Translations under genes and position numbers: made by a program
Notes under the pieces: generated by a model
What the model saw: the letters and a program-made list of their open reading frames with translations, nothing else
Told to the model about the DNA's origin: nothing
Databases searched by the model: none
Shown here: in pieces, positions 1 to 64,000 of the stretch
Numbering within the stretch: the first letter of the stretch is position 1
Layout of the letters: each line of letters starts with the position of its first letter
Virus record (IMG/VR): IMGVR_UViG_3300046792_000213
Span: 1 to 64,000 of that record
DNA from: a virus
Strand: one strand, 5' to 3'
DNA length: 64,000 nucleotides

Positions 1-113
1 GCTACCCACGGGCGGTCACCAGACCGCGTATCGGCGCACAGAACAAAGACATGACGGCGGAGCCCTTCGGTACAAAAGGAAAGATCAGAGGCCGATGGCC
101 AGATGCGCCGGAA

Positions 114-140
114 GGCCGGGCGACGACAAGCCGCCCGGCC
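114..140 (-). terminator. Hairpin after DUF6907 gene
   Basis: A 9-bp GC stem (GGCCGGGCG/CGCCCGGCC) lies just past the stop of the DUF6907 gene as read on the minus strand. No clear U-tract follows, so termination is likely but not certain. Bases 1-113 hold no gene I can support. Confidence 0.4.
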
Positions 141-153
141 GTGAAGCCGGTCG

Positions 154-606
154 CTACGCGGTGACGGTCACGCCGTACTCGGCGCGCGCCGCGACGAGCT
201 GCGCCAGCACCTGCTCGCGCAGCCGGTCGAGGTGCGCCTGCACGCTGTCGAGCACCGCCAGATACTGCTCGGGGTCCAGCGGGCCCATCGGCTCGTCGCG
301 GGACGGCTCGAACAGCACGTGCGGCACGTTGCGGCACGGGTCCGTGCTGTACGGGTCGACCTGCACCCGGGCCGACAAGATCGCCATCGACTCGTCCATC
401 CCCGGGAACACCAGGGACACCTCGTCGGCACCGTGAATCAGGTCATCCAGCATGCCGCGCTGGTCGGTGAGGTGGCTGGACGTGCAGAATTTCGGACACG
501 TCTCAACGATCTGACCGGACGGGATGATCTCCCGCAGCCACGTCCGCGGACGGGGGGCGGCGGGCGGCGAGGGCTGGGCGACGGCGGGGGTCTGCGTTAC
601 AGTCAT
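154..606 (-). CDS. DUF6907-like protein
   Basis: 150 aa, ATG preceded by AGGAG. The C-terminal half (PLDPEQYLAVLDSVQAHLDR and following) and the central acidic stretch with SARVQVDPYS resemble the DUF6907 family, frequent beside GntR regulators in Streptomyces mobile elements. A Pro-rich N-terminus precedes a Cys pair (CPKFC). Function unknown. It is last in a minus-strand group with the GIY-YIG/GntR gene, separated from it by a hairpin. Family assignment is from memory of sequence patterns, not a search. Confidence 0.7.
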   Translation of the reverse strand: MTVTQTPAVAQPSPPAAPRPRTWLREIIPSGQIVETCPKFCTSSHLTDQRGMLDDLIHGADEVSLVFPGMDESMAILSARVQVDPYSTDPCRNVPHVLFEPSRDEPMGPLDPEQYLAVLDSVQAHLDRLREQVLAQLVAARAEYGVTVTA

Positions 607-672
607 GCTGAAGCTCCTTCGTTTTGCGATGGCGGACTTCCTGCCAGCGGTTGGCCCCGCTGGGACTTGCGG

Positions 673-698
673 CGGCCGGGTGGTGGTACACCCGGCCG
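673..698 (-). terminator. Perfect 10-bp hairpin between two regulator-region genes
   Basis: CGGCCGGGTG and CACCCGGCCG flank a 6-base loop in the 111-bp gap between the GIY-YIG/GntR gene and the DUF6907 gene. There is no U-tract; it may attenuate or stabilise the transcript rather than fully terminate it. Confidence 0.4.
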
Positions 699-717
699 TT
701 GTGCTGTTCAGGGGGGC

Positions 718-1287
718 TCAGCCCAAACGGTCGTAGGCCCAGTTGTGGTAGAGCCGCCCGTCCGGGGCCACCATCGACGCGGGGATCGGCGGGTTCCAGT
801 CGACGAAAAGCCCGTGGCCCGATCTGAAGTCCAGCAGACCCTCCGCCTTCAACAGGCTCATGGCGTTGCCGACCGTGCGCGTACTGACGCCAGCCGCGGC
901 AGCGATCGCCTCGGCTGAGGGGATGCGCTGTTCCATGCGCCACCTGTCGGCGTCCATCTCGGCCCGCATGAGGTCGGCGACCTGCCCGGTCTTGTTCGAT
1001 CCACTGACGGGGCGCCAGTGGATCGGCATGGGGGCGTCGTCGTAGTTGTAGGTGCCGTTGTGACGGGGGTGCTCCGTCTGGATGGCGGCCTTCTCTGCTG
1101 CCAGCGCCTCCGGGCGACTGGGGTGCCACGTGATGTCGCGGCGGGTGACCTGGGAGATCCAGCGGGACCCGTTCATCCGGTGTTCTTCGAAGCGTAGTTT
1201 CGGGCGCTTGGAGACGCCGATGTAGAGCAGTCGGTCGTCGGCGTCGTAGAGGCGGTAGAGCGCGGTGCGCTCGGCGTTGGAGGGCAT
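718..1287 (-). CDS. GIY-YIG nuclease domain fused to GntR-type winged helix
   Basis: 189 aa. Residues 9-77 read as a GIY-YIG nuclease: ALYRLY then LYIG (22-24 YIG), an Arg cluster (R32, R37), E65 in EALAAEKAAI and N77, matching the expected order of catalytic residues. Residues about 100-175 form a GntR-type winged helix (IPSAEAIAAAAGVSTRTVGN, then LLKAEGLLDFRSGHGLFV). So one protein carries a potential DNA-cutting and a DNA-binding module. The ORF can be extended 18 codons upstream, but the shorter start is next to a GGAG-like sequence and the domain start. Role unknown: regulator with a repurposed nuclease fold, or a sequence-targeted nuclease. Confidence 0.8.
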   Translation of the reverse strand: MPSNAERTALYRLYDADDRLLYIGVSKRPKLRFEEHRMNGSRWISQVTRRDITWHPSRPEALAAEKAAIQTEHPRHNGTYNYDDAPMPIHWRPVSGSNKTGQVADLMRAEMDADRWRMEQRIPSAEAIAAAAGVSTRTVGNAMSLLKAEGLLDFRSGHGLFVDWNPPIPASMVAPDGRLYHNWAYDRLG

Positions 1288-1353
1288 AGGCGTCCCTTCG
1301 GCAGCACGGACTCGGCGCGCGTTTTGCGCGGTCCGTGTCACTCCCTGACCGTA

Positions 1354-1366
1354 GAGCTTAAAGCTC
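1354..1366. promoter_or_regulatory. Palindrome GAGCTT-A-AAGCTC upstream of GIY-YIG/GntR gene
   Basis: A perfect 6-bp inverted repeat around one base sits 67 bp upstream of the start at 1287 and next to GTATCAAG, a motif seen again (GTATCAAGG) in the control region at 2839. It is a plausible GntR-type operator for autoregulation. Confidence 0.4.
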
Positions 1367-1397
1367 CATGTATCAAGCTAACGATGCGAAGAAGACG

Positions 1398-1422
1398 AAA
1401 ACCCCCGCCACTGGGGCGGGGG
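1398..1422 (-). terminator. Rho-independent terminator of the GntR-UTRA operon
   Basis: On the minus strand an 8-bp GC stem (CCCCCGCC with a GGCGGGGG arm, ACTG loop) is followed directly by TTTTCGTC, 18 bases past the GntR stop codon. This is a classic intrinsic terminator. Confidence 0.8.
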
Positions 1423-1439
1423 CTGTGGTGGTGCAGCGA

Positions 1440-2201
1440 TCAGGAAACGGGCAGGTGATAGCCCATCTTGTACAGGTGACTGGACTTCACAAGCACAGTC
1501 ACTTCGATGGGGCGTCGATCGTCGCTGTAAACGATCCGGAAGATCTCCAGGACGGGAGCGTCGCCGGGGATCTCCAGCAGCTCGTACTCCTCCGTCGTGG
1601 CCGATCGGGCGGCCACCTCGTCGACCTGCTCCCGCGGCGGGTATCCCAGCTCGGCAAGGAGAGTGGGTGAGCCGCCTCGAATCTTCCGCCGGTCAGTCAG
1701 CCGGGTGCCGCGCGCCAACTCGATTGGGTAATACGAGTGCGTCAGCTCGGCCGGCTCATCGTTCAGCAGCCCAAGTCGCGTTCTTAGGACCGCTGGAGCG
1801 CCCGCCTCGATCCCCAGGCCCCGGGCGACGCGCTTCGGGGTGGGCACCTCGCCAACCCGCAGGATCTCGTTGCTTCCTCGCTGGCCGCGTGTTGCCGCCT
1901 CCGTGGTCCACCGGTAGGGCTCCCCCGAATCAGACGGGTTCATGTAGGAGACGGGCGTGATCGTCTGGGTTGCTCGGTCGCGGACAAAGACGCCAGTTCC
2001 AGACCGTCCTTCGAGCAGTTGCTCCGCCTTCAAGATGTCCAGGGCGCGCTGGATTGTGACGTTGGACGCCTTGTGCGCCTTGATCAGATCGTCAGTCTTC
2101 GGGATCTGATCGCCAGGCTCCAGTTCGCCGCTCATGATCTGGGCGCGGATGATGTTCGCGATGCGCTGAGCCTTGGGGCGCTTGTCCTCGGTTCGTGCCA
2201 T
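1440..2201 (-). CDS. GntR family regulator, HutC subfamily (wHTH + UTRA)
   Basis: 253 aa. Residues 10-75 are a GntR winged helix (IMSGELEPGDQIPKTDDLIK, then the wing GRSGTGVFV); residues about 100-250 are a UTRA effector domain (PAVLRTRLGLLNDEPAELTH, later ATTEEYELLEIPGDAPVLEI). Similar proteins (KorSA-type) repress transfer and excision genes in Streptomyces integrative elements such as pSAM2. Its ATG overlaps the stop of the UTRA-only gene upstream (TGATG), so the two are translationally coupled. It faces away from the plus-strand transfer module, as expected for a local repressor. The ligand cannot be deduced. Confidence 0.9.
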   Translation of the reverse strand: MARTEDKRPKAQRIANIIRAQIMSGELEPGDQIPKTDDLIKAHKASNVTIQRALDILKAEQLLEGRSGTGVFVRDRATQTITPVSYMNPSDSGEPYRWTTEAATRGQRGSNEILRVGEVPTPKRVARGLGIEAGAPAVLRTRLGLLNDEPAELTHSYYPIELARGTRLTDRRKIRGGSPTLLAELGYPPREQVDEVAARSATTEEYELLEIPGDAPVLEIFRIVYSDDRRPIEVTVLVKSSHLYKMGYHLPVS

Positions 2202-2758
2202 CAGTCGACTCTCATCTCGTAGCGCATGCGGTGCGGCCCTCGCGTGACCATCGTGGCCGCTTCGAACGGTGCGCCATCCCCGGAGGCGCTTGTGCGGAGC
2301 AGGCTGAACACGGGCTGGCCCTGCTCGATGCGGAGAGCCAACGCTTCGTCGTCTGAGGCGCCTCGTGCCTCTACGTCTTCAGTGACTCGCGCCGCGATGA
2401 AGCCCAACTTGGCGAGCAGTGTCGGTGCGCCACCCGGGATCTTTGCCTTCACAGCTAGCGCCGTTCCTGATGCCACCCGGGTTGGGTAGTAGGAATCGGC
2501 CAACTCGATCGGGGTGCCGTCGAGGGAGATGACTCGGCGGCGGACGATGACAGTTTCGTCCTCGCCCAGGTCGAGCGCTTGCCGGATTGCCACAGGTGGC
2601 GCAACCGGACCCACTTCCACGAGCTTCTGTGTTCCGCGGCCCGCGGTTTCCTTGGTCCAGGCGTCGGGCTCGCCGGGTTCCTGGGGGCGCAGGTACGGCA
2701 TCGAGCTACTGATCCAGCTGATGTCGCTGGTGGCGGGGTCGGGGCCGGTGGACTTCAT
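2201..2758 (-). CDS. UTRA-domain protein without DNA-binding domain
   Basis: 185 aa covering a UTRA fold only: VIVRRRVISLDGTPIELADS, then GAPTLLAKLGF and the closing QPVFSLLRTS. It aligns by eye with the C-terminal domain of the neighbouring GntR protein (shared W-T-E-A/K, GTQK/GSNE, PTLLAKLGF/PTLLAELGY) but lacks any helix-turn-helix; the N-terminus is only about 45 residues. The frame is intact and the gene is coupled to the full-length GntR gene, so it is probably not debris: it may form heterodimers and modulate ligand sensing. Alternative: remnant of a duplicated GntR gene. Confidence 0.75.
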   Translation of the reverse strand: MKSTGPDPATSDISWISSSMPYLRPQEPGEPDAWTKETAGRGTQKLVEVGPVAPPVAIRQALDLGEDETVIVRRRVISLDGTPIELADSYYPTRVASGTALAVKAKIPGGAPTLLAKLGFIAARVTEDVEARGASDDEALALRIEQGQPVFSLLRTSASGDGAPFEAATMVTRGPHRMRYEMRVD

Positions 2759-2773
2759 CTTCCCAGCTTATTG

Positions 2774-2847
2774 CCTTGATGAGCATTTCCTAGTGGCGTG
2801 AAGCGGACACGCATGACCGCTAGTGCTTGCTGCTATCCGTATCAAGG
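2774..2847. promoter_or_regulatory. Divergent control region with inverted and direct repeats
   Basis: Between the GntR operon (minus) and the transfer module (plus) lies an inverted repeat CCTTGAT (2774-2780) / ATCAAGG (2841-2847), and inside it two direct copies of CTAGTG (2790-2795, 2820-2825) exactly 30 bp apart, about three helical turns. This is where a GntR dimer pair would be expected to act on both promoters. The region is the most AT-rich stretch nearby. Confidence 0.5.
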
Positions 2848-2892
2848 TGTTAAGTTCGTTGGCAGACGCGAAGCCTGCGATTGGAGCCAAAC

Positions 2893-3096
2893 GTGCTGCG
2901 TGTGAAGGAGGTCGCCGACCGCCTGAGAGTGCACCCCGCAACGGTCTACCGGTGGATCGCCGACGGCCGCCTCCCCGCGGTCCGGTACGGCATACCGGTT
3001 GACCCCGACCAGCCCATCAAGGGCGGAGGCGGATCGATCCGCATCCCCGAAGAGGCGCTGGCCGCCGCTGACCTGGCGGCTCCGAAGGCCGCCTAA
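2893..3096 (+). CDS. Excisionase/MerR-like helix-turn-helix protein
   Basis: 67 aa from the GTG at 2893, which has GGAG six bases upstream (the frame is open from TTG 2881). The protein is one DNA-binding module: VKEVADRLRVHPATVYRWIA, then DGRLPAVRYG and a basic turn; this is the excisionase/helix-turn-helix-17 pattern found in Xis and plasmid regulators. First gene of the plus-strand module, directly after the divergent control region, so an excision or transcription-control role is likely. The integrase itself is 47 kb away. Confidence 0.75.
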   Translation: MLRVKEVADRLRVHPATVYRWIADGRLPAVRYGIPVDPDQPIKGGGGSIRIPEEALAAADLAAPKAA

Positions 3097-3183
3097 CCGA
3101 AAGTGCCCCAGCCGATGCGACTCAACCGCTCGGCCGGGGCTGACCACCCGAGATCGTCAAGTCTTTCCTGAGAGGAGTGTCCC

Positions 3184-3468
3184 GTGAGGTTTCCCGCGAT
3201 CACCGTCAAGCAGGCCGTGCGCAGGTGGGAGGAGCGCGCGAACCGTCCGTTGACGGCGGAGCAGTACGAGCAGGACGCGGAGTTGAATTTCCGTGAGGCG
3301 CGGCGCACGGGTAACCCGGTTTTCGAGGCGCATGCGCGGTTCGCGAAGTTGCATGCGGAGCGGACGCGGCGCGGTCTGGTGACGATCACTGACTTGCCGG
3401 CGGAGGTTTTGCGGCGGTGGGAGTTCGAGCGCGCTTCGGCGCTCTACGACGCTCACCTGCCCCGTTAG
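3184..3468 (+). CDS. Small protein of unknown function, transfer module
   Basis: 94 aa, GTG with AGAGGAG seven bases upstream. Charged, helical, no Cys, no membrane segment (TVKQAVRRWEERANRPLTAE). Not recognised. Codon use matches its neighbours. Confidence 0.6.
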   Translation: MRFPAITVKQAVRRWEERANRPLTAEQYEQDAELNFREARRTGNPVFEAHARFAKLHAERTRRGLVTITDLPAEVLRRWEFERASALYDAHLPR

Positions 3469-3545
3469 TCCCGGGGTGCCGTCTCGGGGGTGCATCCCCG
3501 AGACGGCGTTGGCCCGGATCACATCACTGAGAGAGGGATCGAACC

Positions 3546-3749
3546 ATGAGTAAGTCTATGTCGTCGGCCGATCGGGCCGCGCATGCCGCGGGTTCCCACG
3601 TCCGCTCGTTTCTGTCCGTTGCTGGGGAGGAGGCGTTGCGTCGGTCGTATGCGGCGACGCAGCGGATTCTGTCCGAGGAGTATGACGCCGCGCTCGTCGA
3701 GCGGGGTCTGGCTGAGTACCGCGCCTACGCCGACGGGGTGGCGGCGTGA
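3546..3749 (+). CDS. Small helical protein of unknown function
   Basis: 67 aa, preceded by AGAGAGGGATC. Helical with a His/Ser-rich start (SSADRAAHAAGSHVRSFLSV). Its stop overlaps the next start (TGATG), giving translational coupling. Not recognised. Confidence 0.6.
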   Translation: MSKSMSSADRAAHAAGSHVRSFLSVAGEEALRRSYAATQRILSEEYDAALVERGLAEYRAYADGVAA

Positions 3750-4276
3750 TGGACGCGACCGACATCGCCACGAAGTCCGCGAAGATTCTCGCCGACCGGT
3801 TCGACGCTGACCGTTTCTGGTTCGCCAGTAGCGGCCTGTTGGCCACGGGTGAGGAGATTGCCCAGCACCTGGAGTCTGTGCTCGCCCTGTTGGAGCGCGG
3901 GGGTTGGGTTCGGAGCTACGGCGCCAGCAGCGACGGCGAGGCGGTCGTTGTAGAGGACCTGGAGGAGACCGCGTCCACGGCGAGGATGGTCCGCCACTTG
4001 GTCAAGGTCGTGACGGCGGTTGTCAGGGATCTCTACGGTTCCGGCCCGTCGGAGCTGACCCTGTCTGAGGTCATGTGGCAGGGCGGGAACAGCGACCTCC
4101 AGTTCGCCGCTACGCGTTGTCTCGATCTGGTGCTCCAGGCCCAGCTTGGCGGCCCGTGGGCGTCCAGTATCAGCTGGTCTTCCCGCCCTGAGCGGACGTT
4201 TGACGAGGTTCGCGACCTGCTGCTGACCGGTGCGGTGTTCGCCCGCGAGCACGGGCCGGCGGGGGTGGCGGCGTGA
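3749..4276 (+). CDS. Hypothetical protein, transfer module
   Basis: 175 aa from ATG 3749 (a GTG lies one codon upstream). Mixed alpha/beta, no Cys-rich motif or membrane helix; central region EDLEETASTARMVRHLVKVV. Overlaps the next gene by 4 bp (GTGA). Not recognised; probably a cytoplasmic accessory gene of the plasmid-like module. Confidence 0.65.
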   Translation: MDATDIATKSAKILADRFDADRFWFASSGLLATGEEIAQHLESVLALLERGGWVRSYGASSDGEAVVVEDLEETASTARMVRHLVKVVTAVVRDLYGSGPSELTLSEVMWQGGNSDLQFAATRCLDLVLQAQLGGPWASSISWSSRPERTFDEVRDLLLTGAVFAREHGPAGVAA

Positions 4277-4539
4277 GCGCCGACGCCGCGTGGCCCGAGG
4301 GCGTCATCGCCCGGTACGTGACGGTCGGCGGGGGGGCGGTGGATCTGTGCCATGAGCGTGTCCCCGGTGACAGTCGGGCGATGGGCACTGCTGCCGCTTG
4401 CGCTGGGTGTCCCGCTACCTGCTTCGAGCCGCATGCGGACTACGTCACTCGTTCCGGTGCTGACAATGCGGCCCGGGAGTGGGCGCAGTCCCACGCTGCC
4501 ACCTGCCGGGCCGTGCCGAAGCCGGGGGGTGCGTCGTGA
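4273..4539 (+). CDS. Cys-rich small protein
   Basis: 88 aa, GTG start overlapping the previous stop by 4 bp. Four Cys in CAGCPATCFEPH and a later HAATC suggest a metal-binding knuckle. Not recognised. Overlaps the next gene by 4 bp. Confidence 0.6.
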   Translation: MSADAAWPEGVIARYVTVGGGAVDLCHERVPGDSRAMGTAAACAGCPATCFEPHADYVTRSGADNAAREWAQSHAATCRAVPKPGGAS

Positions 4540-4685
4540 GTGCGCTTACTCCTCCGGCGGATCAGGGCCTTGCTGCGGCGCAGTTGGCGGAGCAGGTCCG
4601 GCAGCACATGGAAGCCGCGAAGGCCGCTGCGGAGGCTGCTGAGGCGGCCCGCCAGCAGGCTGAGGCGCTGAGGGGGCAGCGGTGA
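4536..4685 (+). CDS. Short Ala-rich coiled-coil protein
   Basis: 49 aa, GTG coupled to the preceding stop. After 15 residues it is one Ala/Gln/Glu helix (EQVRQHMEAAKAAAEAAEAA) with heptad-like spacing, compatible with oligomerisation. Confidence 0.55.
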   Translation: MSALTPPADQGLAAAQLAEQVRQHMEAAKAAAEAAEAARQQAEALRGQR

Positions 4686-4798
4686 GTGCGAATCCGCACG
4701 AGCAGGAGCCGACTCCGCCCGAGTGGCCTACCCCTACGCCGGTCCGTGAAGAGGCCGACGAGGACCGCAGTACCAGCATCCCGCTCGACATCGTCTAA
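4682..4798 (+). CDS. 38-aa Pro/acidic-rich protein
   Basis: GTG AGT start overlapping the previous stop by 4 bp, ending TAA at 4796-4798. The product is Pro-rich then acidic (EADEDRSTSIPLDIV) and probably disordered. Supported mainly by tight coupling and matching codon use. Confidence 0.5.
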   Translation: MSANPHEQEPTPPEWPTPTPVREEADEDRSTSIPLDIV

Positions 4799-4953
4799 CC
4801 GCTCCGAGCCCGGGCCGGCCAACACCAACCCCACGGCTGGCCGGCCCGGGCCACCCCAGCGGCTCAGGCCGACACCCCGGACAACTACCCCCACCGTCCC
4901 ACGGTCGGCCCGGAGATCGGCCAGCCACCCCACCCCGGAAGGAACCACCCGCC

Positions 4954-5028
4954 ATGCGCCTGCACGCGGCAGGGATTCTCCTGCCCATCCCCCTGATCGT
5001 CTTCGCCACTCTGCTTAGCCACCGCTGA
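4954..5028 (+). CDS. 24-aa single-pass membrane peptide
   Basis: ATG with GGAAGGA upstream. Almost the whole peptide is one hydrophobic helix (AGILLPIPLIVFATLLSHR) with basic ends, so it would insert in the membrane. The 155 bp before it hold only GC-rich non-coding DNA that I cannot assign. Confidence 0.45.
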   Translation: MRLHAAGILLPIPLIVFATLLSHR

Positions 5029-5116
5029 CCTGTAGCCCTGGCCGCCCGGACCCCGTGCCCGGACGGCCAGGAAATCACTCAGCAACCACCACCCGAACCC
5101 CTACCGAAAGGCAGTC

Positions 5117-5500
5117 ATGAGCATTTTCGATGCCCTGGGCAACGCCACATCCACCGCGTACCACGGCCACAAAGCGCAGAAGGAAGCGGCCCGGTTCGCG
5201 GCCAGTGTGAGGCCGGGCCACACCTACTACAGCGTCGCTACCATCCACGGGGGGCACCCCGGCCTGCCCGATCAGGTACTCCTGGAGTGGCGGTTCAGCA
5301 AGCCGGGCCGCTGGATCGGCCAGGGCGCCAAGGACGGGCACCTGACCGCCGCCGGGGCGTGGCTCGGCTACGGGCCGCTGCACGCCACCCGGCCCCCGGG
5401 TCTGATGACGCACAAGGAGCTCAGTCGCCGTCCGGGCTGCTACCCGGACGCCGAGTCGATTCCGTTCGGCGAGGTCCGACTCTCCCCGGCGGGTGTGTGA
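5117..5500 (+). CDS. Hypothetical protein
   Basis: 127 aa, ATG with GAAAGGC upstream. No recognised domain; Trp/Gly/His-rich centre (LEWRFSKPGRWIGQGAKDGH). No signal peptide or membrane helix. It opens a tight run of six genes to 7137. Confidence 0.6.
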   Translation: MSIFDALGNATSTAYHGHKAQKEAARFAASVRPGHTYYSVATIHGGHPGLPDQVLLEWRFSKPGRWIGQGAKDGHLTAAGAWLGYGPLHATRPPGLMTHKELSRRPGCYPDAESIPFGEVRLSPAGV

Positions 5501-5501
5501 C

Positions 5502-5738
5502 ATGGCGACGTCGACTGAGACGTTCCGCGGCGCCCGCACAGAGGGCGGGTGCGTTGTTGTCACCGTCACGGTGACTACCCGGTTGGGCTCGTCGTGGGGC
5601 ACCTGGGAGTGCGCTTGTGGCCGGTCGGGGGCGGACGGCACGAGCCGTACCCACTTCAGGTCGACGGTGGACACGGTCGTCCTCAAGCAGGCCGCGGGTG
5701 CGCACGTCGCGGTCTGCGACGGGACCGGGGAGGCGTGA
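5502..5738 (+). CDS. Hypothetical protein with CxC motif
   Basis: 78 aa from ATG 5502. Beta-rich (CVVVTVTVTTRLGSSWGTWE), then CACG and a late Cys. Overlaps the next start by one base. Not recognised. Confidence 0.6.
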   Translation: MATSTETFRGARTEGGCVVVTVTVTTRLGSSWGTWECACGRSGADGTSRTHFRSTVDTVVLKQAAGAHVAVCDGTGEA

Positions 5739-6064
5739 TGGGCTGGACTATCAGTCACGGCGCCCCGAATCCCGGCGGACGGTTCGACGGGTACCACTCC
5801 CTTAGTTACGGGCGGGTTGGTGAGTGGCGGGACGCCCTGCTGTCGCTGGGCCTGTCGGGCCGGGACGCGGCGATCCTGAGGCCCCTGACTCAGCGCCGGA
5901 CCGACAGTTGGTTCGAGGTTGAGCCCCGGCGGGCGGCTGCGATTGCCGCCGTCCTGCGGCAGGTTGTGCATCGGATGCCGCGTGGGCAGCGGGAGATGAC
6001 GGAGACTCTGGCGGCTGCGGCTGAGCGGGCGTCGGCGGCTGGCGAGAAGTGGCGGTGGTCGTGA
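5738..6064 (+). CDS. Hypothetical protein
   Basis: 108 aa, coupled at both ends (TGATG at each junction). Helical, Arg-rich, with MPRGQREMTETLAAAAERAS near the C-terminus. Not recognised. Confidence 0.6.
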   Translation: MGWTISHGAPNPGGRFDGYHSLSYGRVGEWRDALLSLGLSGRDAAILRPLTQRRTDSWFEVEPRRAAAIAAVLRQVVHRMPRGQREMTETLAAAAERASAAGEKWRWS

Positions 6065-6633
6065 TGGCCGCCAGCATGGCCGTGTTCGAGGAGCTGCTGA
6101 CCGACGTCGGCCCGGACCTCGGCGACGAGGTGGAGGCGTGGCTGCACGACCCGGCCCGTACCGCGCACCGCCTGGTGTCCCTGCCGACGGCGGCCCTCGT
6201 CGAGCAGGCCCTTGGTGCGCAGCCGGCCGCCGAGGTCGCCGGCCCGGTTCTGCCGGGCGGGGCATGGCGGGTAATGCCCGACCGGCTACTCGCCTTGCAC
6301 CCGGGCCGGCGGCCGGAGCGCCTGGAGCGGCTGCGTATCCCCGTCGCCCAGCACCTGGAGCTGACCGCCCGGGTGCTGGAGGAGTGGGGGTGGGCTCAGC
6401 CCGGACGGCACAACCGCACGATCACTGGGGGCCGGTGCCCCCGCGGCGCCCAGTACGCGCTGTTCAGGCTCGGGTACGGCACGGAGCACACCCTCTACGA
6501 AGGCGCGCGCCGCATCCAGGGAGTCCTCGCCCAGCGCGGCGTGACCGCCCCGTACTGGGAGTGGAACGACTGGGCCACCACCACCCACGAGCAGGCCATA
6601 GCCGTCGTGCGCGCCGCGGCGGTGGTGACGTGA
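6064..6633 (+). CDS. Hypothetical protein conserved-looking in plasmid module
   Basis: 189 aa. Central region LEEWGWAQPGRHNRTITGGR is followed by YALFRLGYGTEHTLYEGARR and WNDWATTTHEQAI, a composition I associate with proteins preceding SpdB-type genes in Streptomyces integrative elements, but I cannot name a family. Translationally coupled to the next gene (TGATG). Confidence 0.65.
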   Translation: MAASMAVFEELLTDVGPDLGDEVEAWLHDPARTAHRLVSLPTAALVEQALGAQPAAEVAGPVLPGGAWRVMPDRLLALHPGRRPERLERLRIPVAQHLELTARVLEEWGWAQPGRHNRTITGGRCPRGAQYALFRLGYGTEHTLYEGARRIQGVLAQRGVTAPYWEWNDWATTTHEQAIAVVRAAAVVT

Positions 6634-6908
6634 TGCCCACCGTGCTGATCGCCCGCCCGGCCCGGTCCTGGCGGCAGGTCCCGCTGGCTGCGCTGCTGCT
6701 GGCCGCACAGGTCGCGGTCGGGGTGATCGTCCTGGTCCTGCGGACGCTGCGGGCCGTGACCACGCTGACCATCGCCGCCACCGGCCACATCGAGCACCAG
6801 CTGGCGACCCGTACCGGCCGTCCCGCCCTGTCCGACACCGGCATCGCCGCACTCGCCGCCGCATTCGCCCACGAGTTCTACGCCGCCTACCACCAGCCCG
6901 CCCGATAG
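6633..6908 (+). CDS. Small membrane protein (Spd-like position)
   Basis: 91 aa. A hydrophobic segment at residues about 17-40 (VPLAALLLAAQVAVGVIVLV) follows a basic N-terminus; the rest is soluble and His-rich at the end. Small membrane proteins in front of traB-type genes often serve plasmid spreading; that role is inferred from context only. Confidence 0.65.
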   Translation: MPTVLIARPARSWRQVPLAALLLAAQVAVGVIVLVLRTLRAVTTLTIAATGHIEHQLATRTGRPALSDTGIAALAAAFAHEFYAAYHQPAR

Positions 6909-6915
6909 GAACGCC

Positions 6916-7137
6916 ATGACCGCCGAAGACGCCCTCGCCGCGAACCACGACACCACGGAGACCCCCGAGTACCGGCGCCTGAACGCCGCCGTCGAGGCCG
7001 CCTACATCAACCCCAACCTGCCGGACCGGTACCGCGACCCCCGTGACCGCAAGGACGCCCACAAGCTGCGCTGCCGCTGCACCCCCTCGGAGCCCGACGC
7101 CGACGGCTACTGCCTCGCCTGCGGCTGCCAGATCTGA
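6916..7137 (+). CDS. Small protein with C-terminal zinc knuckle
   Basis: 73 aa. The last 25 residues contain CRCTPSEPDADGYCLACGCQI, with enough Cys for one zinc site. Starts 7 bp after the previous gene with AGGAACGCC upstream. Confidence 0.6.
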   Translation: MTAEDALAANHDTTETPEYRRLNAAVEAAYINPNLPDRYRDPRDRKDAHKLRCRCTPSEPDADGYCLACGCQI

Positions 7138-7177
7138 CCCACCACCCGATCCGCTGACCTGCAAAGGAGATTCCACC

Positions 7178-8551
7178 GTGACCGGCCAGTCCACCAACGG
7201 GACCACCGTAAACGGCGCCATCCGGCCCCCGCGCGTGCCTGTGCTCGGGGACTGGCAGCCGATACGCCTCGGCGGCGTTCCCGCCATGATCACCGAGCCC
7301 GAGCCCGCCCCCGAGCCGATCGTCGAGCCCGTGACCGTCCCCTCCGACCCTGAGCCCCGCATCGACCACATCGCGCTCGCCGAAGCCGAGCGCATCCGGA
7401 CCCTTGCCGAGGCCGAGGCCGATGCAATCCGCGCCAAGGCAGTCGAGGAGGCCCGTAAGCAGCGCGTCATCAACGACCGTGCCGAGCGGAAAGCCGCCGA
7501 AGAGTCCGCAGCGTCTGCGGCCCGCATCGCCGAGAGCAACCGGCGCAAGACCGAGGCAGAGCGCACCACCGCCGACGCCGACAAGCAGGCCGCCGAGCAG
7601 CAGGCCGCCGAGCAGGCCGCCGCCGCCGAGATCAAGCACGCCGATGACAAATGGCGGCTCTACGCGATCTGGTTCGCGTTCGTCTGCGGCGTCGTCAGCC
7701 TGCCTGTGCAGATGTCGTTCTTCTGGAACCCGAAGGCGCCGTGGATGGCGGCGGCCCCGCTCATGCTCGAAGGCGCGGCGTGGGTCGTCCACCGCGGGGC
7801 TCGTGCGGCTGTCGCGAACCGGCGCCCGGTGTGGCACTACCGCACCATCGTGTGGCTCCTCGCGGTCCTGGCTGCCGGGGTGAACCTGTACCACGGACTT
7901 CACTCCTTCGATATCGGCACCGCGGTTGCGACGGCGTTCGCTTCGATTGCCGGCCCCGGGGTGTGGGACCTCCACGAGCACGGCCGCATCCGGAAGCGTG
8001 ACGGGGTCCTGACCCGTCGGGAGCGCAAAGTGCAGGAGCAGGCGGAGAAGGATGCCGCCGCCGAGAAGGCCGCGCGTGAGGCTTCCGCCCGGGCGGAGAA
8101 GGACGCCGCTGCGAAGGCCGCCGAGGAGGTCACGCAGAAGCTCGCCGCGGACCGCGGCGAGAGCTTCCCCGAGGTGTGGAAGCACGCCCTGAAACTGGCT
8201 GCCGCGCTCGGCGAAACCACCGTCACCGAGGCCGTCTGGCGTCGTGCCCACAAGGACGTCGAGGGCACCGACCCGGGCGACTCCGCGGAGGCTCAGCAAC
8301 TCCGCAACAAGGCCGCGCGGCGCATGCTCGATGCTCGCGCAGACGCCCCCGAAAAGAGCGTCTGGAAGGGCACAGAAACGGTCGTAAACGCACAGCGTGC
8401 AAACCAAATGCCCCGCACTCAGCGGGGGCCCGCACGGAAGCCCCCTGTGCGCCGTGTGGGTGACACCGAGCGGTACGTCGACGCGGCCCGCAAGCAGGCA
8501 TCCATCACCGCCAAGAACGCCACCGACACCACCCCGCGAGAGGACTTCTGA
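7178..8551 (+). CDS. DUF2637 / SpdB-like membrane protein
   Basis: 457 aa, GTG with AAAGGAG upstream. Residues 60-155 are an Ala/Glu/Arg coiled coil (IRTLAEAEADAIRAKAVEEA), residues about 160-265 hold four membrane segments (YAIWFAFVCGVVSLPVQMSF; APLMLEGAAWVV; IVWLLAVLAAGVNLYHGL; ATAFASIAGPGVW), and residues 280-457 are a charged cytoplasmic tail. DUF2637 proteins sit directly upstream of FtsK/TraB translocases in Streptomyces plasmids and integrative elements and resemble spread (Spd) proteins. The one-base gap to the FtsK gene supports co-function at the hyphal membrane during transfer. Confidence 0.8.
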   Translation: MTGQSTNGTTVNGAIRPPRVPVLGDWQPIRLGGVPAMITEPEPAPEPIVEPVTVPSDPEPRIDHIALAEAERIRTLAEAEADAIRAKAVEEARKQRVINDRAERKAAEESAASAARIAESNRRKTEAERTTADADKQAAEQQAAEQAAAAEIKHADDKWRLYAIWFAFVCGVVSLPVQMSFFWNPKAPWMAAAPLMLEGAAWVVHRGARAAVANRRPVWHYRTIVWLLAVLAAGVNLYHGLHSFDIGTAVATAFASIAGPGVWDLHEHGRIRKRDGVLTRRERKVQEQAEKDAAAEKAAREASARAEKDAAAKAAEEVTQKLAADRGESFPEVWKHALKLAAALGETTVTEAVWRRAHKDVEGTDPGDSAEAQQLRNKAARRMLDARADAPEKSVWKGTETVVNAQRANQMPRTQRGPARKPPVRRVGDTERYVDAARKQASITAKNATDTTPREDF

Positions 8552-8552
8552 G

Positions 8553-10595
8553 ATGGCTATCGACCACCTGCCCGACACGAGCGTCGAGGCCGTCGCCACC
8601 GTCCCGTCGGTGCCCGTGCAGAGCCCGTTCGTCGACCCCGACTACACCCCGGCCAAGCCCGCGCCGGCCCGCACCGGGTCCGCCGCCATGGTGGTCGCGA
8701 AGGCCACCGGGCGCGGCCTCGGAACCGGCACCCGCTGGGTCGTCACCGGGGTCGTACACAGTGCGCGTCAGTGGGTCGAGCTGTACCACGACGACTACCC
8801 CCAGATCGTCGCCCTCGCGGTTGCCGAACGGAAGGCCGTCAAGGACACCGCCGAGGCAGACGCGGCCAAGCTCGTCGTGAAGCAGTGGCGCCGCGAGCAC
8901 AAGCGGCACCGCCTCCAGCACCTCGGCCGGACCAGCCTCGGCACCCTCGCCACCGGCGGCACCCTCGCCATGGGCGGCCTCATCGTCGGCGGATGGCTCG
9001 ACCTGCTCCTCGCCGGTGTTGGCCTCGGCGCCACGGCATGGCACGGGCAGCGGGGCACGGGGTCTGCGGGAATCGAAGCCGAGCCCGAGCAGCAGGCGAT
9101 CGGCGCCGCCCTGCAGGGCGATGTCGTCAACGGCGGGGAGGCGCTTCTGGAGGCGTTCGCCGCCATCAAGGTCCCCGAGGGATCCCGTGTCGTGGCCCAC
9201 CAGCCCGGCCCGGACGACACGTCGGTCACCATCGTGAACCTGCCCGCGAACTTCACCGTCACCAGCCTCAAGGCCAAGACCGAGGAACTGGCGGGCGCCC
9301 TCGGCCGCGACGTCACCATGGTCGACATCCGCAAGGCCGGCCACGCCAACCAGGCCGCGGTCTGGCTGTCCAGCCGGGACCCTTTCGAGATTCCCCGCCC
9401 GTCACCGCTGCTCACCGGCAGCGCCGCCGTGGACGCCTGGCGGTACGGCATCGCCGTCGCGTGGAACAAGCGGGGCGAGCAGATTCTGCTGCCCATCACC
9501 AACTCGAACATCCTCATCGCCGGAATGACCCGCTCCGGCAAGGGCGTTGGGGCCGCCAACCTCACCGTCGGCGCCAGCCTCGACGTGCGCATCAACCTGC
9601 GGGTGGTGCCCGGCAAGATGAACGGCGAGTGGGACGCCTACGCCCGCGCCGGCGTCGCCAGCACTTACTTCAAGCCCGACCCGAAGCGACTCCTCGCCCT
9701 GCTGGAAGCCCTCAAGGCCGACAAGAACCGGCGCGAGGCCATCCTCGGCAAGCTCGGCAAGTCCAAGATGACCGCGGACACCATCGTCAAGCTCGGCGGC
9801 ATCGAACTCCTCATCATCGACGAACTGGCTACCTACACCCGGCCCGGCCGCCCGCTGCGTGACGAGATCCTCGAAGCCCTCATCGAACTGTCCGCGGTCG
9901 CTGCCGGGGCCGGCATCCTCATGGTGCTGATCACCCAGTACCCGGAGGCCGACGTCATCCCGCAGGCGTTGGCGATGAACTGCGGCACCCGGTGGGCTAT
10001 GCGCGTCGACAACGCGGGGCAGTCCAACGCGATCCTCGGCGGTGGCGCGTCCGGTTCCGGCCGGGACGCGTCCAAGTTCGACCCGCCCCGGCCGGGGCTC
10101 GGCTGGTTGGTCAACCCGTTCGCCAGCGTCACCGACCTCGCCCGGAGTTTCGACCTCGACGAGGACGACCGCGGCGAGATCACCCTGCTCCTGGAGCGGG
10201 CGGCACGACTCCGCGACAAGGCAGGCCGGCTGGTCGGCCAGTGGGACGACCCAATCGAGGCCACGTTGCAGCAGGAGACCGGCATGTCGTCGGCCGGCGG
10301 CGGGCCGGACCGCAACGGTGTCCCCGCCCGCCTCCTGCACCTGATGGACCCGCAGCAGGCCGCCGCCCACGAGGCGCTCACCGAGTGCGTCGAGGTCATG
10401 GACGCGTTCGGCCGGGACGCGCAGGTCGAGGAGGTGGCGGTGAAGCTGGGCATGCCGACGGAGCGGCTGAGTGAACTGCTGCGACTGGCCGGGGCCGGCT
10501 CCACCGTGAAGATCAACCACCCGGAGCGCGGGCGCGTGAACGGCTACCGCCGGGGCGACCTCACCGCGCTCCTCAACCGCGCCACAGCCGCCTGA
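8553..10595 (+). CDS. traB: FtsK/SpoIIIE-type DNA translocase (TraB-like transfer protein)
   Basis: 680 aa. Two hydrophobic segments at 127-165, a preceding basic region, then the motor: Walker A AGMTRSGKGVGA (about 323-334) and Walker B ELLIIDEL (about 418-425), followed by RWAMRVDNAGQSNAILGGG. The C-terminal 80 residues look like a winged helix (QVEEVAVKLGMPTERLSELL), the position where TraB proteins read clt/TRS sequences. Streptomyces TraB alone moves double-stranded plasmid DNA between hyphae. Its presence beside a full virion gene set is the oddest feature of the window. Alternative: a chromosome-type FtsK paralogue, less likely given the DUF2637 neighbour and size. The gene symbol is by role. 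Confidence 0.85.
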   Translation: MAIDHLPDTSVEAVATVPSVPVQSPFVDPDYTPAKPAPARTGSAAMVVAKATGRGLGTGTRWVVTGVVHSARQWVELYHDDYPQIVALAVAERKAVKDTAEADAAKLVVKQWRREHKRHRLQHLGRTSLGTLATGGTLAMGGLIVGGWLDLLLAGVGLGATAWHGQRGTGSAGIEAEPEQQAIGAALQGDVVNGGEALLEAFAAIKVPEGSRVVAHQPGPDDTSVTIVNLPANFTVTSLKAKTEELAGALGRDVTMVDIRKAGHANQAAVWLSSRDPFEIPRPSPLLTGSAAVDAWRYGIAVAWNKRGEQILLPITNSNILIAGMTRSGKGVGAANLTVGASLDVRINLRVVPGKMNGEWDAYARAGVASTYFKPDPKRLLALLEALKADKNRREAILGKLGKSKMTADTIVKLGGIELLIIDELATYTRPGRPLRDEILEALIELSAVAAGAGILMVLITQYPEADVIPQALAMNCGTRWAMRVDNAGQSNAILGGGASGSGRDASKFDPPRPGLGWLVNPFASVTDLARSFDLDEDDRGEITLLLERAARLRDKAGRLVGQWDDPIEATLQQETGMSSAGGGPDRNGVPARLLHLMDPQQAAAHEALTECVEVMDAFGRDAQVEEVAVKLGMPTERLSELLRLAGAGSTVKINHPERGRVNGYRRGDLTALLNRATAA

Positions 10596-10602
10596 AACAC
10601 CC

Positions 10603-10684
10603 CGGACAGGGGGCGGACAGCCGCGCAAACCCGCAGGTCACGGCCCGGACACTCGGTCGGACGGCGGGCGGACGGCGACCGGAC
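10603..10684. repeat. Phased CGGAC repeats after the FtsK/TraB gene (clt-like candidate)
   Basis: CGGAC occurs at 10603, 10614, 10646, 10658, 10669 and 10680; spacing is 11, 32, 12, 11 and 11 bp, so copies fall on one face of the helix. The array lies in the 237-bp gap right after the translocase gene, where Streptomyces plasmids often carry clt with short TraB recognition repeats. Binding is not shown; GC-rich low complexity could mimic it. Confidence 0.5.
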
Positions 10685-10717
10685 ACGTCCGCCCCTCGTC
10701 CGGGTCCCGCCCGGGTG

Positions 10718-10761
10718 GCAAACCGGGGCGAACCCGACAGGCATCCGGGGCGCAAACCGGG
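10718..10761. repeat. Direct repeat GCAAACCGGG
   Basis: Two exact 10-bp copies at 10718-10727 and 10752-10761, 34 bp apart, plus a related GCAAACCCG at 10625. They lie in the same gene-free gap as the CGGAC repeats and add to its appearance as a cis-acting locus. Confidence 0.4.
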
Positions 10762-10832
10762 ATTAACAACGCACGGTAACACCGGGGTCAGACCGACCCC
10801 GGACCACCCCAACCAAGATCGGAAGGAATCCC

Positions 10833-11243
10833 ATGCCCACCCAACCACCCATGACCGCCGACGAAGTGTTCGACGGCTACGACTTCCGCACCAACGGAGG
10901 CCGGGAAGGCACGACCTTCTACTTCCGCGGCCACCTGACCGCCGAGGAGATCGCCGCCACGTACAGCCGCACCTACCCCAATCCCGAGGCCACCGGCTCG
11001 TACCGCATCGATGCCGCCAGTGGCCGCCACGCATGGCACGTCTTCACCCAGCACGAGGACGGCTGCTACCTGATCGCCGCCGCCGACGGTCCGTTCGACC
11101 TCGACCGCGACTACGACCTCTGCACCTGCAAGGCGGCACAGTCCCGCCAGAACGACGGGCGCGGCTACGAGTACCGGCACCCGCACCCCGCCACCAAGCG
11201 CACGCCGGGTGCCATCCCCGTCACCTGGGTCACCGCGGCCTGA
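10833..11243 (+). CDS. Hypothetical protein
   Basis: 136 aa, ATG with GGAAGGA. Mixed alpha/beta with a Cys pair (LCTCKAA) and a His/Arg-rich end. First gene after the repeat locus and first of a series of very small genes with nearly the same leader (AAGATCGGAAGGAATCCC). Not recognised. Confidence 0.65.
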   Translation: MPTQPPMTADEVFDGYDFRTNGGREGTTFYFRGHLTAEEIAATYSRTYPNPEATGSYRIDAASGRHAWHVFTQHEDGCYLIAAADGPFDLDRDYDLCTCKAAQSRQNDGRGYEYRHPHPATKRTPGAIPVTWVTAA

Positions 11244-11326
11244 CCGAGGCCACCGACCGCGTGCGCCACGGCTCCGCCGACTGACATCTGCCCCAGCCGA
11301 ACCCAACCAGGATCGAAAGGACTCCC

Positions 11327-11548
11327 ATGCCCTACGAGCAGTACGACAAGCCGACCACTCTTCGCGAGGCGGACCAGAACATCGCGTGCATCCAGCGCTG
11401 CCAGCGGGAACTCCGCGACCGGGGTCGCACCACTGACGCCGCCGGATGGGACAGCGAACTGATCGAGCAGCAGCAGGCACGCGAGGAGATCAAGCAGCAG
11501 GGCAACGCCGCCCTCTCCAAGATCTTCCGCAGCATCCACAGCAAGTGA
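11327..11548 (+). CDS. Small helical protein
   Basis: 73 aa, leader GGATCGAAAGGACTCCC. Charged and helical throughout (LREADQNIACIQRCQRELRD), likely a coiled coil. Not recognised. Confidence 0.6.
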   Translation: MPYEQYDKPTTLREADQNIACIQRCQRELRDRGRTTDAAGWDSELIEQQQAREEIKQQGNAALSKIFRSIHSK

Positions 11549-11561
11549 TCGGAGAAACCCC

Positions 11562-11621
11562 ATGCCCAAGCAGACCTACATCATCACCGCCCTCCGGCAC
11601 GTAGGCGACTACTCGTACTGA
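11562..11621 (+). CDS. 19-aa mini-protein with strong ribosome-binding site
   Basis: The leader GATCGGAGAAACCCC and ATG match those of the neighbouring genes, but the frame closes after 19 codons (MPKQTYIITALRHVGDYSY). It could be a true micro-protein, a leader peptide, or a gene truncated after its leader was retained. Confidence 0.45.
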   Translation: MPKQTYIITALRHVGDYSY

Positions 11622-11659
11622 ACGCCGCAGCCCCACTCGGCAAGATCGAAAGGACCCCC

Positions 11660-11857
11660 ATGGCAGCCAAGATCGTGTCTACCGTCCCGAACAGGTCGGG
11701 AGCCCACGTCAACGTCATTGAGAAGAACGGCCCCAACAACCTCGGCTGGGAATGCACTGGCTGCAACACCAGCAACGTCGTCGGCGGCTACGACTTCCAG
11801 ATCACCCGGCAGGCCCAGGAGCACGCCAACACCTGCTCATTCCTCCCGAGGGGCTGA
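11660..11857 (+). CDS. Small zinc-binding protein
   Basis: 65 aa, leader AAGATCGAAAGGACCCCC. CTGC near residue 33 and a later H-x3-C (HANTC) give a C2HC-type metal site, with Trp before it (GWECTGC). Common style for small phage/plasmid zinc proteins; function unknown. Confidence 0.65.
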   Translation: MAAKIVSTVPNRSGAHVNVIEKNGPNNLGWECTGCNTSNVVGGYDFQITRQAQEHANTCSFLPRG

Positions 11858-11859
11858 TC

Positions 11860-12306
11860 GTGGCATCCCTCGCGATCATCTCGTTCGGCTACCTGCACGG
11901 GACCCCACCAGACGCCCACATCACGGTCGACCTGCGCACCCACTTCCGAGACCCGCACTTCGACCCGGCGCTGCGGGACATGACCGCCCACGATTGGGAG
12001 ATCCGCGACACCGTCCTCAATACCCCCGGTATTCGCGCCCTCGTCGACGCCACCGTCGCCATGATCCGCGCCTACCAGGCCGCCCCCAGCCCCGCCCCGC
12101 TCACGGTCGCCGTGGGCTGTGCAGGAGGTAGGCATCGCGCTGCGGCATTTGCCATGGAGGTCGGAGCCCGGACGAGTGCCACTGTCACCCACCGCGACCT
12201 GACCAAACCCGTCATCAACCATCGAACCGAAAGGACCCCTCATGCCCCTCGACCTCACCGGCAAAGCCTGGGGCCGCAAGGTCATCCCCAAGTTCACCGA
12301 CGCTGA
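11860..12306 (+). CDS. RapZ C-terminal-domain-like protein
   Basis: 148 aa from GTG 11860. It matches the C-terminal domain of RapZ: FGYLHGTPPDAHITVDLRTH, DPALRDMTAHD, and the nucleotide/phosphate loop VAVGCAGGRHRAAAFA (RapZ: IGCTGGKHRS). The Walker-type N-terminal kinase domain of RapZ is absent. In Gram-negatives this domain binds small RNA and amino-sugar metabolites; stand-alone versions occur in actinobacterial mobile elements with unknown role. Its last 65 bp overlap the next gene in another frame, so the true end may be shorter or the overlap real. Confidence 0.75.
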   Translation: MASLAIISFGYLHGTPPDAHITVDLRTHFRDPHFDPALRDMTAHDWEIRDTVLNTPGIRALVDATVAMIRAYQAAPSPAPLTVAVGCAGGRHRAAAFAMEVGARTSATVTHRDLTKPVINHRTERTPHAPRPHRQSLGPQGHPQVHRR

Positions 12307-12445
12307 ACTCGCAGACGCCATCGAGACCTACGAGACCGCGCTAGCCGACCCCAACCTCGACCCGAACCCCGACGTGTACCGCGGCCTCATCCGCGAGTGG
12401 GAACAGCGCCACGGGCTCGCCGAAAAACCCCGGTACGAGATCTGA
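12242..12445 (+). CDS. Small hypothetical protein
   Basis: 67 aa, leader CCGAAAGGACCCCT. Helical acidic centre (TDAELADAIETYETALADPN) with a TPR-like look; not recognised. Overlaps the 3' end of the RapZ-domain gene. Confidence 0.6.
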   Translation: MPLDLTGKAWGRKVIPKFTDAELADAIETYETALADPNLDPNPDVYRGLIREWEQRHGLAEKPRYEI

Positions 12446-12462
12446 CACCCGAAAGGAACCCC

Positions 12463-12663
12463 ATGCCCTACCGCCCCGGTGACCGTGTCACCATCACCAA
12501 CCCCCACCCCGAGAACGCGAAATGGCGTGGCCTGACCGGCACCGTAGTGGACGACGGCTCCAAGTCCGGCGGCCTCATCCCCGTCAAGGGCCTCGATGGT
12601 CGCATCAAGGAAGCCGTCGCCGGCTACCGCGGCTTCTACGCCGAGGAGCTGACCCGCGCATGA
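12463..12663 (+). CDS. KOW-like small protein
   Basis: 66 aa, leader CCGAAAGGAACCCC. YRPGDRVTITNPHPENAKWR followed by GLTGTVVDDG is a KOW/SH3-barrel pattern as in NusG or L24; stand-alone copies are common on Streptomyces elements. Start 12463 chosen over an upstream ATG because of the leader. Overlaps the next gene by 4 bp. Confidence 0.65.
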   Translation: MPYRPGDRVTITNPHPENAKWRGLTGTVVDDGSKSGGLIPVKGLDGRIKEAVAGYRGFYAEELTRA

Positions 12664-13169
12664 CCACCAACAACACCCTTCCGGAGCCCACCGACCGGGA
12701 CCTGCTCGACCTCGTCACCATCCACACGCAGATCCGCCAGCAGCCGGCCAGCGCGGGCATATGGGTCCCGCCGATGCCCCCGTTCGAGAACCCCGCGCTC
12801 AATCGGCGGGTCCGTCGCCTCGCCGCGGACTACGTCGTCCTTCGGCTCTACCGGGCACACATCGACGCCTGGTGGGCCGAGCGGGACGAGGCCCGGGGCT
12901 ACGAGGAGATCAACGCCCGTATTCGGGAACGCAACGAGCAGATCATGGCCGCCGCGATGTGGGCGGCGCGCACCCGCGGCGGCGAGATCAAACCATTCCC
13001 CACGGAAGAAGCCGCGCGTCGCGCCGTCCACTCCAACAGCATCTACGGCACCGTGCTACGCCGCACACGGCCGGGTGGTCCTTGGATTGACGTCGTCTCA
13101 ATCCCCCTGGAAGAGATCACGGCAACATCCCGGATCCGCAGCGCCGCCGACGAACTCACGGGGGCCTGA
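12660..13169 (+). CDS. Hypothetical protein
   Basis: 169 aa, ATG coupled to the KOW-like gene. Largely helical with WWAERDEARGYEEINARIRE and a C-terminal beta part. No Cys and no membrane segment. Not recognised. Confidence 0.65.
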   Translation: MTTNNTLPEPTDRDLLDLVTIHTQIRQQPASAGIWVPPMPPFENPALNRRVRRLAADYVVLRLYRAHIDAWWAERDEARGYEEINARIRERNEQIMAAAMWAARTRGGEIKPFPTEEAARRAVHSNSIYGTVLRRTRPGGPWIDVVSIPLEEITATSRIRSAADELTGA

Positions 13170-13171
13170 CC

Positions 13172-13369
13172 ATGGCATCCCGAACCGTCACCGACTCCGG
13201 CATGACCGACCAGCAGTGGGAAGCACAGAACTCCCGCCTCGGGCCGTCCGCCGCCGAGAAGCGCGGCCTGTGCTGGCAGTGCGCCGGCAAGAAAGTCCTC
13301 TACACGGCGTTCGGCGGCGTACAGCGCGAGGTCGACTGCGGCGAGTGCCGCGGCACCGGAAAGGCGTGA
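13172..13369 (+). CDS. DnaJ-type zinc-finger small protein
   Basis: 65 aa. CWQCAGKKVLYTAFG followed by CGECRGTGKA resembles one CxxCxGxG half-site pair of the DnaJ central zinc domain. Small proteins of this type occur across actinophages. Function unknown. Confidence 0.65.
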   Translation: MASRTVTDSGMTDQQWEAQNSRLGPSAAEKRGLCWQCAGKKVLYTAFGGVQREVDCGECRGTGKA

Positions 13370-13370
13370 G

Positions 13371-13655
13371 ATGAACCTGTCGTTCCCCACCCGGCTGGGC
13401 GAGAAAGTCATCGTCCGCTCAGGTCCGCTCGGGTCGCGCTGGTCATGCTCAGGCTGCAAGCAGACCGGCACTCCCCGCAAGGCCGACCTGGAAAAGGAAG
13501 CCGCCAGGCACGCTGCCGCCTGCCGATACCGCAAAGGTCAACTCGTCCCGGACCTGCGGGGCTGGGACTGCGCCCGCTGCAACTTCGGCAACCACCGCGC
13601 CGCCCCGACCTGCGCCGGATGCGGCGCCCACGCCCGCCTCGCCGCCATCTGGTGA
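13371..13655 (+). CDS. Double zinc-ribbon protein
   Basis: 94 aa. One site is CSGCKQT with HAAAC (C2HC), the second is CARCNFGNHRAAPTCAGCGA, a RanBP2-type pattern (W-D-C-x2-C-x10-C-x2-C). Likely binds RNA or protein; role unknown. Confidence 0.7.
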   Translation: MNLSFPTRLGEKVIVRSGPLGSRWSCSGCKQTGTPRKADLEKEAARHAAACRYRKGQLVPDLRGWDCARCNFGNHRAAPTCAGCGAHARLAAIW

Positions 13656-13683
13656 CCAAGCACAACCAGAGAAGAGGCTGACC

Positions 13684-13941
13684 ATGTACCCGACCGGCAC
13701 CCACGTCACGATCCGCTCCGTCGACCACCTGCCCGGCAAGCACCGCAACCTCATCGGCCGGGAGGGCATAGTCGGCGATCACGAGAACGGCATGAACATC
13801 CTCACCGCCACCGGCTGGGTGATCGGCGGGCACTACGCCTTCCCCGACGACGCCCTCACCGTTACCGGGCGCGGCACCCCGCCCGCCATGCCGCGCCGGT
13901 ACCGGGTCCGCGGCTACTACGCGCCCGACCAGGAGTCCTGA
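13684..13941 (+). CDS. KOW-like small protein, second copy
   Basis: 85 aa, AGAAGAGG upstream. MYPTGTHVTIRSVDHLPGKH then NLIGREGIVGD is the same barrel pattern as the protein encoded at 12463. Overlaps the next start by one base (TGATG). Confidence 0.6.
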   Translation: MYPTGTHVTIRSVDHLPGKHRNLIGREGIVGDHENGMNILTATGWVIGGHYAFPDDALTVTGRGTPPAMPRRYRVRGYYAPDQES

Positions 13942-14144
13942 TGCCGATCACGATCCGCAAGTCCATCCGCATCCTGCCCGGAGTGAAGCTGAACTTCGGC
14001 CGCCGCTCGCGGTCGATCACGATCGGGCCGAAGTGGTTCAAGAAGACGTACTCGTCCACCGGCCGCACCACGACCTCCGCCGACCTTCCCGGCCCGTTCG
14101 GATGGCGCACCAGCACCCGCCGCACCCGGAACGAGAACCAGTAA
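13941..14144 (+). CDS. DUF4236-like protein
   Basis: 67 aa. RKSIRILPGVKLNFGRRSRS and the GRTTTSADLPG motif fit the DUF4236 family (short beta-hairpin proteins). Last gene of the plus-strand module; a strong terminator follows 70 bp later. Confidence 0.75.
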   Translation: MPITIRKSIRILPGVKLNFGRRSRSITIGPKWFKKTYSSTGRTTTSADLPGPFGWRTSTRRTRNENQ

Positions 14145-14213
14145 CCACTCCGCCGGCCAACCCACAAGCCCCGCCCAAAGCCACACCACCAACCGGCCCC
14201 GGACCCACGACAG

Positions 14214-14242
14214 CCGCCCCTGCCCGAGAAGGGCAGGGGCGG
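14214..14242 (+). terminator. Strong terminator ending the plus-strand module
   Basis: A stem CCGCCCCTGCCC with arm GGGCAGGGGCGG and a GAGAA-type loop, followed by TTCG, closes the operon that begins at 2893. The rest of the 14145-14417 gap carries no gene I can support. Confidence 0.75.
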
Positions 14243-14417
14243 TTCGCTTGCGTCAGGCGGGTGGCACGTCGAGCTCGTCGTTCGCGCAGCCGGCAGCGAC
14301 GCGACGATCATTCGCTTCATCATGGGACCTGCGCACCGAGTGCTCGGCAGCAACAGGGGCAGGCGCGACCGGCGTTCACTCGGCGGAGCGAACCAGGACG
14401 CACTACGCTCACCGGCC

Positions 14418-15017
14418 ATGTCCATCCACTGGTCCGACGGCACCAACGCCATCGCCGCCACAGCCAGCGCCGTCGCAGCCGTGGCCGCCTGGTTTGCCGC
14501 ACGCAGATCCAACACGACCGCCGAGACCGTGGCGCGAATCGAGCGCGACCGCTGGCACACCGAACTCACCCCGGAATTCGATGTCACCGCAACAGCCCTC
14601 GGGCCTGGCACCAACAAGGCGTCCCTGCACATCACGCTCAAGAAGCCAACCGGCCTGCCGGGGCTCACTAAAGGCATCCTCCGAATCCGGGACGACGGCT
14701 ACGTCCACCAGCCGCTCGGCTTCGTTACCCAGGAGATGATCGACGCCACCATCTACGGCCCGTACCGGTTCGAACCTGGCATCAGTGGCGCCAGCGCGGA
14801 CGGCCGTACCGTGACCAGCCGCCCAATCGGCCTTGGTGACTGGGACAAGTTCGCCCTTGAACGCACCCTGCCAGACCACGTGGACCAGGATGTCTGGCAC
14901 AGCACCTACGACAACGCCCTTATCAGGCTGTCCATCGAGTGCCACGCCGACGGCCACAAGCCCTGGCACGTCACTTACGAGATAGCCGTTGCTGATCCTG
15001 CCTCACCCCAGGCATGA
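14418..15017 (+). CDS. Membrane-anchored protein of unknown function
   Basis: 199 aa. Residues 8-30 form a hydrophobic Ala-rich helix (NAIAATASAVAAVAAWFAAR), then a soluble beta-rich domain with many Asp/Trp (GLGDWDKFALERTLPDHVDQ). Stands alone between two hairpins, so it is a separate cassette. Single-gene cassettes at this location can be moron genes (for example exclusion functions), which is only a guess. Confidence 0.65.
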   Translation: MSIHWSDGTNAIAATASAVAAVAAWFAARRSNTTAETVARIERDRWHTELTPEFDVTATALGPGTNKASLHITLKKPTGLPGLTKGILRIRDDGYVHQPLGFVTQEMIDATIYGPYRFEPGISGASADGRTVTSRPIGLGDWDKFALERTLPDHVDQDVWHSTYDNALIRLSIECHADGHKPWHVTYEIAVADPASPQA

Positions 15018-15018
15018 G

Positions 15019-15056
15019 GAAGCCGCCCCCACCCCGCGAAGGGTGAGGGCGGCTTC
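15019..15056 (+). terminator. Hairpin between convergent genes
   Basis: GAAGCCGCCC and GGGCGGCTTC form a 10-bp stem lying between the ends of the plus-strand membrane gene (15017) and the minus-strand DinD-like gene (15117). It can serve both directions. Confidence 0.7.
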
Positions 15057-15116
15057 GTGGTCAGGTGCGGCGGCGGTCAGGGAGTAGCGCCGGCGGCGTG
15101 GTCGGTGGGGGCGTCG

Positions 15117-15911
15117 TCAGGTGATGTTCTTCTGCCGCCACAGGTCGTCGATCAGGTCGAGGCCACGGGCGGTGGCGTAGGCCACCGGGTAGTTGATCCC
15201 CCGGTTCGTCTCCGCGAGCACCCTGAAGTGGCCGCCGTCCTGGAACGCCTTCCGCGGCAGGTTCCGCCCACCACCGTACTGCGAGGTCTGCTTGCGGAAG
15301 ATCTGGATCTCGACGAGCCAGTTCGTCATGGTGCGGACGTCGGTGCCGAGCATGTCGGCAGTCTCGGTCATGCCGATCAGCCCGTCGGCGTTCAGGAACT
15401 TGTCCCACTTCCCCGCCTTCGGGGCGGCGACCTCCAGCTCCTTCGCGAGCTGCTGTTCGCGCTCCAGGGCGGCGACGTACTGCTTGGCCATCTCCAACTC
15501 GGACATCGGCCGGCTCGTCGCGATCTCCGCTTTGCGGGTCTGGACGGTGAAGTACGACTGCGCTGCGGCGACGGCGGGCTTGTTGGGCTCGCCGTTCATG
15601 GCGACGAGGTACGCGGCCTGACGACTCAAGTGATAGTCGGCCCGGGGGGCGCCGCCAGTACCTTTTTCCTGACTCCGGGAAAAAGCCTGATCAGAGTAGG
15701 TGCCCGTGTTCTCGGCCGACCGGATGGCACGCTCGATGACCCGGAGGAAGTTCTCCCACTTGTCGTAGCCCATGACCGGCTGAAGGTCCCGAGCGGACCA
15801 GTACTCCTGGCCGTAGTCGTCTTCGCGGCGAAGGGCGTCGAAGGGACTGTTGTTCCCGCCGCCCCCGTCGTTGCCTACGGCTGCCAGCGAGATACCGTTG
15901 TTCTGTGCCAC
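15117..15911 (-). CDS. dinD: DinD/BRO-like damage-inducible protein
   Basis: 264 aa from GTG 15911, chosen because AGGAGG lies 8-10 bases upstream; a longer frame exists without a good site. The N-terminal domain carries FDALRREDDYGQEYWSARDL, then MGYDKWENFLRVIERAI and YHLSRQAAYLVAMNGEP, the pattern of E. coli DinD and BRO-N proteins; the C-terminal part is coiled coil followed by a second domain (GMTETADMLGT). DinD inhibits RecA strand exchange in E. coli; phage versions are often antirepressors. Isolated by hairpins with its own promoter region, so independently regulated. Confidence 0.85.
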   Translation of the reverse strand: MAQNNGISLAAVGNDGGGGNNSPFDALRREDDYGQEYWSARDLQPVMGYDKWENFLRVIERAIRSAENTGTYSDQAFSRSQEKGTGGAPRADYHLSRQAAYLVAMNGEPNKPAVAAAQSYFTVQTRKAEIATSRPMSELEMAKQYVAALEREQQLAKELEVAAPKAGKWDKFLNADGLIGMTETADMLGTDVRTMTNWLVEIQIFRKQTSQYGGGRNLPRKAFQDGGHFRVLAETNRGINYPVAYATARGLDLIDDLWRQKNIT

Positions 15912-15984
15912 GGAGCTGTGTCCTCCTGGTTCGTAGCCCTCCGCGGGACCCACTCCCGCGCGAGGGCGAACTTCGTTATGGGGC

Positions 15985-16001
15985 GGATCATCTGACGATC
16001 C
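15985..16001. promoter_or_regulatory. Inverted repeat upstream of the DinD-like gene
   Basis: GGATC and GATCC flank 7 bases, 74 bp upstream of the DinD start, in an AT-richer stretch (15975-16090) that reads on the minus strand as a plausible promoter (TATCGT box). It does not resemble the actinobacterial SOS box strongly. Confidence 0.3.
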
Positions 16002-16122
16002 GACAGCAATACGATACCGGCACTTCCGGACAAAGTGTGACCTCTGCGTGATCAAGGAAATATCAGCTATTCGGGACAGCGGTGCACCGGTCGTTGGTCG
16101 AATCAGACCGAGCATGCGAAAG

Positions 16123-16157
16123 CGCCCCCGCCCGGCCGTGAGGCCAAAGCGGGGGCG
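16123..16157 (-). terminator. Late-operon terminator
   Basis: On the minus strand CGCCCCCGC pairs with GCGGGGGCG across a 17-base loop that itself can pair (GGCC/GGCC), followed by TTTCG, immediately after the collagen-like gene. It closes the structural gene operon. Confidence 0.75.
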
Positions 16158-16160
16158 GTG

Positions 16161-16814
16161 TCAGTTGCGGCGGCGGTCGGACAGCAGCGCGGGCTGCGTC
16201 GGTGTCGGCGATGGTGTCGGGTCGGGTGCCCCGTCCTGGCGGCACACCAGCGCATACGGGTCGTCGAGCGCGGGCTGCTGACTGTATCCGTCGGGGCAGG
16301 GCGAGCCGGGATCGCCTTTCTCGCCCTGCACGCCGGGCGCCCCGTCTTTCCCGTCCGCACCGTCCTTCCCGTCGACACCGTCGCGGCCGGCGGCGCCCGC
16401 CTGTCCGTCCGCGCCCGGAGTGCCCGCCGCACCGGGGAGCCCGGGCGCACCAGTCGCCCCCGGCTCGCCCTGCTGGCCCGGCACGCCAGGAACACCCTGC
16501 TCGCCCTGCGGCCCAGCGACTGGCACCGGCACCGCCGTGCGGTCCGGAAGATGAGGCACAGCCGAGGCCGGGTCCGGCGCGACCGGTGTCCCGCCGATCG
16601 CCTGAACCTGCGCCCGCAGAGCCCGCACGTCCCCAGTCAGGGTGGATACCGCCCCGCCCCGCAGGTCGGCCTCCGCGGCGGCGGCCTTGCGAGCGCCGAT
16701 CTCGTGATCGACTTTCGTCCAGATGATCAGGACGGCACCGCCAAGGGCGACGAGGACGCACGCGAGGAGCGCGCTGCGCCACCGGCGGGCGAGGGCTTGC
16801 TCCGCGCGGGTCAT
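16161..16814 (-). CDS. Membrane-anchored collagen-like protein
   Basis: 217 aa. N-terminal membrane helix at about 13-34 (WRSALLACVLVALGGAVLII), a short coiled-coil stem, then about 25 uninterrupted Gly-X-Y triplets (GPQGEQGVPGVPGQQGEPGA onward to GEKGDPGSPC), then a Cys-containing tail. Collagen-like repeats are usual in phage fibres and spore/phage surface proteins. Placed last in the lysis cluster and overlapping the holin-like gene by 4 bp; with a membrane anchor it may be a spanin-like or surface-display protein rather than a virion fibre. Confidence 0.75.
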   Translation of the reverse strand: MTRAEQALARRWRSALLACVLVALGGAVLIIWTKVDHEIGARKAAAAEADLRGGAVSTLTGDVRALRAQVQAIGGTPVAPDPASAVPHLPDRTAVPVPVAGPQGEQGVPGVPGQQGEPGATGAPGLPGAAGTPGADGQAGAAGRDGVDGKDGADGKDGAPGVQGEKGDPGSPCPDGYSQQPALDDPYALVCRQDGAPDPTPSPTPTQPALLSDRRRN

Positions 16815-17077
16815 GGGTTCCCTCCGAGTTGGATGATGATCGCGCGCAGGCGGGTGATTTCAGCCTGGTCCGCGGCGCGCAGCGCGGACTGGTCAGCGAG
16901 GATGACGGCTTGGTCGGTGACCTTGCGGTCGAGGCGGTCCCGCTCTTCTTGGAGATCGCCGGTGAGGCTGGTGTAGCCCGTCAGAGCGGTCTCGCCCCTC
17001 TTCCCGAGGTACGCCACCGCCGCGCCGAGGACACCGCCGATGCCGACCAGCAGCGCCCCCAGGGCGGTGGCGTCCAA
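16811..17077 (-). CDS. Holin-like or Rz-like small membrane protein
   Basis: 88 aa: membrane segment at 4-24 (TALGALLVGIGGVLGAAVAY), then a soluble coiled coil (LTGDLQEERDRLDRKVTDQA). One-pass topology with a periplasmic-like coil fits a class III holin or spanin-like role. Overlaps the collagen-like gene. Confidence 0.6.
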   Translation of the reverse strand: MDATALGALLVGIGGVLGAAVAYLGKRGETALTGYTSLTGDLQEERDRLDRKVTDQAVILADQSALRAADQAEITRLRAIIIQLGGNP

Positions 17078-17087
17078 GGGGGCTCCT

Positions 17088-17441
17088 CTACGCGGCCAGA
17101 TCGACAGACCGACGGACCACCGGGGCGGTCACCTGTGTCCGGACGAACATGCCGACGATCGCTGCCGCCGCGGACATCACGACGGCCTGCTGATCCGCCG
17201 ACCAGTCCAGTCCGAACCCGACAGCGAGAGCGACGGCGGACTGCACGAGGCCGAGGACGGCGGCGCTGATGCCGTCGTGGACCATCACGGCGACGACGAC
17301 GCCGACGAAGGCAGCGGCCACCGCGTTGATGACCGACTGCTGGTCGGCGGACACGTCCAGGCCGAACGCGGTCAGCAGTTTCACGCCGACGGCAACGAGG
17401 GCGAGCCACAGTGCGGGCTCGCGACCGAAGATTCTGGGCAT
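17088..17441 (-). CDS. Putative holin
   Basis: 117 aa, ATG with GGAGGA upstream. Internal duplication: two halves each with a membrane segment followed by GLDVSADQQSVINAVAAAFV and GLDWSADQQAVVMSAAAAIV. Proteins of this form follow the endolysin in many actinophages. Stop/start geometry places it 2 bp after the lysin stop. Confidence 0.7.
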   Translation of the reverse strand: MPRIFGREPALWLALVAVGVKLLTAFGLDVSADQQSVINAVAAAFVGVVVAVMVHDGISAAVLGLVQSAVALAVGFGLDWSADQQAVVMSAAAAIVGMFVRTQVTAPVVRRSVDLAA

Positions 17442-17443
17442 GG

Positions 17444-18301
17444 TCAGTCCTCCTTCAGCGCGTCGCCGAGTTGGTCGAGCGCGGCGTCTGCCCCGGCCTT
17501 GGCCGCGGCGGTGATCTCGGCAGCAGTCAGGCCGCCTCCGTGGGCCAGCGCGGCGACAGCCGCAGTGAGCGCGGCGGTCTGCGCCGTCAGGGACTTCACC
17601 GCGGCCAGCGCGGCGCCGGCCTTGAGATTCCCGTAGGCGATCCAGTCGCCCACCGTGGCGGTCTGGCCGCCCGGGCTGAGCGGATTGCCCTTCGGGACGG
17701 TGATCTTGTCGGTGAGCTGCACGTCGTCCTCCTCGTGCTGGGGTGTGGATGGTCCGGCCGCCCACGCACGGAGCTGGTCGCCGGTCAGCGGGCAGTAGTT
17801 GCGGTCGATACCGCCGGCTTCGCTGTACTGGTGGAACAGCCAGTCCGAGGTGATGCGCGGCTGGCCTTTGGGCGCGGACGGGTCGGCGATCCACAACCCG
17901 TCGGCGCAGAAGGAGGTGCTGTCGCGGTGCAGCCAGTAGTCCCGGTTGCAGTACAAGATCACCCGGTTGTGCGGTGCCTTGGCCTGCACGTACCGCAGCC
18001 ATGCGTCCTTCTCCTGATCGGAGACCCCGGGGTCCTCCCAGTCGAAGGCGAGGACGTCACCGGGCTTCGCACCCGCTTGCGCGAGGAAGTAGTCGGCCTG
18101 CGCCGTCATGCTCCCGGGCCGGGCGAAGTGGTAGTGCCCGACGACCAGACCGTCCGCGCGGGCCGTCGCCACCTGCGACGCGCGCCGCGGGTTGGTGAAG
18201 GTGGTGCCCTCGGTGGCCTTCACGAACGCGAAGCCCAGCCCCTTCGTGGACGGCCGCGACTTCTGGTAGCCCGCCCAGTCCTGGCCCTCGGCGCCCGTCA
18301 C
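17444..18301 (-). CDS. Endolysin, glycoside hydrolase family 25
   Basis: 285 aa. GH25 lysozyme fold over residues 5-190: GQDWAGYQ at the start, KATEGTTF (E31), GHYHFARP, and the catalytic strand VLAFDWED (D87, E89), with LYCNRDYW and HQYSEAGGIDRNYC. It cleaves the peptidoglycan beta-1,4 bond. The C-terminal 90 residues are an Ala-rich helical region rather than a known wall-binding repeat. No signal peptide, so release depends on the adjacent holins. GTG start overlaps the stop of a 19-aa leader ORF. Confidence 0.9.
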   Translation of the reverse strand: MTGAEGQDWAGYQKSRPSTKGLGFAFVKATEGTTFTNPRRASQVATARADGLVVGHYHFARPGSMTAQADYFLAQAGAKPGDVLAFDWEDPGVSDQEKDAWLRYVQAKAPHNRVILYCNRDYWLHRDSTSFCADGLWIADPSAPKGQPRITSDWLFHQYSEAGGIDRNYCPLTGDQLRAWAAGPSTPQHEEDDVQLTDKITVPKGNPLSPGGQTATVGDWIAYGNLKAGAALAAVKSLTAQTAALTAAVAALAHGGGLTAAEITAAAKAGADAALDQLGDALKED

Positions 18302-18357
18302 CGCGCGCTCCCCTCTCCGGCCAGCGCCCGGGCGTCCTCGATGAGTTCGACAGTCAT
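18298..18357 (-). CDS. 19-aa leader ORF coupled to the endolysin
   Basis: ATG with GGAGGAC upstream encodes MTVELIEDARALAGEGSAR and ends in a TGA sharing bases with the endolysin GTG. The endolysin start has no good ribosome site of its own, so its translation is probably coupled to this peptide. Confidence 0.5.
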   Translation of the reverse strand: MTVELIEDARALAGEGSAR

Positions 18358-18424
18358 TTGTCCTCCGGGCATGAGAAAACCCCGGCCGGAAGGGCGCGGA
18401 GCGAATGGTTCAGAGCGCTTGGGT

Positions 18425-18679
18425 TTAGATGAAGACGCCGTTCACGAGGTCGCCCTCGGACTGCGTTTCGTCGGTCTGGTGGCGTGTCACCCACGCCTCG
18501 GCCACGGTGCCCTCCGGCACAGGGAAGGTGAGGAAGAGATTCGCGAGAGCGATTGCGAGTTCATCGGTCATGCCGCACGCACTCGTGAAGACCGGATAGG
18601 CGGCCTCGTTCGCGCTGTTGTCGAGGCGGCGCAGGCCGAGGTTGAAGTTGTACGTCGTCGCGTTGACAGTTGTGGGCAC
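18425..18679 (-). CDS. Small structural-region protein
   Basis: 84 aa, ATG with AGGAG upstream. Beta-rich, no Cys pattern (NATTYNFNLGLRRLDNSANE). Sits between the adhesin-like protein and the lysis genes; probably a minor virion component. Confidence 0.6.
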   Translation of the reverse strand: MPTTVNATTYNFNLGLRRLDNSANEAAYPVFTSACGMTDELAIALANLFLTFPVPEGTVAEAWVTRHQTDETQSEGDLVNGVFI

Positions 18680-18702
18680 CTGATCTCCTTAGGCGTGCTG
18701 AG

Positions 18703-19242
18703 TTACGCCGCGACCCATTCGACGGAGAATGAGGTCATCGCAGCACCGACCGAGCTTGTACTCAGTGGACCCCCGCTGTTCTGGAAGCCGAGGAGTGACA
18801 CGAAGTCCCCGACGACGAGACGCGCGTAGGTGGGGGTCGGGGCGACCGTTGTGGCGAATCCCGGCGCTGGGGCGATCAGCTGCTCGCTGCCGATGATTCC
18901 GGTGGTGGACCCGTTCAGGCCGACTGCGGCGCCGCGCGTGCCTGTGCCGGTGATGGGGTAGATGACGGCGCCGGTCATGAGGTAGATGCCGGCGACCTGG
19001 CAGGTGTAGCGGCTGGTGTTGGTGACGGTGGAGTGCCCGGCGTCGCTGTCGAAGACCTCGGTGTCCAGCGACAGGGCGGTGAAGGCGTTGTTGGGGATGG
19101 ACTGGGAGACCGTTGCGTAGGCCGAGAAGATCGGCTTGCCGGTCGTGAAGTCCCCAAGGGCCTTCATCGTGGCGTTGAACAGGGCTGCTGTGTCGTAGTT
19201 GCCTGGGGCCTCGGTGGGCATGACGGGCACGGTGCGGGGCAC
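18703..19242 (-). CDS. C1q/fibre-head-like tail protein
   Basis: 179 aa from GTG 19242 with GGAGG five bases upstream; the same frame is open much further but without coding character. The C-terminal 130 residues look like a jelly-roll trimer head: FSAYATVSQSIPNNAFTALS, TSRYTCQVAGIYLMTGAVIY, then VGDFVSLLGFQNSGG and SFSVEWVA, the usual order of C1q/TNF-like phage adhesin heads. Likely receptor-binding tip. Confidence 0.65.
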   Translation of the reverse strand: MPRTVPVMPTEAPGNYDTAALFNATMKALGDFTTGKPIFSAYATVSQSIPNNAFTALSLDTEVFDSDAGHSTVTNTSRYTCQVAGIYLMTGAVIYPITGTGTRGAAVGLNGSTTGIIGSEQLIAPAPGFATTVAPTPTYARLVVGDFVSLLGFQNSGGPLSTSSVGAAMTSFSVEWVAA

Positions 19243-19271
19243 TGCCACCTCCGGGTGGGTGGGGCTGGGGG

Positions 19272-22200
19272 TCAGTACGCGAAGGCGGCTGCGTCGAACG
19301 CGGACACGGCGTCCCACGTGGTGGGGTCGGTGATGACCGCGGGTAGTGGTTCGCAGATCACGTCGCCGGCGGTGTGGGCTTTGCTGGTCGGTGCGGTGAG
19401 GGTGACAGTTGCGGTGGACCAACCGGGGCTGGTGGCGCCGACCGCGAGGATCGTGACGGTCTCGGCGTTGGCGGTGTTCTGCCCGAGTACCAGTTGCTGC
19501 CCGGGCCAGAGTTGCTGCGCCGCGAGGTTGGTGTTGTCCTGGCCGTGGTCGATGACGACACTGCCGACCCCGGATGCCACGGTGGCGTTGAGGGTGGTGT
19601 GGAACGCCGCAAAGATCTTGTAAGGGGTGATGTCCGCCGGAGAGCACTGCAGGGTGAGGACAGCCTCGTTCTTGTCGTCGAAGGACCAGGAGATGTTCTC
19701 GACGAACACATCCAACTGGGTAGCAGTCAGGCCCGGCGGGCGGCGCATCACCCGCACCCGGGTGCCGAGTTCCAGTCCGAGACACACGGGCCACAGTGCC
19801 GGGTTCGCCGACGGGTGCAACTGCAGGGCGGTGATGCGGTTGAGCGGCGCCTTGTACCGGGACAAGGCGTAGTCGGCGGCATCCTGGCATTCCAGGGCGC
19901 TGGAGGCGTTCACCGTCCGGGTGAGGGTCCGCGGGAAGTACGCGGCGATTGATGCGGCGTCGCGGGCGTTGAAGACCTGCCCGGTGCTGGCCTGGGTGAC
20001 CGCGACCTGGTTGCCGAGGTGGGTGGAGTCCCACACGGTTTTGACGTCCTCGTAGGGCAGCTCCCCCAGGTCCGCGCGCTCGCCGAACACATAGGCGGGT
20101 GTGAGCGCGTTGTAGCGGGCAGAGCGGGACCGGAAGGTGATGGTTCCGTCAGCGGCGACGAAGTGCGCCCCGTTCTCGGTCGTCACCACGTCCTGCAGGG
20201 CGCTGACGACATCCTGCCCATCGGTGGCCGCGGGCCCCATCGAGGTGGTGAGCCCGGCCTGCAGGCTGGTGGGGCCGGTGTATCCGGCGTAGCGGAGGAT
20301 GCGGGCGTAGCGGGCGTCGGTGGACTCCCCGGCCGCGGCGGACCGCCAGGCCGTGTACACGCCGGTGCAGTCCGTGGACGTCAGGCCCGTGGCGAGCTCC
20401 GCGACGTAGGACAGGTCACCCTTGAAGGTGTAGTTGGTGGCGTTTCCAAGGTCGGAGCGGACCGCGGCTCCGACCGCGTCGGAAACGATTCCCTGGGGGA
20501 AATAAGGGGTGTCGTGGCCGCCACTGGTGCTGCTGTCCACGTCGGTGTACGTGCCGTCTACGGACAGGAAAAGACGGGAGTGGGTGCCGCCGATGGCGTC
20601 CTGCCCGAAGAGCACCAGGTGCCAGTTGGAGTCGGCGACCGCCGTGGTGAGGCTGAGGTTGATGCCTCCGTTGAGGACACTGGCCATTTGCAGGTTGACG
20701 TGCCCGGCGGTGTCGATCCACAGGCGCAACTGCCCGCCGGGGTTGGCGCCGCCGTGCTGGTCCATGGCCGTCCACAGGTCGGCCTCGGCCGTCGGGGCGG
20801 GGCCGGTGTACCGGAACGCAATCATGCGGGTGAACGTGTTGCTGCTCGGGCCGAGAATGCCCGCCCCGCCCAGGTCCAGGAACGACGCTGCCGCGGCCGG
20901 CGCGTTCACCCCGGGGCTGGGCGTGGTGAGGGTGACGACCGTGCCCGCGGACCCGGTGTAGACGCCGGTCGGAGATGCTGCGGTGATCGCCGTGCCTGCG
21001 GTGAGGGTTCCGGCGCCCTGTTTTGACACCGCGATCGGCAGCGCGGGGAAAGCCCCCGTGGTGTCCGTGAAAGCGGTGGACCCATCAGGGTCGCCAAGGG
21101 TGTACAGGTACCGCGGGCTGCGGGAGTTGAGCTCCATGGTCAGCGGGCTCGACAGCGTCAACTGCGACAGCAGACTGAACGCGTCCGCCGCCGGAGGGCT
21201 GACGGTGCCGTAGGTGCCGGACATCGACCACTGCGACTGCCAGTCCTCGGTGAACCCGGCGTACCAGGGGTACCAGGCCCCGGGCATCACCCATGCGGAC
21301 GCGGTCATGCCCGTCTCCTGCTGCCACCCGTCGGTCTGGATCAAGCAGTTCGCGGCGGCCGTTCCCGCGACCGCAACGCCGACGTCGATGCCGTAGACGC
21401 CCGCGGGTGCGGTGCCCGACACCGTCAGCGTCGACCACCCGGCCGTCGTCGACCCGGTCAAGGTGACCGTACTGCCGTAGATGTAACTGGTGGGCATGGG
21501 CGATGACGCGTCGTACCAGCCAAGAGCCGGCTTCACTTGCAGGGTCGTCGAGGCGGTGACGTCCCGGACGTGGATCTGCGCCGTGTACGGCTGCCCGGGG
21601 AGAACCGCAACCTGCGGGGAGTGCGCGATCCGCTGCCCCACCACGGTACCAATGGGCACCGTGAACTGGGTAACCCGCCCGCCCGCCCACGCGGACGCCG
21701 ACGCGACGACGCTGCCGCCAGTGATGTCGGTGTCCGTGTGCAGGTCCAGAGTGATCGACGGAGTGATCGTGCCCACGCTGACACCGGTGGCGTCACCGCC
21801 GGCCGCGACCCCTCGGGAGAGCAAGTTGACGGTGGGCGGCCACTGCCCACGGATCCTGAACGGCTGGAACGGCTGCACGTGCCCCGCGACCGGCGACGTG
21901 GTCGAGGTGGGGTCCAGGTACCCGTCGGGGTTGCCGAGGGTCACCTGCTCCTCGCCGGCCCGGACCTGGTCCAGTTCATACTGGCGGCCCCGGCCCACGG
22001 TGGTTGTGCCTTGGGTGCGCTGACTGACGTCCACGTATACGCCACGGGGGATGCTGCCGCCGTTGGCCCCCCACCACAGTCCGGCCCCGTATTCGGCCCG
22101 TGGCCAGTTCGGGTTGTACTGGCCGCCGCTGCGGGTGTTGACGTGTGCGATGACGGTGGTGTTCCCGGCGACCTCGGTCACGGATGCTTGGGATTCGAAG

Positions 22201-22697
22201 CGCAGCGTGACCTGCGTGGCGTCCCATGTGTACGCCATGGTGCTGAGGTTGGTCCAGTTCAGGCCGTCTGGGGAGGTGTCGGCATACCAGGTACTGGCGG
22301 CCTCGCGTAGGCGCCACCAGCGGTGGGCGTGCGGGTCGTAGGCGGGCAGGGTGACCGTGGTGGTGGCGCCGCCGGACACCTGGACCTGCTTGAAGACCCC
22401 GGACTCGACCCTGAGTGTCATGGCGTTGTTGGCGTCGAGCCTCACTCTCATGATCGATTTGGTACCGCCGTTGCCGTTGGCCGCCACGCCCACCTGTGCG
22501 TACACGCTGCTGCCCGTTGCGTCGTACACCGCGGTCGTTCCGAAGGTGCTGATTCCGCCGCTGGTAGTGGGTACCGCGAGCATGACCTGGTCGTTGACGG
22601 TGTCGAGAGTCGCCGCACCGACGGTGATGGTCGACCACAGGGCCGTATTGATCGCGCCCGCGGTGAAACTGTCGGTGAGCGTGGAGAGCTTCGGCAC
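19272..22697 (-). CDS. Large tail protein with LamG-like domain (baseplate/adsorption)
   Basis: 1141 aa. Begins MPKLSTLTDSFTAGAINTAL, a concanavalin/LamG-like beta sandwich (to about 190), then a Dit/Tal-like central part (QYELDQVRAGEEQVTLGNPD and GYLDPTSTTSPV), another LamG-like sandwich at about 560-760 and a C-terminal phage tail region (LYNALTPAYVF-type; RVMRRPPGLTATQLDVFVEN). Follows the tape measure by 8 bp. Fusion of distal tail and carbohydrate-binding modules is common in Streptomyces siphophages. Exact baseplate role inferred from order. Confidence 0.8.
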   Translation of the reverse strand: MPKLSTLTDSFTAGAINTALWSTITVGAATLDTVNDQVMLAVPTTSGGISTFGTTAVYDATGSSVYAQVGVAANGNGGTKSIMRVRLDANNAMTLRVESGVFKQVQVSGGATTTVTLPAYDPHAHRWWRLREAASTWYADTSPDGLNWTNLSTMAYTWDATQVTLRFESQASVTEVAGNTTVIAHVNTRSGGQYNPNWPRAEYGAGLWWGANGGSIPRGVYVDVSQRTQGTTTVGRGRQYELDQVRAGEEQVTLGNPDGYLDPTSTTSPVAGHVQPFQPFRIRGQWPPTVNLLSRGVAAGGDATGVSVGTITPSITLDLHTDTDITGGSVVASASAWAGGRVTQFTVPIGTVVGQRIAHSPQVAVLPGQPYTAQIHVRDVTASTTLQVKPALGWYDASSPMPTSYIYGSTVTLTGSTTAGWSTLTVSGTAPAGVYGIDVGVAVAGTAAANCLIQTDGWQQETGMTASAWVMPGAWYPWYAGFTEDWQSQWSMSGTYGTVSPPAADAFSLLSQLTLSSPLTMELNSRSPRYLYTLGDPDGSTAFTDTTGAFPALPIAVSKQGAGTLTAGTAITAASPTGVYTGSAGTVVTLTTPSPGVNAPAAAASFLDLGGAGILGPSSNTFTRMIAFRYTGPAPTAEADLWTAMDQHGGANPGGQLRLWIDTAGHVNLQMASVLNGGINLSLTTAVADSNWHLVLFGQDAIGGTHSRLFLSVDGTYTDVDSSTSGGHDTPYFPQGIVSDAVGAAVRSDLGNATNYTFKGDLSYVAELATGLTSTDCTGVYTAWRSAAAGESTDARYARILRYAGYTGPTSLQAGLTTSMGPAATDGQDVVSALQDVVTTENGAHFVAADGTITFRSRSARYNALTPAYVFGERADLGELPYEDVKTVWDSTHLGNQVAVTQASTGQVFNARDAASIAAYFPRTLTRTVNASSALECQDAADYALSRYKAPLNRITALQLHPSANPALWPVCLGLELGTRVRVMRRPPGLTATQLDVFVENISWSFDDKNEAVLTLQCSPADITPYKIFAAFHTTLNATVASGVGSVVIDHGQDNTNLAAQQLWPGQQLVLGQNTANAETVTILAVGATSPGWSTATVTLTAPTSKAHTAGDVICEPLPAVITDPTTWDAVSAFDAAAFAY

Positions 22698-22705
22698 GGT
22701 GCCCC

Positions 22706-25700
22706 TTATCGCTTGTAGGCCGGGTACGTTGTCGAGTTGCGGCGTGCCCGGTTGAGGTAGCCCTGCTCGACGATGTCCACGAGGGTCCGTTCGCTGACCA
22801 CGGACCCCTGGACGGTGTAGTGGTTGTGGACGACCGTGGGACCGCCGGCCATGCCGCCCCCGGCGAGAGCGGCGCCCTGCTGGACGGCCATGGCCATTCC
22901 CTGAGCGGCGACGACGGCGTGTTTCGTGGATCGGTTGATGCCGACCGCCATGCCTTGTGCGGTGTAGTCACCGAGCTGCGCCATGACTGCAGACGGGGAC
23001 CGGATACCGAGCGCTTTCTTGATCGCCGCCTGCATGGACTTGGCGATCTTCAGCATCTGCGCCTCGATCGCCTTCTCCTGCGACTGCAGCCCCTGCACGA
23101 GGCCCTGTGCAGACTTGATGCCCGCCCCGTACATCGCGTCGGCAACCGCACTGCCCGTGGCGTTCGCGGAGGACTGCATGCCCTTCTGCAGGTTGTTCAG
23201 CTCGGTGATCGTGCCCTTCGACGCGCCCATCAGAGCGGCAGTAGTCGCACCACCCTGGTCCACACCGGACGCGGCGATCTGCGCGATCAGATCCGACCGA
23301 AGCCCGGCCTTTTGCAGGGCACGCAACTGCGCGGCGAACTGGCTCGCTTTCGCGGCCTGGTCGCGCATGTTGTTCACGACGTCCTGCGAGGTCAGAGCGA
23401 ACCCTGCCTGCGGGGCGGTCGTGATGATCGACGCGTTCTGCATGATCCCGGACGCGATCGAGTCCCGCTCCGACGCCCACGACTTCAGCAACGCCGCGAG
23501 CTTCGACTGGGCCGCTTTCAGCTTGCCCGCGACCGAATCCCGGTCGGCGGCCAGTTTGAGAAGCGCCGCGTTGTCCTTCGCGACGGCCTTCTGCAGGCCC
23601 TTGTGGCTGCTGCCGAAGTCCGTGTAGAGCATGCTCGCGATGCGCTTCGTCGCGGCCTTCACACTGGCCGTGGACCCGGTAAGGCCCTGCACAAGCCCGG
23701 TCATCACGTAGGCACCAAGCGCCTTGAACTTCTTCGAAGGCGAGGCAATGCCCAGCTCGTCGGAGAACGCCGCGGTGGCCGCCTTCGCCATGGCAATAGC
23801 AGCGGCCATCACGTCCGGCTGGCCCCCGGCGATCCCTCGGGCCACGCCGGCGGCGACGTTCGAGCCGGCGCCGACCGCCGCCTGTCCCCAGGAAACCGAG
23901 CCGCCGAGGATGCCCACGGTCTCCGTGGCGATCTGCCGGGAGCGGGCGTTGCGCGTGTGAGGGATATACGACTCGTCGGGCCCCTCGCCCCACAGGATGT
24001 TGGAGCCGCCCTTGGCCATCATCGCCGGGCGGCCGAAGCCACCCTCAGCCATGCGCCGGACGCCACCGGAGACCACGGCGCCTGTGGCGTACCTGCCGCC
24101 GCCGGGCACCGCCACACCCGACCCGGACGCGATGCCCTTGTACACGACGTTGACGTGCACGGTTTTCCCGGACACCGACGCGATGGCCCGCTTCGCTGCG
24201 GCAATCTTGTTCTGCAGGTCAACGATGTCGCCACGGATGGACGTCTGCTTCGACGCCGGGGTGTTCCCCAGGTCGGCCTTGGCCTTCTTCAGCTTCGCCT
24301 GAAGGTCAGACAGGTCACCCTTGAGGAAGGCGGTCTTGTCGGGAGCCTTCAGGATCTGATCGGAGAGCTTCTTCGCCTGGTCCCGCGTGAGGCCCATGGC
24401 GTCCGCGGCGCTGATCAGCTTGGCGCGGCCCTGCTCGTAGATCCCCGACACTGTGGACCACGACTTGCCCTGATCCCGGGCGGCAGCAGCGTCCGCGTCC
24501 GCGGCGGCAGCCAGATCCGCCAGAGGCTTGTACGCGTCCCGCGCCGCCTGGGAGTTCAGGTCGATCTGCCCGTGCACCATTTTCAGTGCACTGTGGTGGC
24601 CCTTGATGGCCGCGGTGGTGTCATCAATCGCCTGCTGGAAATCAGCCTCCGCGGACAGGCCAGCCCGGTTCACGTCATTCAAAGCCTGGATGGACTGGCG
24701 CAATCCGTCGGCGGACTGCTTCTGTGCGTCGAGGTCCCTCTGCACGGACTGCGCCTGCTGCCCGAACATGCCCATCGAGTCGGCAACAAGATCCTGCTCG
24801 AACTTGGCGTCGGCCAGAGCGCTTTTGTAGCCGTCGAGGCGGTCTGTCAGTTCCTTGGTGGGCTGCCCCGACTTCTTGACCTCGGCGGACAGCTTCGACA
24901 CAGCGGCGGCGGCCAGGTCCGCCTTCCCGCCCTGCACCAACTGGGCCAGGGCGTCGTCGACTGCGTCGATGTCCTTCTTGGCGTCGTTCCACGAATTCGA
25001 CTTCTTGTGCCCAAGGGTGAAGATCGAATTCATAGTGTCGTTGAAGTGGTCCATCTTGGACCCGCCACCGTTGAGGCGGTCGATGGCGCTGTTCAGCTTG
25101 TCGAAGTCGCCACCGAAGGCCACGGCCGCCTCGCCGGAGACCTTCCCGGTGTGGCCCAGTTCGCCCAGGGATGTGGTCAGCTTGTCGACGTCCGGGGCTT
25201 TCTTGCCCGAGGACATCAGCGAGTTCACGACCAGTACGAGCGCGCCGATCGCAGCAACAGCGCCGCCGATCTTTGCCCCGGTCGACAGCGACCCAATAGC
25301 CGCCCGCACGCCGGCGACACCACCACCAGCAGTGGTGGATGCGACCCGCAGTGCGGTCAGTCGAGTGGACAGAGCCGTAATAGAGCCCGCCACGGTGGTG
25401 ATCCCGGCAGAGGTCAGCTTGATCAGCTTAAGCGCGGTGTAGGCCTGCAAGGTGCGGGCGATGAACGACACGGGCAGCGAGGCGACCAGGGCGGCCGTGG
25501 CGTTGACCAAGGACAGGACGCCCGGCCCCGCCTCAGCAGCACCCTTGAAGACCTGCATCACGGCCCTCGCGATGTTCTCCAGAGTCTTCCGGACCGCCGG
25601 CCCCTGATGCTCCGCGTACTTCATGAAGTCCGCGACCGGACCGTTGGCCTTCCCCTCAGACAGGACGCGGCTGAAGTGGATGACGTCATCCACGCCTCGC

Positions 25701-26977
25701 TTGAGCGCCCCGTCCGCGAAGGTCGTGAAGCGCTTCATCATTGCGTCGAAACCCGGCGTACTGACCGCCCCACCGGCCACAGTGATCAGCCGGTCCAACT
25801 CTGTGGAGGTGCCCTTAACCAACGGGTTGAGCTTCGGCAGGATCGCCTCGACAACCGCAATGGACTTCTCGACCGGGGCCATGGTGAAGCGGGCCAGGTC
25901 GTCGGACCACGACTTGAACGACGTCCGGAGTTCCATGTAGCCCACGGCGGCGCGCCGGGTCGCCGGCGGCAGCGCCGTAAGGGACTGCAGCGCCTGGTCC
26001 TGCGCCTGTGCGGCCTGCTTCGACGCTGGCCCGTACTTGGTGACCGCTTCGGTGTACTTCGTCTGTGCATCCGCCGCGTCGCCCAACTGCTTGATCTGCG
26101 GGACAACGGCAAGGCCGAACGCGCCGACGGCAACCGCCGCGGACCCCAAGGACGCGGCAAGGTGCAGCGCCGTCTGGGTGAGAACAGCCGCCACCGGCGC
26201 GAGTGCGGGCGCAAGGGACAGAAGCGTCCCCAAGGTGGCGCCCCCGCCGACGCCACCAGAGCCGCCGCCGCCGCCGATGACGACGGTGCGGATCGTGGCG
26301 GTGCGGTCCCGCGCAAGGTGGGCGAGACGCGCCTCAGTGGCGACCTGCGACGACTGATGTGTGGTCGGGCGGATCCAGACGTCGATCCGCTTGCCCAACT
26401 CCATCAGGACAGTGGCGACGCGGCGCTGCGCCACCTGATCCATCTTGGGCTTGATCTTGACCTCGACTGCGTTCGCCTCAAGGTCCGCGCGTACCGTATC
26501 CGCCTGCACCGAGTCGAGCTTGAGCTGTACCGACAGCTTCGCCGCAGGGCTGTCCTTAACCTTCTCCTTCAGCGCCGCGAGCGTGCCGTCTTTCAACCGC
26601 AGAGCGGTGTCCAGCTTCGCCGCGGAACTGTCCTTAATTTCCTGCCGCAGATCAGCGAGGGCACCAGCCTTGAGCGTGGTGGCGACCTCAAGCTTCGCGG
26701 CAGAGGATTCCTTGACCTTGGTGCGGAGGTCGGCCAGGGTGCCGGTCTTGAGGCGAAGTACGACGTCGAACTTCGCAGCCTTGCTGTCTTTGATCTTCTC
26801 TCGAAGAGCTGCGAGCGTGCCGTCCTTTAGCGTTGTGTCGACTTCCAGGGTGGCCTTGGTCTTGCCGACCTCGGTCGCCCAGGTCTTGACCTTCTCCTTA
26901 GACTCTCGGAGGGCCGTGACGAGACTGCTGTGGTCGCCTTCGAGCTTGGCGACGATGGGGGGCAGGTAGTCGGCCAC
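22706..26977 (-). CDS. Tape measure protein
   Basis: 1423 aa, the longest gene. N-terminal helix, then four 26-residue repeats (50-153), a membrane-like stretch (LAPALAPVAAVLTQTALHLA, about 265-310), a second hydrophobic part (GGAVAAIGALVLVVNSL, about 575), long coiled coils, and a C-terminal repeat of the tail-protein motif (LGIASPSKKFKALGAYVMTG; LGIRSPSAVMAQLGDYTAQG). Sets tail length and delivers DNA through the envelope. A tail of roughly 200 nm would follow from about 1.5 angstrom per residue, a rule of thumb. Preceded by chaperone genes as expected. Confidence 0.9.
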   Translation of the reverse strand: MADYLPPIVAKLEGDHSSLVTALRESKEKVKTWATEVGKTKATLEVDTTLKDGTLAALREKIKDSKAAKFDVVLRLKTGTLADLRTKVKESSAAKLEVATTLKAGALADLRQEIKDSSAAKLDTALRLKDGTLAALKEKVKDSPAAKLSVQLKLDSVQADTVRADLEANAVEVKIKPKMDQVAQRRVATVLMELGKRIDVWIRPTTHQSSQVATEARLAHLARDRTATIRTVVIGGGGGSGGVGGGATLGTLLSLAPALAPVAAVLTQTALHLAASLGSAAVAVGAFGLAVVPQIKQLGDAADAQTKYTEAVTKYGPASKQAAQAQDQALQSLTALPPATRRAAVGYMELRTSFKSWSDDLARFTMAPVEKSIAVVEAILPKLNPLVKGTSTELDRLITVAGGAVSTPGFDAMMKRFTTFADGALKRGVDDVIHFSRVLSEGKANGPVADFMKYAEHQGPAVRKTLENIARAVMQVFKGAAEAGPGVLSLVNATAALVASLPVSFIARTLQAYTALKLIKLTSAGITTVAGSITALSTRLTALRVASTTAGGGVAGVRAAIGSLSTGAKIGGAVAAIGALVLVVNSLMSSGKKAPDVDKLTTSLGELGHTGKVSGEAAVAFGGDFDKLNSAIDRLNGGGSKMDHFNDTMNSIFTLGHKKSNSWNDAKKDIDAVDDALAQLVQGGKADLAAAAVSKLSAEVKKSGQPTKELTDRLDGYKSALADAKFEQDLVADSMGMFGQQAQSVQRDLDAQKQSADGLRQSIQALNDVNRAGLSAEADFQQAIDDTTAAIKGHHSALKMVHGQIDLNSQAARDAYKPLADLAAAADADAAAARDQGKSWSTVSGIYEQGRAKLISAADAMGLTRDQAKKLSDQILKAPDKTAFLKGDLSDLQAKLKKAKADLGNTPASKQTSIRGDIVDLQNKIAAAKRAIASVSGKTVHVNVVYKGIASGSGVAVPGGGRYATGAVVSGGVRRMAEGGFGRPAMMAKGGSNILWGEGPDESYIPHTRNARSRQIATETVGILGGSVSWGQAAVGAGSNVAAGVARGIAGGQPDVMAAAIAMAKAATAAFSDELGIASPSKKFKALGAYVMTGLVQGLTGSTASVKAATKRIASMLYTDFGSSHKGLQKAVAKDNAALLKLAADRDSVAGKLKAAQSKLAALLKSWASERDSIASGIMQNASIITTAPQAGFALTSQDVVNNMRDQAAKASQFAAQLRALQKAGLRSDLIAQIAASGVDQGGATTAALMGASKGTITELNNLQKGMQSSANATGSAVADAMYGAGIKSAQGLVQGLQSQEKAIEAQMLKIAKSMQAAIKKALGIRSPSAVMAQLGDYTAQGMAVGINRSTKHAVVAAQGMAMAVQQGAALAGGGMAGGPTVVHNHYTVQGSVVSERTLVDIVEQGYLNRARRNSTTYPAYKR
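26519..26830 (-). repeat. Four tandem 78-bp repeats in the tape measure gene
   Basis: They encode LKDGTLAALREKIKDSKAAK-type units of 26 residues at protein positions 50-75, 76-101, 102-127 and 128-153; each is LK-x-G-x-LA-x-L-x5-K-x-S-x-AAK then a short strand. DNA copies have diverged at third positions, so the duplication is not recent. Confidence 0.8.
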
Positions 26978-27009
26978 AGCGGCACCCCCTCAAGTGGTCT
27001 GGTCGGGGG

Positions 27010-27450
27010 TTACATGGCTCGGCTCCACGCCTCGACGTACAGGCGCCGCAGGTCATCGCGGGCATCCCGCACGGTGGGCGCCAGGTAGGGGCGCGGCGGC
27101 AGGGTTACTGAGTGGTTGCGGCCAGCGCGCCCGCCGAGTTCCTGAATCCGGGAGTACACGGCGGTCGGCCCCAGCCGCCCGCTGAAACCGGTGCCGGTGG
27201 GGATCGGGCCGGTGGGGGTCAGCGACCCGCGGAGGTGCCCGCTGATCCGCGCCGGGGGCTCACCCGGTGGCGACGGAGTCGGGGTGCGGGGCGGGTGGTA
27301 GTAGCGGGACAGCCTGCTGTGCGCCCGCCGCTGCAGCAGGGTCAGCCCGTCCTTGGTGGCCCGGCGGGTCGCGGACATGATCCGCTGCTCCAGGGCATCA
27401 ATGGCGGCGGCGAAGTCGTCCACGCCGTCCACGTTGACGGTGACGTCCAC
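27010..27450 (-). CDS. HK97 gp10-like head-tail/tail completion protein
   Basis: 146 aa, ATG. DDFAAAIDALEQRIM, then GEPPARISGHLRGSLTPTGP, AVYSRIQELGG and LPPRPYLAPTV follow the HK97 gp10 pattern (helix, tG-L-r-S, Y-A-x-E-G, RP-x-l-x-P). Such proteins normally precede the tail terminator gene; here it sits between the tail chaperones and the tape measure, which is unusual. Confidence 0.65.
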   Translation of the reverse strand: MDVTVNVDGVDDFAAAIDALEQRIMSATRRATKDGLTLLQRRAHSRLSRYYHPPRTPTPSPPGEPPARISGHLRGSLTPTGPIPTGTGFSGRLGPTAVYSRIQELGGRAGRNHSVTLPPRPYLAPTVRDARDDLRRLYVEAWSRAM

Positions 27451-27453
27451 GGG

Positions 27454-27765
27454 TCACCTCCCGCCGGCGGCGGCCTGTCGCTCCGCTTCTTCCTGTGCTC
27501 GCAGGCGCAGGGTGACCTTGGCCGCATCCACGGCGCTGGCGTACCCGGGCAGGCGCATCATGACCCACACCGGCTGCTCGTCCACCTGGTTGGGTGTCCA
27601 CCCGTACCGTTCGGCGAACCACCCGTACCGCCACGCCACCGTCTCAAACAGGGTCTCCGGGTGGTCACCGGGGATCGGGCGGCCTTCAAGGACGGCTAGG
27701 ACGCGGCGGCGCCCCCAGTAGGGGACGCCGGGTCCGCCTGTGCTGCGGCGAGTGCCGCCGCATCC
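27454..27765 (-). CDS. Tail assembly chaperone, frameshift extension (T frame)
   Basis: Open frame in -1 relative to the preceding chaperone, running from 27765 to its stop at 27454. It has no good start at the overlap but encodes a coherent sequence (VPYWGRRRVLAVLEGRP, then WRYGWFAERYGWTPNQVDEQ). As in lambda gpG/gpGT, it is probably made as a G-T fusion by -1 slippage near the run TGGGGGC (27711-27717). Separate initiation at an internal ATG is the alternative. Confidence 0.65.
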   Translation of the reverse strand, partial: GCGGTRRSTGGPGVPYWGRRRVLAVLEGRPIPGDHPETLFETVAWRYGWFAERYGWTPNQVDEQPVWVMMRLPGYASAVDAAKVTLRLRAQEEAERQAAAGGR

Positions 27766-28067
27766 TCAGGCTCCGGATCCGACGGAAACAGCAGGTCTTC
27801 GGCAGGTTCGACAAGCTTCTTCAGCGCCTGGTAGTCGCGAATCTCCATCAGCCGCAGCGACTCCGGGGCCTTCAACGGGACCGGCAGCGGCAGCGACCAG
27901 TTCAGGACGAGGACGCCGATGAGGGCATTCCTCATCTGACGGATCATCGCGCCGCCCTCTCCGGTCATGGCGTCCTGGATGTCCATCTGGTCGCCGGCGC
28001 GGAGCTCGGTGGGGTCGCGGAGCTCGACCCACGAGTCCGGAGAGGCGAGTGCGTGGCGCTGAGCCAT
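27696..28067 (-). CDS. Tail assembly chaperone (G frame)
   Basis: 123 aa. SPDSWVELRDPTELRAGDQM, then MIRQMRNALIGVLVLNWSLP and acidic/Ala-rich end. This is the usual position (after the tail tube, before the tape measure) and style of the actinophage gpG-like chaperone. Its stop TAG lies inside the T-frame ORF. Confidence 0.75.
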   Translation of the reverse strand: MAQRHALASPDSWVELRDPTELRAGDQMDIQDAMTGEGGAMIRQMRNALIGVLVLNWSLPLPVPLKAPESLRLMEIRDYQALKKLVEPAEDLLFPSDPEPEDAAALAAAQADPASPTGGAAAS

Positions 28068-28095
28068 GGTGGTGCCTTTCGTTGTGGAAGCTGGT

Positions 28096-28127
28096 GCTGC
28101 CCCCGGGCTTCCACATCCGGGGGCAGC
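28096..28127 (-). terminator. Hairpin directly after the tail tube gene
   Basis: GCTGCCCCCGG and CCGGGGGCAGC make an 11-bp stem 18-49 bases past the stop of the tail tube gene. No U-tract. It could partly terminate or protect the 3' end, raising tail-tube mRNA over downstream genes. Confidence 0.6.
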
Positions 28128-28144
28128 AGTCGGTGGGGTGGGGA

Positions 28145-29395
28145 TCAGAAACTGCCGGGGGCGGCGGCGCAGGTCACGGAGACTTTGACCGGGGACATGC
28201 CGCCGGATCCGCCCGCGTTGGTGGTGTTGAAGACTGCTTCGAAGCTGTCCTGGTAGCCGACGGCAGCCTTGGACGTGTCGGGGGCCGCGGCAGTGAATGC
28301 GGCGACCTGGACATCGAGCTGGATGGTGATCGCAGCGTTCCCCGCGAGGCCGTTGGAGGCGAGGATCTGCACCTGCGGCTGGGTGTTGTTCAGCATGTAC
28401 AACAGCGCGGACTCATCGGAGACGGCGCCGAAGTTGAGCTTGCCGTTCACGCTGAGGCCGCCGCGCTGGATGATGTACGGGGTCTGCACGCCGGTCGCAG
28501 TGAAGATCGGCGTCAGCTCACGGACGATGTCCACTTCGCCGTCGGTGACGGTGTTGACGAGGGTGCCGCCCGCAGCGGGGCCGCCGATGCCGATTTTCGT
28601 CCGCCACGACGCGACGGGCAGGACCGTGGTCGGGTTCGGGGTCGGGGCCGCACCGGCGGGCACCGACGGCCAGGACGTGCCCTGACCGTCCCAGGTGAGC
28701 AACTCGCTCTCTGCGTTGAACTTGAAGTTCATCCCGCCCAGGCAGAACCCCGGGTACTGGCGAGCACCCACGGTCGCTGTCGGCCCGAGGGAGTGCGTCA
28801 GGGTGTGCGACGGGGGCTGCCCGCCACCACTGTTGAGCAGGGACCACGTGTAGGTGAACAGGCCGGCGCCGACGACCGGAACCACGGTCTGTGATGCGGC
28901 GTGCCCGAACAGCAGGCCACCCGCCGGGGACGTGATGGGGATCGTGTACGGGCCCGACCCGGACGGGGTACCCGTGGTGACGACCTCCGCCGTCGCACCG
29001 GTACCGATCTGGATGACCGTCGCCGCGGGGATCGTCGCGGTCGCGGAGATGCTTGTCGCCCCCGCGACGGCCAACGCCGCCAGGGTCGTTGACCCGGATC
29101 CGGTCGGGGTGCCGGTCACCGCGAGGTCACCGAGGAGGTTCCGCAGCCAGAAACCCAGGGTGTCCCCGTACACGGGGCCGCCGAGGGAGATGTCGGCGGT
29201 GGCGACGCCCTGAATCTGCGCGAAGCTGTCGGTTCCCATCGACCCGCGCCACGACTGGTCCTTGAGATAGGTCGGCTTGTCGGTCGGGCTGAACGTCGTC
29301 AGCAGCTGCGTGGCGGTCATCGCCACCGGCGTGCCCTGCGCGGTCTCGCTGGCGATGCCGACGAACTGCTTTGTGGATGCGTAGGTGGCGACCAC
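28145..29395 (-). CDS. Major tail (tube) protein
   Basis: 416 aa from the GTG at 29395, which has GGAG at good distance; a GTG two codons earlier is too near. Begins VVATYASTKQFVGIASETAQ and has an Ig-like inserted Ala/Thr-rich part (STTLAALAVAGATSISATAT). Gene order (after the tail terminator, before chaperones), size and the GVQTPYIIQRGGLSVNGKLN core fit a siphovirus tail-tube protein. Confidence 0.8.
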   Translation of the reverse strand: MVATYASTKQFVGIASETAQGTPVAMTATQLLTTFSPTDKPTYLKDQSWRGSMGTDSFAQIQGVATADISLGGPVYGDTLGFWLRNLLGDLAVTGTPTGSGSTTLAALAVAGATSISATATIPAATVIQIGTGATAEVVTTGTPSGSGPYTIPITSPAGGLLFGHAASQTVVPVVGAGLFTYTWSLLNSGGGQPPSHTLTHSLGPTATVGARQYPGFCLGGMNFKFNAESELLTWDGQGTSWPSVPAGAAPTPNPTTVLPVASWRTKIGIGGPAAGGTLVNTVTDGEVDIVRELTPIFTATGVQTPYIIQRGGLSVNGKLNFGAVSDESALLYMLNNTQPQVQILASNGLAGNAAITIQLDVQVAAFTAAAPDTSKAAVGYQDSFEAVFNTTNAGGSGGMSPVKVSVTCAAAPGSF

Positions 29396-29397
29396 GG

Positions 29398-29718
29398 TCA
29401 CTCCTCCGAGGCGGGCGGAGCGTTGTCCGCGATCTGGTTGGGCTTCTTCTTGGTGGGCGACCACCGGCCGTCATCCGGGGCGGAGAACGGCCAGTCGAAG
29501 ACCGTTGCCGAGTTGTCCTCGTCCGCCGGGCGGGCCGTGAGCGGCACTTCGAGGTAGTGGGTGGCTATCGGCCCGGTGAACTCGTAGACCCCCGCAGGCT
29601 GGCGCCCGGCCGGGACCTCGGTGGCTGGCGCGTCCGACGCCGGAGCGGGGGGCTCGGTGGTGGTCTTGGGCGCCGGCGTGGGGTCCGGCTTCGGCTCGTC
29701 CTTGGCGGTCGCAGGCAT
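29398..29718 (-). CDS. Pro-rich small structural-region protein
   Basis: 106 aa. N-terminal half is Pro/Ala/Thr-rich and likely disordered, then GVYEFTGPIATHYLEVPLTA. Stop sits 3 bp before the tail tube start. Function unknown. Confidence 0.6.
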   Translation of the reverse strand: MPATAKDEPKPDPTPAPKTTTEPPAPASDAPATEVPAGRQPAGVYEFTGPIATHYLEVPLTARPADEDNSATVFDWPFSAPDDGRWSPTKKKPNQIADNAPPASEE

Positions 29719-29757
29719 GCGGAACTCCAGTCCGGCAGGGTAATTGGGGGCGGCGGG

Positions 29758-30288
29758 TCAGGCCTGGACGATCTCCAGGGCCGTGAACGACATCAATGCG
29801 AACGACTTGGTCAGGCCTGCCTTGGTCTCGGGCTGCCCGTACTCCACGTCGATGGAGCCCCGGCCGCCGTCTACTGCCTCACCGGCCTCGAAGCAGGCGT
29901 TGCCGAGGGTGCGGTCAGCCCGCATGTGCTCGACAAGGGCGTCACGCAGGGCGTACACGTCGTCCTGCGCGTCCTCGGCGTGCGGCGTCCGGGACCGGAT
30001 GTACACGGCGAACTCGACGTCGTAGCGGACGTTCTTCTGGCCGCCGTGCTCGCCAGCCAGGGCAAAGCGCTGCTCAGACTGGCTGGGGATCCACACGACG
30101 ATCTGGCAGCCGGTGCGGGCGCCGTCGCCCTGGCCGTGGAAGTAGTCGGCCATCTTGTCGTCTGCCGCCCACGCCCGCCGCACCACGCCCACACCGGGAA
30201 GAGGCGACGACCGGTAGGTGCGGGTGTCGGGGTCGTAGGCGCCACCGAAGTAGGCGCAGATCCCGTCGAGGACCGTCCGGATGCTCAT
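29758..30288 (-). CDS. Tail terminator-like protein
   Basis: 176 aa. MSIRTVLDGICAYFGGAYDP at the start and a central strand-turn RYDVEFAVYIRSRTPH with DVYALRDALVEHM helix follow gpU/tail-terminator style proteins, consistent with placement just before the tail tube gene. Overlaps the connector gene by 4 bp. Confidence 0.65.
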   Translation of the reverse strand: MSIRTVLDGICAYFGGAYDPDTRTYRSSPLPGVGVVRRAWAADDKMADYFHGQGDGARTGCQIVVWIPSQSEQRFALAGEHGGQKNVRYDVEFAVYIRSRTPHAEDAQDDVYALRDALVEHMRADRTLGNACFEAGEAVDGGRGSIDVEYGQPETKAGLTKSFALMSFTALEIVQA

Positions 30289-31166
30289 CGCACCCGCCCG
30301 TAGGACGCCAGGGTGCGGGCCGCAGCGGCGATCAGGCCAGTGCCGTTGCGGGGGTCGCTCTTGCGGGTGTCGGACCCGAGGGCGGTGTTGGGGAACTCGT
30401 CCTCGGCGGAGCTATCTGGCCGCATCAGGGTGGCGGTGACTTTCTGCACGATCGCGTTGCGGGCGTCAGCGGGCAGGCTGGAGAAGTCGTGCCCGACCTC
30501 GTGGGCGTTGACCGTTGGTGCGGCCAGCAGGACAGCGGTAGGCGCAAGCGGCACGGTCGAGTCGGGCGGCACCCACAGCGGGGACACAGTGACGGTCTCC
30601 TCCGCACCAGGTTCCCAGATTCGGTACTCCCCACCCGGGACGATGCCCGTCGGGTCGGCGACCGTCAGGGAGATGACGCCCGCAAGAGAATCGTCGGCCA
30701 GGACAGTGGCGACGAACCCCGCCGTGATGCTGGCCAGCACGAACACCTCACCGGACAGGGGCAACCCGAACTGCAACGACCCCGACCAGGCGGCGTTCTG
30801 GCCACCGATGGGCAGCACGATGTTCGTGTCGTTCTCCACCCACGCCCCACTGCCCGGCACGGTAGTGAGGACGGTTGAGGCGAGCCCGTAGCCGACGCTG
30901 TTCACGGCGATCACTGGGCCGTGGTCGGCGTGCCACTTGAGGTTCCCCGACCGGTCCACCACGGCCCGGCACCGCTGGATTCGGACGTGCGCACCGAGGG
31001 GCTGGTCGCACTCGTTGTCAGCCCATGCAGACGCCTCCAGCAGGAGCGTGGTGAGGGCGGCCGTCTGGTCGGCTGGGTCCGGGTTGCCGACGCGCAGCCC
31101 GTCGGTGTCCAGGTAGGTGGGGTGTGCTCGGAATGCCGCGGCGGACACGTAGGGCGTGGTGGGCAC
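30285..31166 (-). CDS. Head-tail connector (adaptor) protein
   Basis: 293 aa. N-terminal helical part (LTTLLLEASAWADNECDQPL) resembles HK97 gp6-like adaptors, followed by a long beta-rich insertion (VRIQRCRAVVDRSGNLKWHA; TAGFVATVLADDSLAGVISL) and a C-terminal helix. Longer than typical adaptors (about 100-180 aa). Role inferred from order. Confidence 0.65.
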   Translation of the reverse strand: MPTTPYVSAAAFRAHPTYLDTDGLRVGNPDPADQTAALTTLLLEASAWADNECDQPLGAHVRIQRCRAVVDRSGNLKWHADHGPVIAVNSVGYGLASTVLTTVPGSGAWVENDTNIVLPIGGQNAAWSGSLQFGLPLSGEVFVLASITAGFVATVLADDSLAGVISLTVADPTGIVPGGEYRIWEPGAEETVTVSPLWVPPDSTVPLAPTAVLLAAPTVNAHEVGHDFSSLPADARNAIVQKVTATLMRPDSSAEDEFPNTALGSDTRKSDPRNGTGLIAAAARTLASYGRVR

Positions 31167-31191
31167 GACCGCTCACCCCCGTTCGTCTCGG

Positions 31192-31488
31192 TCAGGTGTC
31201 GCGGATCCAGGTGCCGTGCTCGCAGCCGTGCGAGAAGGCGCCGTCCGCCCACCCGTTGGGGAAGCAGATCGGGCAGGGCTGCTCGACTTCCTGGAGGTCG
31301 CTCTTCGTCGGCTTGTCGTCCGGCGGGGAGGCTTCGGCCGGCGGATCGACAGGGGCGGGAGTAGTGGCACCCGCGTCGGCATCGGCTGGCGGGACGGTCT
31401 CGGTCGGTAGGGTCTCGTCGCCCTGCTGCTCAGCCGCCGGGGCGTCAGGGGTGGGCGGCTTCGGTTCGGCGCGCTTGCGCGGGGGCAT
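31192..31488 (-). CDS. Small Pro/acidic protein with CxxC end
   Basis: 98 aa from ATG 31488. Basic start (MPPRKRAEPK), long disordered Pro/Ala region, then CPICFPNGWADG and HGCEHGTW, a possible zinc site. Unknown virion-region protein. Confidence 0.55.
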   Translation of the reverse strand: MPPRKRAEPKPPTPDAPAAEQQGDETLPTETVPPADADAGATTPAPVDPPAEASPPDDKPTKSDLQEVEQPCPICFPNGWADGAFSHGCEHGTWIRDT

Positions 31489-31492
31489 GTTC

Positions 31493-31759
31493 CTACTCCT
31501 TCTCGCAGGCGCCGCCGCAGCGGCCACACGTCTTGACGTAGGCGGCGAATCCGCAGTCCGTGCAGCGGTAGCCGCCGCGGGTGCGCCCGCCGAGATTGGC
31601 GGGGAACGCCCCGTACTCGCGGAGGGCACGTTCGTGCTGCGGGTTGGTGACGGTGACGGTGCCGTCACGTCCGGCGGTGTACGCGGTTTTGGTGCCGGTC
31701 TGGGCGCCGAGGATGTCGATGCCGCGGACGGCTCCGTCGGGCAGGCAGAGGCGGGTCAC
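31493..31759 (-). CDS. Small zinc-ribbon protein
   Basis: 88 aa. Beta-rich first half (AYTAGRDGTVTVTNPQHERA) and a C-terminal ribbon YRCTDCGFAAYVKTCGRCGG with a last Cys. Between capsid and connector genes; unknown role. Confidence 0.6.
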   Translation of the reverse strand: MTRLCLPDGAVRGIDILGAQTGTKTAYTAGRDGTVTVTNPQHERALREYGAFPANLGGRTRGGYRCTDCGFAAYVKTCGRCGGACEKE

Positions 31760-31791
31760 GGGGTCCTCCGGTGGGGGTGGTGAGGGTTGGT

Positions 31792-31825
31792 CCTGCGACC
31801 CCGCACCCTCGGGCGGGGCCGCAGG
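31792..31825 (-). terminator. Strong hairpin after the capsid gene
   Basis: CCTGCGACCCCGC pairs with GCGGGGCCGCAGG (one mismatch) immediately past the capsid stop. As after the tail tube gene, no U-tract; probably differential expression of the capsid. Confidence 0.65.
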
Positions 31826-31832
31826 AGGTGGG

Positions 31833-33554
31833 TCAGCCTGCCTTGATGCCGGTGATCGCGGCGTTCCAGGCAGGTGCGTAGCACAGCAGCGCCCCGAACC
31901 AGTAGCTGGAGGACTCGAAGCTGAACTGGTTGACGGGCCAGTCGATTCCCATGAGGTCCTGGACGTTGAAGACGCTCCAGATGTCGCTGACCTGGGAGTC
32001 CGGGATGGGCAGGCTGTCAGAGAGGATCACCGAGCTGCCCTGCGGCATCCAGGGGTGGACCTCGACGGCGACACCCTTGCCGGTGACCTCGTTGATGATC
32101 GTGTTCACGACGTCGCCGATGGTCACACCGGTCAACTGGTCCTGCGCGATCGTCATCCGGTAGTTGCTGGACGAGTTCGTCTTGAGGGCGTCGGACAGCT
32201 GCTTCCGGTCCGCGCCGTTCAGCAGGGTCCGGTCCGGGTCGGCCTTGACCGCGTTGTAGAGGGCGACGAACGCGTTCTGCCACTCCACGCCCGGGTTGGT
32301 GTTGCTGAGAGCACCGTTGATGCGACTGACGTAACCCGAGTCCGGGCCGGTGCAGATCGGCAGGATGCCGTCGTACCCGGCCGCGTAGGCGGAGGTGTCG
32401 CCGGTGACCGTCGATGCGGCGACACCCGACGTCGGCAGGGCACCCGTGATGGTGAACGTGTTGTAGCCAGACTTGCCGGCGTACCAGCGCGAAGCGTCGC
32501 CGGGGTCGGAGGCGCCGGTGGACACGTACACGCGCATGCCAGTCGCGCCTGCGGGAAGGACAGCGGTGACGTCCACGACCTGCCCGTTGGCGACCGCGAC
32601 GGTCACGGCGGAGGTCAGAACGGACTGGCCGAAGTCGCCCGCATCCGAGGTGACCTTGATGTACAGGCTGGTGGTGGCACCGGAGATGCCCACCTCGGAC
32701 CCGGCGGCGGACCGGGCGGTGCCCGCGAGGCCGGTCGGGGCGGCGAGGGCGCCGATGAATCCGTTGCCGGACGTGCCGCGGCCCATGAGGAGCATGCGCT
32801 CCTCCAGCAGCATGCTGGAGTACATGAGGCTGGTGCGGGACAGCTGCCGGATGTCCTGGTAGCCCTGACCGGCGTACTGCGCGGACCACGTCACCGCGTC
32901 GCTGACGCTGAACTGGCTGTAGGAGACGTTCTTGTCGTACCCGGCGTAGCTGATCTTCGGGCCGCGGGCGTAGTACAGGGCGTTGGACGCGCCGCCCGGG
33001 GCGAAGTTCGTCTGGGTGCTGTCGACGATGCCCGGGTGGATGTTGCCGACCCCGCCGGTGCCGGTGCCCGTGAAGCCGCTGATGACCTTGAAGCGGTGGG
33101 ACAGGCCGATGCCCTTCTTCCGCGGGATGCGGTTCCGCAGCGGCGTCGGCCGCGGTGTGAGCATCTTCGCGGGGGCTTCCAGGTCGAACGCGACCAGGCC
33201 GCTGGAGAGCGGGCTGGTGGTGGAGATGTCCTTGACGAGGTCCGGCTGCTGCGACTTCAAGTCGGTCAGCGCCGCGGTCACGGACGCCAGGGCCTCCGCG
33301 GACAGGCCCTTGACGATGTCGGGCCGGTCCAGGGCCTTGGTGAGGGCACCGTAGGCGGTGTTCGGGGCCTGGTCGAAGCTGATGCCGCGGCCCTCGGTGA
33401 AGGCCTCCACGACGTCCTGCGGCCCGAGGACCCGGGACGGGGCGTTGTCGACGGCGTCCATGAGCGCGTCGAAGCGGGTGGAGACCTCGGCCTTGGACAG
33501 GCTCGGGGCTTCCGGTGCGTCACCGAACAGTACGTCGGCGCGGGGCAGAGCCAT
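31833..33554 (-). CDS. Major capsid protein
   Basis: 573 aa from ATG 33554, preceded by AAAGGGGCC; an ATG five codons earlier has a poorer site. Starts MALPRADVLFGDAPEAPSLS. HK97-type traits: N-terminal helical region with proteolysis-like boundary, E-loop-like stretch, PNTAYGALTKAL, and a late P-domain. Insertion DAGDFGQSVLTSAVTVAVAN to GMRVYVSTG is Ig-like. Placement after the protease/scaffold gene fits. Large for HK97-type capsids because of the insertion. Confidence 0.8.
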   Translation of the reverse strand: MALPRADVLFGDAPEAPSLSKAEVSTRFDALMDAVDNAPSRVLGPQDVVEAFTEGRGISFDQAPNTAYGALTKALDRPDIVKGLSAEALASVTAALTDLKSQQPDLVKDISTTSPLSSGLVAFDLEAPAKMLTPRPTPLRNRIPRKKGIGLSHRFKVISGFTGTGTGGVGNIHPGIVDSTQTNFAPGGASNALYYARGPKISYAGYDKNVSYSQFSVSDAVTWSAQYAGQGYQDIRQLSRTSLMYSSMLLEERMLLMGRGTSGNGFIGALAAPTGLAGTARSAAGSEVGISGATTSLYIKVTSDAGDFGQSVLTSAVTVAVANGQVVDVTAVLPAGATGMRVYVSTGASDPGDASRWYAGKSGYNTFTITGALPTSGVAASTVTGDTSAYAAGYDGILPICTGPDSGYVSRINGALSNTNPGVEWQNAFVALYNAVKADPDRTLLNGADRKQLSDALKTNSSSNYRMTIAQDQLTGVTIGDVVNTIINEVTGKGVAVEVHPWMPQGSSVILSDSLPIPDSQVSDIWSVFNVQDLMGIDWPVNQFSFESSSYWFGALLCYAPAWNAAITGIKAG

Positions 33555-33575
33555 GATGGCCCCTTTCATGCGAAA

Positions 33576-33593
33576 GACCCCACAGCGGGGGTC
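33576..33593 (-). terminator. Hairpin between scaffold and capsid genes
   Basis: GACCCC and GGGGTC flank a 6-base loop; on the minus strand TTTCG follows, just before the capsid start. Could be a partial terminator or an RNA-processing point that lets capsid message accumulate separately. Confidence 0.45.
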
Positions 33594-33618
33594 GGAGTTG
33601 GCGGAGGGGTGTGCAGGC

Positions 33619-35424
33619 TCAGGCGTCGGCCTTGGTCAGGAGCGCCTGTGCGCGCTCCAGGTAGCCGTCACGCAGGTCACGGTCGGAGACCTGATCGGCC
33701 TTGACCTTGAGGGCTGCGGCTTCCTGTCGCAGGCGGTCGGCGTCGCCGCCGCGTGCAATTGCCTGCTGTGCAGAGGTGCGAGTGAGCACGGGTCCGCCCG
33801 GGGTGGGCATGGCCCGGAACTCCTCGATGGCCTGCTCCGCCTTCGTCAACTTCGCCGCGAGCGCGGTCTCGCGCTCCTGTGCGGCTTCCGTGACCTCTGC
33901 GACTGCGGCCTTGACGAGTTCGGCCACATCGGCCTTCGTCACTGCGTCGGCGGGCGGCTCGCTGGCTGCGGGCTCGTCCTCCTTGGGGGTCTCTCCGGGC
34001 TCCTCCGGCTCACCCTGGGTGGGCTGCTCGGGGGTCTCCGGGGTCTGGAGGGTGGACTCGACGGCCGACTCCGCGGGTTCTGCGGCGGGCTCGTCCGGAG
34101 TCTCTGGGGTTTCGGGGGTGTCGGTCTTGGTGATGTCGGGCTGGTCGGAGAGGCCCATGTCGGCGTCTCCGTCGCCGTTCTGTTCGCGCTCTTCGCGGTT
34201 CTTGAACCAGGTGAGGGAGCGGACGGCGTCGAGGAGGAGGCTGATGTCGATGGCCTCGTTGAGGTTGCCCTGGGCGAGGGATTCCGCTTCGGCGATGATG
34301 AGGCGGGCGATGACCGCGATGGCGCTCTGGGCGTCGGCGATGTCCTCGGCCTCGCTGTCATCGGCCTTGGCGAGGGCTGGGGCGACGGCGCGCGCGTCGC
34401 GAAGGACCTCCTCGGCCTTCGCTACAGTCTCCGCATCCACGGCGACGTCGGGCTCGTCGGCCTTTGCAGCTTCCTTGAGGGATCCGTCGGGGTTCCAGTT
34501 GTCGGGCACCATGGCCTCCAGTCCGAGGGCCTTCGCCCGCTTGATGACGTGTGCGCGGATCTTGTCGTGGCCAGTGCCGCCGCGGCCCACGGCCTTGATG
34601 GCCTTTCGCAGGTCGGCCTTCGTGCTGATCGGGTAGCTGCCGTCAGGCATTGCGGCGCCCGAGGTGGCGGCCTTCTTCCGGCCAGCCGCTGACAGGTCCG
34701 CTTTGCCAACCTCGCCACGGAGGTCTTGCTCCGACATCACGGCGCCCTGGACCACGACGTTAACTGTGACCTGCGGCGCGGCATCGTCCGTCTTGGTGGC
34801 CTCCGCGGTCACGGTGGCGCCGCCTGAGGCGAGAGCGGCGAGGGCTTCCTTCACGGGGGCGGCGAGGCGGTCGTACAGCTCGGGGAGCAGCCCGAACGCC
34901 TCGGCGTCGGACTTCTCCGTGACGTGAGCGTCGGGGACGACCTCCAGGTCGCCGCCGATTCCGTCGGCCTTGGCGATCTCGAAGAGAGTGGTGGGGTTGC
35001 AGGGCCGGTCAACGACGGAGACCTCAATGATGTCCCCGCCGACGATCTCGCCACCCGGGGCGTCGGCCTTCCCCAGGGTGACCTTCGGGTTCTTGATGCC
35101 CACGGAAAAGCCCTTGAGGACGCCGTGCTCGCACTTCAGAACCGCAACCGGGTCGACGATTCGGGCGGCCAGCATGTGCATGTCGCCGTCCGCCTTGGAC
35201 AGTCCGACGCCGACGCCCACCGCACGCTTGCCGTCGTGCTGCTCGCGGACGTTGCCACCCTGGTTGAACCAGGCGGGCATGGCCTGGTCCAGCCACTGTG
35301 CGTTCAGGCGCTGCTGATCTCGGTCCAGGTCCGGTGATGCGGCCGGCCCGTACACGAGCAGGGTGCCGTCATCGTCCTTTTCCATCTTCGTGATGGGCGC
35401 CCACGCATATGTGGTCTCAGGCAT
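33619..35424 (-). CDS. Prohead protease-DUF6582-scaffold fusion
   Basis: 601 aa with three parts. Residues 1-150: XkdF-type protease with H63 in REQHDGKRAVG and S107 in VLKGFSVGIKNP, closing DIIEVSVVDRPCNPTT. Residues about 230-300: DUF6582-like (SYPISTKADLRKAIKAVGRG then KIRAHVIKRAKALGLEAMVP). Residues 400-500: acidic Pro/Glu linker; 505-601: coiled-coil scaffold (AELVKAAVAEVTEAAQERET). Cleaves and shapes the procapsid; the scaffold tail would be removed by the protease. Start ATG with GGAGGAATTC. Confidence 0.85.
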   Translation of the reverse strand: MPETTYAWAPITKMEKDDDGTLLVYGPAASPDLDRDQQRLNAQWLDQAMPAWFNQGGNVREQHDGKRAVGVGVGLSKADGDMHMLAARIVDPVAVLKCEHGVLKGFSVGIKNPKVTLGKADAPGGEIVGGDIIEVSVVDRPCNPTTLFEIAKADGIGGDLEVVPDAHVTEKSDAEAFGLLPELYDRLAAPVKEALAALASGGATVTAEATKTDDAAPQVTVNVVVQGAVMSEQDLRGEVGKADLSAAGRKKAATSGAAMPDGSYPISTKADLRKAIKAVGRGGTGHDKIRAHVIKRAKALGLEAMVPDNWNPDGSLKEAAKADEPDVAVDAETVAKAEEVLRDARAVAPALAKADDSEAEDIADAQSAIAVIARLIIAEAESLAQGNLNEAIDISLLLDAVRSLTWFKNREEREQNGDGDADMGLSDQPDITKTDTPETPETPDEPAAEPAESAVESTLQTPETPEQPTQGEPEEPGETPKEDEPAASEPPADAVTKADVAELVKAAVAEVTEAAQERETALAAKLTKAEQAIEEFRAMPTPGGPVLTRTSAQQAIARGGDADRLRQEAAALKVKADQVSDRDLRDGYLERAQALLTKADA

Positions 35425-35469
35425 GAATTCCTCCTCGCCCGGTGCGCGGGCGCGCTGTAGTGAAGACGG

Positions 35470-38103
35470 TCAGGCGGGCATCGGGTAGCACCGGCAGTTG
35501 GGATGCGCCGGCGGGGCATCGGACCCGTCCGGCCACGCGTCGCCGATGGCGCGGGCTCCAGCAGTTGCGTTGGCGGTGCAGACCGGGCAGGCATCGGGCT
35601 CAGCCACCCACCGCCACTCCGTGATCCCCGCGGCGGTGTACTCCTGGCGGGCGGCCTCACTGGTTGCCCGGGTGAGTTCGGTGAGGGCGACTCGGCGTGC
35701 CCATGCGTCGTCCGTCAGGGCGTCACGCAGTAGGTCGGCGAGTTCCTCGCGGCCAAGGCCCCGGCGCTTTGCGTCGGCCAGGATGCGTGCGAACGTCTGC
35801 AGGCGCCTGTCTGCGATGGGGGGTATGCGGGTCTTGCTGTCGTCGAGGAACGCGGCGAGAGCGTCGGCCATGACCGTGGTGAGCCGTTGCCGGGTGGTGG
35901 CGTCGTCTCCGATGGTCCAGTTGAACTCAGCCCTGGTGCCGGTGGTAACCGCATGTGCGGAAATCGCACCGATGACCCAACCCTCGGACCAAATCCCGGC
36001 GAGCACCGCCGCAAGAGGTGCGGTGAGGCTGACCCCTTGGGCCACGAGGAACGCCACAGCCACAGCCAAGGCGGCGTCGGGGTCGCCCTCCTGTGGTGGC
36101 ACTACCGCTTCCTGTGCGATCCACCGTTCGGCCAGTTGATCAGCGTCAACGGTCGAGGCGACGTCGCTACTGAGGCGGTCGGCCCACAGGGTGGCGGTGT
36201 CCTGGTCGCGGTCCCATCCGGGCCAGGCGACCGCATCACCTTTTGGGTCAGCGCTCACCCCGTCGGGCGGGGCGAAGACCACGTGTTGATCGTTCAGGCC
36301 CGTCGGTGCATCGGCCTTGGTAACGGTCTGGAACTGGAAAGGCCGCTTCGGTGCTGGGTTCTTGCGTGCCCAGCGGCGGTAGGAGGCGAGTTCGGTTTTG
36401 ACCTGCTCGGCCCGGTCGTCGTCCTCCTCTGGGTCCTTGGTGTTCGTGTCCGGGCCGTGGGGGGCGTCGAGGACACCGTCGGCGTCCGTGTCGGCCTGTG
36501 GCGGCCCAACGATCGGCCCCACCACTTCCCCGGCCGGGGCCAGGTCTGATGCTCCCGCGAGGAACACCAGGCCGCGTGCTGTACGCACCACAGGCATGTC
36601 CGCTTCGGGAAAGTCGAACCTTGGGAGACCCATGCGGTCGCGGTCTTCGTTGTAGGTCATCCGGCCGGCCTCAACGCGGGCTGCGGCGACCTCATCGGCC
36701 GCGGCGGCGTCTTCCTCTTCGAGACCGAGGAAGCGGATCTCCAGCTCGGACGGCATGCCAAGGTGCTTGCGGGAGATGTCCGTGAGGAGCTGCTGCAACC
36801 AGCGCAGTGTGGGCAGCGTGCCCTTGCGCTGCTGCACGTCGGCTTGGCCCTCGTGCCACCCGCTGCTGCCGAGGCCGCCCTGCTCGGTGAACCCGAGTTC
36901 GGCGATGGTCACGTCGAAGTGGGCGGCCATGAGCTTGACCAGGAACAGGTCGTACTCGGGCTTGTACCGTTCGGCGACGTCCTGCTCGGTGTTGATGTCG
37001 AAGCCGGGCGGCAGGACCCGCATCCGGTGCCGGGCCGCGGTGCCACCGGAGTAGGTGTCGTTGAGGTTCGTCTCGTACTCAAGGACCTGCGACGGGGTCC
37101 ACCCGGTCTGCCCATTCTGGGTGATCCATCCGGCGGGCAGGGTGCCCTCGGTGTACTCGTCACGGATCCATTTGCGGCGGCGCAGCCACACGTCGACGTC
37201 TTCGAGGGCCTGCTCGACGGCGGAGTACCCGTAGGGGGTGTGGGCGCGGACGTTGCGCCGCTTGTAGACGAGCCGGTCGGAGCGGTACCCGTTGAGGACG
37301 TTCCCGTCGGCGTCGGTGTCCGCGATGAACTCCCCGCGGGGGAAGCCCCACAGGATCTGCTGGAATGCCGGATTCGGGGGCGCCGGCCGGCCGCCGCGGT
37401 GATCCCGCAGCGGCTTGATGGTGGACCCGTCGAGGATCTCCAGGGCGTACAGGTCCCCGCCGTAGGTCAGCCGCGGGTAAATCGCAACCGCGTCGAGCAC
37501 CAGGTGCTCTTCGAGGAGCTTCGAGCACCAGTCGCCGAAGGACTCGTCCTGCCCGGGGTCGGGCTGCTCCCAGAAGCGGGTGCACCGGGCGATGTCCGGT
37601 GACAGGCGCTCGCGTAGGGCGCCCTCCACCTCGGAGCGGGGCTTGCCCGTGGTGTGCTGGGCCGCCTCCACGGCCTGCTTGGTGATGGTGACTGCCCAGT
37701 CCAGGCCGGCCACCTCCGCTTTGCGGATCTCAATGCAGCGGCGGGGCAGCCCGCCGGCGTCGGCAGCGTCCCGCAGGACCTTCCACGGCACCAACCGGTC
37801 GCCAGTCAGTCCGATGTTGCTGGTGACTGGGTATTCGTTGAAGCGGGGCTCGGGGCGGCCGGTGTCCGGGCGGGGCGGGTCGATCGCCGCCGGGAACAGG
37901 GGCACGCCCGGCCCGAAGGCGACCTGCGGGTCGGTGCGGGGCAGCGGTACAGACACGCCGGTGACCTGTTGGCCGCCGCGGGCCGAAGCGTTGGCGATCG
38001 AGGCGACCTGCTCTGCGGTGAACGTCGCAACGGGCGTCGTCGCCGGGCTGATCGCCTTCGTGATCTCGGGGATGCGCCGGAACAGGTCACGCCAGCGAGC
38101 CAC
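35470..38103 (-). CDS. Portal protein fused to MuF-type head protein
   Basis: 877 aa. Residues about 60-520 are a portal core (SNIGLTGDRLVPWKVLRDAA; GWFTQNGQTGWTPSQV-like; LMAAHFDVTIAELGFTEQGG). Residues about 600-877 hold a Mu F-like domain with LTELTRATSEAARQEYTAAG, WRWVAEPDACPVCTANA and the terminal AHPNCRCYP metal-like cluster. Portals fused to MuF occur in some actinophages. MuF C-terminal regions sometimes carry toxins, but here none is seen; the domain ends the protein. Confidence 0.85.
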   Translation of the reverse strand: MARWRDLFRRIPEITKAISPATTPVATFTAEQVASIANASARGGQQVTGVSVPLPRTDPQVAFGPGVPLFPAAIDPPRPDTGRPEPRFNEYPVTSNIGLTGDRLVPWKVLRDAADAGGLPRRCIEIRKAEVAGLDWAVTITKQAVEAAQHTTGKPRSEVEGALRERLSPDIARCTRFWEQPDPGQDESFGDWCSKLLEEHLVLDAVAIYPRLTYGGDLYALEILDGSTIKPLRDHRGGRPAPPNPAFQQILWGFPRGEFIADTDADGNVLNGYRSDRLVYKRRNVRAHTPYGYSAVEQALEDVDVWLRRRKWIRDEYTEGTLPAGWITQNGQTGWTPSQVLEYETNLNDTYSGGTAARHRMRVLPPGFDINTEQDVAERYKPEYDLFLVKLMAAHFDVTIAELGFTEQGGLGSSGWHEGQADVQQRKGTLPTLRWLQQLLTDISRKHLGMPSELEIRFLGLEEEDAAAADEVAAARVEAGRMTYNEDRDRMGLPRFDFPEADMPVVRTARGLVFLAGASDLAPAGEVVGPIVGPPQADTDADGVLDAPHGPDTNTKDPEEDDDRAEQVKTELASYRRWARKNPAPKRPFQFQTVTKADAPTGLNDQHVVFAPPDGVSADPKGDAVAWPGWDRDQDTATLWADRLSSDVASTVDADQLAERWIAQEAVVPPQEGDPDAALAVAVAFLVAQGVSLTAPLAAVLAGIWSEGWVIGAISAHAVTTGTRAEFNWTIGDDATTRQRLTTVMADALAAFLDDSKTRIPPIADRRLQTFARILADAKRRGLGREELADLLRDALTDDAWARRVALTELTRATSEAARQEYTAAGITEWRWVAEPDACPVCTANATAGARAIGDAWPDGSDAPPAHPNCRCYPMPA

Positions 38104-38123
38104 GGTGCACCCCCGGTCCGTTG

Positions 38124-39590
38124 TCAGGCGGCAGTGCCACCGGCTTCACGCATCTGCCGCAACCAGTCCATGGCCTGCGCCGCAGAGCCCTGGTTGATCA
38201 GGAGGCGGGCGAGGGCTTGACTGGTGCCGTCGACCTGGTCGTCGTGCGCGCCGTTCGGAAACGAGGAGTGCTCGACGATGAAGTCGTCAACCCAGGGCGC
38301 CATCGATGGCTCCGGCAGGAACACGTTCCCAGCCTCCTGGAACGGGGACACCGCCGAGGCTCGCGCGTACTTCGACCCTTCGGGGTTGATGGGGATCATG
38401 CCGGGGACAGTCGACCGCAACTGCGCGATCACCGCGGATCCGTTGGCTTTGTCCTCGACCAGTTTCGCGTTGGCCTGCGGCCACTTCGCCGACAGGGCCT
38501 GCAGCGCCCGGCAGGTGGCAGGAAAGTCGAGGCGGTCACGGATCTGGTCGAGGAGGTACACCTCGGCGCCGAACCGCGCCCAGACCTGGCCGACAACGAA
38601 GTCGCTTCCCTTGGTGTCCTTGAACGCCATGTCCCAGGACTGGATGACCTCGTCCGCGCCGTGTATCCAGCGCGTTCCGTCTTCCCGCACAGCCCACTTC
38701 GGCGCCGGGTACCAGCGCCACTTCGACCGTTTGAACAGGCCACCTTCGGCAGGCGCGGGACGCCCTTGGTAGAGGCTCGCCCAGGTCGCGGCCCCGACGT
38801 CTCGTTTAGTGTCTTCCCAGTCCTTTGGGCTGCGCCCGCGGGCCGAGGTGAGGTATTCACCTGGGGCACGCCCGAGCGGGTCGCTCTGGTCTTCGGCTTG
38901 GGCGGGAACGTTGATGTACCGCCAGTCGCCGGCCGACGGCCCGGACAGGAGCCGGCCGGACAGGTCGTCTTCGTGCCACCGGGTCTGCACGACGACCACG
39001 ACCGCGTCGGGAGCAAGGCGGGTACGGGCGGTGTCCGTCCAGAAGTCCCAGCAGGCTTGCCGGTACGTCGGCGAGTCGGCTTCTTTGCGGCCCTTGAGGG
39101 GGTCGTCGATGATCAGGACATCGACGGGGCGCCCGGTGAGCGCGCCGCCAATGCCGACGGAGTAGACGCCGCCGAGTGCGTCCATGAGCTGCCATTCGTG
39201 GGCAGCTGAGGTGTCGTGCCGGACGGTCAGGCCGAGTTCGGGGTGGACGGCGATGTCGTTGCGGATTGCCCGGCCCCAGCGCCTGGCGACTCCGAGTTCG
39301 TAGGAGACGATCGCGATCCGCAGGTCCGGGTTCCTGGTGAGCAGCCAGGTGGGGAACCGGCGGGAAGTCCGCTCGGACTTCCCTTCCTGTGGCGGCATGG
39401 AGAAGATCAGGCGCTTGCAGCGCCCCTCTGCGACGTCCACGAGGTTGTCGTCAAGGAGTTGCAGGGCTGCGGTCTGGCGGGTCCGCGGGTCGGCGTGCTG
39501 GGCCAACTCTCCCGGTGAGCTGAATTTGCCAGTGCCGGGTTCTTCGATCTGATCCGCAGCTCCGTCGAGGTAGTCCGTCACGGCTGCCAC
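38124..39590 (-). CDS. terL: Terminase large subunit
   Basis: 488 aa. ATPase: Walker A FSMPPQEGKS (63-72), Walker B VDVLIIDDP (156-164), coupling VVVVQTRWHEDD. Nuclease: IQSWDMAFKDTKGSDFVVGQ (first acidic residue), DQIRDRLDFPAT, LVEDKANGSAVIAQLR, and SFPNGAHDDQVDGTSQALA with the final Asp pair. Packages DNA into the procapsid. Start overlaps nothing; 2 bp separate it from the upstream gene. Confidence 0.93.
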   Translation of the reverse strand: MAAVTDYLDGAADQIEEPGTGKFSSPGELAQHADPRTRQTAALQLLDDNLVDVAEGRCKRLIFSMPPQEGKSERTSRRFPTWLLTRNPDLRIAIVSYELGVARRWGRAIRNDIAVHPELGLTVRHDTSAAHEWQLMDALGGVYSVGIGGALTGRPVDVLIIDDPLKGRKEADSPTYRQACWDFWTDTARTRLAPDAVVVVVQTRWHEDDLSGRLLSGPSAGDWRYINVPAQAEDQSDPLGRAPGEYLTSARGRSPKDWEDTKRDVGAATWASLYQGRPAPAEGGLFKRSKWRWYPAPKWAVREDGTRWIHGADEVIQSWDMAFKDTKGSDFVVGQVWARFGAEVYLLDQIRDRLDFPATCRALQALSAKWPQANAKLVEDKANGSAVIAQLRSTVPGMIPINPEGSKYARASAVSPFQEAGNVFLPEPSMAPWVDDFIVEHSSFPNGAHDDQVDGTSQALARLLINQGSAAQAMDWLRQMREAGGTAA

Positions 39591-39592
39591 CT

Positions 39593-40348
39593 CTAGTCGG
39601 ACGACGTCCTGAGCCTCTGTGCGGCGATTCGGCGGGCCTCTACGGGGTCGCCGCCGCCGCCGATGAAGTAGGCGATGACGTCGTTGACGGCCGCCACGAC
39701 TCGGGTCATCTTGTCTTCTTCGATCTTCGCCAGGCGTTCGTCGATGCCGAGTTTGGCGTATGCGAGGAGCCTGTCGCCGACGCGTCCGAGGGCGCGCTCA
39801 TAGACGACGATCTCGGAGCGGAGCTGCTCGGCACCGCGGGCGTCGGTGTAGCGGATGTCGTCCGCCCCGAGGTCTTTGACGAGGGTGGCGAGAATGTCCT
39901 TGAACAGGACTTCCTCGCCAATGTGCTGCGACAGCGCCGTGAGCGGGTTGTCGACAGGCACGATGTCGAACAGGGTGGCGAGCTGACGGGCCTTCTTCTC
40001 GATCTTGGCTTCTGCCACGCGTCGCTCACCTGCCGCTCTCGTGATCGGGTTGGATCCGCCGTGCCGCCAGCAGACAGTCAGGCCTTTCATCGCCCAGAGT
40101 TTGCAGGGCCGGGTGAGGTGCCCGTCGGCGTCTTGGGCTTTGCCCTGGCAGCGACGGTCCTCGGGTGGGGTCTGTGAGGGGATGTTCTTCCGGTCGGGCG
40201 AGTGGGACTGGCAGACGTCCCGGCCCTTCATCGTCCACTGCGGGCACCGGTACGGGGGTCCCGCGTAGTGGTGCCCGTCGACCATGGCCTTGCAGCGCCG
40301 CTCTGGGGGCGGGTCCCCGGCCTTGTCCTGCGGGTGGTCGCGCGCCAT
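39593..40348 (-). CDS. Candidate small terminase with zinc motifs
   Basis: 251 aa from ATG 40348 (AGGGAGGG upstream; the frame is open further but non-coding). Two repeats of a Cys/His knuckle: RRCKAMVDGHHYAG with CPQWTMKGRDVCQSH, and RRCQGKAQDADGHLT with CKLWAMKGLTVCWRHG. The C-terminal 150 residues are helical (IEKKARQLATLFDIVPVDNP). Position upstream of terL supports DNA recognition for packaging; zinc knuckles are not typical of TerS, so this is inference. Confidence 0.6.
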   Translation of the reverse strand: MARDHPQDKAGDPPPERRCKAMVDGHHYAGPPYRCPQWTMKGRDVCQSHSPDRKNIPSQTPPEDRRCQGKAQDADGHLTRPCKLWAMKGLTVCWRHGGSNPITRAAGERRVAEAKIEKKARQLATLFDIVPVDNPLTALSQHIGEEVLFKDILATLVKDLGADDIRYTDARGAEQLRSEIVVYERALGRVGDRLLAYAKLGIDERLAKIEEDKMTRVVAAVNDVIAYFIGGGGDPVEARRIAAQRLRTSSD

Positions 40349-40364
40349 GACCCTCCCTGCGGAG

Positions 40365-40766
40365 TTACCAGCCCTCGGGTAGCTGCGCGGGCTCGTCACC
40401 GGGGTCGGACTGCGGGGGCTGTTCGGGGGTGCAGTCGCAGCCGGGCAGGTCGCTGGTGGCGGGGGCCGTGCAGGACCCTTGGTGGACGAGGGACGCGGCG
40501 TCCAGGGTGATCGCGTGATGGAGGCAGCCGTGGACGGCGCGCGTGTAGTCGGCGCAGTCGGGCAGCGGCCCGAACTCGGGGAGCGGCTTGTCGTGGTCGG
40601 CGAGGAGCAGCACCTGGTCCCGGCGGTCCCGCTCGATCTGCTGAGCGGCAGCGATTTCATCGCCGGTGAGGCGCCGCTGCCAGTGCACAACCGCAGTGTC
40701 ACCGCACAGGCCGCACGTAGGGCCCGCGAGGGCAATGGGTGCGGGCTCAATGTCGGGCTCGATCAT
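40365..40766 (-). CDS. Cys/His-rich small protein
   Basis: 133 aa, ATG with GGGGAG upstream. CGLCGDTAVVHWQRRL, later CADYTRAVHGCLHHA and CDCTPEQPP: several metal-binding candidates. Unknown; conserved-looking companion of actinophage packaging genes. Confidence 0.6.
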   Translation of the reverse strand: MIEPDIEPAPIALAGPTCGLCGDTAVVHWQRRLTGDEIAAAQQIERDRRDQVLLLADHDKPLPEFGPLPDCADYTRAVHGCLHHAITLDAASLVHQGSCTAPATSDLPGCDCTPEQPPQSDPGDEPAQLPEGW

Positions 40767-40869
40767 GTGACTCCCCTGTCGGTGCGCTTGGGCGGCGTGA
40801 ACGAACGCTGGGGGGCGCAGCGAGGCCCAGCGGAACCACGGCGGCGAGGTAACGGAGCAGCTCAACCAC
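40747..40869 (-). CDS. Possible 40-aa membrane peptide
   Basis: GTG with GGAGG nine bases upstream; hydrophobic start (VVELLRYLAAVVPLGLAAPP) then basic. Overlaps the start of the next gene in another frame. Weak support. Confidence 0.3.
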   Translation of the reverse strand: MVELLRYLAAVVPLGLAAPPSVRSRRPSAPTGESHDRARH

Positions 40870-40872
40870 GGG

Positions 40873-41064
40873 CTACGCCTCCTCTGTGAGTTCGGTGTCG
40901 GAGGTGGCGGTGAACCCGATGGGGGGCTTGGCCAGCGTTGCGGGTGTGGCGTCGAGGAGGCGCCGCGCGGTCGCTTCGGCCTCGGCGAGCTTCTTCCGGC
41001 CGCTGCCCTTGATGCGGACGAAGACCTGCTTGTCACCGGACACGATGGTGATCCGCACCCTCAC
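40873..41064 (-). CDS. Small basic protein
   Basis: 63 aa. Beta-hairpin (MRVRITIVSGDKQVFVRIKG) then a basic helix (SGRKKLAEAEATARRLLDAT). Possibly nucleic-acid binding; not recognised. Confidence 0.6.
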   Translation of the reverse strand: MRVRITIVSGDKQVFVRIKGSGRKKLAEAEATARRLLDATPATLAKPPIGFTATSDTELTEEA

Positions 41065-41104
41065 TCCTCACGATCACGCCTACCGACAACCGGGGCCCGG
41101 CGCT

Positions 41105-41407
41105 TCATCCGCCTCCGCCCGTACCGCCGCTTCTGCCGGGCGCCGGGGTGGTTACGCTCGGCAACGACGACGACGGAGCAGCGGTGCTGCAGGCCGCGGG
41201 GTTGAAGACCGAGCACTCCGTCGGCGTGGCGGTGGGAGGGGGTGTGGTCGGGGGCGGCAGCGTCGGGTGCGTCGGCGGGGGTGTCGTCGGAGGGCGCGTG
41301 GGCGTGACCGTGATCGGCACTGGTCCCGGCTTGTCGTGGGCGCACGCGGCAAGACCGCCAAGCGCCAGGACCGCGACAGCAGCAGCAGTGAGAGCGCGCA
41401 GGCGCAT
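41105..41407 (-). CDS. Lipoprotein with Pro/Thr-rich stalk
   Basis: 100 aa. Signal peptide MRLRALTAAAVAVLALGG with lipobox LAAC, then a Pro/Thr stalk (PTRPPTTPPPTHPTLPPPTT) and two Cys. Phage lipoproteins anchored outside the membrane can block superinfection (as in TP-J34 Ltp); here that is only a possibility. Confidence 0.65.
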   Translation of the reverse strand: MRLRALTAAAVAVLALGGLAACAHDKPGPVPITVTPTRPPTTPPPTHPTLPPPTTPPPTATPTECSVFNPAACSTAAPSSSLPSVTTPAPGRSGGTGGGG

Positions 41408-41433
41408 GGGACTCCCCTGGGAGTAGAGGGATT

Positions 41434-41508
41434 TGGAATGCCCGGCAGGATTCGAACCCACGTCACCCGGGTTGGAGCCGGGTGTTCTCGCCGCTGAACT
41501 ACGGACAC
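41434..41508 (-). tRNA. tRNA-Trp (CCA anticodon)
   Basis: Acceptor GTGTCCG pairs with CGGGCAT (wobbles at two positions), D-arm GTTC/GAAC, anticodon stem CCCGG/CCGGG with loop CTCCAAC (anticodon CCA), T-arm with TTCGAAT loop. CCA is encoded at the 3' end. The discriminator is U rather than the usual bacterial G, so charging efficiency is uncertain. Confidence 0.8.
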
Positions 41509-41520
41509 AAGCAGGCCGCC

Positions 41521-41593
41521 GGCCCGCGGGGCGAAGTTCCGCGACTCGCCGGCGACCGCCCGAGGATGCTCTACCTACCTGAGCTACCAGCCA
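41521..41593 (-). pseudogene. tRNA-like fragment, 5' half intact
   Basis: The 5' part is normal (TGGCTGG, TAGCTCAGGTAGGTAGAGC D-arm), but beyond position 26 no anticodon stem or canonical T-loop can be formed: the sequence is replaced by GC-rich hairpin-forming DNA. Probably a decayed or recombined tRNA. Confidence 0.5.
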
Positions 41594-41612
41594 GACCGTG
41601 CACGATCCTGTT

Positions 41613-41641
41613 GTGGCCGGGCGGGACTTGAACCCGCGACC
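41613..41641 (-). pseudogene. tRNA-like fragment, 3' half only
   Basis: GCGGGTTCAAGTCCCGC forms a perfect T-arm followed by an acceptor-like CCGGCCA, with no matching D-arm or anticodon arm upstream. A 3' tRNA half can be debris or an attachment-site core. Confidence 0.5.
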
Positions 41642-41651
41642 TTCCCCTTCG

Positions 41652-41726
41652 TGGCAGCGACAGGATTTGAACCTGCGACCTCCGGGTTATGAGCCCGGCG
41701 AGCTGACCGACCTGCTCCACGCTGCT
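41652..41726 (-). tRNA. Initiator tRNA-fMet (CAT anticodon)
   Basis: Anticodon arm CGGGCTCATAACCCG carries the three consecutive G:C pairs of initiators; A11:U24 in the D-stem (GAGC/GCTC) and an unpaired 1:72 position (A:C) are the other two initiator signs. T-arm GCAGG-TTCAAAT-CCTGT and acceptor GCAGCG/CGCTGC complete the fold. The body closely follows bacterial fMet tRNA. CCA is not encoded. Confidence 0.85.
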
Positions 41727-41819
41727 TCGTTCAGGCTAGGCGCCTGCTGGCCGCCGGTGCGACCGGGTTTTGCCCCGCTGCCGGGCGCGGTGTCCGTGGG
41801 CCGGCTGGGCAGCGGGTGA

Positions 41820-42086
41820 TTAGGGGTGGCGATCGAACAGGTGCCAGACGAGGCCGTGAGGGGCGAGTGCGGTCCCCCGGTAGTGGAGAGCCGAGTCGTC
41901 GGGGAGCGGCTGGCCCGTCCCAAAGACTCGGAAGGCGCAGGTGGCCCCGGCGCTGCCGTCGCTGAATGCCCACAGCTCAACCGTGTCCGAACGTCTGGCC
42001 GCGATGTGGAGCACGTCACCCGACAGGGAAATGGTGTGCCACTGGTCATCGACGGGGATCTCGTACCGGTGGATGGCGAGCGGCAT
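41820..42086 (-). CDS. Small conserved-looking actinophage protein
   Basis: 88 aa from ATG 42086. Beta-rich: MPLAIHRYEIPVDDQWHTIS, then GDVLHIAARRSDTVELWAFS. I have seen this opening often in Streptomyces elements but cannot give a function. Confidence 0.65.
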   Translation of the reverse strand: MPLAIHRYEIPVDDQWHTISLSGDVLHIAARRSDTVELWAFSDGSAGATCAFRVFGTGQPLPDDSALHYRGTALAPHGLVWHLFDRHP

Positions 42087-42208
42087 ATCGGCGTCCTCCG
42101 CGGTGGGTGGGCGCGGCCCGAGCCCGTCAGGTCGGGCCGCGCGGCAGGGTCGCCTTCTGGCATCGCCTGCGGACCGCAACCCGGGGGGGTGGGTGCGGCG
42201 ATCGGGGG

Positions 42209-42433
42209 TCAGGCCGCGGCGTAGGTGCGGCGTGCGCGCTCGCGGGTCGCCTTCTCGGCACGGATCACATCGATGGCGAGGAAGAGAGGGCCGCCACGCC
42301 AGTCACGCCCGGCCTCGGTGAGAACCCCGCGGTACTTCCAGTTGCGGACCACGTTCGGCTTCACGCCCGCCGCTTCGGCGGCCTGGGCGACTGTCCAGTG
42401 GGTCGTCTGCAAGTCAACGTCGAGGTCGATCAC
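42209..42433 (-). CDS. MerR/excisionase-like DNA-binding protein
   Basis: 74 aa from GTG 42433 (GGGGG upstream). WTVAQAAEAAGVKPNVVRNW then KYRGVLTEAGRDWRGG is a helix-turn-helix with wing. It is the first protein gene after the early-region terminator and before tRNAs and the late operon, so it may control late transcription or act as excisionase. Confidence 0.7.
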   Translation of the reverse strand: MIDLDVDLQTTHWTVAQAAEAAGVKPNVVRNWKYRGVLTEAGRDWRGGPLFLAIDVIRAEKATRERARRTYAAA

Positions 42434-42463
42434 GGCAACGCACCCCCGCGGCCTGGGTAAACG

Positions 42464-42490
42464 AAAAGGCCCCGCGTATTTGGCGGGGCC
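42464..42490 (-). terminator. Terminator between early and late units
   Basis: Minus strand GGCCCCGC-CAAATAC-GCGGGGCC followed by TTTTCG: an 8-bp GC stem plus U-tract. Ends transcription coming from 43360 and isolates the following gene. Confidence 0.85.
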
Positions 42491-42524
42491 TTCCGGAAGC
42501 GTGCATGGTTCTCCGTGGGACAGG

Positions 42525-42536
42525 ATCATGCATGAT
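42525..42536. promoter_or_regulatory. 12-bp palindrome ATCATGCATGAT
   Basis: Perfect palindrome 12 bp past the stop-distal side of the gene at 42548, with a related GTGCATGG at 42501. Lies in the likely promoter region for the late/tRNA unit and could be an operator. Confidence 0.35.
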
Positions 42537-42547
42537 GCGGTGCCTCG

Positions 42548-43360
42548 TCAAGCTGCGGCGATAATCGACGCATTCAGCGCCTTGACATACGCGTCGTACT
42601 CGGGGCGGGTGATGATCCGGCGGCAGTCCGGGTCGCGGCATTCGATGTACGGCTCATCGTTGACCAACCGCAGCTCACGAGACTCCACCAGGTACGGGCC
42701 GTGGCAGCGCGGGCACGGTGCAAGACGGCGCACTTCCCGCTGCTCGTCCTGCTTCGTGAAGTACAGGCAGGTGCGGTACCAGCCACTCACCTGCCCGCCG
42801 GGGTTGGCGTTGTCGCGCCCCCAGGGTTCCCATGCAGCGGGGTGATGTTGCATCACCCAGTCCCAATGGGCGCTGAGCGTTTGGACGCTGGCGTTGAGCC
42901 AGTGGCTTTCCCGGCCGGTCGCGGGGAGTCCGTGGTTGGTGCGGTAGTCCGACCAGAGGGCGGCGACAGCTTCGGCTGGGCGTGCGCCGGCGGCGCTTCT
43001 GGGCCCGACGGATATGCCGCGTAGTTCGAGGACGTCGGCCCGCAGTTCTGTCATCTCCCCGACGATGCGGTCGACGAGGAGCCGGGATGCCTGGCCGGGC
43101 CATGTGGCGACGGTGACACGGCCGATGGTTCCGGTGGCCTTGGCGGGCGTGCCTGTCACGGCTTCACTGAGGACTGCGACGATGAGCGCGGGTATGGCGG
43201 CGAGTTGTTCGCGGGTGCGGTCGACGCAGCCGTGGCACTGGGTCGGCTGGCCCCAGGCGGGCTGGATGGCGTGCTCGACGCCGGTTACGGTCTGGGCTTC
43301 TTCGGCTTTGCGCCAGGCGGTGTTGCACGGGCCGGGGCAGGCGGCGGGGGCGTTTTGCAT
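42548..43360 (-). CDS. Actinophage protein with zinc-ribbon C-terminus
   Basis: 270 aa from ATG 43360 (GGGAG six bases upstream). N-terminal CPGPCNTAWRKAEEA and CHGCVDR; middle helical with WSDYRTNHGLP and SVQTLSAHWDWVMQHH; C-terminal CPRCHGPYLVESRELR then YIECRDPDCRRIITRPEYDA. Several Cys pairs point to two zinc sites. Conserved style among Streptomyces phages; role unknown, perhaps DNA or RNA binding. Confidence 0.7.
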   Translation of the reverse strand: MQNAPAACPGPCNTAWRKAEEAQTVTGVEHAIQPAWGQPTQCHGCVDRTREQLAAIPALIVAVLSEAVTGTPAKATGTIGRVTVATWPGQASRLLVDRIVGEMTELRADVLELRGISVGPRSAAGARPAEAVAALWSDYRTNHGLPATGRESHWLNASVQTLSAHWDWVMQHHPAAWEPWGRDNANPGGQVSGWYRTCLYFTKQDEQREVRRLAPCPRCHGPYLVESRELRLVNDEPYIECRDPDCRRIITRPEYDAYVKALNASIIAAA

Positions 43361-43426
43361 GACGGGCTCCCAGGTGTGCGGGTACGCCCACATTCTGCGG
43401 CATGCGCCCGACAGCGCCCCGCGGTG

Positions 43427-43624
43427 TCAGCGGGGGTGCGGTTCACCGTCCGCCTTGCCGGGCCAGTCGTGGCCTACGGGTTCGGCGCACCAGCACCGGT
43501 AGCCGAGGCTGAGCACCCTGCCGATGCCCCCGCGTTCACGGTCGGCGTTCGGGCCGTGGCGGTACTTCGCGCGGATGGATGCCTCTACGGCCTTGAGTGC
43601 TGCGTCACGTCGAAGGATCGGCAT
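43427..43624 (-). CDS. Small hypothetical protein
   Basis: 65 aa from ATG 43624 (GGAGG six bases upstream). Basic helix (RRDAALKAVEASIRAKYRHG) then GYRCWCAEPVGHDW. Overlaps the previous gene by 20 bp. Confidence 0.55.
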   Translation of the reverse strand: MPILRRDAALKAVEASIRAKYRHGPNADRERGGIGRVLSLGYRCWCAEPVGHDWPGKADGEPHPR

Positions 43625-43961
43625 CGGCCACCTCCTCCGAGGTATCGACCGGCTCATCGGCAATGATCACGCGCACTTGCTGGCCTTCGAACCGGCCAAT
43701 GATCTCGATCAAGTCGTGGTCGCCAACTTTGAGAACGTCAGGGTCCATGGGCGTGTATTCGCTATAGCCCCAACCGACGTCTACGGACAGGTCGCCCGTG
43801 TAGCGCTCGTCCATGATGGCGACAGTCACGGGCTTGCTGAACCCAGCTTCGCTGATCGCGCTGACCAAGTCGACGTCGCCGAACCAGACCGCGCCACGAA
43901 GCCCGTCAGCGCTCCGCCACCGGTCGCCTGTGGTCACCAGCCCGGTCAGGTTGATCCTCAC
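43605..43961 (-). CDS. Hypothetical protein
   Basis: 118 aa from GTG 43961 (GAGGAG upstream). Beta-rich, acidic (VTVAIMDERYTGDLSVDVGW). Overlaps the DUF6221 gene by 4 bp. Not recognised. Confidence 0.6.
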   Translation of the reverse strand: MRINLTGLVTTGDRWRSADGLRGAVWFGDVDLVSAISEAGFSKPVTVAIMDERYTGDLSVDVGWGYSEYTPMDPDVLKVGDHDLIEIIGRFEGQQVRVIIADEPVDTSEEVADADPST

Positions 43962-44461
43962 GCGGTCGTCTCCTCTGTCCAACCCCAGCCCTCCGCGAGG
44001 AGGCGGATGCGCCGTTCGACGCGGTTGTCGCGCCCGCAGTCGCAGGGCTTGCCGCGTTCACTGTCGTTGCAGCTTTCACCGCCGTCGTGTTCCTCGGTGC
44101 CGGCGCGGCAGGTGTACCAGCAGTCGTCGTCATTGACCAGGTGGCGCTCGGCGAGCAGGTCGGCCAGCAGTTCCCGGTCGGCGGCGATGCGGCGGAGGAC
44201 GGCGGCCGGGTCGTGGCGCGCCATGTGCGGGATCAGGCCCCACTGGAGTTCGGCCTCCAGGAAGATGCCATCCTTGCCGATCTCCGCGCGCAGATTGCCG
44301 CGAGGACGGGACACGCCGTCACTCTCCCCCGAGGCCGCCGGGTACGGACCGCGAGCCTCCCGGACGCCGCACCGGGCGTAGTCGACGTCCCGAGCGGCCT
44401 CGGCTTCGGCCTGCGCCGCGTCCAGGGTGGCGTGCAGGAACACCAGCGGGTCGGGGGTCAC
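43958..44461 (-). CDS. DUF6221 family protein, copy 1
   Basis: 167 aa. PLVFLHATLDAAQAEAEAAR opening, DPAAVLRRIAADRELLADLL centre, then a Cys cluster CDCGRDNRVERRIRLLAEGW. Matches the DUF6221 pattern common in Streptomyces mobile elements; function unknown. Tandem with a second copy. Confidence 0.75.
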   Translation of the reverse strand: MTPDPLVFLHATLDAAQAEAEAARDVDYARCGVREARGPYPAASGESDGVSRPRGNLRAEIGKDGIFLEAELQWGLIPHMARHDPAAVLRRIAADRELLADLLAERHLVNDDDCWYTCRAGTEEHDGGESCNDSERGKPCDCGRDNRVERRIRLLAEGWGWTEETTA

Positions 44462-44889
44462 GGCCGCCACTCCTCGCGGTAGTCGGGGTGGTCGGCGTAG
44501 GGCAGCGCCAGCACCTGCGTTGCGACGTAGAGACCCGCGATCAATCCGTTGATGCCTTCGTCGTTCTCGTCCCGGCCGGGCGCCGATTCCTGCTCCTCGT
44601 ACCGCCTGATGATCCGCCGCTTCGCTTCGACCTCGGCCAACACCCGCGCCGGGTCGGCGAATCGGACGATGTGCTCGGCGTTGATCAGGTTCTGGCGATC
44701 GCTGGGCTCTCCGGTCGTGGCCACTCGTGCGGCTTCCGTGCCGAAGACCGCTTCCTCGGTGCGGCCCGACGCGGTGGCGTGATGTCTGGCCGTCGGCGTG
44801 TTCCGCCACGGCCCAGGCGTCGTCTCTCGCGCTACCGCCTCGTCCACGTCGAGCCGCGCCCGCAGGAATGCGATCAGGTCGGCAGTCAC
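44458..44889 (-). CDS. DUF6221 family protein, copy 2
   Basis: 143 aa, GTG. ADLIAFLRARLDVDEAVARE, TPGPWRNTPTA and RFADPARVLAEVEAKRRIIR are typical DUF6221. Coupled by 4-bp overlap to copy 1. The two copies differ after the shared core, so the duplication is old. Confidence 0.8.
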   Translation of the reverse strand: MTADLIAFLRARLDVDEAVARETTPGPWRNTPTARHHATASGRTEEAVFGTEAARVATTGEPSDRQNLINAEHIVRFADPARVLAEVEAKRRIIRRYEEQESAPGRDENDEGINGLIAGLYVATQVLALPYADHPDYREEWRP

Positions 44890-45353
44890 CACGACTCCCT
44901 CTCCGATTTGAGCGCGGCCCGGAGCATCCCGGGCGTTACGACGATCCTGTTGGCGAGGGCTTCCACGTCCTGCCTGAGCGCCCATAGCTGCGCGCTCTTC
45001 GCGTACAGCTCCGTCCGCAGGTCCCGCTCTTCCTCGTGCCACAGCATGTGCATGGCCCGGTCGGCGGCGTTCGCCACGGCCACCGGGTCGCTGGTGTCGG
45101 CGTCGAGGGTCGCCTTCCACAGGCGGTCCATGGTGTCGTCACCAATCCCGGCAGTGACCACGTCGTTCACGGGCCGCCAACTGATCCACCACCCGGAGAA
45201 CTGCATGGCATGGCCGGTCTTGGGGTCGGGGTACCACACCTCGATCTCGCCGCGCGGCCAGCCGCCGGGGGCGTACTCGATCTCCCAGCCCAAGGCCTCC
45301 AGACGCTCCAACAGAGCAGTGACGAAATTAAGGTGCGCCTCGTCGTCCGTCAT
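44886..45353 (-). CDS. Hypothetical protein
   Basis: 155 aa. LNFVTALLERLEALGWEIEY with Trp-rich middle (QFSGWWISWRPVNDVV) and a helical C-terminus (ALRQDVEALANRIVVTPGML). 4-bp overlaps with both neighbours. Confidence 0.6.
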   Translation of the reverse strand: MTDDEAHLNFVTALLERLEALGWEIEYAPGGWPRGEIEVWYPDPKTGHAMQFSGWWISWRPVNDVVTAGIGDDTMDRLWKATLDADTSDPVAVANAADRAMHMLWHEEERDLRTELYAKSAQLWALRQDVEALANRIVVTPGMLRAALKSERESW

Positions 45354-45634
45354 GCGGTCCTTCCGAACTTCCACGGCTTACGAGCCAGCCCTTGCAGGAA
45401 CTCTTCGTGTGCGGCGGCGAGGGCGCCTTCATCGAAGATGAGCATCTGCCCCGGCAGGCAAGCGGGGTTGGCGCGCACCGTGATGATGTCGGCCGCACCA
45501 GCCTGATCGACGGCGGCGCGGATCCGGTGGACTTCCTGCGGCTCGCAGTGGATCGTCCGCTTCGACTCCTCGCGGACCACGTCCAGGAAGGTCAGCTCGG
45601 TGACGAGCCGGTCCCAGGTCAACGGCTCGGTCAC
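45350..45634 (-). CDS. Hypothetical protein
   Basis: 94 aa, GTG. Mixed fold (LVTELTFLDVVREESKRTIH), no motif. Coupled to neighbours by 4-bp overlaps. Confidence 0.6.
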   Translation of the reverse strand: MTEPLTWDRLVTELTFLDVVREESKRTIHCEPQEVHRIRAAVDQAGAADIITVRANPACLPGQMLIFDEGALAAAHEEFLQGLARKPWKFGRTA

Positions 45635-45969
45635 GGATGATCGCCGCCGAACAGCCCCGCGAACTGGTGGCCCGGGTCGAACTCGCCGATCACCGCATCC
45701 TGCATCTGCTGCAACCGCACCTGAAAGTCGGCCATCCGCCCGAGGGCCGCGTCCGGGTCCGGCGCGCCGTACACGAGGGTGTTCACGACCCGGCGAATCG
45801 CAACCCGGTCCAGACCCTCGCGGCACAGCGCCGATTCGAGAAGCGCGAAGGACCGCCGCATCCACTCCAGATGCGCCACGAACAGCGGGTCGCCCATCAG
45901 TGCCGCACGGGCCACGGGATGCCGGGCCACGTACTCATCCAGCACCGCATCACTGTCGTACTCGGTCAT
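45631..45969 (-). CDS. Hypothetical protein
   Basis: 112 aa, helical (HLEWMRRSFALLESALCREG), acidic C-terminus. 4-bp overlaps on both sides. Not recognised. Confidence 0.6.
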   Translation of the reverse strand: MTEYDSDAVLDEYVARHPVARAALMGDPLFVAHLEWMRRSFALLESALCREGLDRVAIRRVVNTLVYGAPDPDAALGRMADFQVRLQQMQDAVIGEFDPGHQFAGLFGGDHP

Positions 45970-46352
45970 GCCGATGCCTTCCGCATGGTGACCCACTGCG
46001 ACTCGAATCTGGACAACGCCTCCCGTGTCTGGCCGTCGAGTTGTCCGGCGGCGAGCAGCAGGGTGAGAAACACGGCTCCGATGGTCTCGGCGTTGGCGCT
46101 ACTGCCTTCCTCTGCGAGCCAGCAGTCCGTCCAGCCGTCCATCGTGTTGTCGCCGCCTTTGTAGCCCTGGTAGGTGGTACCCCGGGCGGAACGGGCGTCG
46201 GCGAGCATGGCGCCGACTGTGACATTCGCGGCCGGCTCGAAGGCGAGGTCCATGTAGTCGCCGCGGTAGGAGTGCGGGTTGGAGAAGCCGAGCGGCAGCA
46301 CCAGGGCGGGGTCTGCGGCTTCGAGCGCCACAATCAGCTCGTCGAGGGTCAT
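45966..46352 (-). CDS. Hypothetical protein
   Basis: 128 aa. LDELIVALEAADPALVLPLG, then a Gly/Tyr-rich loop (TYQGYKGGDNTMDGWTDCWL). Looks like a compact alpha/beta domain of unknown role. Confidence 0.6.
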   Translation of the reverse strand: MTLDELIVALEAADPALVLPLGFSNPHSYRGDYMDLAFEPAANVTVGAMLADARSARGTTYQGYKGGDNTMDGWTDCWLAEEGSSANAETIGAVFLTLLLAAGQLDGQTREALSRFESQWVTMRKASA

Positions 46353-46392
46353 GCCGTCATTGTGCGCCCGGCGCCCGACAGGGCTGCGCCTG

Positions 46393-46842
46393 TCAGCAGC
46401 CCGCGCCGACGGCCACCTGCACGTGCTTCAACCGCTTCGCCGGCTCGGTGTCCGCGTCGTAACCGGGGTTGTCGCTGGCCCACGCCGCCTCGGTGCAGTA
46501 CCCGGCACCGGTTGGGGACGTTGAGGCGAGCGTTCGGAACGTATCCCGACAGTCGGCGCCCCCCTCGCTGCCGAGTACCTGCGCGGAGTCCGGGATCCCA
46601 GGGACCCGGTACCAAACGTCCACGTCCCGGATGGGGTCGCAACTCTTCGGCGACTTCGACGGGCGCGGCTTGGCGGACTTCGACTTCGCAGCCGGCTTGG
46701 GAGTCGGGGTCGCACTGACCGTAGGGGCGGTCGCAGTTACGGCGGGTGCGCTACTGGCCGTTCCTTTGCTTCCCTCGCAGGCGGTGAGCGTGAGCCCGGC
46801 GGCGAGTAACACGGCGGTAGCAGCAGCGGTGCGGATGTACAC
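46393..46842 (-). CDS. Secreted lipoprotein
   Basis: 149 aa from GTG 46842 (GGGGGC upstream). Signal sequence YIRTAAATAVLLAAGLTLTAC with lipobox, Ala/Pro/Lys linker, then a globular Cys-containing domain (CDPIRDVDVWYRVPGIPDSA; ADCRDTFRTLAS; GYCTEAAW). Exposed at the cell surface. Unknown partner. Confidence 0.7.
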   Translation of the reverse strand: MYIRTAAATAVLLAAGLTLTACEGSKGTASSAPAVTATAPTVSATPTPKPAAKSKSAKPRPSKSPKSCDPIRDVDVWYRVPGIPDSAQVLGSEGGADCRDTFRTLASTSPTGAGYCTEAAWASDNPGYDADTEPAKRLKHVQVAVGAGC

Positions 46843-46955
46843 GAACGCCCCCTTTTGGCGATGTGACGGGCATCCTGTCACGCCCGGGGCCACCGGAGGG
46901 ACGGTTTCTGTGGGTTCGCCTGCGCCCGACGTCGTCCGCCCGGCATCCTGCGGTT

Positions 46956-47141
46956 ATGGCGGTGACTTACGCGGTGATCGGCCAGTCGGAGGCCGAAGTG
47001 AAGACGGCCCTCGCCCGGCTCTGCGATCTGTTCGGGCTGGAGTCTCTAGGCGCATCCCGACTGCCAGGACAGGAGCGGTGGCTTGGTCGGGCTGCGCCGC
47101 CAGCTGTCAGGCTCCCGCGTTCGCCTCGTCGGTCTGCATGA
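46956..47141 (+). CDS. Small plus-strand ORF
   Basis: 61 aa: MAVTYAVIGQSEAEVKTALA then RLCDLFGLESLG, basic tail. First half is coherent alpha/beta. Its 3' end overlaps the end of the minus-strand lipoprotein gene by 35 bp. No convincing ribosome site. Moderate to low support. Confidence 0.4.
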   Translation: MAVTYAVIGQSEAEVKTALARLCDLFGLESLGASRLPGQERWLGRAAPPAVRLPRSPRRSA

Positions 47142-47589
47142 CCATCTGCAGCGCACTGACCCCCACGACGACAGCGAGGGCATCCTTCGGGCACGGAGAT
47201 CCGTCAATGTCGGCGTTCGGGTCGCCGGGGCATGAGTCCTTCGTGTATGTGTCGGCGTCACCCACAAGCTCGGTGATCTTCGTGATGGTCGGCGAGTACT
47301 GATCGGCGCCCCCGGCCACGCCGATCGCGTCGGTGATCTGCGTGAACAGGCCAACGCTGTCGGCGATGGCCTTCGCGCAGCCGCTGCTCCCGGAATCGGT
47401 GGAACAGTCCTTCATCCCATCCCCGCCTGCGAGGGCTTTCAGTTTGGGCACCCACGTCGTGGACAGTTTCGCTGCGGCTGCCGCGGTAGCGGGCTTCGCG
47501 GACGCGTCGTGGCTACTGCCGGATGAGCAGGCGGCGAGCAGGAACGCGGCGGCGACTGCTACTGCCGCGGTGGTTGTGCGGGTGCTCAC
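47107..47589 (-). CDS. Secreted lipoprotein
   Basis: 160 aa. TTTAAVAVAAAFLLAAC lipobox, then an Ala-rich helical domain with two Cys pairs (MKDCSTDSGSSGCAKAIADS; SCPGDPNADIDGSPCPKDAL). It lies downstream of Ku with an 80-bp gap. Unknown role; surface-exposed. Confidence 0.7.
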   Translation of the reverse strand: MSTRTTTAAVAVAAAFLLAACSSGSSHDASAKPATAAAAAKLSTTWVPKLKALAGGDGMKDCSTDSGSSGCAKAIADSVGLFTQITDAIGVAGGADQYSPTITKITELVGDADTYTKDSCPGDPNADIDGSPCPKDALAVVVGVSALQMVMQTDEANAGA

Positions 47590-47669
47590 GGGATCCCCCT
47601 GGTGTGGTCAGTGGGGATGAGCGTGGCAGGTCCCGCGTGGCCGGGCTGACGGTGTGACGATTCCGTGAC

Positions 47670-48605
47670 TCAACCGGCCCGCTTCCCGCCCCCGCCACCG
47701 CGCTTGGTCGTGGTCTTCTTCCCTGCGGTCTTCTTGGCCGGTGCCTTCTTCTTTCCGGTGGCTTTGCGGTCGCCCATGTGGTGGACGTCGGCGTGATCGC
47801 CGGTTTCGCGCCGGTCCCGTGCTTGGTCGGCGGCGGCTTTGAGTGCGGCCATGAGGTCGAGCGGGCCGCCCTCCTCCTTGCCCTTTGCGGGCTCGGCGGC
47901 CTTCGGTGGGGCGTGATCCTCGGCCTTGGCCTCGATGAGGGCTGTGACGGCTGCGGCGTAGTCGTCGTGCATTTGGGCGAGGTCGATGTCGCCCACCACC
48001 CCGATGTAGTCGAGGGCGGCCTGGATCTCATCCTCGGTGAGGTCCACGTCCGTGCGGGGTCGAGCGTCATCAGCGGACCGCAGCTCGTCCGGCCAGTGCA
48101 GGCGCTGCAGCACCAGCACCTCACCCTGAGCGTGGATCACAGCCAGGGTCTCCCCCGTACCACGGAACGCCATCTTGCCAACGGCGCCCTTCCCCGCCCG
48201 GGCCAGGGCTTCACGCATCAGCACGTAGGGCTTGTTCGCCGCCGAGCTCTGGGCCGCCAGGAAATACGGGGTTCCGAACTGCTCCCCCGGGATCGCGCCG
48301 AGGTCCACGAAGCCGCTGATCTCCACCGTCTTCGCCGTGGGCAGAGGCAGGTCGTCCAGCTCCTGATCCGAGATCGGCACCAGGGTCCCGTCGGGAGCCT
48401 CGTAGGCCCGGCCGATCTCGTCCATGCCCAGCGGCTGCGTGTGATCGTCCATCTCCAGCTCGCACACCCGCCGGTTCCGCACCCGGCCGTGGTCCTCCAG
48501 GTGGATCTGCCGGAACCCGACCTTGTGGGAGTGGACGGCCGGCTCAACCCTGACAGGGATCGCGACCAGGCCGAAGGTCAAGGTTCCACTCCAGATGGCG
48601 GGCAT
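47670..48605 (-). CDS. ku: Ku homolog (non-homologous end joining)
   Basis: 311 aa from ATG 48605. Bacterial Ku core: MPAIWSGTLTFGLVAIPVRV, then VGFRQIHLEDHGRVRNRRVC, EIGRAYEAPDGTLVPISDQE, PYVLMREALARAGKGAVGKM and HWPDELRSADD. It ends in a Lys-rich tail (TGKKKAPAKKTAGKKTTTKR) as in extended actinobacterial Ku proteins. Binds broken DNA ends and recruits LigD; no ligase is encoded here, so host LigD would be used. Ku in mycobacteriophages Omega and Corndog helps circularise short-overhang genomes, a possible role here. Confidence 0.93.
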   Translation of the reverse strand: MPAIWSGTLTFGLVAIPVRVEPAVHSHKVGFRQIHLEDHGRVRNRRVCELEMDDHTQPLGMDEIGRAYEAPDGTLVPISDQELDDLPLPTAKTVEISGFVDLGAIPGEQFGTPYFLAAQSSAANKPYVLMREALARAGKGAVGKMAFRGTGETLAVIHAQGEVLVLQRLHWPDELRSADDARPRTDVDLTEDEIQAALDYIGVVGDIDLAQMHDDYAAAVTALIEAKAEDHAPPKAAEPAKGKEEGGPLDLMAALKAAADQARDRRETGDHADVHHMGDRKATGKKKAPAKKTAGKKTTTKRGGGGGKRAG

Positions 48606-48736
48606 GGCGCGTCCTTCCCGTGGCGGACCCCCGGTGGCCACGCTACGGACCGCCCTCACGGCGCGCCGGACGGGTACGCCCAATCGGGTGCTGCATCGTT
48701 AGTCCGGCAACCCACCGTGGCAAGGAAAGGTCGACC

Positions 48737-49024
48737 ATGAAGCCGAGGTTGACACTGGAGGAACACCAAGACCTGGGGCTGTCCCTCGCTTGCGTCAGGG
48801 ACGAACTGGAGAAGCGGACCGCCCAGCTCGCCGACGCATACCCGCGTTCAGGACCAGAAGCGGTGCCGGGCAAGTTGCTCATTGATGCCCTGCGCTTGTT
48901 GGAGTCCGCACGATGCGAACTCGACCACATGATGTTCCGCGAGCACTGGGACGACGGAACCCCAGCGGTCTACTACCCGGACGATGACCAGCGGGCGACC
49001 TGGCGGCCAATCAGGCGGCGATGA
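48737..49024 (+). CDS. Hypothetical plus-strand protein divergent from ku
   Basis: 95 aa, ATG with GGAAAGG upstream. Helical (LTLEEHQDLGLSLACVRDEL), Arg-rich end. Ends at a strong convergent terminator. The 131-bp gap to ku (48606-48736) should hold two promoters; I see no clear operator there. Confidence 0.65.
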   Translation: MKPRLTLEEHQDLGLSLACVRDELEKRTAQLADAYPRSGPEAVPGKLLIDALRLLESARCELDHMMFREHWDDGTPAVYYPDDDQRATWRPIRRR

Positions 49025-49091
49025 GGCTATCCGAGGCAAGCAAGCAGCGGCTCGCTCCGGGTCGGCGAGCCGCGTGTGGCTACCCTGGCGC

Positions 49092-49128
49092 GCAGGCGCC
49101 CTCCCACTAGTCCTGGGAGGGCGCCTGC
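49092..49128. terminator. Bidirectional terminator, 15-bp perfect stem
   Basis: GCAGGCGCCCTCCCA and TGGGAGGGCGCCTGC flank CTAGTCC. It lies between the plus-strand gene ending 49024 and the minus-strand HNH gene ending 49147, so it serves both. Confidence 0.85.
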
Positions 49129-49146
49129 ATCGGTCAACGGCTCAGT

Positions 49147-49707
49147 TCACTCGCGTACTCGAGCTGTCGCGTCCCGCAGGATGGCGACCTTCGTGCCGCT
49201 ACTGATCGCGGTCACGTGGGTTCCGCCCTTGAGGGTGGACTCCCAGAGCTCGTCGACGATCCGCCGAATCGCTTCCTCGTCCGGGATGTCGGGGTTCGCC
49301 TCAAGTTCAGCGAGGACAGTCATGAACTCGGGGACCTGACGGAGAGCCTGGAACCAGTCGCTGACGTCCTCGATCTCCTTGCTTCCGCGTTCGGGACGCT
49401 CGGCGATCCAGCGCGCCATCTCGCTCGAGTCTGGCCAGTCCGGGGAGTCCCTATGGCACGGCGCACACAAAAGGATGACGTTCGACGCATTGTCCGAGCC
49501 GCCACGACTCGAGGGCACGACATGGGCACGCTCGAGCGTGGCCCGCTCCCAACTCGCCCGAGGCGTCGCCTTCGCCCAGCGCTCCGAGTGCCAGCCGCAG
49601 GCGAAGCAGCACGGCTCCTTCAAGTCCTCGAGCATCGGCGCGAACGCGTTGCGGTCAGGGCTCGAGGCCCAGTGCTGTGCGAGCTGCCACTTGTCAGGAA
49701 CTGTCAT
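49147..49707 (-). CDS. HNH endonuclease
   Basis: 186 aa. Zinc-type HNH: CCFACGWH, then LERAHVVPSSRGGSDNASNV and LLCAPCHRDSPD (Cys pairs with central His-His/Asn). The C-terminal half is helical (SDWFQALRQVPEFMTVLAEL). A free-standing nuclease next to the integrase; it may be a homing-type or restriction-like enzyme. Its DNA is rich in CTCGAG like the next two genes, unlike the surroundings. Confidence 0.8.
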   Translation of the reverse strand: MTVPDKWQLAQHWASSPDRNAFAPMLEDLKEPCCFACGWHSERWAKATPRASWERATLERAHVVPSSRGGSDNASNVILLCAPCHRDSPDWPDSSEMARWIAERPERGSKEIEDVSDWFQALRQVPEFMTVLAELEANPDIPDEEAIRRIVDELWESTLKGGTHVTAISSGTKVAILRDATARVRE

Positions 49708-49949
49708 GCCTGCCTCATCTCGTCGCGCGTTTGAACCGCGACCGGGGAGCCCCACCAGTTCTCGCCGAAGATTTCTACCAGCCGGTCGGCCACCTTGATG
49801 AGGCCCTTCTCGCGTAGTTGCTCGTCGGCGATCTCCGGGGCTTTCAGGTACTCAGCGATCCAGACGTCAAAGAGCACCGTCAGTTTGGCAGCCAACCAGT
49901 CCGTCGAGTCCGTGTCGTTGGCCTCGAGCAGGCGAGGGTCGATGTCCAT
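49704..49949 (-). CDS. Small helical protein between HNH and integrase genes
   Basis: 81 aa from ATG 49949 (GGAG at good spacing); a GTG at 49991 overlapping the integrase stop is the alternative start. Acidic, helical (WLAAKLTVLFDVWIAEYLKA). Overlaps the HNH gene by 4 bp, so may be its partner or inhibitor. Confidence 0.65.
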   Translation of the reverse strand: MDIDPRLLEANDTDSTDWLAAKLTVLFDVWIAEYLKAPEIADEQLREKGLIKVADRLVEIFGENWWGSPVAVQTRDEMRQA

Positions 49950-49987
49950 GCGTACTCCGCTTCGAGTGGCAACTGCGGGCGGGACGG

Positions 49988-51043
49988 TCACAGTCCGATC
50001 CCTCTCATCGGGTTCTCCTCGTGGGCGTCGACCGCGCGGATGTACTCGAGCACCTGCGGCGAGCCTTCAGCCCAGCGACCCTGAGCTCGGATGGCCGAGA
50101 TGGGCGCGCGCTTCTTGTACGCCTCGGCAGCCCCGCCGGCACGGAAGCCGTGGGCGGTGTAGACGAGGTTGTCTTTCGGGAGGACCCGGGTAGCGCGTCG
50201 CTGGACCATCTCGTTGATGGCGTCCCCGGACATGGTGTCGCCCGTGATCACGTCCCATCGGTTGATGGAGCGGAGGAGTCGCCCCGTGGTGATGCCGCGC
50301 TCGAGCAGCGCTTGGCGGTAGGCGCGGACGACGCGGATGGGGTCGGTGTCGTTGTGGATCCCTCGAGGGACGACGACTTCCTCTCCGGCGCCTTCCTGGT
50401 CGGTCTTGGAGGTCCGGATGAGGATGGTGAGGTCGCCTTCGTCGTCTTCGACGATGTCCTCGATGTGGAGCCCTGCGAGTTCGGAGCGGCGGGCCATCAT
50501 GGCGAAGCCGAGGATGAAGATGGTGCGGTCACGGAGGCCGGACAGCGTCTCGAGGTCGCAGTCCTCGATCAGCAGGCGCAGTTTGACCAGGCCGATGGCG
50601 GGCGCCTTGCGTTTCCGGGTGCCGCTTTCGGCGCGCTTCTTCCGGTAGCCCTTGAGGACGCGTCGGGCTTCACCGGTCTCGGGCTGGTGTGGATGGCCGG
50701 CCACCTTGTGGGCGGAGCGGATGACGGCAATGGCTTGCTCGATGCTCGAGGGCGCCAGTGGGCGGCCGGTGCTCGAGGGGGTGGTCGTGAGGTGGGTGAC
50801 GTACTCCCACAGGGTTCTGGCGGTTGCCGGGAGGGGGACGCGTCCTCGATCGGCGCACCACTTGGTGAAGGTGTCCCACTGGCGGCTGTATGCGCGCTGG
50901 GTGTTGTCGGGGATTGATTCCTCGAGGGCGCGAAGCGCTTCGTCGGAGACGTAGTGGTCTCGCTCGGTGTGGACGGCCGCTGGGACCGGTGCTCGCGGGG
51001 CTGGGAGATGGGGTCCGACGGAGGACTCGAGGGGTTCGCTCAT
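49988..51043 (-). CDS. int: Tyrosine recombinase / integrase
   Basis: 351 aa. N-terminal SAM-like core-binding region (NTQRAYSRQWDTFTKWCADR) and C-terminal catalytic domain with R185 in ARRSELAGL, K213 in TSKTDQEG, H298/R301 in TAHGFRAGG, W324 in GRWAEGS and Y334 in VLEYIRAV. All catalytic positions are present, so it should be active. It resembles phage/plasmid integrases that lack the long arm-binding domain. No attP with a tRNA end is evident next to it. CTCGAG clusters in this gene and the two after it. Confidence 0.9.
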   Translation of the reverse strand: MSEPLESSVGPHLPAPRAPVPAAVHTERDHYVSDEALRALEESIPDNTQRAYSRQWDTFTKWCADRGRVPLPATARTLWEYVTHLTTTPSSTGRPLAPSSIEQAIAVIRSAHKVAGHPHQPETGEARRVLKGYRKKRAESGTRKRKAPAIGLVKLRLLIEDCDLETLSGLRDRTIFILGFAMMARRSELAGLHIEDIVEDDEGDLTILIRTSKTDQEGAGEEVVVPRGIHNDTDPIRVVRAYRQALLERGITTGRLLRSINRWDVITGDTMSGDAINEMVQRRATRVLPKDNLVYTAHGFRAGGAAEAYKKRAPISAIRAQGRWAEGSPQVLEYIRAVDAHEENPMRGIGL

Positions 51044-51045
51044 CC

Positions 51046-51094
51046 CCCAATCTTACCGCCGATAAGGCAAGTTATCCGGGGTTAGAGTCAACTC
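51046..51094. promoter_or_regulatory. AT-richer region upstream of integrase
   Basis: Contains inverted TTACC-GCCGA-TAA and CTTA...TAAG elements around 51053-51067, and reads on the minus strand as a possible promoter (TTGCCT and TAAGAT). It is also the best nearby candidate for an integrase core-type or operator site. Confidence 0.35.
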
Positions 51095-51117
51095 GAAAGA
51101 TGCGAGCGCTCAAGTCA

Positions 51118-51339
51118 CTACGCCCCGAACAGCCCGTCCTGCTCGACCTCAAACCGCCCGGGCCCGCGCACCAGGACGTCGGCCCCGAGCTTGTGCGCGC
51201 ACCCCTCACCGAGTCCGCGAAGCCTCGCGTCCCGCGACTCCAACGGCCGGTGACACATCCCGCACCGGACGACGCGACGCCCCGCCGCCAGCACCTCGTC
51301 GTCGGTGGCGAGGCCAGGCAGCGGGGCGTCAGGGGTCAT
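51118..51339 (-). CDS. DUF6011-like zinc protein
   Basis: 73 aa. RCGMCHRPLESRDARLRGLG then EGCAHKLGAD fits the C-x2-C-x-R-P-L...R-x-x-G-x-G-x-x-C DUF6011 motif seen in actinophages. Last gene of the early operon before the integrase. Confidence 0.7.
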   Translation of the reverse strand: MTPDAPLPGLATDDEVLAAGRRVVRCGMCHRPLESRDARLRGLGEGCAHKLGADVLVRGPGRFEVEQDGLFGA

Positions 51340-51348
51340 GCGGGGAGG

Positions 51349-51786
51349 CTACCGGCGGGGGGGCTGGTCCGTTGTGGCCGCGATCGGTCCCGGGGTCTCG
51401 CGGTGGCAGTCGCAGGCGCATTCGGCCATGTCCTGCTTGCGGGTGATCCGGCAGGCGGTGTGCTGGCGCCGTTCCCAGTCTGCGAGCACGGCCATGGACG
51501 GCAGGTGGGTCTGTGCCGCGCGGTCGAGGGCGAGTGCGGTCTCGCAGGCGGTGGACACGTAGGGCCGCATATGCGGGGCGATCATCAGCCGCAGATGCTC
51601 GGGCAGGGCGTCGCGGTCGGACCCGGGCGGGGGCGGCACGTAGTCGGGCTGGGTGATCGCGATCCGCAGTCGCATGCTGTCGCCGAACTCGGCTTGCACG
51701 TGGTCGGCGATGCCCTGCGCCCACGACTGCGCGTCCCCGGCGTTGGGTGCGGTGATGTGGATGGTCAGGGCGACGGTAGTGGTCAT
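51349..51786 (-). CDS. Hypothetical protein
   Basis: 145 aa. Ferredoxin-like N-terminus (VALTIHITAPNAGDAQSWAQ) and helical middle with ADWERRQHTACRITRKQDMA, then CACDCHRETPG. Zinc or iron site possible. 4-bp overlap with the next gene. Confidence 0.6.
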   Translation of the reverse strand: MTTTVALTIHITAPNAGDAQSWAQGIADHVQAEFGDSMRLRIAITQPDYVPPPPGSDRDALPEHLRLMIAPHMRPYVSTACETALALDRAAQTHLPSMAVLADWERRQHTACRITRKQDMAECACDCHRETPGPIAATTDQPPRR

Positions 51787-52232
51787 TTGGCACCCCCTGA
51801 GGCGACGGCCGCAGCGACGATGATCCACCCTTTGTGCCAGGCCTGGTCCATGAGGTAGCCGGCACCTGGGTCTCGTTCGAGCCATCCGGCGTGTCCGGTG
51901 TTTGCAGCGAGGCGGACGATTCCGCGGGGGTGCTTGTCTCGCCAGCGGCCGCCTTGCCGGTCGGCGATGTAGTGGGTGGCGGCGGAGATGGCGAGTGCTG
52001 CTGCTGCGCAGCCGGGGGTGAGGCGGAGTCCGAGGAGGCGTTGCCCGGCCAGGAGGGTGGCGGCTTGGGTGGCGGTGTAGGTGGCGACGTGCTTGGCGCA
52101 GGCTCGGGCGCCTTCCGGGCCAGGCTTCCCCTTCACGGTGGCTTGTGAATCGACTTGCACCCAGTGGTCGGCGACCTCGTGGGATGCGGTGAGGAGGGCG
52201 TAGGTGGCGGCGAATCGGGCGGTGGTGGTCAC
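51783..52232 (-). CDS. Small integral membrane protein
   Basis: 149 aa, GTG. HEVADHWVQVDSQATVKG near the start, then hydrophobic helices (TQAATLLAGQRLLGLRLTPG; CAAAALAISAATHYIADRQG; GWIIVAAAVASG). His/Asp motif HxxxD-W recalls the DUF3307-type membrane proteins. Function unknown. Confidence 0.6.
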   Translation of the reverse strand: MTTTARFAATYALLTASHEVADHWVQVDSQATVKGKPGPEGARACAKHVATYTATQAATLLAGQRLLGLRLTPGCAAAALAISAATHYIADRQGGRWRDKHPRGIVRLAANTGHAGWLERDPGAGYLMDQAWHKGWIIVAAAVASGGAK

Positions 52233-52402
52233 TGGTTCCTCCGTGCGTCTCGCCGGGCCTGCCGTCTGGTCGCCCGGTTGGGTGTGGGCGGGTCGTCCCA
52301 CCCGTAGGGGCTGCCGCCGCGGTCGTCGGGCACGACCACCTCGTAGCGGCGGAGTTCGGTTTCCCAGTGGGCGCCGACGGTCCCGGCGCGCTCGGTGGTC
52401 AC
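52229..52402 (-). CDS. 57-aa basic protein
   Basis: GTG coupled by 4-bp overlaps at both ends. Ends in a strongly basic tail (TRRQARRDARRNQ), so probably binds nucleic acid or the ribosome. Not recognised. Confidence 0.55.
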   Translation of the reverse strand: MTTERAGTVGAHWETELRRYEVVVPDDRGGSPYGWDDPPTPNRATRRQARRDARRNQ

Positions 52403-52623
52403 GGCTGCTCCTCTTCGGCGCGGCGGGCCACGGCTTCGGCGTCCGCGATGGCGCAGGGCTTGCAGACGTCGGTGACGCCGCCTTCGACGGCGTTCAGGTC
52501 GTCCACGGTGAAGTAGCCGAAGCAGAACTGGCGCATGACCCTGCCGTCGGTGAGACGGGTCAAGAGGGTCCGGGTGTGCCCGTCCCCGTAGTCGACGGTC
52601 AGGAAGTCGACCGGCTCAGGCAT
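52399..52623 (-). CDS. Small hypothetical protein with Cys pair
   Basis: 74 aa. FLTVDYGDGHTRTLLTRLTD and CKPCAIADAEAVARRAEEE. Overlaps neighbours by 4 and 8 bp. Not recognised. Confidence 0.55.
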   Translation of the reverse strand: MPEPVDFLTVDYGDGHTRTLLTRLTDGRVMRQFCFGYFTVDDLNAVEGGVTDVCKPCAIADAEAVARRAEEEQP

Positions 52624-53011
52624 GGGGTGCCTCCAGCTTGGCGACGTGGTCGGCGGCACCCTCGAAGAGGTGGGCGAGTTGGATGGCCGTGTGGTCGTCG
52701 GCCCACACTCCGATGATCTGGTGTGCGTGCCGGACGGCCTCGGAGAAGGACCCCGCTGTCCATGCCGGGGTCGGGAGTCCACCGGCCTCGGCTGCGGGGT
52801 CGATAAGACTGGCCACCACGATGAGGGCGACGCCTTCGGCAAGAGCGTGCTCGGGCGTTATGGCGGCGATGAAGCTGTTGAAGTCGACGGATCCATAGAC
52901 GGCGCGACGCAGCGCCAGGTACGGCCCCTCGTCGACGTACCAAGCCGCTTCGGTCAGCGCCTTGGAGACGGTGGGCGCGATAGGTAGGGCGGCGAGTTCG
53001 GTCACAGACAT
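52616..53011 (-). CDS. Hypothetical protein
   Basis: 131 aa, ATG. Helical and acidic (SVTELAALPIAPTVSKALTE; FSEAVRHAHQIIGVWADDHT). Preceded by AAAGGACC. Not recognised. Confidence 0.6.
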   Translation of the reverse strand: MSVTELAALPIAPTVSKALTEAAWYVDEGPYLALRRAVYGSVDFNSFIAAITPEHALAEGVALIVVASLIDPAAEAGGLPTPAWTAGSFSEAVRHAHQIIGVWADDHTAIQLAHLFEGAADHVAKLEAPHA

Positions 53012-53033
53012 GCTCACAGCGGGTCCTTTCTGG

Positions 53034-53059
53034 GTGCCCGGCCGGGTAGGGCCGGGCAC
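53034..53059 (-). terminator. Hairpin between early genes
   Basis: GTGCCCGGCC and GGCCGGGCAC form a perfect 10-bp stem in the 81-bp gap before the gene at 53011. No U-tract; probable attenuator. Confidence 0.5.
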
Positions 53060-53092
53060 CGTGAGGTGGGGGTCAGTGGGTGGGGGGCTGGT

Positions 53093-53377
53093 TCATCCGT
53101 GCAGGCGCCAGGCCGAGTAGGGCTCTGGTAGCGGTTCCTTGCCGCGCCCGGAGTCGAAGGGGCGGCGAAGGGTCCATTGGTGGCCGCAGTTGCCGCAGAC
53201 GGCTCGGACTCGGACCGGGTCGCCGTGGCGCAGCTCGAAGTGCTGAACGGCCGGGTGGACGGTTCCGTCCGGGTCGACGGCGGCTTGCCCCCAGTCGAGG
53301 TAGCCGTCGATGTCCTCGGCGAGACTGACCGGGCTGCCGCACTTGGTACACGGGAGCGGGCGGGGCTCGGTGGTCAC
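53093..53377 (-). CDS. Small zinc-ribbon protein
   Basis: 94 aa, GTG. CTKCGSPVSLAEDIDGYLDW and later CGNCGHQWTLRRPF make a C4 ribbon with a Trp. Overlaps the next gene by 4 bp. Confidence 0.65.
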   Translation of the reverse strand: MTTEPRPLPCTKCGSPVSLAEDIDGYLDWGQAAVDPDGTVHPAVQHFELRHGDPVRVRAVCGNCGHQWTLRRPFDSGRGKEPLPEPYSAWRLHG

Positions 53378-53799
53378 GGTCCCTCCTTGGCGTTTGCGCC
53401 CATGTCGGTGGTGGTGGCCGCGAACTCCGCGGCGAGCGACGGGTGCGTGAACCGGATCGGCTTGCCCAGCTCCCGGGCGTAGGCGATCTCGCTGCGGGTG
53501 GAGTCCCCCGCGTAGTCGCCGACGACCAGCACCTCGTCGGCCAGCCGGATCTTCGCCCGGTGCAGCTCGTCCAGGTCCACCTTCACGGCGGCGGCGTCCG
53601 CGTAGCCGGCCCCGGGGCGCTTCATGTCAACGTCCGGGCGGACGACGATCCGCCCGTTCAGGGTCTCGGCCCATGCGGCGTCGGCCATCTCCTGCCAGAA
53701 ACGGGTGGACCCGCAGATCACGGTGATGCGGGGGATCGACAGGCGGCGCTTCGCGTCGGCGAGCTTCTCTTCCGGGCTGAGCAGTTCGGGGTACGACAT
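53374..53799 (-). CDS. Nucleoside 2-deoxyribosyltransferase-like (DUF4406) protein
   Basis: 141 aa. RITVICGSTRFWQEMADAAW, DVDMKRPGAGYA, LHRAKIRLADEVLVVGDYAG and DSTRSEIAYARELGKPIRFT match the Rossmann-like deoxyribosyltransferase/DUF4406 fold with the Ser-x-Glu (SEIA) catalytic-like motif. In phages such enzymes may salvage or modify nucleotides or act as NAD/nucleotide sensors. Start ATG 53799 with GGAG upstream. Confidence 0.75.
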   Translation of the reverse strand: MSYPELLSPEEKLADAKRRLSIPRITVICGSTRFWQEMADAAWAETLNGRIVVRPDVDMKRPGAGYADAAAVKVDLDELHRAKIRLADEVLVVGDYAGDSTRSEIAYARELGKPIRFTHPSLAAEFAATTTDMGANAKEGP

Positions 53800-54086
53800 C
53801 AGGACTCCTTCGGGGTGGTGGTGATGCGGGCCGGGCAGAACGTGGCGCCGATGCCGTCGGCGAGGCTGAGCCACATGAACTCGCCCTGGGTGCGGTCCCG
53901 GTTGGTGCGGAACAGGCAGTCGGCGTACTCGGGGTGGCCCATTTCGGTGAGGACCGGTGTCAGGTACGGGATGGCGTACTCGGCAACCGTGCGGTGGAAG
54001 ACGTTCCGGTCGTCGGCGTCCAGCGTCAGCGGCGGCACCGGGTGGGTGTCACCGACCTTGCCGAACTCAATGCGGTAGGTGGTCAC
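53799..54086 (-). CDS. Hypothetical protein
   Basis: 95 aa, GTG. Compact alpha/beta (YRIEFGKVGDTHPVPPLTLD; LFRTNRDRTQGEFMWLSLAD). Its TGA overlaps the next ATG. Not recognised. Confidence 0.6.
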   Translation of the reverse strand: MTTYRIEFGKVGDTHPVPPLTLDADDRNVFHRTVAEYAIPYLTPVLTEMGHPEYADCLFRTNRDRTQGEFMWLSLADGIGATFCPARITTTPKES

Positions 54087-54122
54087 GGGTGCTCCTTGGT
54101 GGTCGGGTACGGTCCGGGGTGG

Positions 54123-54153
54123 CACCCCCGCCTGTTACGAGCAGGCGGGGGTG
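54123..54153 (-). terminator. Strong hairpin between early genes
   Basis: CACCCCCGCCTG and CAGGCGGGGGTG form a 12-bp perfect stem after the gene ending at 54164. Without a U-tract; attenuator or terminator. Confidence 0.6.
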
Positions 54154-54163
54154 TCGTGCGGGG

Positions 54164-54529
54164 TCATGCGGCGGCGGGTTCGTTGTCGTCTTCGTCGTCG
54201 GGCTGCGGGTGGTCGAACGCGCGTCCTTGGTCGTCCGGGTGGAGCGTCCGGTAGCAGGCGGCGCAGAGTTGGTCGTCGATGAAGCGCCAGGTAAAGCCGT
54301 GACGGGCGTCGGCGTTCGGGGCATACGGGAAGGTGTGCTGTCCGCAGCGGGTGATGGTTGGTGTACCGAGTAGGCCGGCGAGGGCCTGACCGCTGCCGTC
54401 CATCGGGATGGCCTCGTCCGGCTCGACCGTTGGGCCGGGGTCGGGGGGAAGTACCAGCAGGTGCACGGTGCCTGTGCCGATCGTCCGGATGAACCGAATG
54501 TCAGCGCCTGCGGGAAGTCGTTCGGCCAT
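54164..54529 (-). CDS. Zinc-containing small protein
   Basis: 121 aa from ATG 54529 (a GTG precedes it; the previous stop overlaps). TRCGQHTFPYAPNADARHGF then CAACYRTLHPDDQ: likely one zinc site; acidic tail. Not recognised. Confidence 0.6.
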   Translation of the reverse strand: MAERLPAGADIRFIRTIGTGTVHLLVLPPDPGPTVEPDEAIPMDGSGQALAGLLGTPTITRCGQHTFPYAPNADARHGFTWRFIDDQLCAACYRTLHPDDQGRAFDHPQPDDEDDNEPAAA

Positions 54530-54789
54530 CACGCGCCCCTATTGACGGCGAGCCAGTCCCTGCCGGCCGGGGTGACTTTGACGGGCGTGTCGGGGCCGCC
54601 GTCCCCGACGTCGATGAGTCCCTGGTTGTCGAGTGGCCAGAAGGTGCGGCCGTTGAAGACGTGGTTGGTGTGCGGGTGCTGGTAGCGGGCTCGGGGCTGG
54701 AGCTTGAAGACCACGCCGTCGCCGGCGTCGTGGTCGGCGATCTGGCGGAGGAGCTTGATGGCGGTCGGGGTGAGGTTGATCTCGGTCAT
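54529..54789 (-). CDS. Winged-helix-like small protein
   Basis: 86 aa. INLTPTAIKLLRQIADHDAG, then FWPLDNQGLIDVGDG and VKVTPAGRDWLAVN follow a MarR/winged-helix arrangement (helix-turn-helix with beta wing). Possible DNA-binding protein. Confidence 0.6.
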   Translation of the reverse strand: MTEINLTPTAIKLLRQIADHDAGDGVVFKLQPRARYQHPHTNHVFNGRTFWPLDNQGLIDVGDGGPDTPVKVTPAGRDWLAVNRGA

Positions 54790-54950
54790 TTCGGGTCTCC
54801 GTTCGGGTTGTCGGTTGATCGGATGGGCTGTGCGCCTCGCTGCCGCTCTCCCGTGTCGGGCTCCGGTTCCCCGCCGGACCCCTGCGAGGCGGCGAGAGGG
54901 CCCGTCAGGCGCGTTCTCGGGCCTGTTCCGGTGAACCCGTCCGGCCTCAC
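54786..54950 (-). CDS. 54-aa hydrophilic protein
   Basis: GTG start and TGA stop each overlap neighbours by 4 bp; Pro/Gly/Arg-rich (LTGPLAASQGSGGEPEPDTG), probably disordered. Supported by coupling only. Confidence 0.5.
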   Translation of the reverse strand: MRPDGFTGTGPRTRLTGPLAASQGSGGEPEPDTGERQRGAQPIRSTDNPNGDPK

Positions 54951-55252
54951 CGCGCACCACCCGGGGCGGCAGGGGTGCCGTCGGCGTTCCGCACCAGCCG
55001 GTAGCCGGTCCGGCGCGTCGGGTCGTCGTGGAGCAGGCGGGCGGCGATCTGGCGGCGGCGGTCCAGGAACTCCCGCCCGTCGCGGCTGCGGTGAACCGTG
55101 GCGACGAGCACCTTGCTGTCCTCGAACAGCCCCGGGTGGAGCACGCGGATGCGGATGTAGTGCTCGCCGGACTTGGAGCGCGAGGGCGCGCACGCCACGT
55201 ACTCCTGATCGAGCTCCACGGCGGGTTCGGGCGGCTCGGGCGGCTTGTTCAC
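54947..55252 (-). CDS. Basic hypothetical protein
   Basis: 101 aa from GTG 55252 with GGAGGAACC upstream. Acidic/Pro start, then beta-rich basic core (HYIRIRVLHPGLFEDSKVLV; FLDRRRQIAARLL). Not recognised. Confidence 0.6.
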   Translation of the reverse strand: MNKPPEPPEPAVELDQEYVACAPSRSKSGEHYIRIRVLHPGLFEDSKVLVATVHRSRDGREFLDRRRQIAARLLHDDPTRRTGYRLVRNADGTPAAPGGAR

Positions 55253-55321
55253 TGGTTCCTCCGGGTTGAGGTCGGACGGTTGCTGGCGGCGATCCGTGCA
55301 GGTCACCGGGTTAGGCGGGGG

Positions 55322-56245
55322 TCAGGCGGCGGGGTTCGGGTTCCCGAAGTCGAGGTGGGTTTGACCGAGGCGGTTCCGCAGCGCCAGGTCGTGACACGCC
55401 GGGTCGAGGTCGACTCCGACGTACTTCCGGTCGAGCCGGAGCGCCGCAGCCCCAGTGGTGCCCGAGCCGGAGAACGGGTCCAGAACCACGCCGCCAGGCT
55501 TGCAGCCAGCCTTGATGCAGCGCTCCGGCACATCAATCGGAAAGGTGGCGAAGTGCTCGACCCTCCCGGACTTGTTGGGCCGGTTCGCCAGCGACCAGAC
55601 GTCACCCGGGTTCCGCCCCATGGGGTGCGACCGGACGTGCGCGCCACCGAGGGCGTCCAGTCCGTCCTGCTTGCCGTTGGTCCACGGCTTGGCTTCCCGA
55701 TACAGGCCTTGTGCTGCTGGTGCTGCCGCGCGCTGCTGGTACTTAGCGGTGAACTCGCTGATCGGCTCACGGATCGGGTCAAGGTCGAACAGGTACCGTT
55801 CCGACTTGGCCAGCAGGATCACGTGCTCGTAGCGGCTGGACAGTCGGTCTTTGTGCGGCTCCGGCATGGCGTTGGTCTGGTGCCAGATCACGTCGTTCCT
55901 GACGATCCAGCCGTCGTCTTGGAGGGCGATGGCAACCCGGCTTGGGATGAGCTGGAGCTGTTTGCTTGATCCGTAGCTGTCGCCGAGGTTGATCCAGCAG
56001 GTGCCGTCGATGGCGAGGACCCGGCGTGCCTCGTGGAAGACGGCGGTCATGGTGGCCACGTACTCAGCGCGAGTGGCCTCCCACCCGTATTGGCCTTGGA
56101 TGCCGTAGTCGCGCTGCTTCCAGTAGGGCGGGCTGGTGACGATGCAGTCGACCGACGACTCCGGCATCGAGCGCAGGACGTCGAGGGTGTCGCCGAGGAG
56201 CAGCGTCACCTGATCGTCGCGGTAGTGCTCGGTGGGCGCGGTCAC
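55322..56245 (-). CDS. DNA methyltransferase (beta class, N4-C or N6-A)
   Basis: 307 aa. Motif IV SPPYW (CIVTSPPYWKQRDYG, about 36-50) comes before AdoMet motif I DPFSGSGTTGAAALRL (about 262-277), the beta-class order. VITGDTL-like LLLGDTLDVLRSMP and HVILLAKSERYLFDLDPI fit the family. It has no target-recognition extension beyond the usual insert, and no paired nuclease is adjacent, so it is an orphan enzyme that could protect phage DNA. Target unknown. Confidence 0.9.
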   Translation of the reverse strand: MTAPTEHYRDDQVTLLLGDTLDVLRSMPESSVDCIVTSPPYWKQRDYGIQGQYGWEATRAEYVATMTAVFHEARRVLAIDGTCWINLGDSYGSSKQLQLIPSRVAIALQDDGWIVRNDVIWHQTNAMPEPHKDRLSSRYEHVILLAKSERYLFDLDPIREPISEFTAKYQQRAAAPAAQGLYREAKPWTNGKQDGLDALGGAHVRSHPMGRNPGDVWSLANRPNKSGRVEHFATFPIDVPERCIKAGCKPGGVVLDPFSGSGTTGAAALRLDRKYVGVDLDPACHDLALRNRLGQTHLDFGNPNPAA

Positions 56246-56409
56246 TGCTGGCCTCGGTTCGGGTAGGCGCGGGTGAACCATTTGCAGCCGGTGCACAGCC
56301 AGGCCGGGGCGCTGGTGCAGCCGTCGCTGTACGCGGGGTCGTAATCGAAGGTGTGGCTGCCGCATTCGGGGCAGGTGTCGGGCCGGTCGTCCGGCGCGGG
56401 GGCGCTCAC
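56242..56409 (-). CDS. Zinc-ribbon small protein
   Basis: 55 aa, GTG. CPECGSHTFDYDPAYSDGC then CTGCKWFTRAYP. Coupled by 4 bp to the methyltransferase and the upstream gene. Confidence 0.6.
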   Translation of the reverse strand: MSAPAPDDRPDTCPECGSHTFDYDPAYSDGCTSAPAWLCTGCKWFTRAYPNRGQQ

Positions 56410-56612
56410 TGCCCGGCCTTGACCGCGGCGCGGAGGCGCTTGAACAGGTCGGCGGCCTCCTGCGGGTAGTGGTCTTCGCCGTCGTCCTCGCTGCACTCGA
56501 TGCCTTTGTGCAGGTCGTAGTCGAGGAGGGCGAGGTACTTGCGGAGGGCGGTCTCCACCTGCTGGGCCGTCACGGTCACGGTCTCGGGGGTCGGTTCGGG
56601 CTGGGCGGTCAC
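56406..56612 (-). CDS. Small acidic helical protein
   Basis: 68 aa, GTG. TAQQVETALRKYLALLDYDL and YPQEAADLFKRLRAAVKAGQ. Not recognised. Confidence 0.55.
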   Translation of the reverse strand: MTAQPEPTPETVTVTAQQVETALRKYLALLDYDLHKGIECSEDDGEDHYPQEAADLFKRLRAAVKAGQ

Positions 56613-56646
56613 GGCGGGTCCTTCCGGTTCGGGTGCGGTGCGGGGG

Positions 56647-56799
56647 TCAGGCGGCGGTTTCGTCGGCGGCGGGCTGGTCGTAGGCGGTGGGCGCCCGGCG
56701 CTTCACGTCGAGGCAGACCGGGCAGTCGTCTTCGCCCTCGATGGGGACTTGGAGGGCGGCTCGGATGCGGGCGGCAAGGGTGTCGTCGTCGTTGCTCAC
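56647..56799 (-). CDS. 50-aa protein with CxxC
   Basis: GTG start; DDTLAARIRAALQVPIEGED then CPVCLDVKRRAPTAYD. One Cys pair only. Supported by codon bias and clean ribosome site (AAGGAGC). Confidence 0.5.
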   Translation of the reverse strand: MSNDDDTLAARIRAALQVPIEGEDDCPVCLDVKRRAPTAYDQPAADETAA

Positions 56800-56814
56800 G
56801 GCGTGCTCCTTCGG

Positions 56815-57078
56815 TCAGGCGGCGAGTGCGGCGGCGAGCGCGGCCCGGTTGGCGGCGGCCCGGTGGGGGCTGATGGGCTGCCGGTCCGGCTTGTATTCGC
56901 CGACACGGCCAGTGGGGTGGGCTTCGGCGTAGAGCCGGCTGAGGGCATCGGCGGCGGGAAGCCGCAGCGCACGCCGGGTGTTGGCGACGGTGGACCGATC
57001 GCAACCGAGGCGTTTCGCGATGCTCGCGTTCGTGTGGCCGGCGCGGATCAGGTCGGCTATGTCGGCACGGATCTTCAC
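56815..57078 (-). CDS. Helix-turn-helix protein
   Basis: 87 aa, GTG. IADLIRAGHTNASIAKRLGC then DRSTVANTRRALRL is a clear helix-turn-helix; C-terminal Arg/Ala-rich tail. Early regulator. Overlaps the next gene by 4 bp. Confidence 0.65.
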   Translation of the reverse strand: MKIRADIADLIRAGHTNASIAKRLGCDRSTVANTRRALRLPAADALSRLYAEAHPTGRVGEYKPDRQPISPHRAAANRAALAAALAA

Positions 57079-57374
57079 GCTGCGGTCTCCTTCGCTTCGG
57101 TGAGGCGTTCGGGGTGGACGTGGCCGCCGTGGATTGCGTAGCCCGCGAGGTGGCAGGGCTGGCCGGGGGCGACCTGGCACGTAGGGCAGACGGCCGTGGC
57201 GCGCGCCCACGCTGTGATGCGGGACGGGTGCGGCTGGGGCATCAGGCGGCGCTTCGAGACGGTGGTGCAGGGGCGCCGCTCGCCGGCCCCGCAGTGAGGG
57301 CAGGCAACGGAACGGGCCGGGTGCTGCGGGGCGCGCAGCAGGTGGCGGATCGTGTCGGGCATTTCAGCGCCCAT
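57075..57374 (-). CDS. Double phage zinc-finger protein
   Basis: 99 aa. Two units CPHCGAGERRPC (HPSRITAWARA follows) and CPTCQVAPGQPC (HLAGYAIHGGHVHPER follows) match the DNA-binding phage zinc-finger domain (C-P-x-C-x-A...C...H-x-x-R). Both units have the distal His. Likely acts on DNA near the replication genes. Shares one base with the next gene. Confidence 0.7.
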   Translation of the reverse strand: MGAEMPDTIRHLLRAPQHPARSVACPHCGAGERRPCTTVSKRRLMPQPHPSRITAWARATAVCPTCQVAPGQPCHLAGYAIHGGHVHPERLTEAKETAA

Positions 57375-58015
57375 CAGGACTCCTCGGTGTCGTCGGCGGT
57401 GGCGGGCTTGGGTGGAAGGGCGGCGAGGGCGGCGGCGGATGCGGCTTTGCGGCGCGCTATCTCGTCGGCTTCGCCGGTGGGGGCAGCGCCGTTCGCGGTG
57501 TCGATGCGGGACGGGTGGAACAGTGCGAGGCGGCGTCCGCCGTAGGAGCGGCAGGCGTGCAGGGGTTTGGCGTGGCAGTGCGGGCAGGCCACCCCGAGGG
57601 GGCCGCGGACGTTGCCGTCCTTGTCGGGCACGTGCTGGCCGACTCCGGACAGGAGCGCTTTCATGTCGCGGGGCTTGAGTTCCAGGCCGTCGGCGGCGCG
57701 GGTCCGCTGGTTTCGGACTGCGGCGAGGTACGCCTGCACGTCGTCGGGGTCGGCGTCTGGGACGGCGGCGGGGAGGCCTGGGCCTTGGATGTCGCGGGCG
57801 TTGTCGCCGCGGCGCTGCCGAATAACGCCGATGATCTCGGCGGGGCTGACGAACGGCTGACGGCGTGCCATCTCGGCGGCGGCGGAGCGGCATTCGAGGA
57901 GGGTGTAGTCGCCGAGGACGTCGTGCCAGGCGTCGGGGGTGTACTCGTCGAACTTCTGCTGGGGGCACAGTGCCCGGACGTACCGGGCGAGCATCACGGT
58001 CTCGTCGGGGCTCAT
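57374..58015 (-). CDS. Helicase-loader-like protein with C-terminal zinc finger
   Basis: 213 aa. N-terminal part (MLARYVRALCPQQKFDEYTP, DAWHDVLGDYTLLECRSAAA, PAEIIGVIRQRRGDNARD) resembles the loader/inhibitor-like proteins located after initiators in actinophages; C-terminal CPHCHAKPLHACRSYGG with HPSRID is the same zinc unit as the neighbour. No ATPase motif. Overlaps the initiator gene by 4 bp. Confidence 0.65.
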   Translation of the reverse strand: MSPDETVMLARYVRALCPQQKFDEYTPDAWHDVLGDYTLLECRSAAAEMARRQPFVSPAEIIGVIRQRRGDNARDIQGPGLPAAVPDADPDDVQAYLAAVRNQRTRAADGLELKPRDMKALLSGVGQHVPDKDGNVRGPLGVACPHCHAKPLHACRSYGGRRLALFHPSRIDTANGAAPTGEADEIARRKAASAAALAALPPKPATADDTEES

Positions 58016-58992
58016 CCTGCGGTTCCTTCCTGCTGCATGCGGGCTTGGGCGCGCTGCATTGCGCGACCGAAGAGGTCGTCGGTCTCCTGCTGCTGGCGGT
58101 TGGTTGCCTGACGGAGCGGTACGACTTCGCCGTTGGAGTCGGCTGGGGTGTCGGCGAGGGATTCCCATCGGCCGATCCATGCGGTGACGCTGTCGGGTTC
58201 GCCTCGTCGCTCTGCGGCGAGGCTGGCGGAGCGGACCATGACGGGGATGCCGAGGCGGTCGACCTGGATGCGGATGCGCTCCCAGTCGGTGAACTTCTTG
58301 ATGTCCCATGCGACGGCGCCGAGGCCGGCTTCGGCGAGGGCGGTTCGGAGCGGCTGGAGTGCGTTGGGAACGCCGCCGGTTGCCGCCGGGTTGCTGCTGC
58401 TAGCAGCAGTTCTTCCGTAGGAAGAACTGGTAGGGGACGGGGCAGGGGACGGGGTGCCGTTATTAACGGCGTTACGAATCTCGCCGACCTGGGGTGATGC
58501 GTTTTTTGCGGGGGTGTCTTTTTTCGAGTTCGTGTCGTCTTCGTGTCGCGTTGCTGTCGCGTTCGTGTCGCTGGAGGGCTCCGAAGCGTGGTCCGTAACG
58601 CCGTTACGCATGGCGTCACGCACCGCCTTCTCCGCGGCAGCCTTCGCTTCCTTCTCGGCCTTCTTCCGGTCGCGCCACGCCTGCTGCCGGGCTGCGTTCG
58701 CCTCCCGTTCGGCCTGGACCTTGGCGCGGTCCGGGTTGTACTCCAGGAAGTCGTGGATGACCCAGCCGCCGGCGACCCGGTCCCACAGTTGCCTGTCTTC
58801 CAGTTCCTTGGCGGCCGTCTTGGCACCGCGGACGTGGGCGATGACGCGCAGCTCTGATTCGAGGATCTTGCCCTCGGTCAGATTCTCCGAGGCCCAGCAC
58901 AGCGCGGAGACGTGCAGCCGGAAGGCGCGGTCGGACAGCAGCGCCACCTTGCGGTGCGATGGAAAGCGGTCATCCAGGCGGACCCAGGGCAT
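58012..58992 (-). CDS. Phage replication initiator-like protein
   Basis: 326 aa. N-terminal winged-helix (MPWVRLDDRFPSHRKVALLS; ELRVIAHVRGAKTAAKELED; WVIHDFLEYNPDRAKVQAER) as in DnaD-like initiators, a basic Lys/Glu coil, a low-complexity linker (DTNATATRHEDDTNSKKDTP) and a C-terminal domain with WDIKKFTDWERIRIQVDRLG. Likely binds the origin and recruits host replication. Divergent from the regulator at 59195, with repeats between. Confidence 0.75.
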   Translation of the reverse strand: MPWVRLDDRFPSHRKVALLSDRAFRLHVSALCWASENLTEGKILESELRVIAHVRGAKTAAKELEDRQLWDRVAGGWVIHDFLEYNPDRAKVQAEREANAARQQAWRDRKKAEKEAKAAAEKAVRDAMRNGVTDHASEPSSDTNATATRHEDDTNSKKDTPAKNASPQVGEIRNAVNNGTPSPAPSPTSSSYGRTAASSSNPAATGGVPNALQPLRTALAEAGLGAVAWDIKKFTDWERIRIQVDRLGIPVMVRSASLAAERRGEPDSVTAWIGRWESLADTPADSNGEVVPLRQATNRQQQETDDLFGRAMQRAQARMQQEGTAG

Positions 58993-59123
58993 CGGTTTCT
59001 TCCTTCGGAGGTGCTGGTCAGTGGGTCTTGGGCATGCGGAACCAGGCCTCTCAGGGCGGCTTCACTGATTGCTGCTGCGCCGCCTTGGCGTGTCTCCAGA
59101 CTACCTCAAGGTGCCCGTGCACC

Positions 59124-59142
59124 CGAGGGGCTTTCGAGGGGC
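59124..59142. promoter_or_regulatory. Direct repeats CGAGGGGC in divergent promoter
   Basis: Two copies (59124-59131 and 59135-59142) 11 bp apart, flanked by palindromic GTGCAC at about 59118 and 59171. Tandem short repeats are typical operators for ribbon-helix-helix proteins such as the one encoded 53 bp downstream. Confidence 0.45.
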
Positions 59143-59194
59143 ACTTCGTAACGGCGGGGTGCCCAGCCGGTGCACGGTCAGCTACGCTGGCGGT

Positions 59195-59413
59195 ATGACG
59201 ACGAAGGGGACCCCTGGCCGTGTGATCCGCGTGGATGACGAGACCTGGGCGGCATACGGCGAGGCGTGCAAGGCCAAGGGGCTCGCGCGCGCTGCTGACC
59301 TGCGCGTCTACATCAACAAGGAGATCGCCGCGTACCGCCGTCGCACACGCGACGAGGCGGCGCACTGGAACGCCGGCGCAACCGAGCCGTATTCGCCGAC
59401 CTCCGACGACTGA
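59195..59413 (+). CDS. Ribbon-helix-helix-like regulator
   Basis: 72 aa from ATG 59195. GRVIRVDDETWAAYGEACKA then KGLARAADLRVYINKEIAAY matches a MetJ/Arc-type ribbon-helix-helix (strand, two helices). TACGCT ends 7 bp before ATG, so the transcript may be leaderless. The only plus-strand gene of the region, facing away from the replication genes: a candidate early repressor. A longer frame (59069) has no site. Confidence 0.65.
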   Translation: MTTKGTPGRVIRVDDETWAAYGEACKAKGLARAADLRVYINKEIAAYRRRTRDEAAHWNAGATEPYSPTSDD

Positions 59414-59438
59414 CACGTCCCCCTCCTTCCTTCCCCTG

Positions 59439-59459
59439 GCCCCGCTTCGGCGGGGCTTT
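59439..59459 (+). terminator. Terminator of the ribbon-helix-helix gene
   Basis: GCCCCG-CTTCGG-CGGGGC followed by TTTG, 26 bp after the stop. Standard intrinsic form. Confidence 0.75.
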
Positions 59460-59513
59460 GTGCTGTGCGGTGATCTTTGGTTCTGCGGTTGCGGCTTGGA
59501 ACCCTGTGCTGGC

Positions 59514-59583
59514 CCCCACTTCGCCCCGTTTGGTTTCCGCTGGTGGCGGGCTTGCGTGGTGCTGGAAGTGGGGTGAAGTGGGG
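59514..59583. repeat. Inverted/tandem GAAGTGGGG repeats in gene-free gap
   Basis: CCCCACTTCGCCCC (514-527) is nearly the reverse complement of GGGGTGAAGTGGGG (570-583), and GAAGTGGGG occurs in tandem at 565-573 and 575-583. The 226-bp gap between 59413 and 59640 has no gene. Iteron-like; could be an origin or operator close to the initiator gene. Confidence 0.5.
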
Positions 59584-59639
59584 TCGGCTGGGGCTTGACG
59601 CCAGCCCGGGCCGGGTGGTCAGCCCCGGGCCGGCGGGTG

Positions 59640-59951
59640 TCAGGTGGTGGTGGGCTGGCGTTCGGCGTCGATCCACGGCTGCGGGTCGAGGCCCAGGCCC
59701 TGAGCGGCCTCGCAGGGGTCTTCGGCGAGTTCGGGCATCTCGCCTTCGTCGGCGAGCATCTGCGCGAAGGCTTCGACGCCTTCGGGGTCGAGTTCGGCGA
59801 GGCGGACGAGGAGCTTGTGGGCGGCGTGCGCGGCGGCCGATCCGCTGGCGAGGGCCCACATGTCGCTGGGGTTGTCGGCTTTGCCGCAGCGGATGCCGAG
59901 GCGGATCGTGGTTTCGAGGGCGAAGCCGTGGAAGTCGTTGACGGCGCTCAT
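59640..59951 (-). CDS. Hypothetical protein
   Basis: 103 aa. FHGFALETTIRLGIRCGKAD then helical HAAHKLLVRLAELDPEGVEA and acidic end. Preceded by a hairpin. Not recognised. Confidence 0.6.
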   Translation of the reverse strand: MSAVNDFHGFALETTIRLGIRCGKADNPSDMWALASGSAAAHAAHKLLVRLAELDPEGVEAFAQMLADEGEMPELAEDPCEAAQGLGLDPQPWIDAERQPTTT

Positions 59952-59983
59952 GTCGTGTCCTTGTGTCGTGGGATGGTGGTTGC

Positions 59984-60014
59984 GGGGCGTGGCTACTACG
60001 GGTGGCCACGCCCC
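59984..60014 (-). terminator. Hairpin separating early genes
   Basis: GGGGCGTGGC and GCCACGCCCC flank an 11-base loop just after the ASCH gene. 10-bp perfect stem, no U-tract. Confidence 0.55.
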
Positions 60015-60020
60015 GTGGTC

Positions 60021-60434
60021 TCAGGTGGTGGTGACGGCGAGTTGCTGCTCGACGGCGGCGAGGACGTCGGCCGGCGGGGTCCAGAACTTCTGGAGCCCCT
60101 TGCAGGGCACCGGCTCGGGCAGGGCGATGACGTCGGCGAGGTCCCAGTGGTAGGCGAGGGGCAAGCCCCACAGTGCGCAGCACAGGGGTCCGGTGACGTT
60201 GGCCAGGTGGTGGCCGGTGATGGTGGCGGCGGCGAGGATTACGCCGCGCTGGTCGGGCCAGTCACCGCGGCAGAGGACGGCGCGCCGGTCGGCAGCCTTG
60301 CCAGCGTGGAGGAGGATCCGCTGCCCAATCAGGGCGACCGGGGGCCTCCAGGTGCGGTTCTCGGTGCGCTTCGGCTTGTCGCCGGGCTGCACGATCGCGT
60401 CGATCCACGGCTGCTGGATCGTCAGGGCCTTCAC
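60021..60434 (-). CDS. ASCH domain protein
   Basis: 137 aa, GTG. KALTIQQPWIDAIVQPGDKP, TENRTWRPPVALIGQRILLH and GVILAAATITGHHLANVTG match the ASCH/PUA-like fold. ASCH domains bind RNA or modified nucleotides; in this position (next to the clamp) a DNA- or RNA-related role is likely. Overlaps the clamp gene by 4 bp. Confidence 0.8.
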   Translation of the reverse strand: MKALTIQQPWIDAIVQPGDKPKRTENRTWRPPVALIGQRILLHAGKAADRRAVLCRGDWPDQRGVILAAATITGHHLANVTGPLCCALWGLPLAYHWDLADVIALPEPVPCKGLQKFWTPPADVLAAVEQQLAVTTT

Positions 60435-61462
60435 GCCGCGGCCTCCTTCTCGCCGGCGAGCTTCTTGAGGTGGGTCTCGTACTCGTCGGCCCACTGCTGC
60501 GGGTTGTGGCCGTGGCGCATGGCTTCGTCCCAGGCCCATTCGCCGATCTCGCCGGACTCCAGTTCCTCGTTGGTGCTGTCGAGGACGTTGCGCAGCAGGG
60601 TCGGGTCGGCCTTGGCGAGCGCTTCGGTGAGCCGGTAGGCGAGCCACGCTCGGCCGCCGGCGAGCGCGTAGGCGGCGAGGGCGGCGTGGTCGTTGGTGCT
60701 GGCCCTGAACAGGTCGCTGGTGGAGCGCAGTACCTGCTTGAGGAGGTCTTCGCGGTGCTGCCCGATGGCGTTGTCGCGCTCGTCGAGTTCGGTCGGCTCC
60801 CAGGTACTGAGGGTGTCGTCCATTTCGACCTTGTTGCCGTCGCCGAGGCTGTCGGCCCATTCGTCGTGGCGGCTGGCGGGGGATTCTTCGTCGGCGATGC
60901 GGCGGGGCATCTGGAGGCCGACGAAGTGGGGCGCGGTGATGAGCAGCGGCTTGTCGAACGCGGACTGCCAGGCGCAGACCTCGTGTCCGGCGGCTTCCCA
61001 GCGGGCGAGGAGCTTGGAGGTCAGACCGGTCCAGGGGGCTTCGCTCGGGGTGTTCTCCTTCGCGGTGCGGATGAGACCGCGCCAGTCGGGGAAGTCGCCG
61101 GCGTACACGGGGACGGTGAGGGTGCTGCACTGACCGGTGAGGGTGAGCGTGTTCCCGGTGGGGCTGAGGCTGGGGGTGAGGGTGATGGCTCGGTCGGCGT
61201 CCTGGGCGGTGAGCCAAGCGGTGACAGTGCCGAGCTGGTTGTCGAGGCTGGAGGCGTTGATGGTGAGCGCCCACGGGTCGCGGTTGTCGGTCTTGGTGCG
61301 GGCGACGGCGAGGGTGTAGCGGTCGGTGGCGGCGGCGTGGAGGTGGCGGCCGTCGTCGTCGAGGCGGACGCCCTGGATCGGGGCGTAGCCCATGTCGCGG
61401 CCGATGTGGGGGTCGACCTTCCGGAGGAGGCTGGAGAGCTGGTAGGCGGTCAGGGTGGTCAC
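60431..61462 (-). CDS. DnaN-like sliding-clamp homolog
   Basis: 343 aa, GTG. LSSLLRKVDPHIGRDMGYAP, then IQGVRLDDDGRHLHAAATDR (the classic A-T-D of clamp domain I) and TLTGQCSTLTVPVYAGDFPD. The C-terminal part is helical (LFRASTNDHAALAAYALAGG) and lacks the usual third domain order. A phage-coded clamp could divert host polymerase III. No polymerase is nearby. Coupled by 4 bp to the upstream gene. Confidence 0.7.
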   Translation of the reverse strand: MTTLTAYQLSSLLRKVDPHIGRDMGYAPIQGVRLDDDGRHLHAAATDRYTLAVARTKTDNRDPWALTINASSLDNQLGTVTAWLTAQDADRAITLTPSLSPTGNTLTLTGQCSTLTVPVYAGDFPDWRGLIRTAKENTPSEAPWTGLTSKLLARWEAAGHEVCAWQSAFDKPLLITAPHFVGLQMPRRIADEESPASRHDEWADSLGDGNKVEMDDTLSTWEPTELDERDNAIGQHREDLLKQVLRSTSDLFRASTNDHAALAAYALAGGRAWLAYRLTEALAKADPTLLRNVLDSTNEELESGEIGEWAWDEAMRHGHNPQQWADEYETHLKKLAGEKEAAA

Positions 61463-61650
61463 TGGATCTCCTTGATGATCGGTTCGGGTGCTTCGGGTCG
61501 GCTGGCGAGTGCGGCGGGCGTGTGCTGGACGCAGCGCCAGCCGGCGGCGTAGAGGCGGGCTTCGGCGCCGCAGACGGGGTGGCCTGTGTCGCAGTTGCCG
61601 GGGATGACTGGCGGCATGGCGGGGCGCACGGGCCGGGGCTCGGCGTTCAT
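61459..61650 (-). CDS. Small Cys-containing protein
   Basis: 63 aa. PGNCDTGHPVCGAEARLYAA with a second Cys (WRCVQHTP): possible zinc site. 4-bp overlaps at both ends. Confidence 0.55.
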   Translation of the reverse strand: MNAEPRPVRPAMPPVIPGNCDTGHPVCGAEARLYAAGWRCVQHTPAALASRPEAPEPIIKEIQ

Positions 61651-61901
61651 GTGGCGTCCCGGGCGGGTGCGGGTTCGACGCTGGCGGGGTTGATGTAGCC
61701 GTAGCGGATGCCGAGGGCGACGGCATGCGCCCGGTCGTTGGCGCCGATGGCCCTGTAGATGACCTGCAGGTGGCAGTTGATGGCGTTGCCGGTGTGGCCA
61801 TACCGGGCGCCGATCTGGGCGTTGGTGTGGCCGTTCGCGGCGAGGTTGAGGATCTTGATCCGCCACTCGGTCATGGCGTGGCTGAGGGTGGGGGCGCTCA
61901 T
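61647..61901 (-). CDS. LuxR-type helix-turn-helix protein
   Basis: 84 aa. RIKILNLAANGHTNAQIGAR then YGHTGNAINCHLQVIYRAIG is a GerE/LuxR DNA-binding domain without receiver. Likely an early transcription regulator. Confidence 0.7.
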   Translation of the reverse strand: MSAPTLSHAMTEWRIKILNLAANGHTNAQIGARYGHTGNAINCHLQVIYRAIGANDRAHAVALGIRYGYINPASVEPAPARDAT

Positions 61902-62704
61902 GCTGCGGCCTCCGCTTTCCTTGTGGCGGCGGCACGGAATTTGTTGATGCGCTCCGCGACGTCCTTCACCGGCAGTCCGACCTGATTGGCGATGGTGTGG
62001 GCTGACAGGCCGAATCCGGCGAGGTGCGCGATCTCTTTGCTGCGGAGTTCGTCGCGCTTGGGGCTGGGCGGCTGGTACCCGAGGCCGTCGGTGTCTGGCT
62101 GGGCGTCGGGGTCGTCGATGTTGTCCCAGGCGAGGGGGCCGTACCAGCCGCGGGCGATGGCCATGCCGCGGGCGGTCGGCGAGTCCCCGGCCTTGGTGAT
62201 CCACTGCGGGTACAGTGCTGCGACTTTCCGGGCAACGTCCTTGGCGACTTTCTGTCGCTGGCCTGCGGCGATGGGCCGGATGGCGGCGCGTGAAATGCCG
62301 ATGGCGTCGGCGATGGCGTACTGGGGGTGGCCGATGACGTTGAGGGCGCGGATGCGTCGGATCGTGCCTGTGGGGTCAGTCCAGTAGCCGTGGTGTTCGG
62401 TGTCGTCGGTGGGTTGGAAGGCGAGGATGGCCTCTGCGGTCTCGCGGAAGGCTTCGGTGTGGGTGCCGCTGGCAAGGCGGCCGATGGTGTAGGTGGAGAC
62501 GCCGGTGGCGGCTGCGAGGCTGGTCTGTGTCCAGTCGGCGGCGAGCAGTTCGCGGATGCGAGCGGCGGCGGGTGCGCCGTCGATGCGGCGTCGCCCTTCG
62601 TGGTGGCGGCGGAGGTCGTATTCCTTGCAGTAGCGGAGGTGCTTGTCGCGGCAGGCGGGGTGGTCGCAGCCGCGGAGGTAGCAGGCACGGGACGGGGCGC
62701 TCAT
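61898..62704 (-). CDS. DNA-binding protein with repeated helix-turn-helix motifs
   Basis: 268 aa. Starts with a Cys/His zinc motif (CYLRGCDHPACRDKHLRYCK), then a Cro-type helix-turn-helix (TQTSLAAATGVSTYTIGRLA), a second (ALNVIGHPQYAIADAIGISR) and a third near the end (IAHLAGFGLSAHTIANQVGL). Several DNA-binding modules in one protein recall WhiA-like or phage late activators. Overlaps its neighbours by 4 bp. Confidence 0.7.
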   Translation of the reverse strand: MSAPSRACYLRGCDHPACRDKHLRYCKEYDLRRHHEGRRRIDGAPAAARIRELLAADWTQTSLAAATGVSTYTIGRLASGTHTEAFRETAEAILAFQPTDDTEHHGYWTDPTGTIRRIRALNVIGHPQYAIADAIGISRAAIRPIAAGQRQKVAKDVARKVAALYPQWITKAGDSPTARGMAIARGWYGPLAWDNIDDPDAQPDTDGLGYQPPSPKRDELRSKEIAHLAGFGLSAHTIANQVGLPVKDVAERINKFRAAATRKAEAAA

Positions 62705-63030
62705 GCTGCGGCCTCCGCTCGCTGGTCGGCAGGGATGCCGATCCACTGGTGGACGAGGGAGCTGTGGACGCCGGGCCGGCTGCTCTTGCCGGTCTCGCAG
62801 TAGGCCTCGATGAGGCCGTCCTTCTTCAGCAGGCCGGGGAGAAGGCCCCACTGGGATTGCGACTTGGGAGGATCGGGAAGCCCGGCCTTCGTGGCTATCT
62901 GGCTGATGGTGAATGGCTGGCCGGTGTTGGCGGCGGCGACGTAGGCGGGCCACACGGCTTTGACCCATTCCTCGTAGTCGTCCACGCGGCCGGGGAGGGT
63001 GGGCATGCCGGGCAGCGGCGTGGCGGTCAT
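62701..63030 (-). CDS. Small winged-helix-like protein
   Basis: 109 aa. WPAYVAAANTGQPFTISQIA then TKAGLPDPPKSQSQWGLLPG LLKK is a helix-turn-helix-wing order. Role unknown, early operon. Confidence 0.6.
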   Translation of the reverse strand: MTATPLPGMPTLPGRVDDYEEWVKAVWPAYVAAANTGQPFTISQIATKAGLPDPPKSQSQWGLLPGLLKKDGLIEAYCETGKSSRPGVHSSLVHQWIGIPADQRAEAAA

Positions 63031-63287
63031 GACGCGGCTCCGTTCTTGCGGCGGGCGTTGCGGCGTTTCATCGCGCGGCGCTCGTCCTCGCTGAGGCCAC
63101 CCCAGACACCGGCGTCCTGTCCGGTGTTGAGGGCCCACTGGAGGCAAAAGACCCTGACCGAACACATCCGGCACTCCCTCTTCGCTTCTTCGACCTGGAG
63201 GAGTGCCGGGCCGGTCTCGCCAACGGGGAACCAAAGGTCAGGCGTTTCGCTGTCCCTGCATCGCGCCTGCATGCGCCAGTCGCTCAT
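63027..63287 (-). CDS. whiB-like: WhiB-like iron-sulfur regulator
   Basis: 86 aa. Four Cys (C10, C39, C42, C48) for a 4Fe-4S cluster, the GVWGG turn (60-64) and the basic RRAMKRRNARRKNG tail. Phage WhiB proteins (for example mycobacteriophage TM4 WhiBTM4) repress host whiB2 and cause exclusion. Located at the start of the early operon, so it could reprogram host development. Overlaps the HNH gene by 4 bp. Confidence 0.93.
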   Translation of the reverse strand: MSDWRMQARCRDSETPDLWFPVGETGPALLQVEEAKRECRMCSVRVFCLQWALNTGQDAGVWGGLSEDERRAMKRRNARRKNGAAS

Positions 63288-63895
63288 GCCGCCATCCCCT
63301 TCACTCGCCGGGCTTCCTTGGAGTCCAGGTGGTTGCAAATGCGCGATATGGCGGAGGAGTCGATGCCGTACCAAGCGCCGAGTTCCGTCTGCGGGACGCC
63401 CAGTGCGTAGAGGGCGCGGACGTCCTCGCGCTCCTCTTCGGTGAGTTTCACCGGCTTCGGCACGTCGTCGGCGCCGACGAGGCCCTTGTCGATGGCCCTC
63501 TGCACCGCCTGGTGCGCGCTCTCCCGGCCGCTGTACTTCAAGGTCTCCGCGATCTCGGCATACGACAGTCCGGACGAGCGGAGGATCGCCGCTGCCTTGT
63601 GGCGGTCGTCCTTGCCGAGTCGCCGCCACGTGCGCGCGGCATGCTCAACATTGGTCACTGCGTCCAGGTGGTCCGGGTTGATGCAGATGGTGTTCTGGCA
63701 GGTGTGGTCGATCTCGTGGTTCAGGGGGATCGGGCCCTTGTGGTACTCGAAAGAGGCGCGGTGGGCCCATAGGGTGCGCTGCCCCCTGGGCCGAGAGTCG
63801 TCGTAGACGCGCCCGTATCCGTTGCTGTCGGCGTAGCCCTGCCACTCCCAGCAGGAAGTGACCGGGTCCACGACATAGCGGCTCAGGTCGGTCAT
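63284..63895 (-). CDS. HNH endonuclease with helix-turn-helix tail
   Basis: 203 aa. HNH_3-type core: CWEWQGYADSNGYGRVYDD, LWAHRASFEYHKGPIPLNHE, IDHTCQNTICINPDHLDAVT. It is followed by two helix-turn-helix units (SGLSYAEIAETLKYSGRESA; LYALGVPQTELGAWYGIDSS then AISRICNHL). This is the domain order of homing endonucleases in phages. Placed first before whiB; may be a mobile nuclease gene inserted in the early operon. Confidence 0.85.
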   Translation of the reverse strand: MTDLSRYVVDPVTSCWEWQGYADSNGYGRVYDDSRPRGQRTLWAHRASFEYHKGPIPLNHEIDHTCQNTICINPDHLDAVTNVEHAARTWRRLGKDDRHKAAAILRSSGLSYAEIAETLKYSGRESAHQAVQRAIDKGLVGADDVPKPVKLTEEEREDVRALYALGVPQTELGAWYGIDSSAISRICNHLDSKEARRVKGMAA

Positions 63896-64000
63896 GCCGT
63901 CCACCGCCTCGTGGGGATGCCCGCGGCTTCGGCCATGTCGGCGCAGCTGCTCGCACCGTGGGAGGGGTGCGGGTCGGTGCGGCGGCAACGGGGCGACGTG
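63892..64000 (-). CDS. Partial small protein, 5' end beyond window
   Basis: Stop at 63892 overlaps the HNH ATG by 4 bp. Visible C-terminal part reads RRTDPHPSHGASSCADMAEA then AGIPTRRWTA. Truncated by the window edge; unknown. Confidence 0.45.
   Translation of the reverse strand, partial: TSPRCRRTDPHPSHGASSCADMAEAAGIPTRRWTA

Follow-up and report, generated by a model that had tools for sequence, protein, structure and literature searches.

A phased CGGAC repeat array beside a TraB-like translocase gene on a phage-like element: a candidate clt locus

The locus and its phage-like setting

The DNA analysed here (hereafter ‘the window’) comprises positions 1–64000 of a 76,393-bp virus record, and contains a gene module in which a GntR/UTRA regulator, an SpdB2-like membrane protein and a TraB-like DNA translocase are followed by a non-coding gap of 237 bp with 71% G+C (Table 1). 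The SpdB2-like protein is 30% identical to SpdB2 of plasmid pSVH1 over 218 columns (E 3e-9), while the GntR/UTRA protein is 30% identical to the pSVH1 GntR regulator (E 4e-25) and presumably acts as a repressor of the transfer operon. Beside the GntR/UTRA gene lie a gene that joins a GIY-YIG nuclease domain to a GntR helix-turn-helix (718–1287, minus strand) and an adjoining UTRA-only gene (2201–2758).

The translocase carries a Walker A motif (GMTRSGKG, residue 324) and a Walker B-like motif (LLIIDE, residue 419) and aligns with pSVH1 TraB (E 9e-29). A profile of 27 relatives matches FtsK chains (E 3.8e-18), and the predicted structure finds its best matches among FtsK motor domains (E 9e-15); the FtsK-type assignment rests on this profile and fold, as Pfam FtsK_SpoIIIE gives the single sequence 17.9 bits, below its cut-off. 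The NCBIfam plasmid_TraB equivalog (NF041214, cut-off 800 bits) does not match the window translocase at E 0.01, a model that we consider narrow because pSVH1 TraB itself scores only 41 bits against it. The last 84 residues of the protein are predicted by AlphaFold2 to form a winged helix (H-H-H-strand-strand-H, most of it at pLDDT above 90), in which PTERLSELLR (10458–10487) would be the recognition helix, alpha3. By VIA-align the best matches to this model (Z 8.0–8.9) are the winged-helix domains of Rex-type repressors; FtsK gamma-domain structures are not among the fold matches listed for it, which does not exclude such a relationship.

Table 1. Features of the transfer module and of the gap that follows the translocase gene (window coordinates)
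Feature	Position	Strand	Basis or remark
GntR/UTRA protein	1440–2201	−	Pfam GntR 6.8e-14, UTRA 2.5e-22
SpdB2-like membrane spread protein	7286–8551	+	start uncertain, 7043 or 7286
FtsK/SpoIIIE-type DNA translocase (TraB-like), 680 aa	8553–10595	+	profile and fold
C-terminal winged-helix domain, predicted (CT residues 27–110)	10341–10592	+	AlphaFold2 with 8 relatives
Candidate clt, entire non-coding gap	10596–10832	+	between translocase stop (10595) and next likely start (10833)
CGGAC direct copies 1–2	10603–10618	+	starts 10603, 10614
GCAGGTCA box within the 32-bp interruption of the CGGAC array	10633–10640	+
CGGAC direct copies 3–6	10646–10684	+	starts 10646, 10658, 10669, 10680; spacings 12-11-11
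Dyad centre CGGAC-AC-GTCCG	10680–10691	.	
Inverted copies GTCCG	10687–10702	−	at 10687 and 10698, 11 bp apart
GCAAACCGGG copies, strand-oriented CAAACC element	10718–10761	+	at 10718 and 10752
Seventh CGGAC, outside main array	10800–10804	+	in hairpin CCGGGGTC/GACCCCGG (10782–10802)

Elsewhere in the window, minus-strand genes encode a terminase (TerL), a portal with head morphogenesis, a head protease, a minor tail protein, a tape measure, a GH25 lysin and a KilAC antirepressor. The terminase, portal, tape-measure and lysin genes place the clt candidate on a phage-like element, one with structural and packaging genes such as mark a pZL12-like Streptomyces phage-plasmid. A terminase or portal family match is found in 21 of the 37 virus records that carry the translocase (the window record included, and among them the 92.6-kb record L062), and CP042280 (L007) is a circular plasmid with both a translocase relative and a terminase homologue. 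A Pfam scan covering part of the window ORFs gave a weak integrase-like match at 49988–51043 and, among the ORFs scanned, no Par or Rep match. A conjugation function on a phage-like record is unusual, and this counts against a clt at this position. Plasmid-phages carrying transfer genes are already known, for example pZL12 (PMC4487206), so the combination of phage and transfer gene is not new in kind; unlike that combination, the translocase family itself is absent from the annotated phage collection, as tblastn against 50,697 phage records, ZL12 included, returned no homologue. The relatives used below were for this reason taken from plasmids, genomes and viral contigs. We also note in the window a phage-borne Ku-like protein (47670–48605, minus strand; Pfam Ku, E 4e-34), a collagen-like Gly-X-Y repeat protein read from its translation within the phage structural region (16161–16814, minus strand), and genes for tRNA-Trp and tRNA-Met close to the packaging genes (41434–41726, minus strand).

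Repeat architecture and phasing

As the first-pass annotation of this DNA had described, the gap holds six direct copies of CGGAC at spacings of 11, 32, 12, 11 and 11 bp, together with a repeated GCAAACCGGG. That description stands for the direct copies, and missed the inverted arm that makes the array a dyad, the conserved GCAGGTCA box and the phage-like nature of the element; its further statement that this is the only real gap after the translocase gene does not hold, as the gene calls leave others (e.g. 11549–11659 and 11858–12241). Counted on both strands, CGGAC occurs nine times in the gap, against a maximum of six and a mean of 1.2 in other 237-bp stretches of the window, so that the repeats are not equally frequent elsewhere in it, the outcome that had been named as fatal to the idea of a TraB target. 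Dinucleotide shuffles of the gap contain on average 2.5 copies, and none of 2000 reaches nine; likewise, the 17 pairs of identical 5-mers at 10–12 bp in the gap compare with a shuffle mean of 2.4 and are reached by none of the 2000. Nine copies of a 5-mer are not in themselves rare here – some 5-mer is present at least nine times in 4% of stretches of this GC-rich DNA – and the signal is therefore one of phasing and of a specific motif, not of repetition alone. Copies 3–6 are the sole run of four CGGAC at 10–12 bp anywhere in the record, and GCAAACC, present only five times in the window, has three of its copies in the gap (10625, 10718 and 10752). Other four-copy 5-mer runs at 11–12 bp, of TGTCG (58533–58570) and TGGCG (52058–52098), fall in predicted coding sequence. 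The array is phased as first proposed, although its placement on one helix face is only approximate, the six direct copies drifting by about 120 degrees at 10.5 bp per turn.

The arrangement is conserved in register in two close relatives, L061 and L054, whose translocases are respectively 72.6% and 83.3% identical to that of the window over the aligned part. The direct copies are spaced 12-32-12-11-11 in the former and 11-34-12-11-11 in the latter, each gap has three inverted copies at the register of the window, and in a three-way alignment the GGAC cores are kept while the spacers vary. Phasing extends across the family: in 72 non-redundant gaps drawn from relatives in Streptomyces genomes, plasmids and viral contigs, the distances between identical 6-mers, when pooled, show a 10.8-bp period whose power is 0.58, against 0.09 at the end of the tra gene, 0.12 in DNA further downstream and 0.18 in the best of 300 block shuffles. 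A pair of identical 6-mers at 10–11 bp is found in 62 of the 72 gaps and in 6 of 72 coding controls. The repeat itself varies by subfamily, being CCCGGAC, CCTGCTCG, ACCCTGCC, CCGTGATCACGG, GGTCTGACA or others. More distant chromosomal FtsK-type genes (L013, L014, L035–L039) are followed by palindromic repeats containing CTAG, which are possibly the clt sites of integrated elements.

Two further elements are shared more widely than the main repeat. Exact GCAGGTCA occurs on either strand in 34 of the 72 gaps, as compared with two of 72 end-of-gene and one of 72 downstream controls, mostly about 37–49 bp (forward) or 116–150 bp (reverse) into the gap, and often with an inverted partner, TGACCTGC, about 90–100 bp further on. 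In 40 of the 72 gaps the second half contains CAAAC, always on the coding strand; the opposite strand and the coding controls have none. As GCAGGTCA and CAAACC are common to subfamilies with unrelated main repeats, it is probably not the variable domain discussed below that reads them; our guess is that they are bound by a host factor or are promoter-proximal. No paper turned up in a full-text literature search for GCAGGTCA together with Streptomyces and plasmid. Both elements are unaccounted for by a model in which TraB binds the array, and this counts against the explanation that we favour.

Coupling to the C-terminal domain, and competing explanations

Across the 72 loci, motif similarity is correlated with C-terminal identity when motor identity is held constant (partial r 0.54, permutation p 0.001); control for downstream similarity leaves this value at 0.52. 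The reverse does not hold: with the C-terminus held constant, motif similarity is not correlated with motor identity (partial r −0.12). The motif thus follows the winged-helix domain and not the motor, as predicted for a TraB target. When 35 loci were first compared by k-mer vectors left uncentred, motor and C-terminus were inseparable, both with partial r about 0.25; the later run differs in its added viral relatives and centred vectors, and also as to rank versus linear correlation. Individual pairs of loci are striking in this respect. L080 and L081 have motors 98% and C-termini 14% identical, with unrelated repeats and similar downstream DNA; L019 and L072 have motors 96% and C-termini 13% identical, again with unrelated repeats; and L026 and L028 represent a further exchange, also flanked by similar downstream DNA. 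The motors of these three pairs span 84–98% identity while C-termini and repeats are unrelated, and from their sequences we read them as natural cassette swaps. The window shares 66–68% of its motor, and neither C-terminus nor repeat, with L007, L057 and L059, the L057 array being one of CTGCTCG copies; a frameshift interrupts the translocase gene in the records of L007 (CP042280) and L018, and the intact L057 and L059 agree. Conversely, the window and pSVH1 clades have otherwise dissimilar C-termini (12–24%), yet alpha3 T-x-E-(R/K)-L and the repeat CCCGGAC are common to both.

Taken together, these observations suggest that the phased array at 10596–10832 is a clt-type docking site of the adjacent TraB-like translocase, a candidate assignment to which we give a probability of roughly 0.87 on the strength of sequence and analogy. 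Several of the features that characterize Streptomyces TraB/clt systems are represented: an FtsK/SpoIIIE-type motor beside the site, a winged helix predicted at its C-terminus, a module that includes spd genes and a GntR regulator, short (5–9 bp) repeated motifs in a non-coding site, and a repeat that computation (partial correlation and natural swaps) indicates to be specific to the cognate C-terminal domain. The proposal that the array is a TraB target therefore gains support from position, gene neighbourhood, repeat type and spacing, which are as in the pSVH1 clt, and from a motif that tracks the C-terminal domain. By analogy with pSVH1 and pWTY27, the C-terminal winged helix of each translocase subunit would read one CGGAC-centred repeat through its recognition helix, and about six direct and two inverted repeats, near one helical turn apart, would align the subunits on the DNA. 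The aligned subunits could then nucleate and load a hexameric motor at this one site, which, aided by the Spd proteins, would most likely pump the element as double-stranded DNA into a neighbouring hypha through the septum or the tip membrane. Any role of the array in the phage life cycle would likewise be conjectural.

Scans for terminators, promoters, Rfam families and tandem repeats brought up no competing explanation for the gap, and the four alternatives that we weighed are all improbable. The one that survives best, a slim chance in our view, is that the gap acts as RNA, folding into a terminator or attenuator ahead of the small downstream genes, with repeats that derive from stem constraints. 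The dyad does form long RNA stems, and the gap folds with a z of −2.85, better than any shuffle; however, the region has no T-tract terminator on the plus strand, the gap has no Rfam match, and RNA pairing predicts neither the 10.8-bp period, nor the direct repeats outside the stem, nor the coupling to the C-terminal domain. Slimmer still is the prospect that a Rep or Par protein binds the repeats as iterons, the gap then being a replication origin or partition site. The array does look iteron-like in its phased direct and inverted copies, and the pWTY27 origin likewise has direct and inverted repeats (PMC3583192), but in that plasmid origin and clt are separate loci (PMC3583192), the pSVH1 rep gene lies more than 2 kb beyond the gap, no rep or par gene was identified beside the window gap among the ORFs scanned, and from one subfamily to another the repeat changes together with the translocase C-terminus.

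It is hardly credible that the repeats are operators of another regulator, either the GntR/UTRA protein or a small downstream protein: GntR regulators are indeed encoded in the same module, but the GntR gene lies 8 kb from the gap in divergent orientation, and repeat swaps alter only the translocase C-terminus and the gap while motor and downstream gene stay similar. Because domain and gap adjoin, linkage could mimic the coupling between them, and part of the covariation may be shared inheritance by recombination, within limits set by the downstream control and by the contrast between spacers and repeats. At 45–60% C-terminal identity, 67% of repeated 6-mers are retained as compared with 21% of single-copy 6-mers and a coding background of 14–19%, and such conservation of repeats while spacers diverge argues against simple hitchhiking. 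That linkage is the whole explanation, with recombination swapping the gene end together with adjacent, functionless repeats, is the least probable alternative of all: domain and gap were clearly exchanged together in some pairs, but the repeats are three times as well conserved as single-copy sequence of the gap, keep their register while spacers vary, and in pSVH1 are reported in the accounts cited here to be bound by TraB (PMC3583192, PMC4170104).

Read as a clt, the site is of a known kind, and what is of interest is the family-wide rule and the phage context. We consider the chances about even that Streptomyces TraB-type conjugation is more generally a modular code, in which a winged helix and a phased dyad array are swapped as a cassette onto near-unchanged motors, giving rise to many transfer specificities. 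A broad class of Streptomyces phage-like elements, in many of which the GCAGGTCA box would mark a host or common factor, would then carry the cassette and could spread both by double-stranded conjugation and as virions. The rule itself – a 10.8-bp-phased dyad directly after the tra gene, its motif following the C-terminal helix – allows clt sites to be predicted from sequence in dozens of elements, and the natural domain-swap pairs with nearly identical motors provide material for working out the protein–DNA code. It also makes testable whether Streptomyces phages move by conjugation as well, and whether elements resident in one cell can use one another's pumps.

Comparison with known transfer and translocase systems

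In Escherichia coli, the FtsK motor is guided by short, oriented KOPS sequences through its C-terminal winged helix. The window system similarly combines an FtsK-type motor, short DNA sites and a C-terminal winged helix (here predicted), but KOPS are dispersed over the chromosome, whereas the sites in the window form one compact phased array. Closer to the phage context, pZL12 (phage ZL12, NC_013420) is, like the window element, a Streptomyces element joining phage structural genes to transfer genes; its transfer genes are of another type, and a homologue of the window translocase was not found in the phage collection that includes ZL12.

Among Streptomyces plasmids, the clt repeats of pIJ101 are given as the 5-bp ‘GC/AAAC’ (PMC3583192), which by description recalls the GCAAAC of the window. 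Also by description, the clt loci of pIJ101 and pJV1 resemble the window array in having short direct repeats plus an inverted repeat, but pIJ101 clt lies near korB and not after tra, and the repeats differ. In pWTY27 the clt takes in 16 bp of the traA 3′ end and the adjacent 159 bp and is footprinted by TraA, and deletions within it cut transfer 10- to about 1000-fold (PMC3583192). As in the window, a non-coding array of repeats directly adjoins the 3′ end of one FtsK-like tra gene. Unlike the window, pWTY27 is a small theta plasmid with TGACACC and CCCGCCC repeats, and part of its clt is coding.

In the pSVH1 record (L041), copies of GACCCGGA, which we take to be the TRS repeat bound by TraB, occur at 7327, 7349, 7381 and 7402 and, inverted, at 7418, with spacings of 22, 32 and 21 bp between the direct copies; these five all lie inside the gap after traB, and two further copies lie elsewhere. 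For this Streptomyces venezuelae plasmid, TraB is reported to use alpha3 of its winged helix in binding 8-bp repeats (Vogelmann et al., 2011, as cited in PMC3583192 and PMC4170104). The window translocase is only 29% identical to TraB, its repeat reads CGGAC with a tighter spacing (11 bp, as opposed to about 21–22 bp), and the array is located on a phage-like element where pSVH1 is a 12.7-kb plasmid. Nevertheless, the site follows directly on the translocase gene in both, in gaps of similar length (228 bp in pSVH1, 237 bp in the window) and in the same gene order of GntR, small genes, SpdB2, TraB and gap, with homologous proteins. The repeats overlap in a CCGGA core, are spaced at roughly multiples of 11 bp, and are arranged as a direct arm followed by an inverted arm in pSVH1 and window alike.
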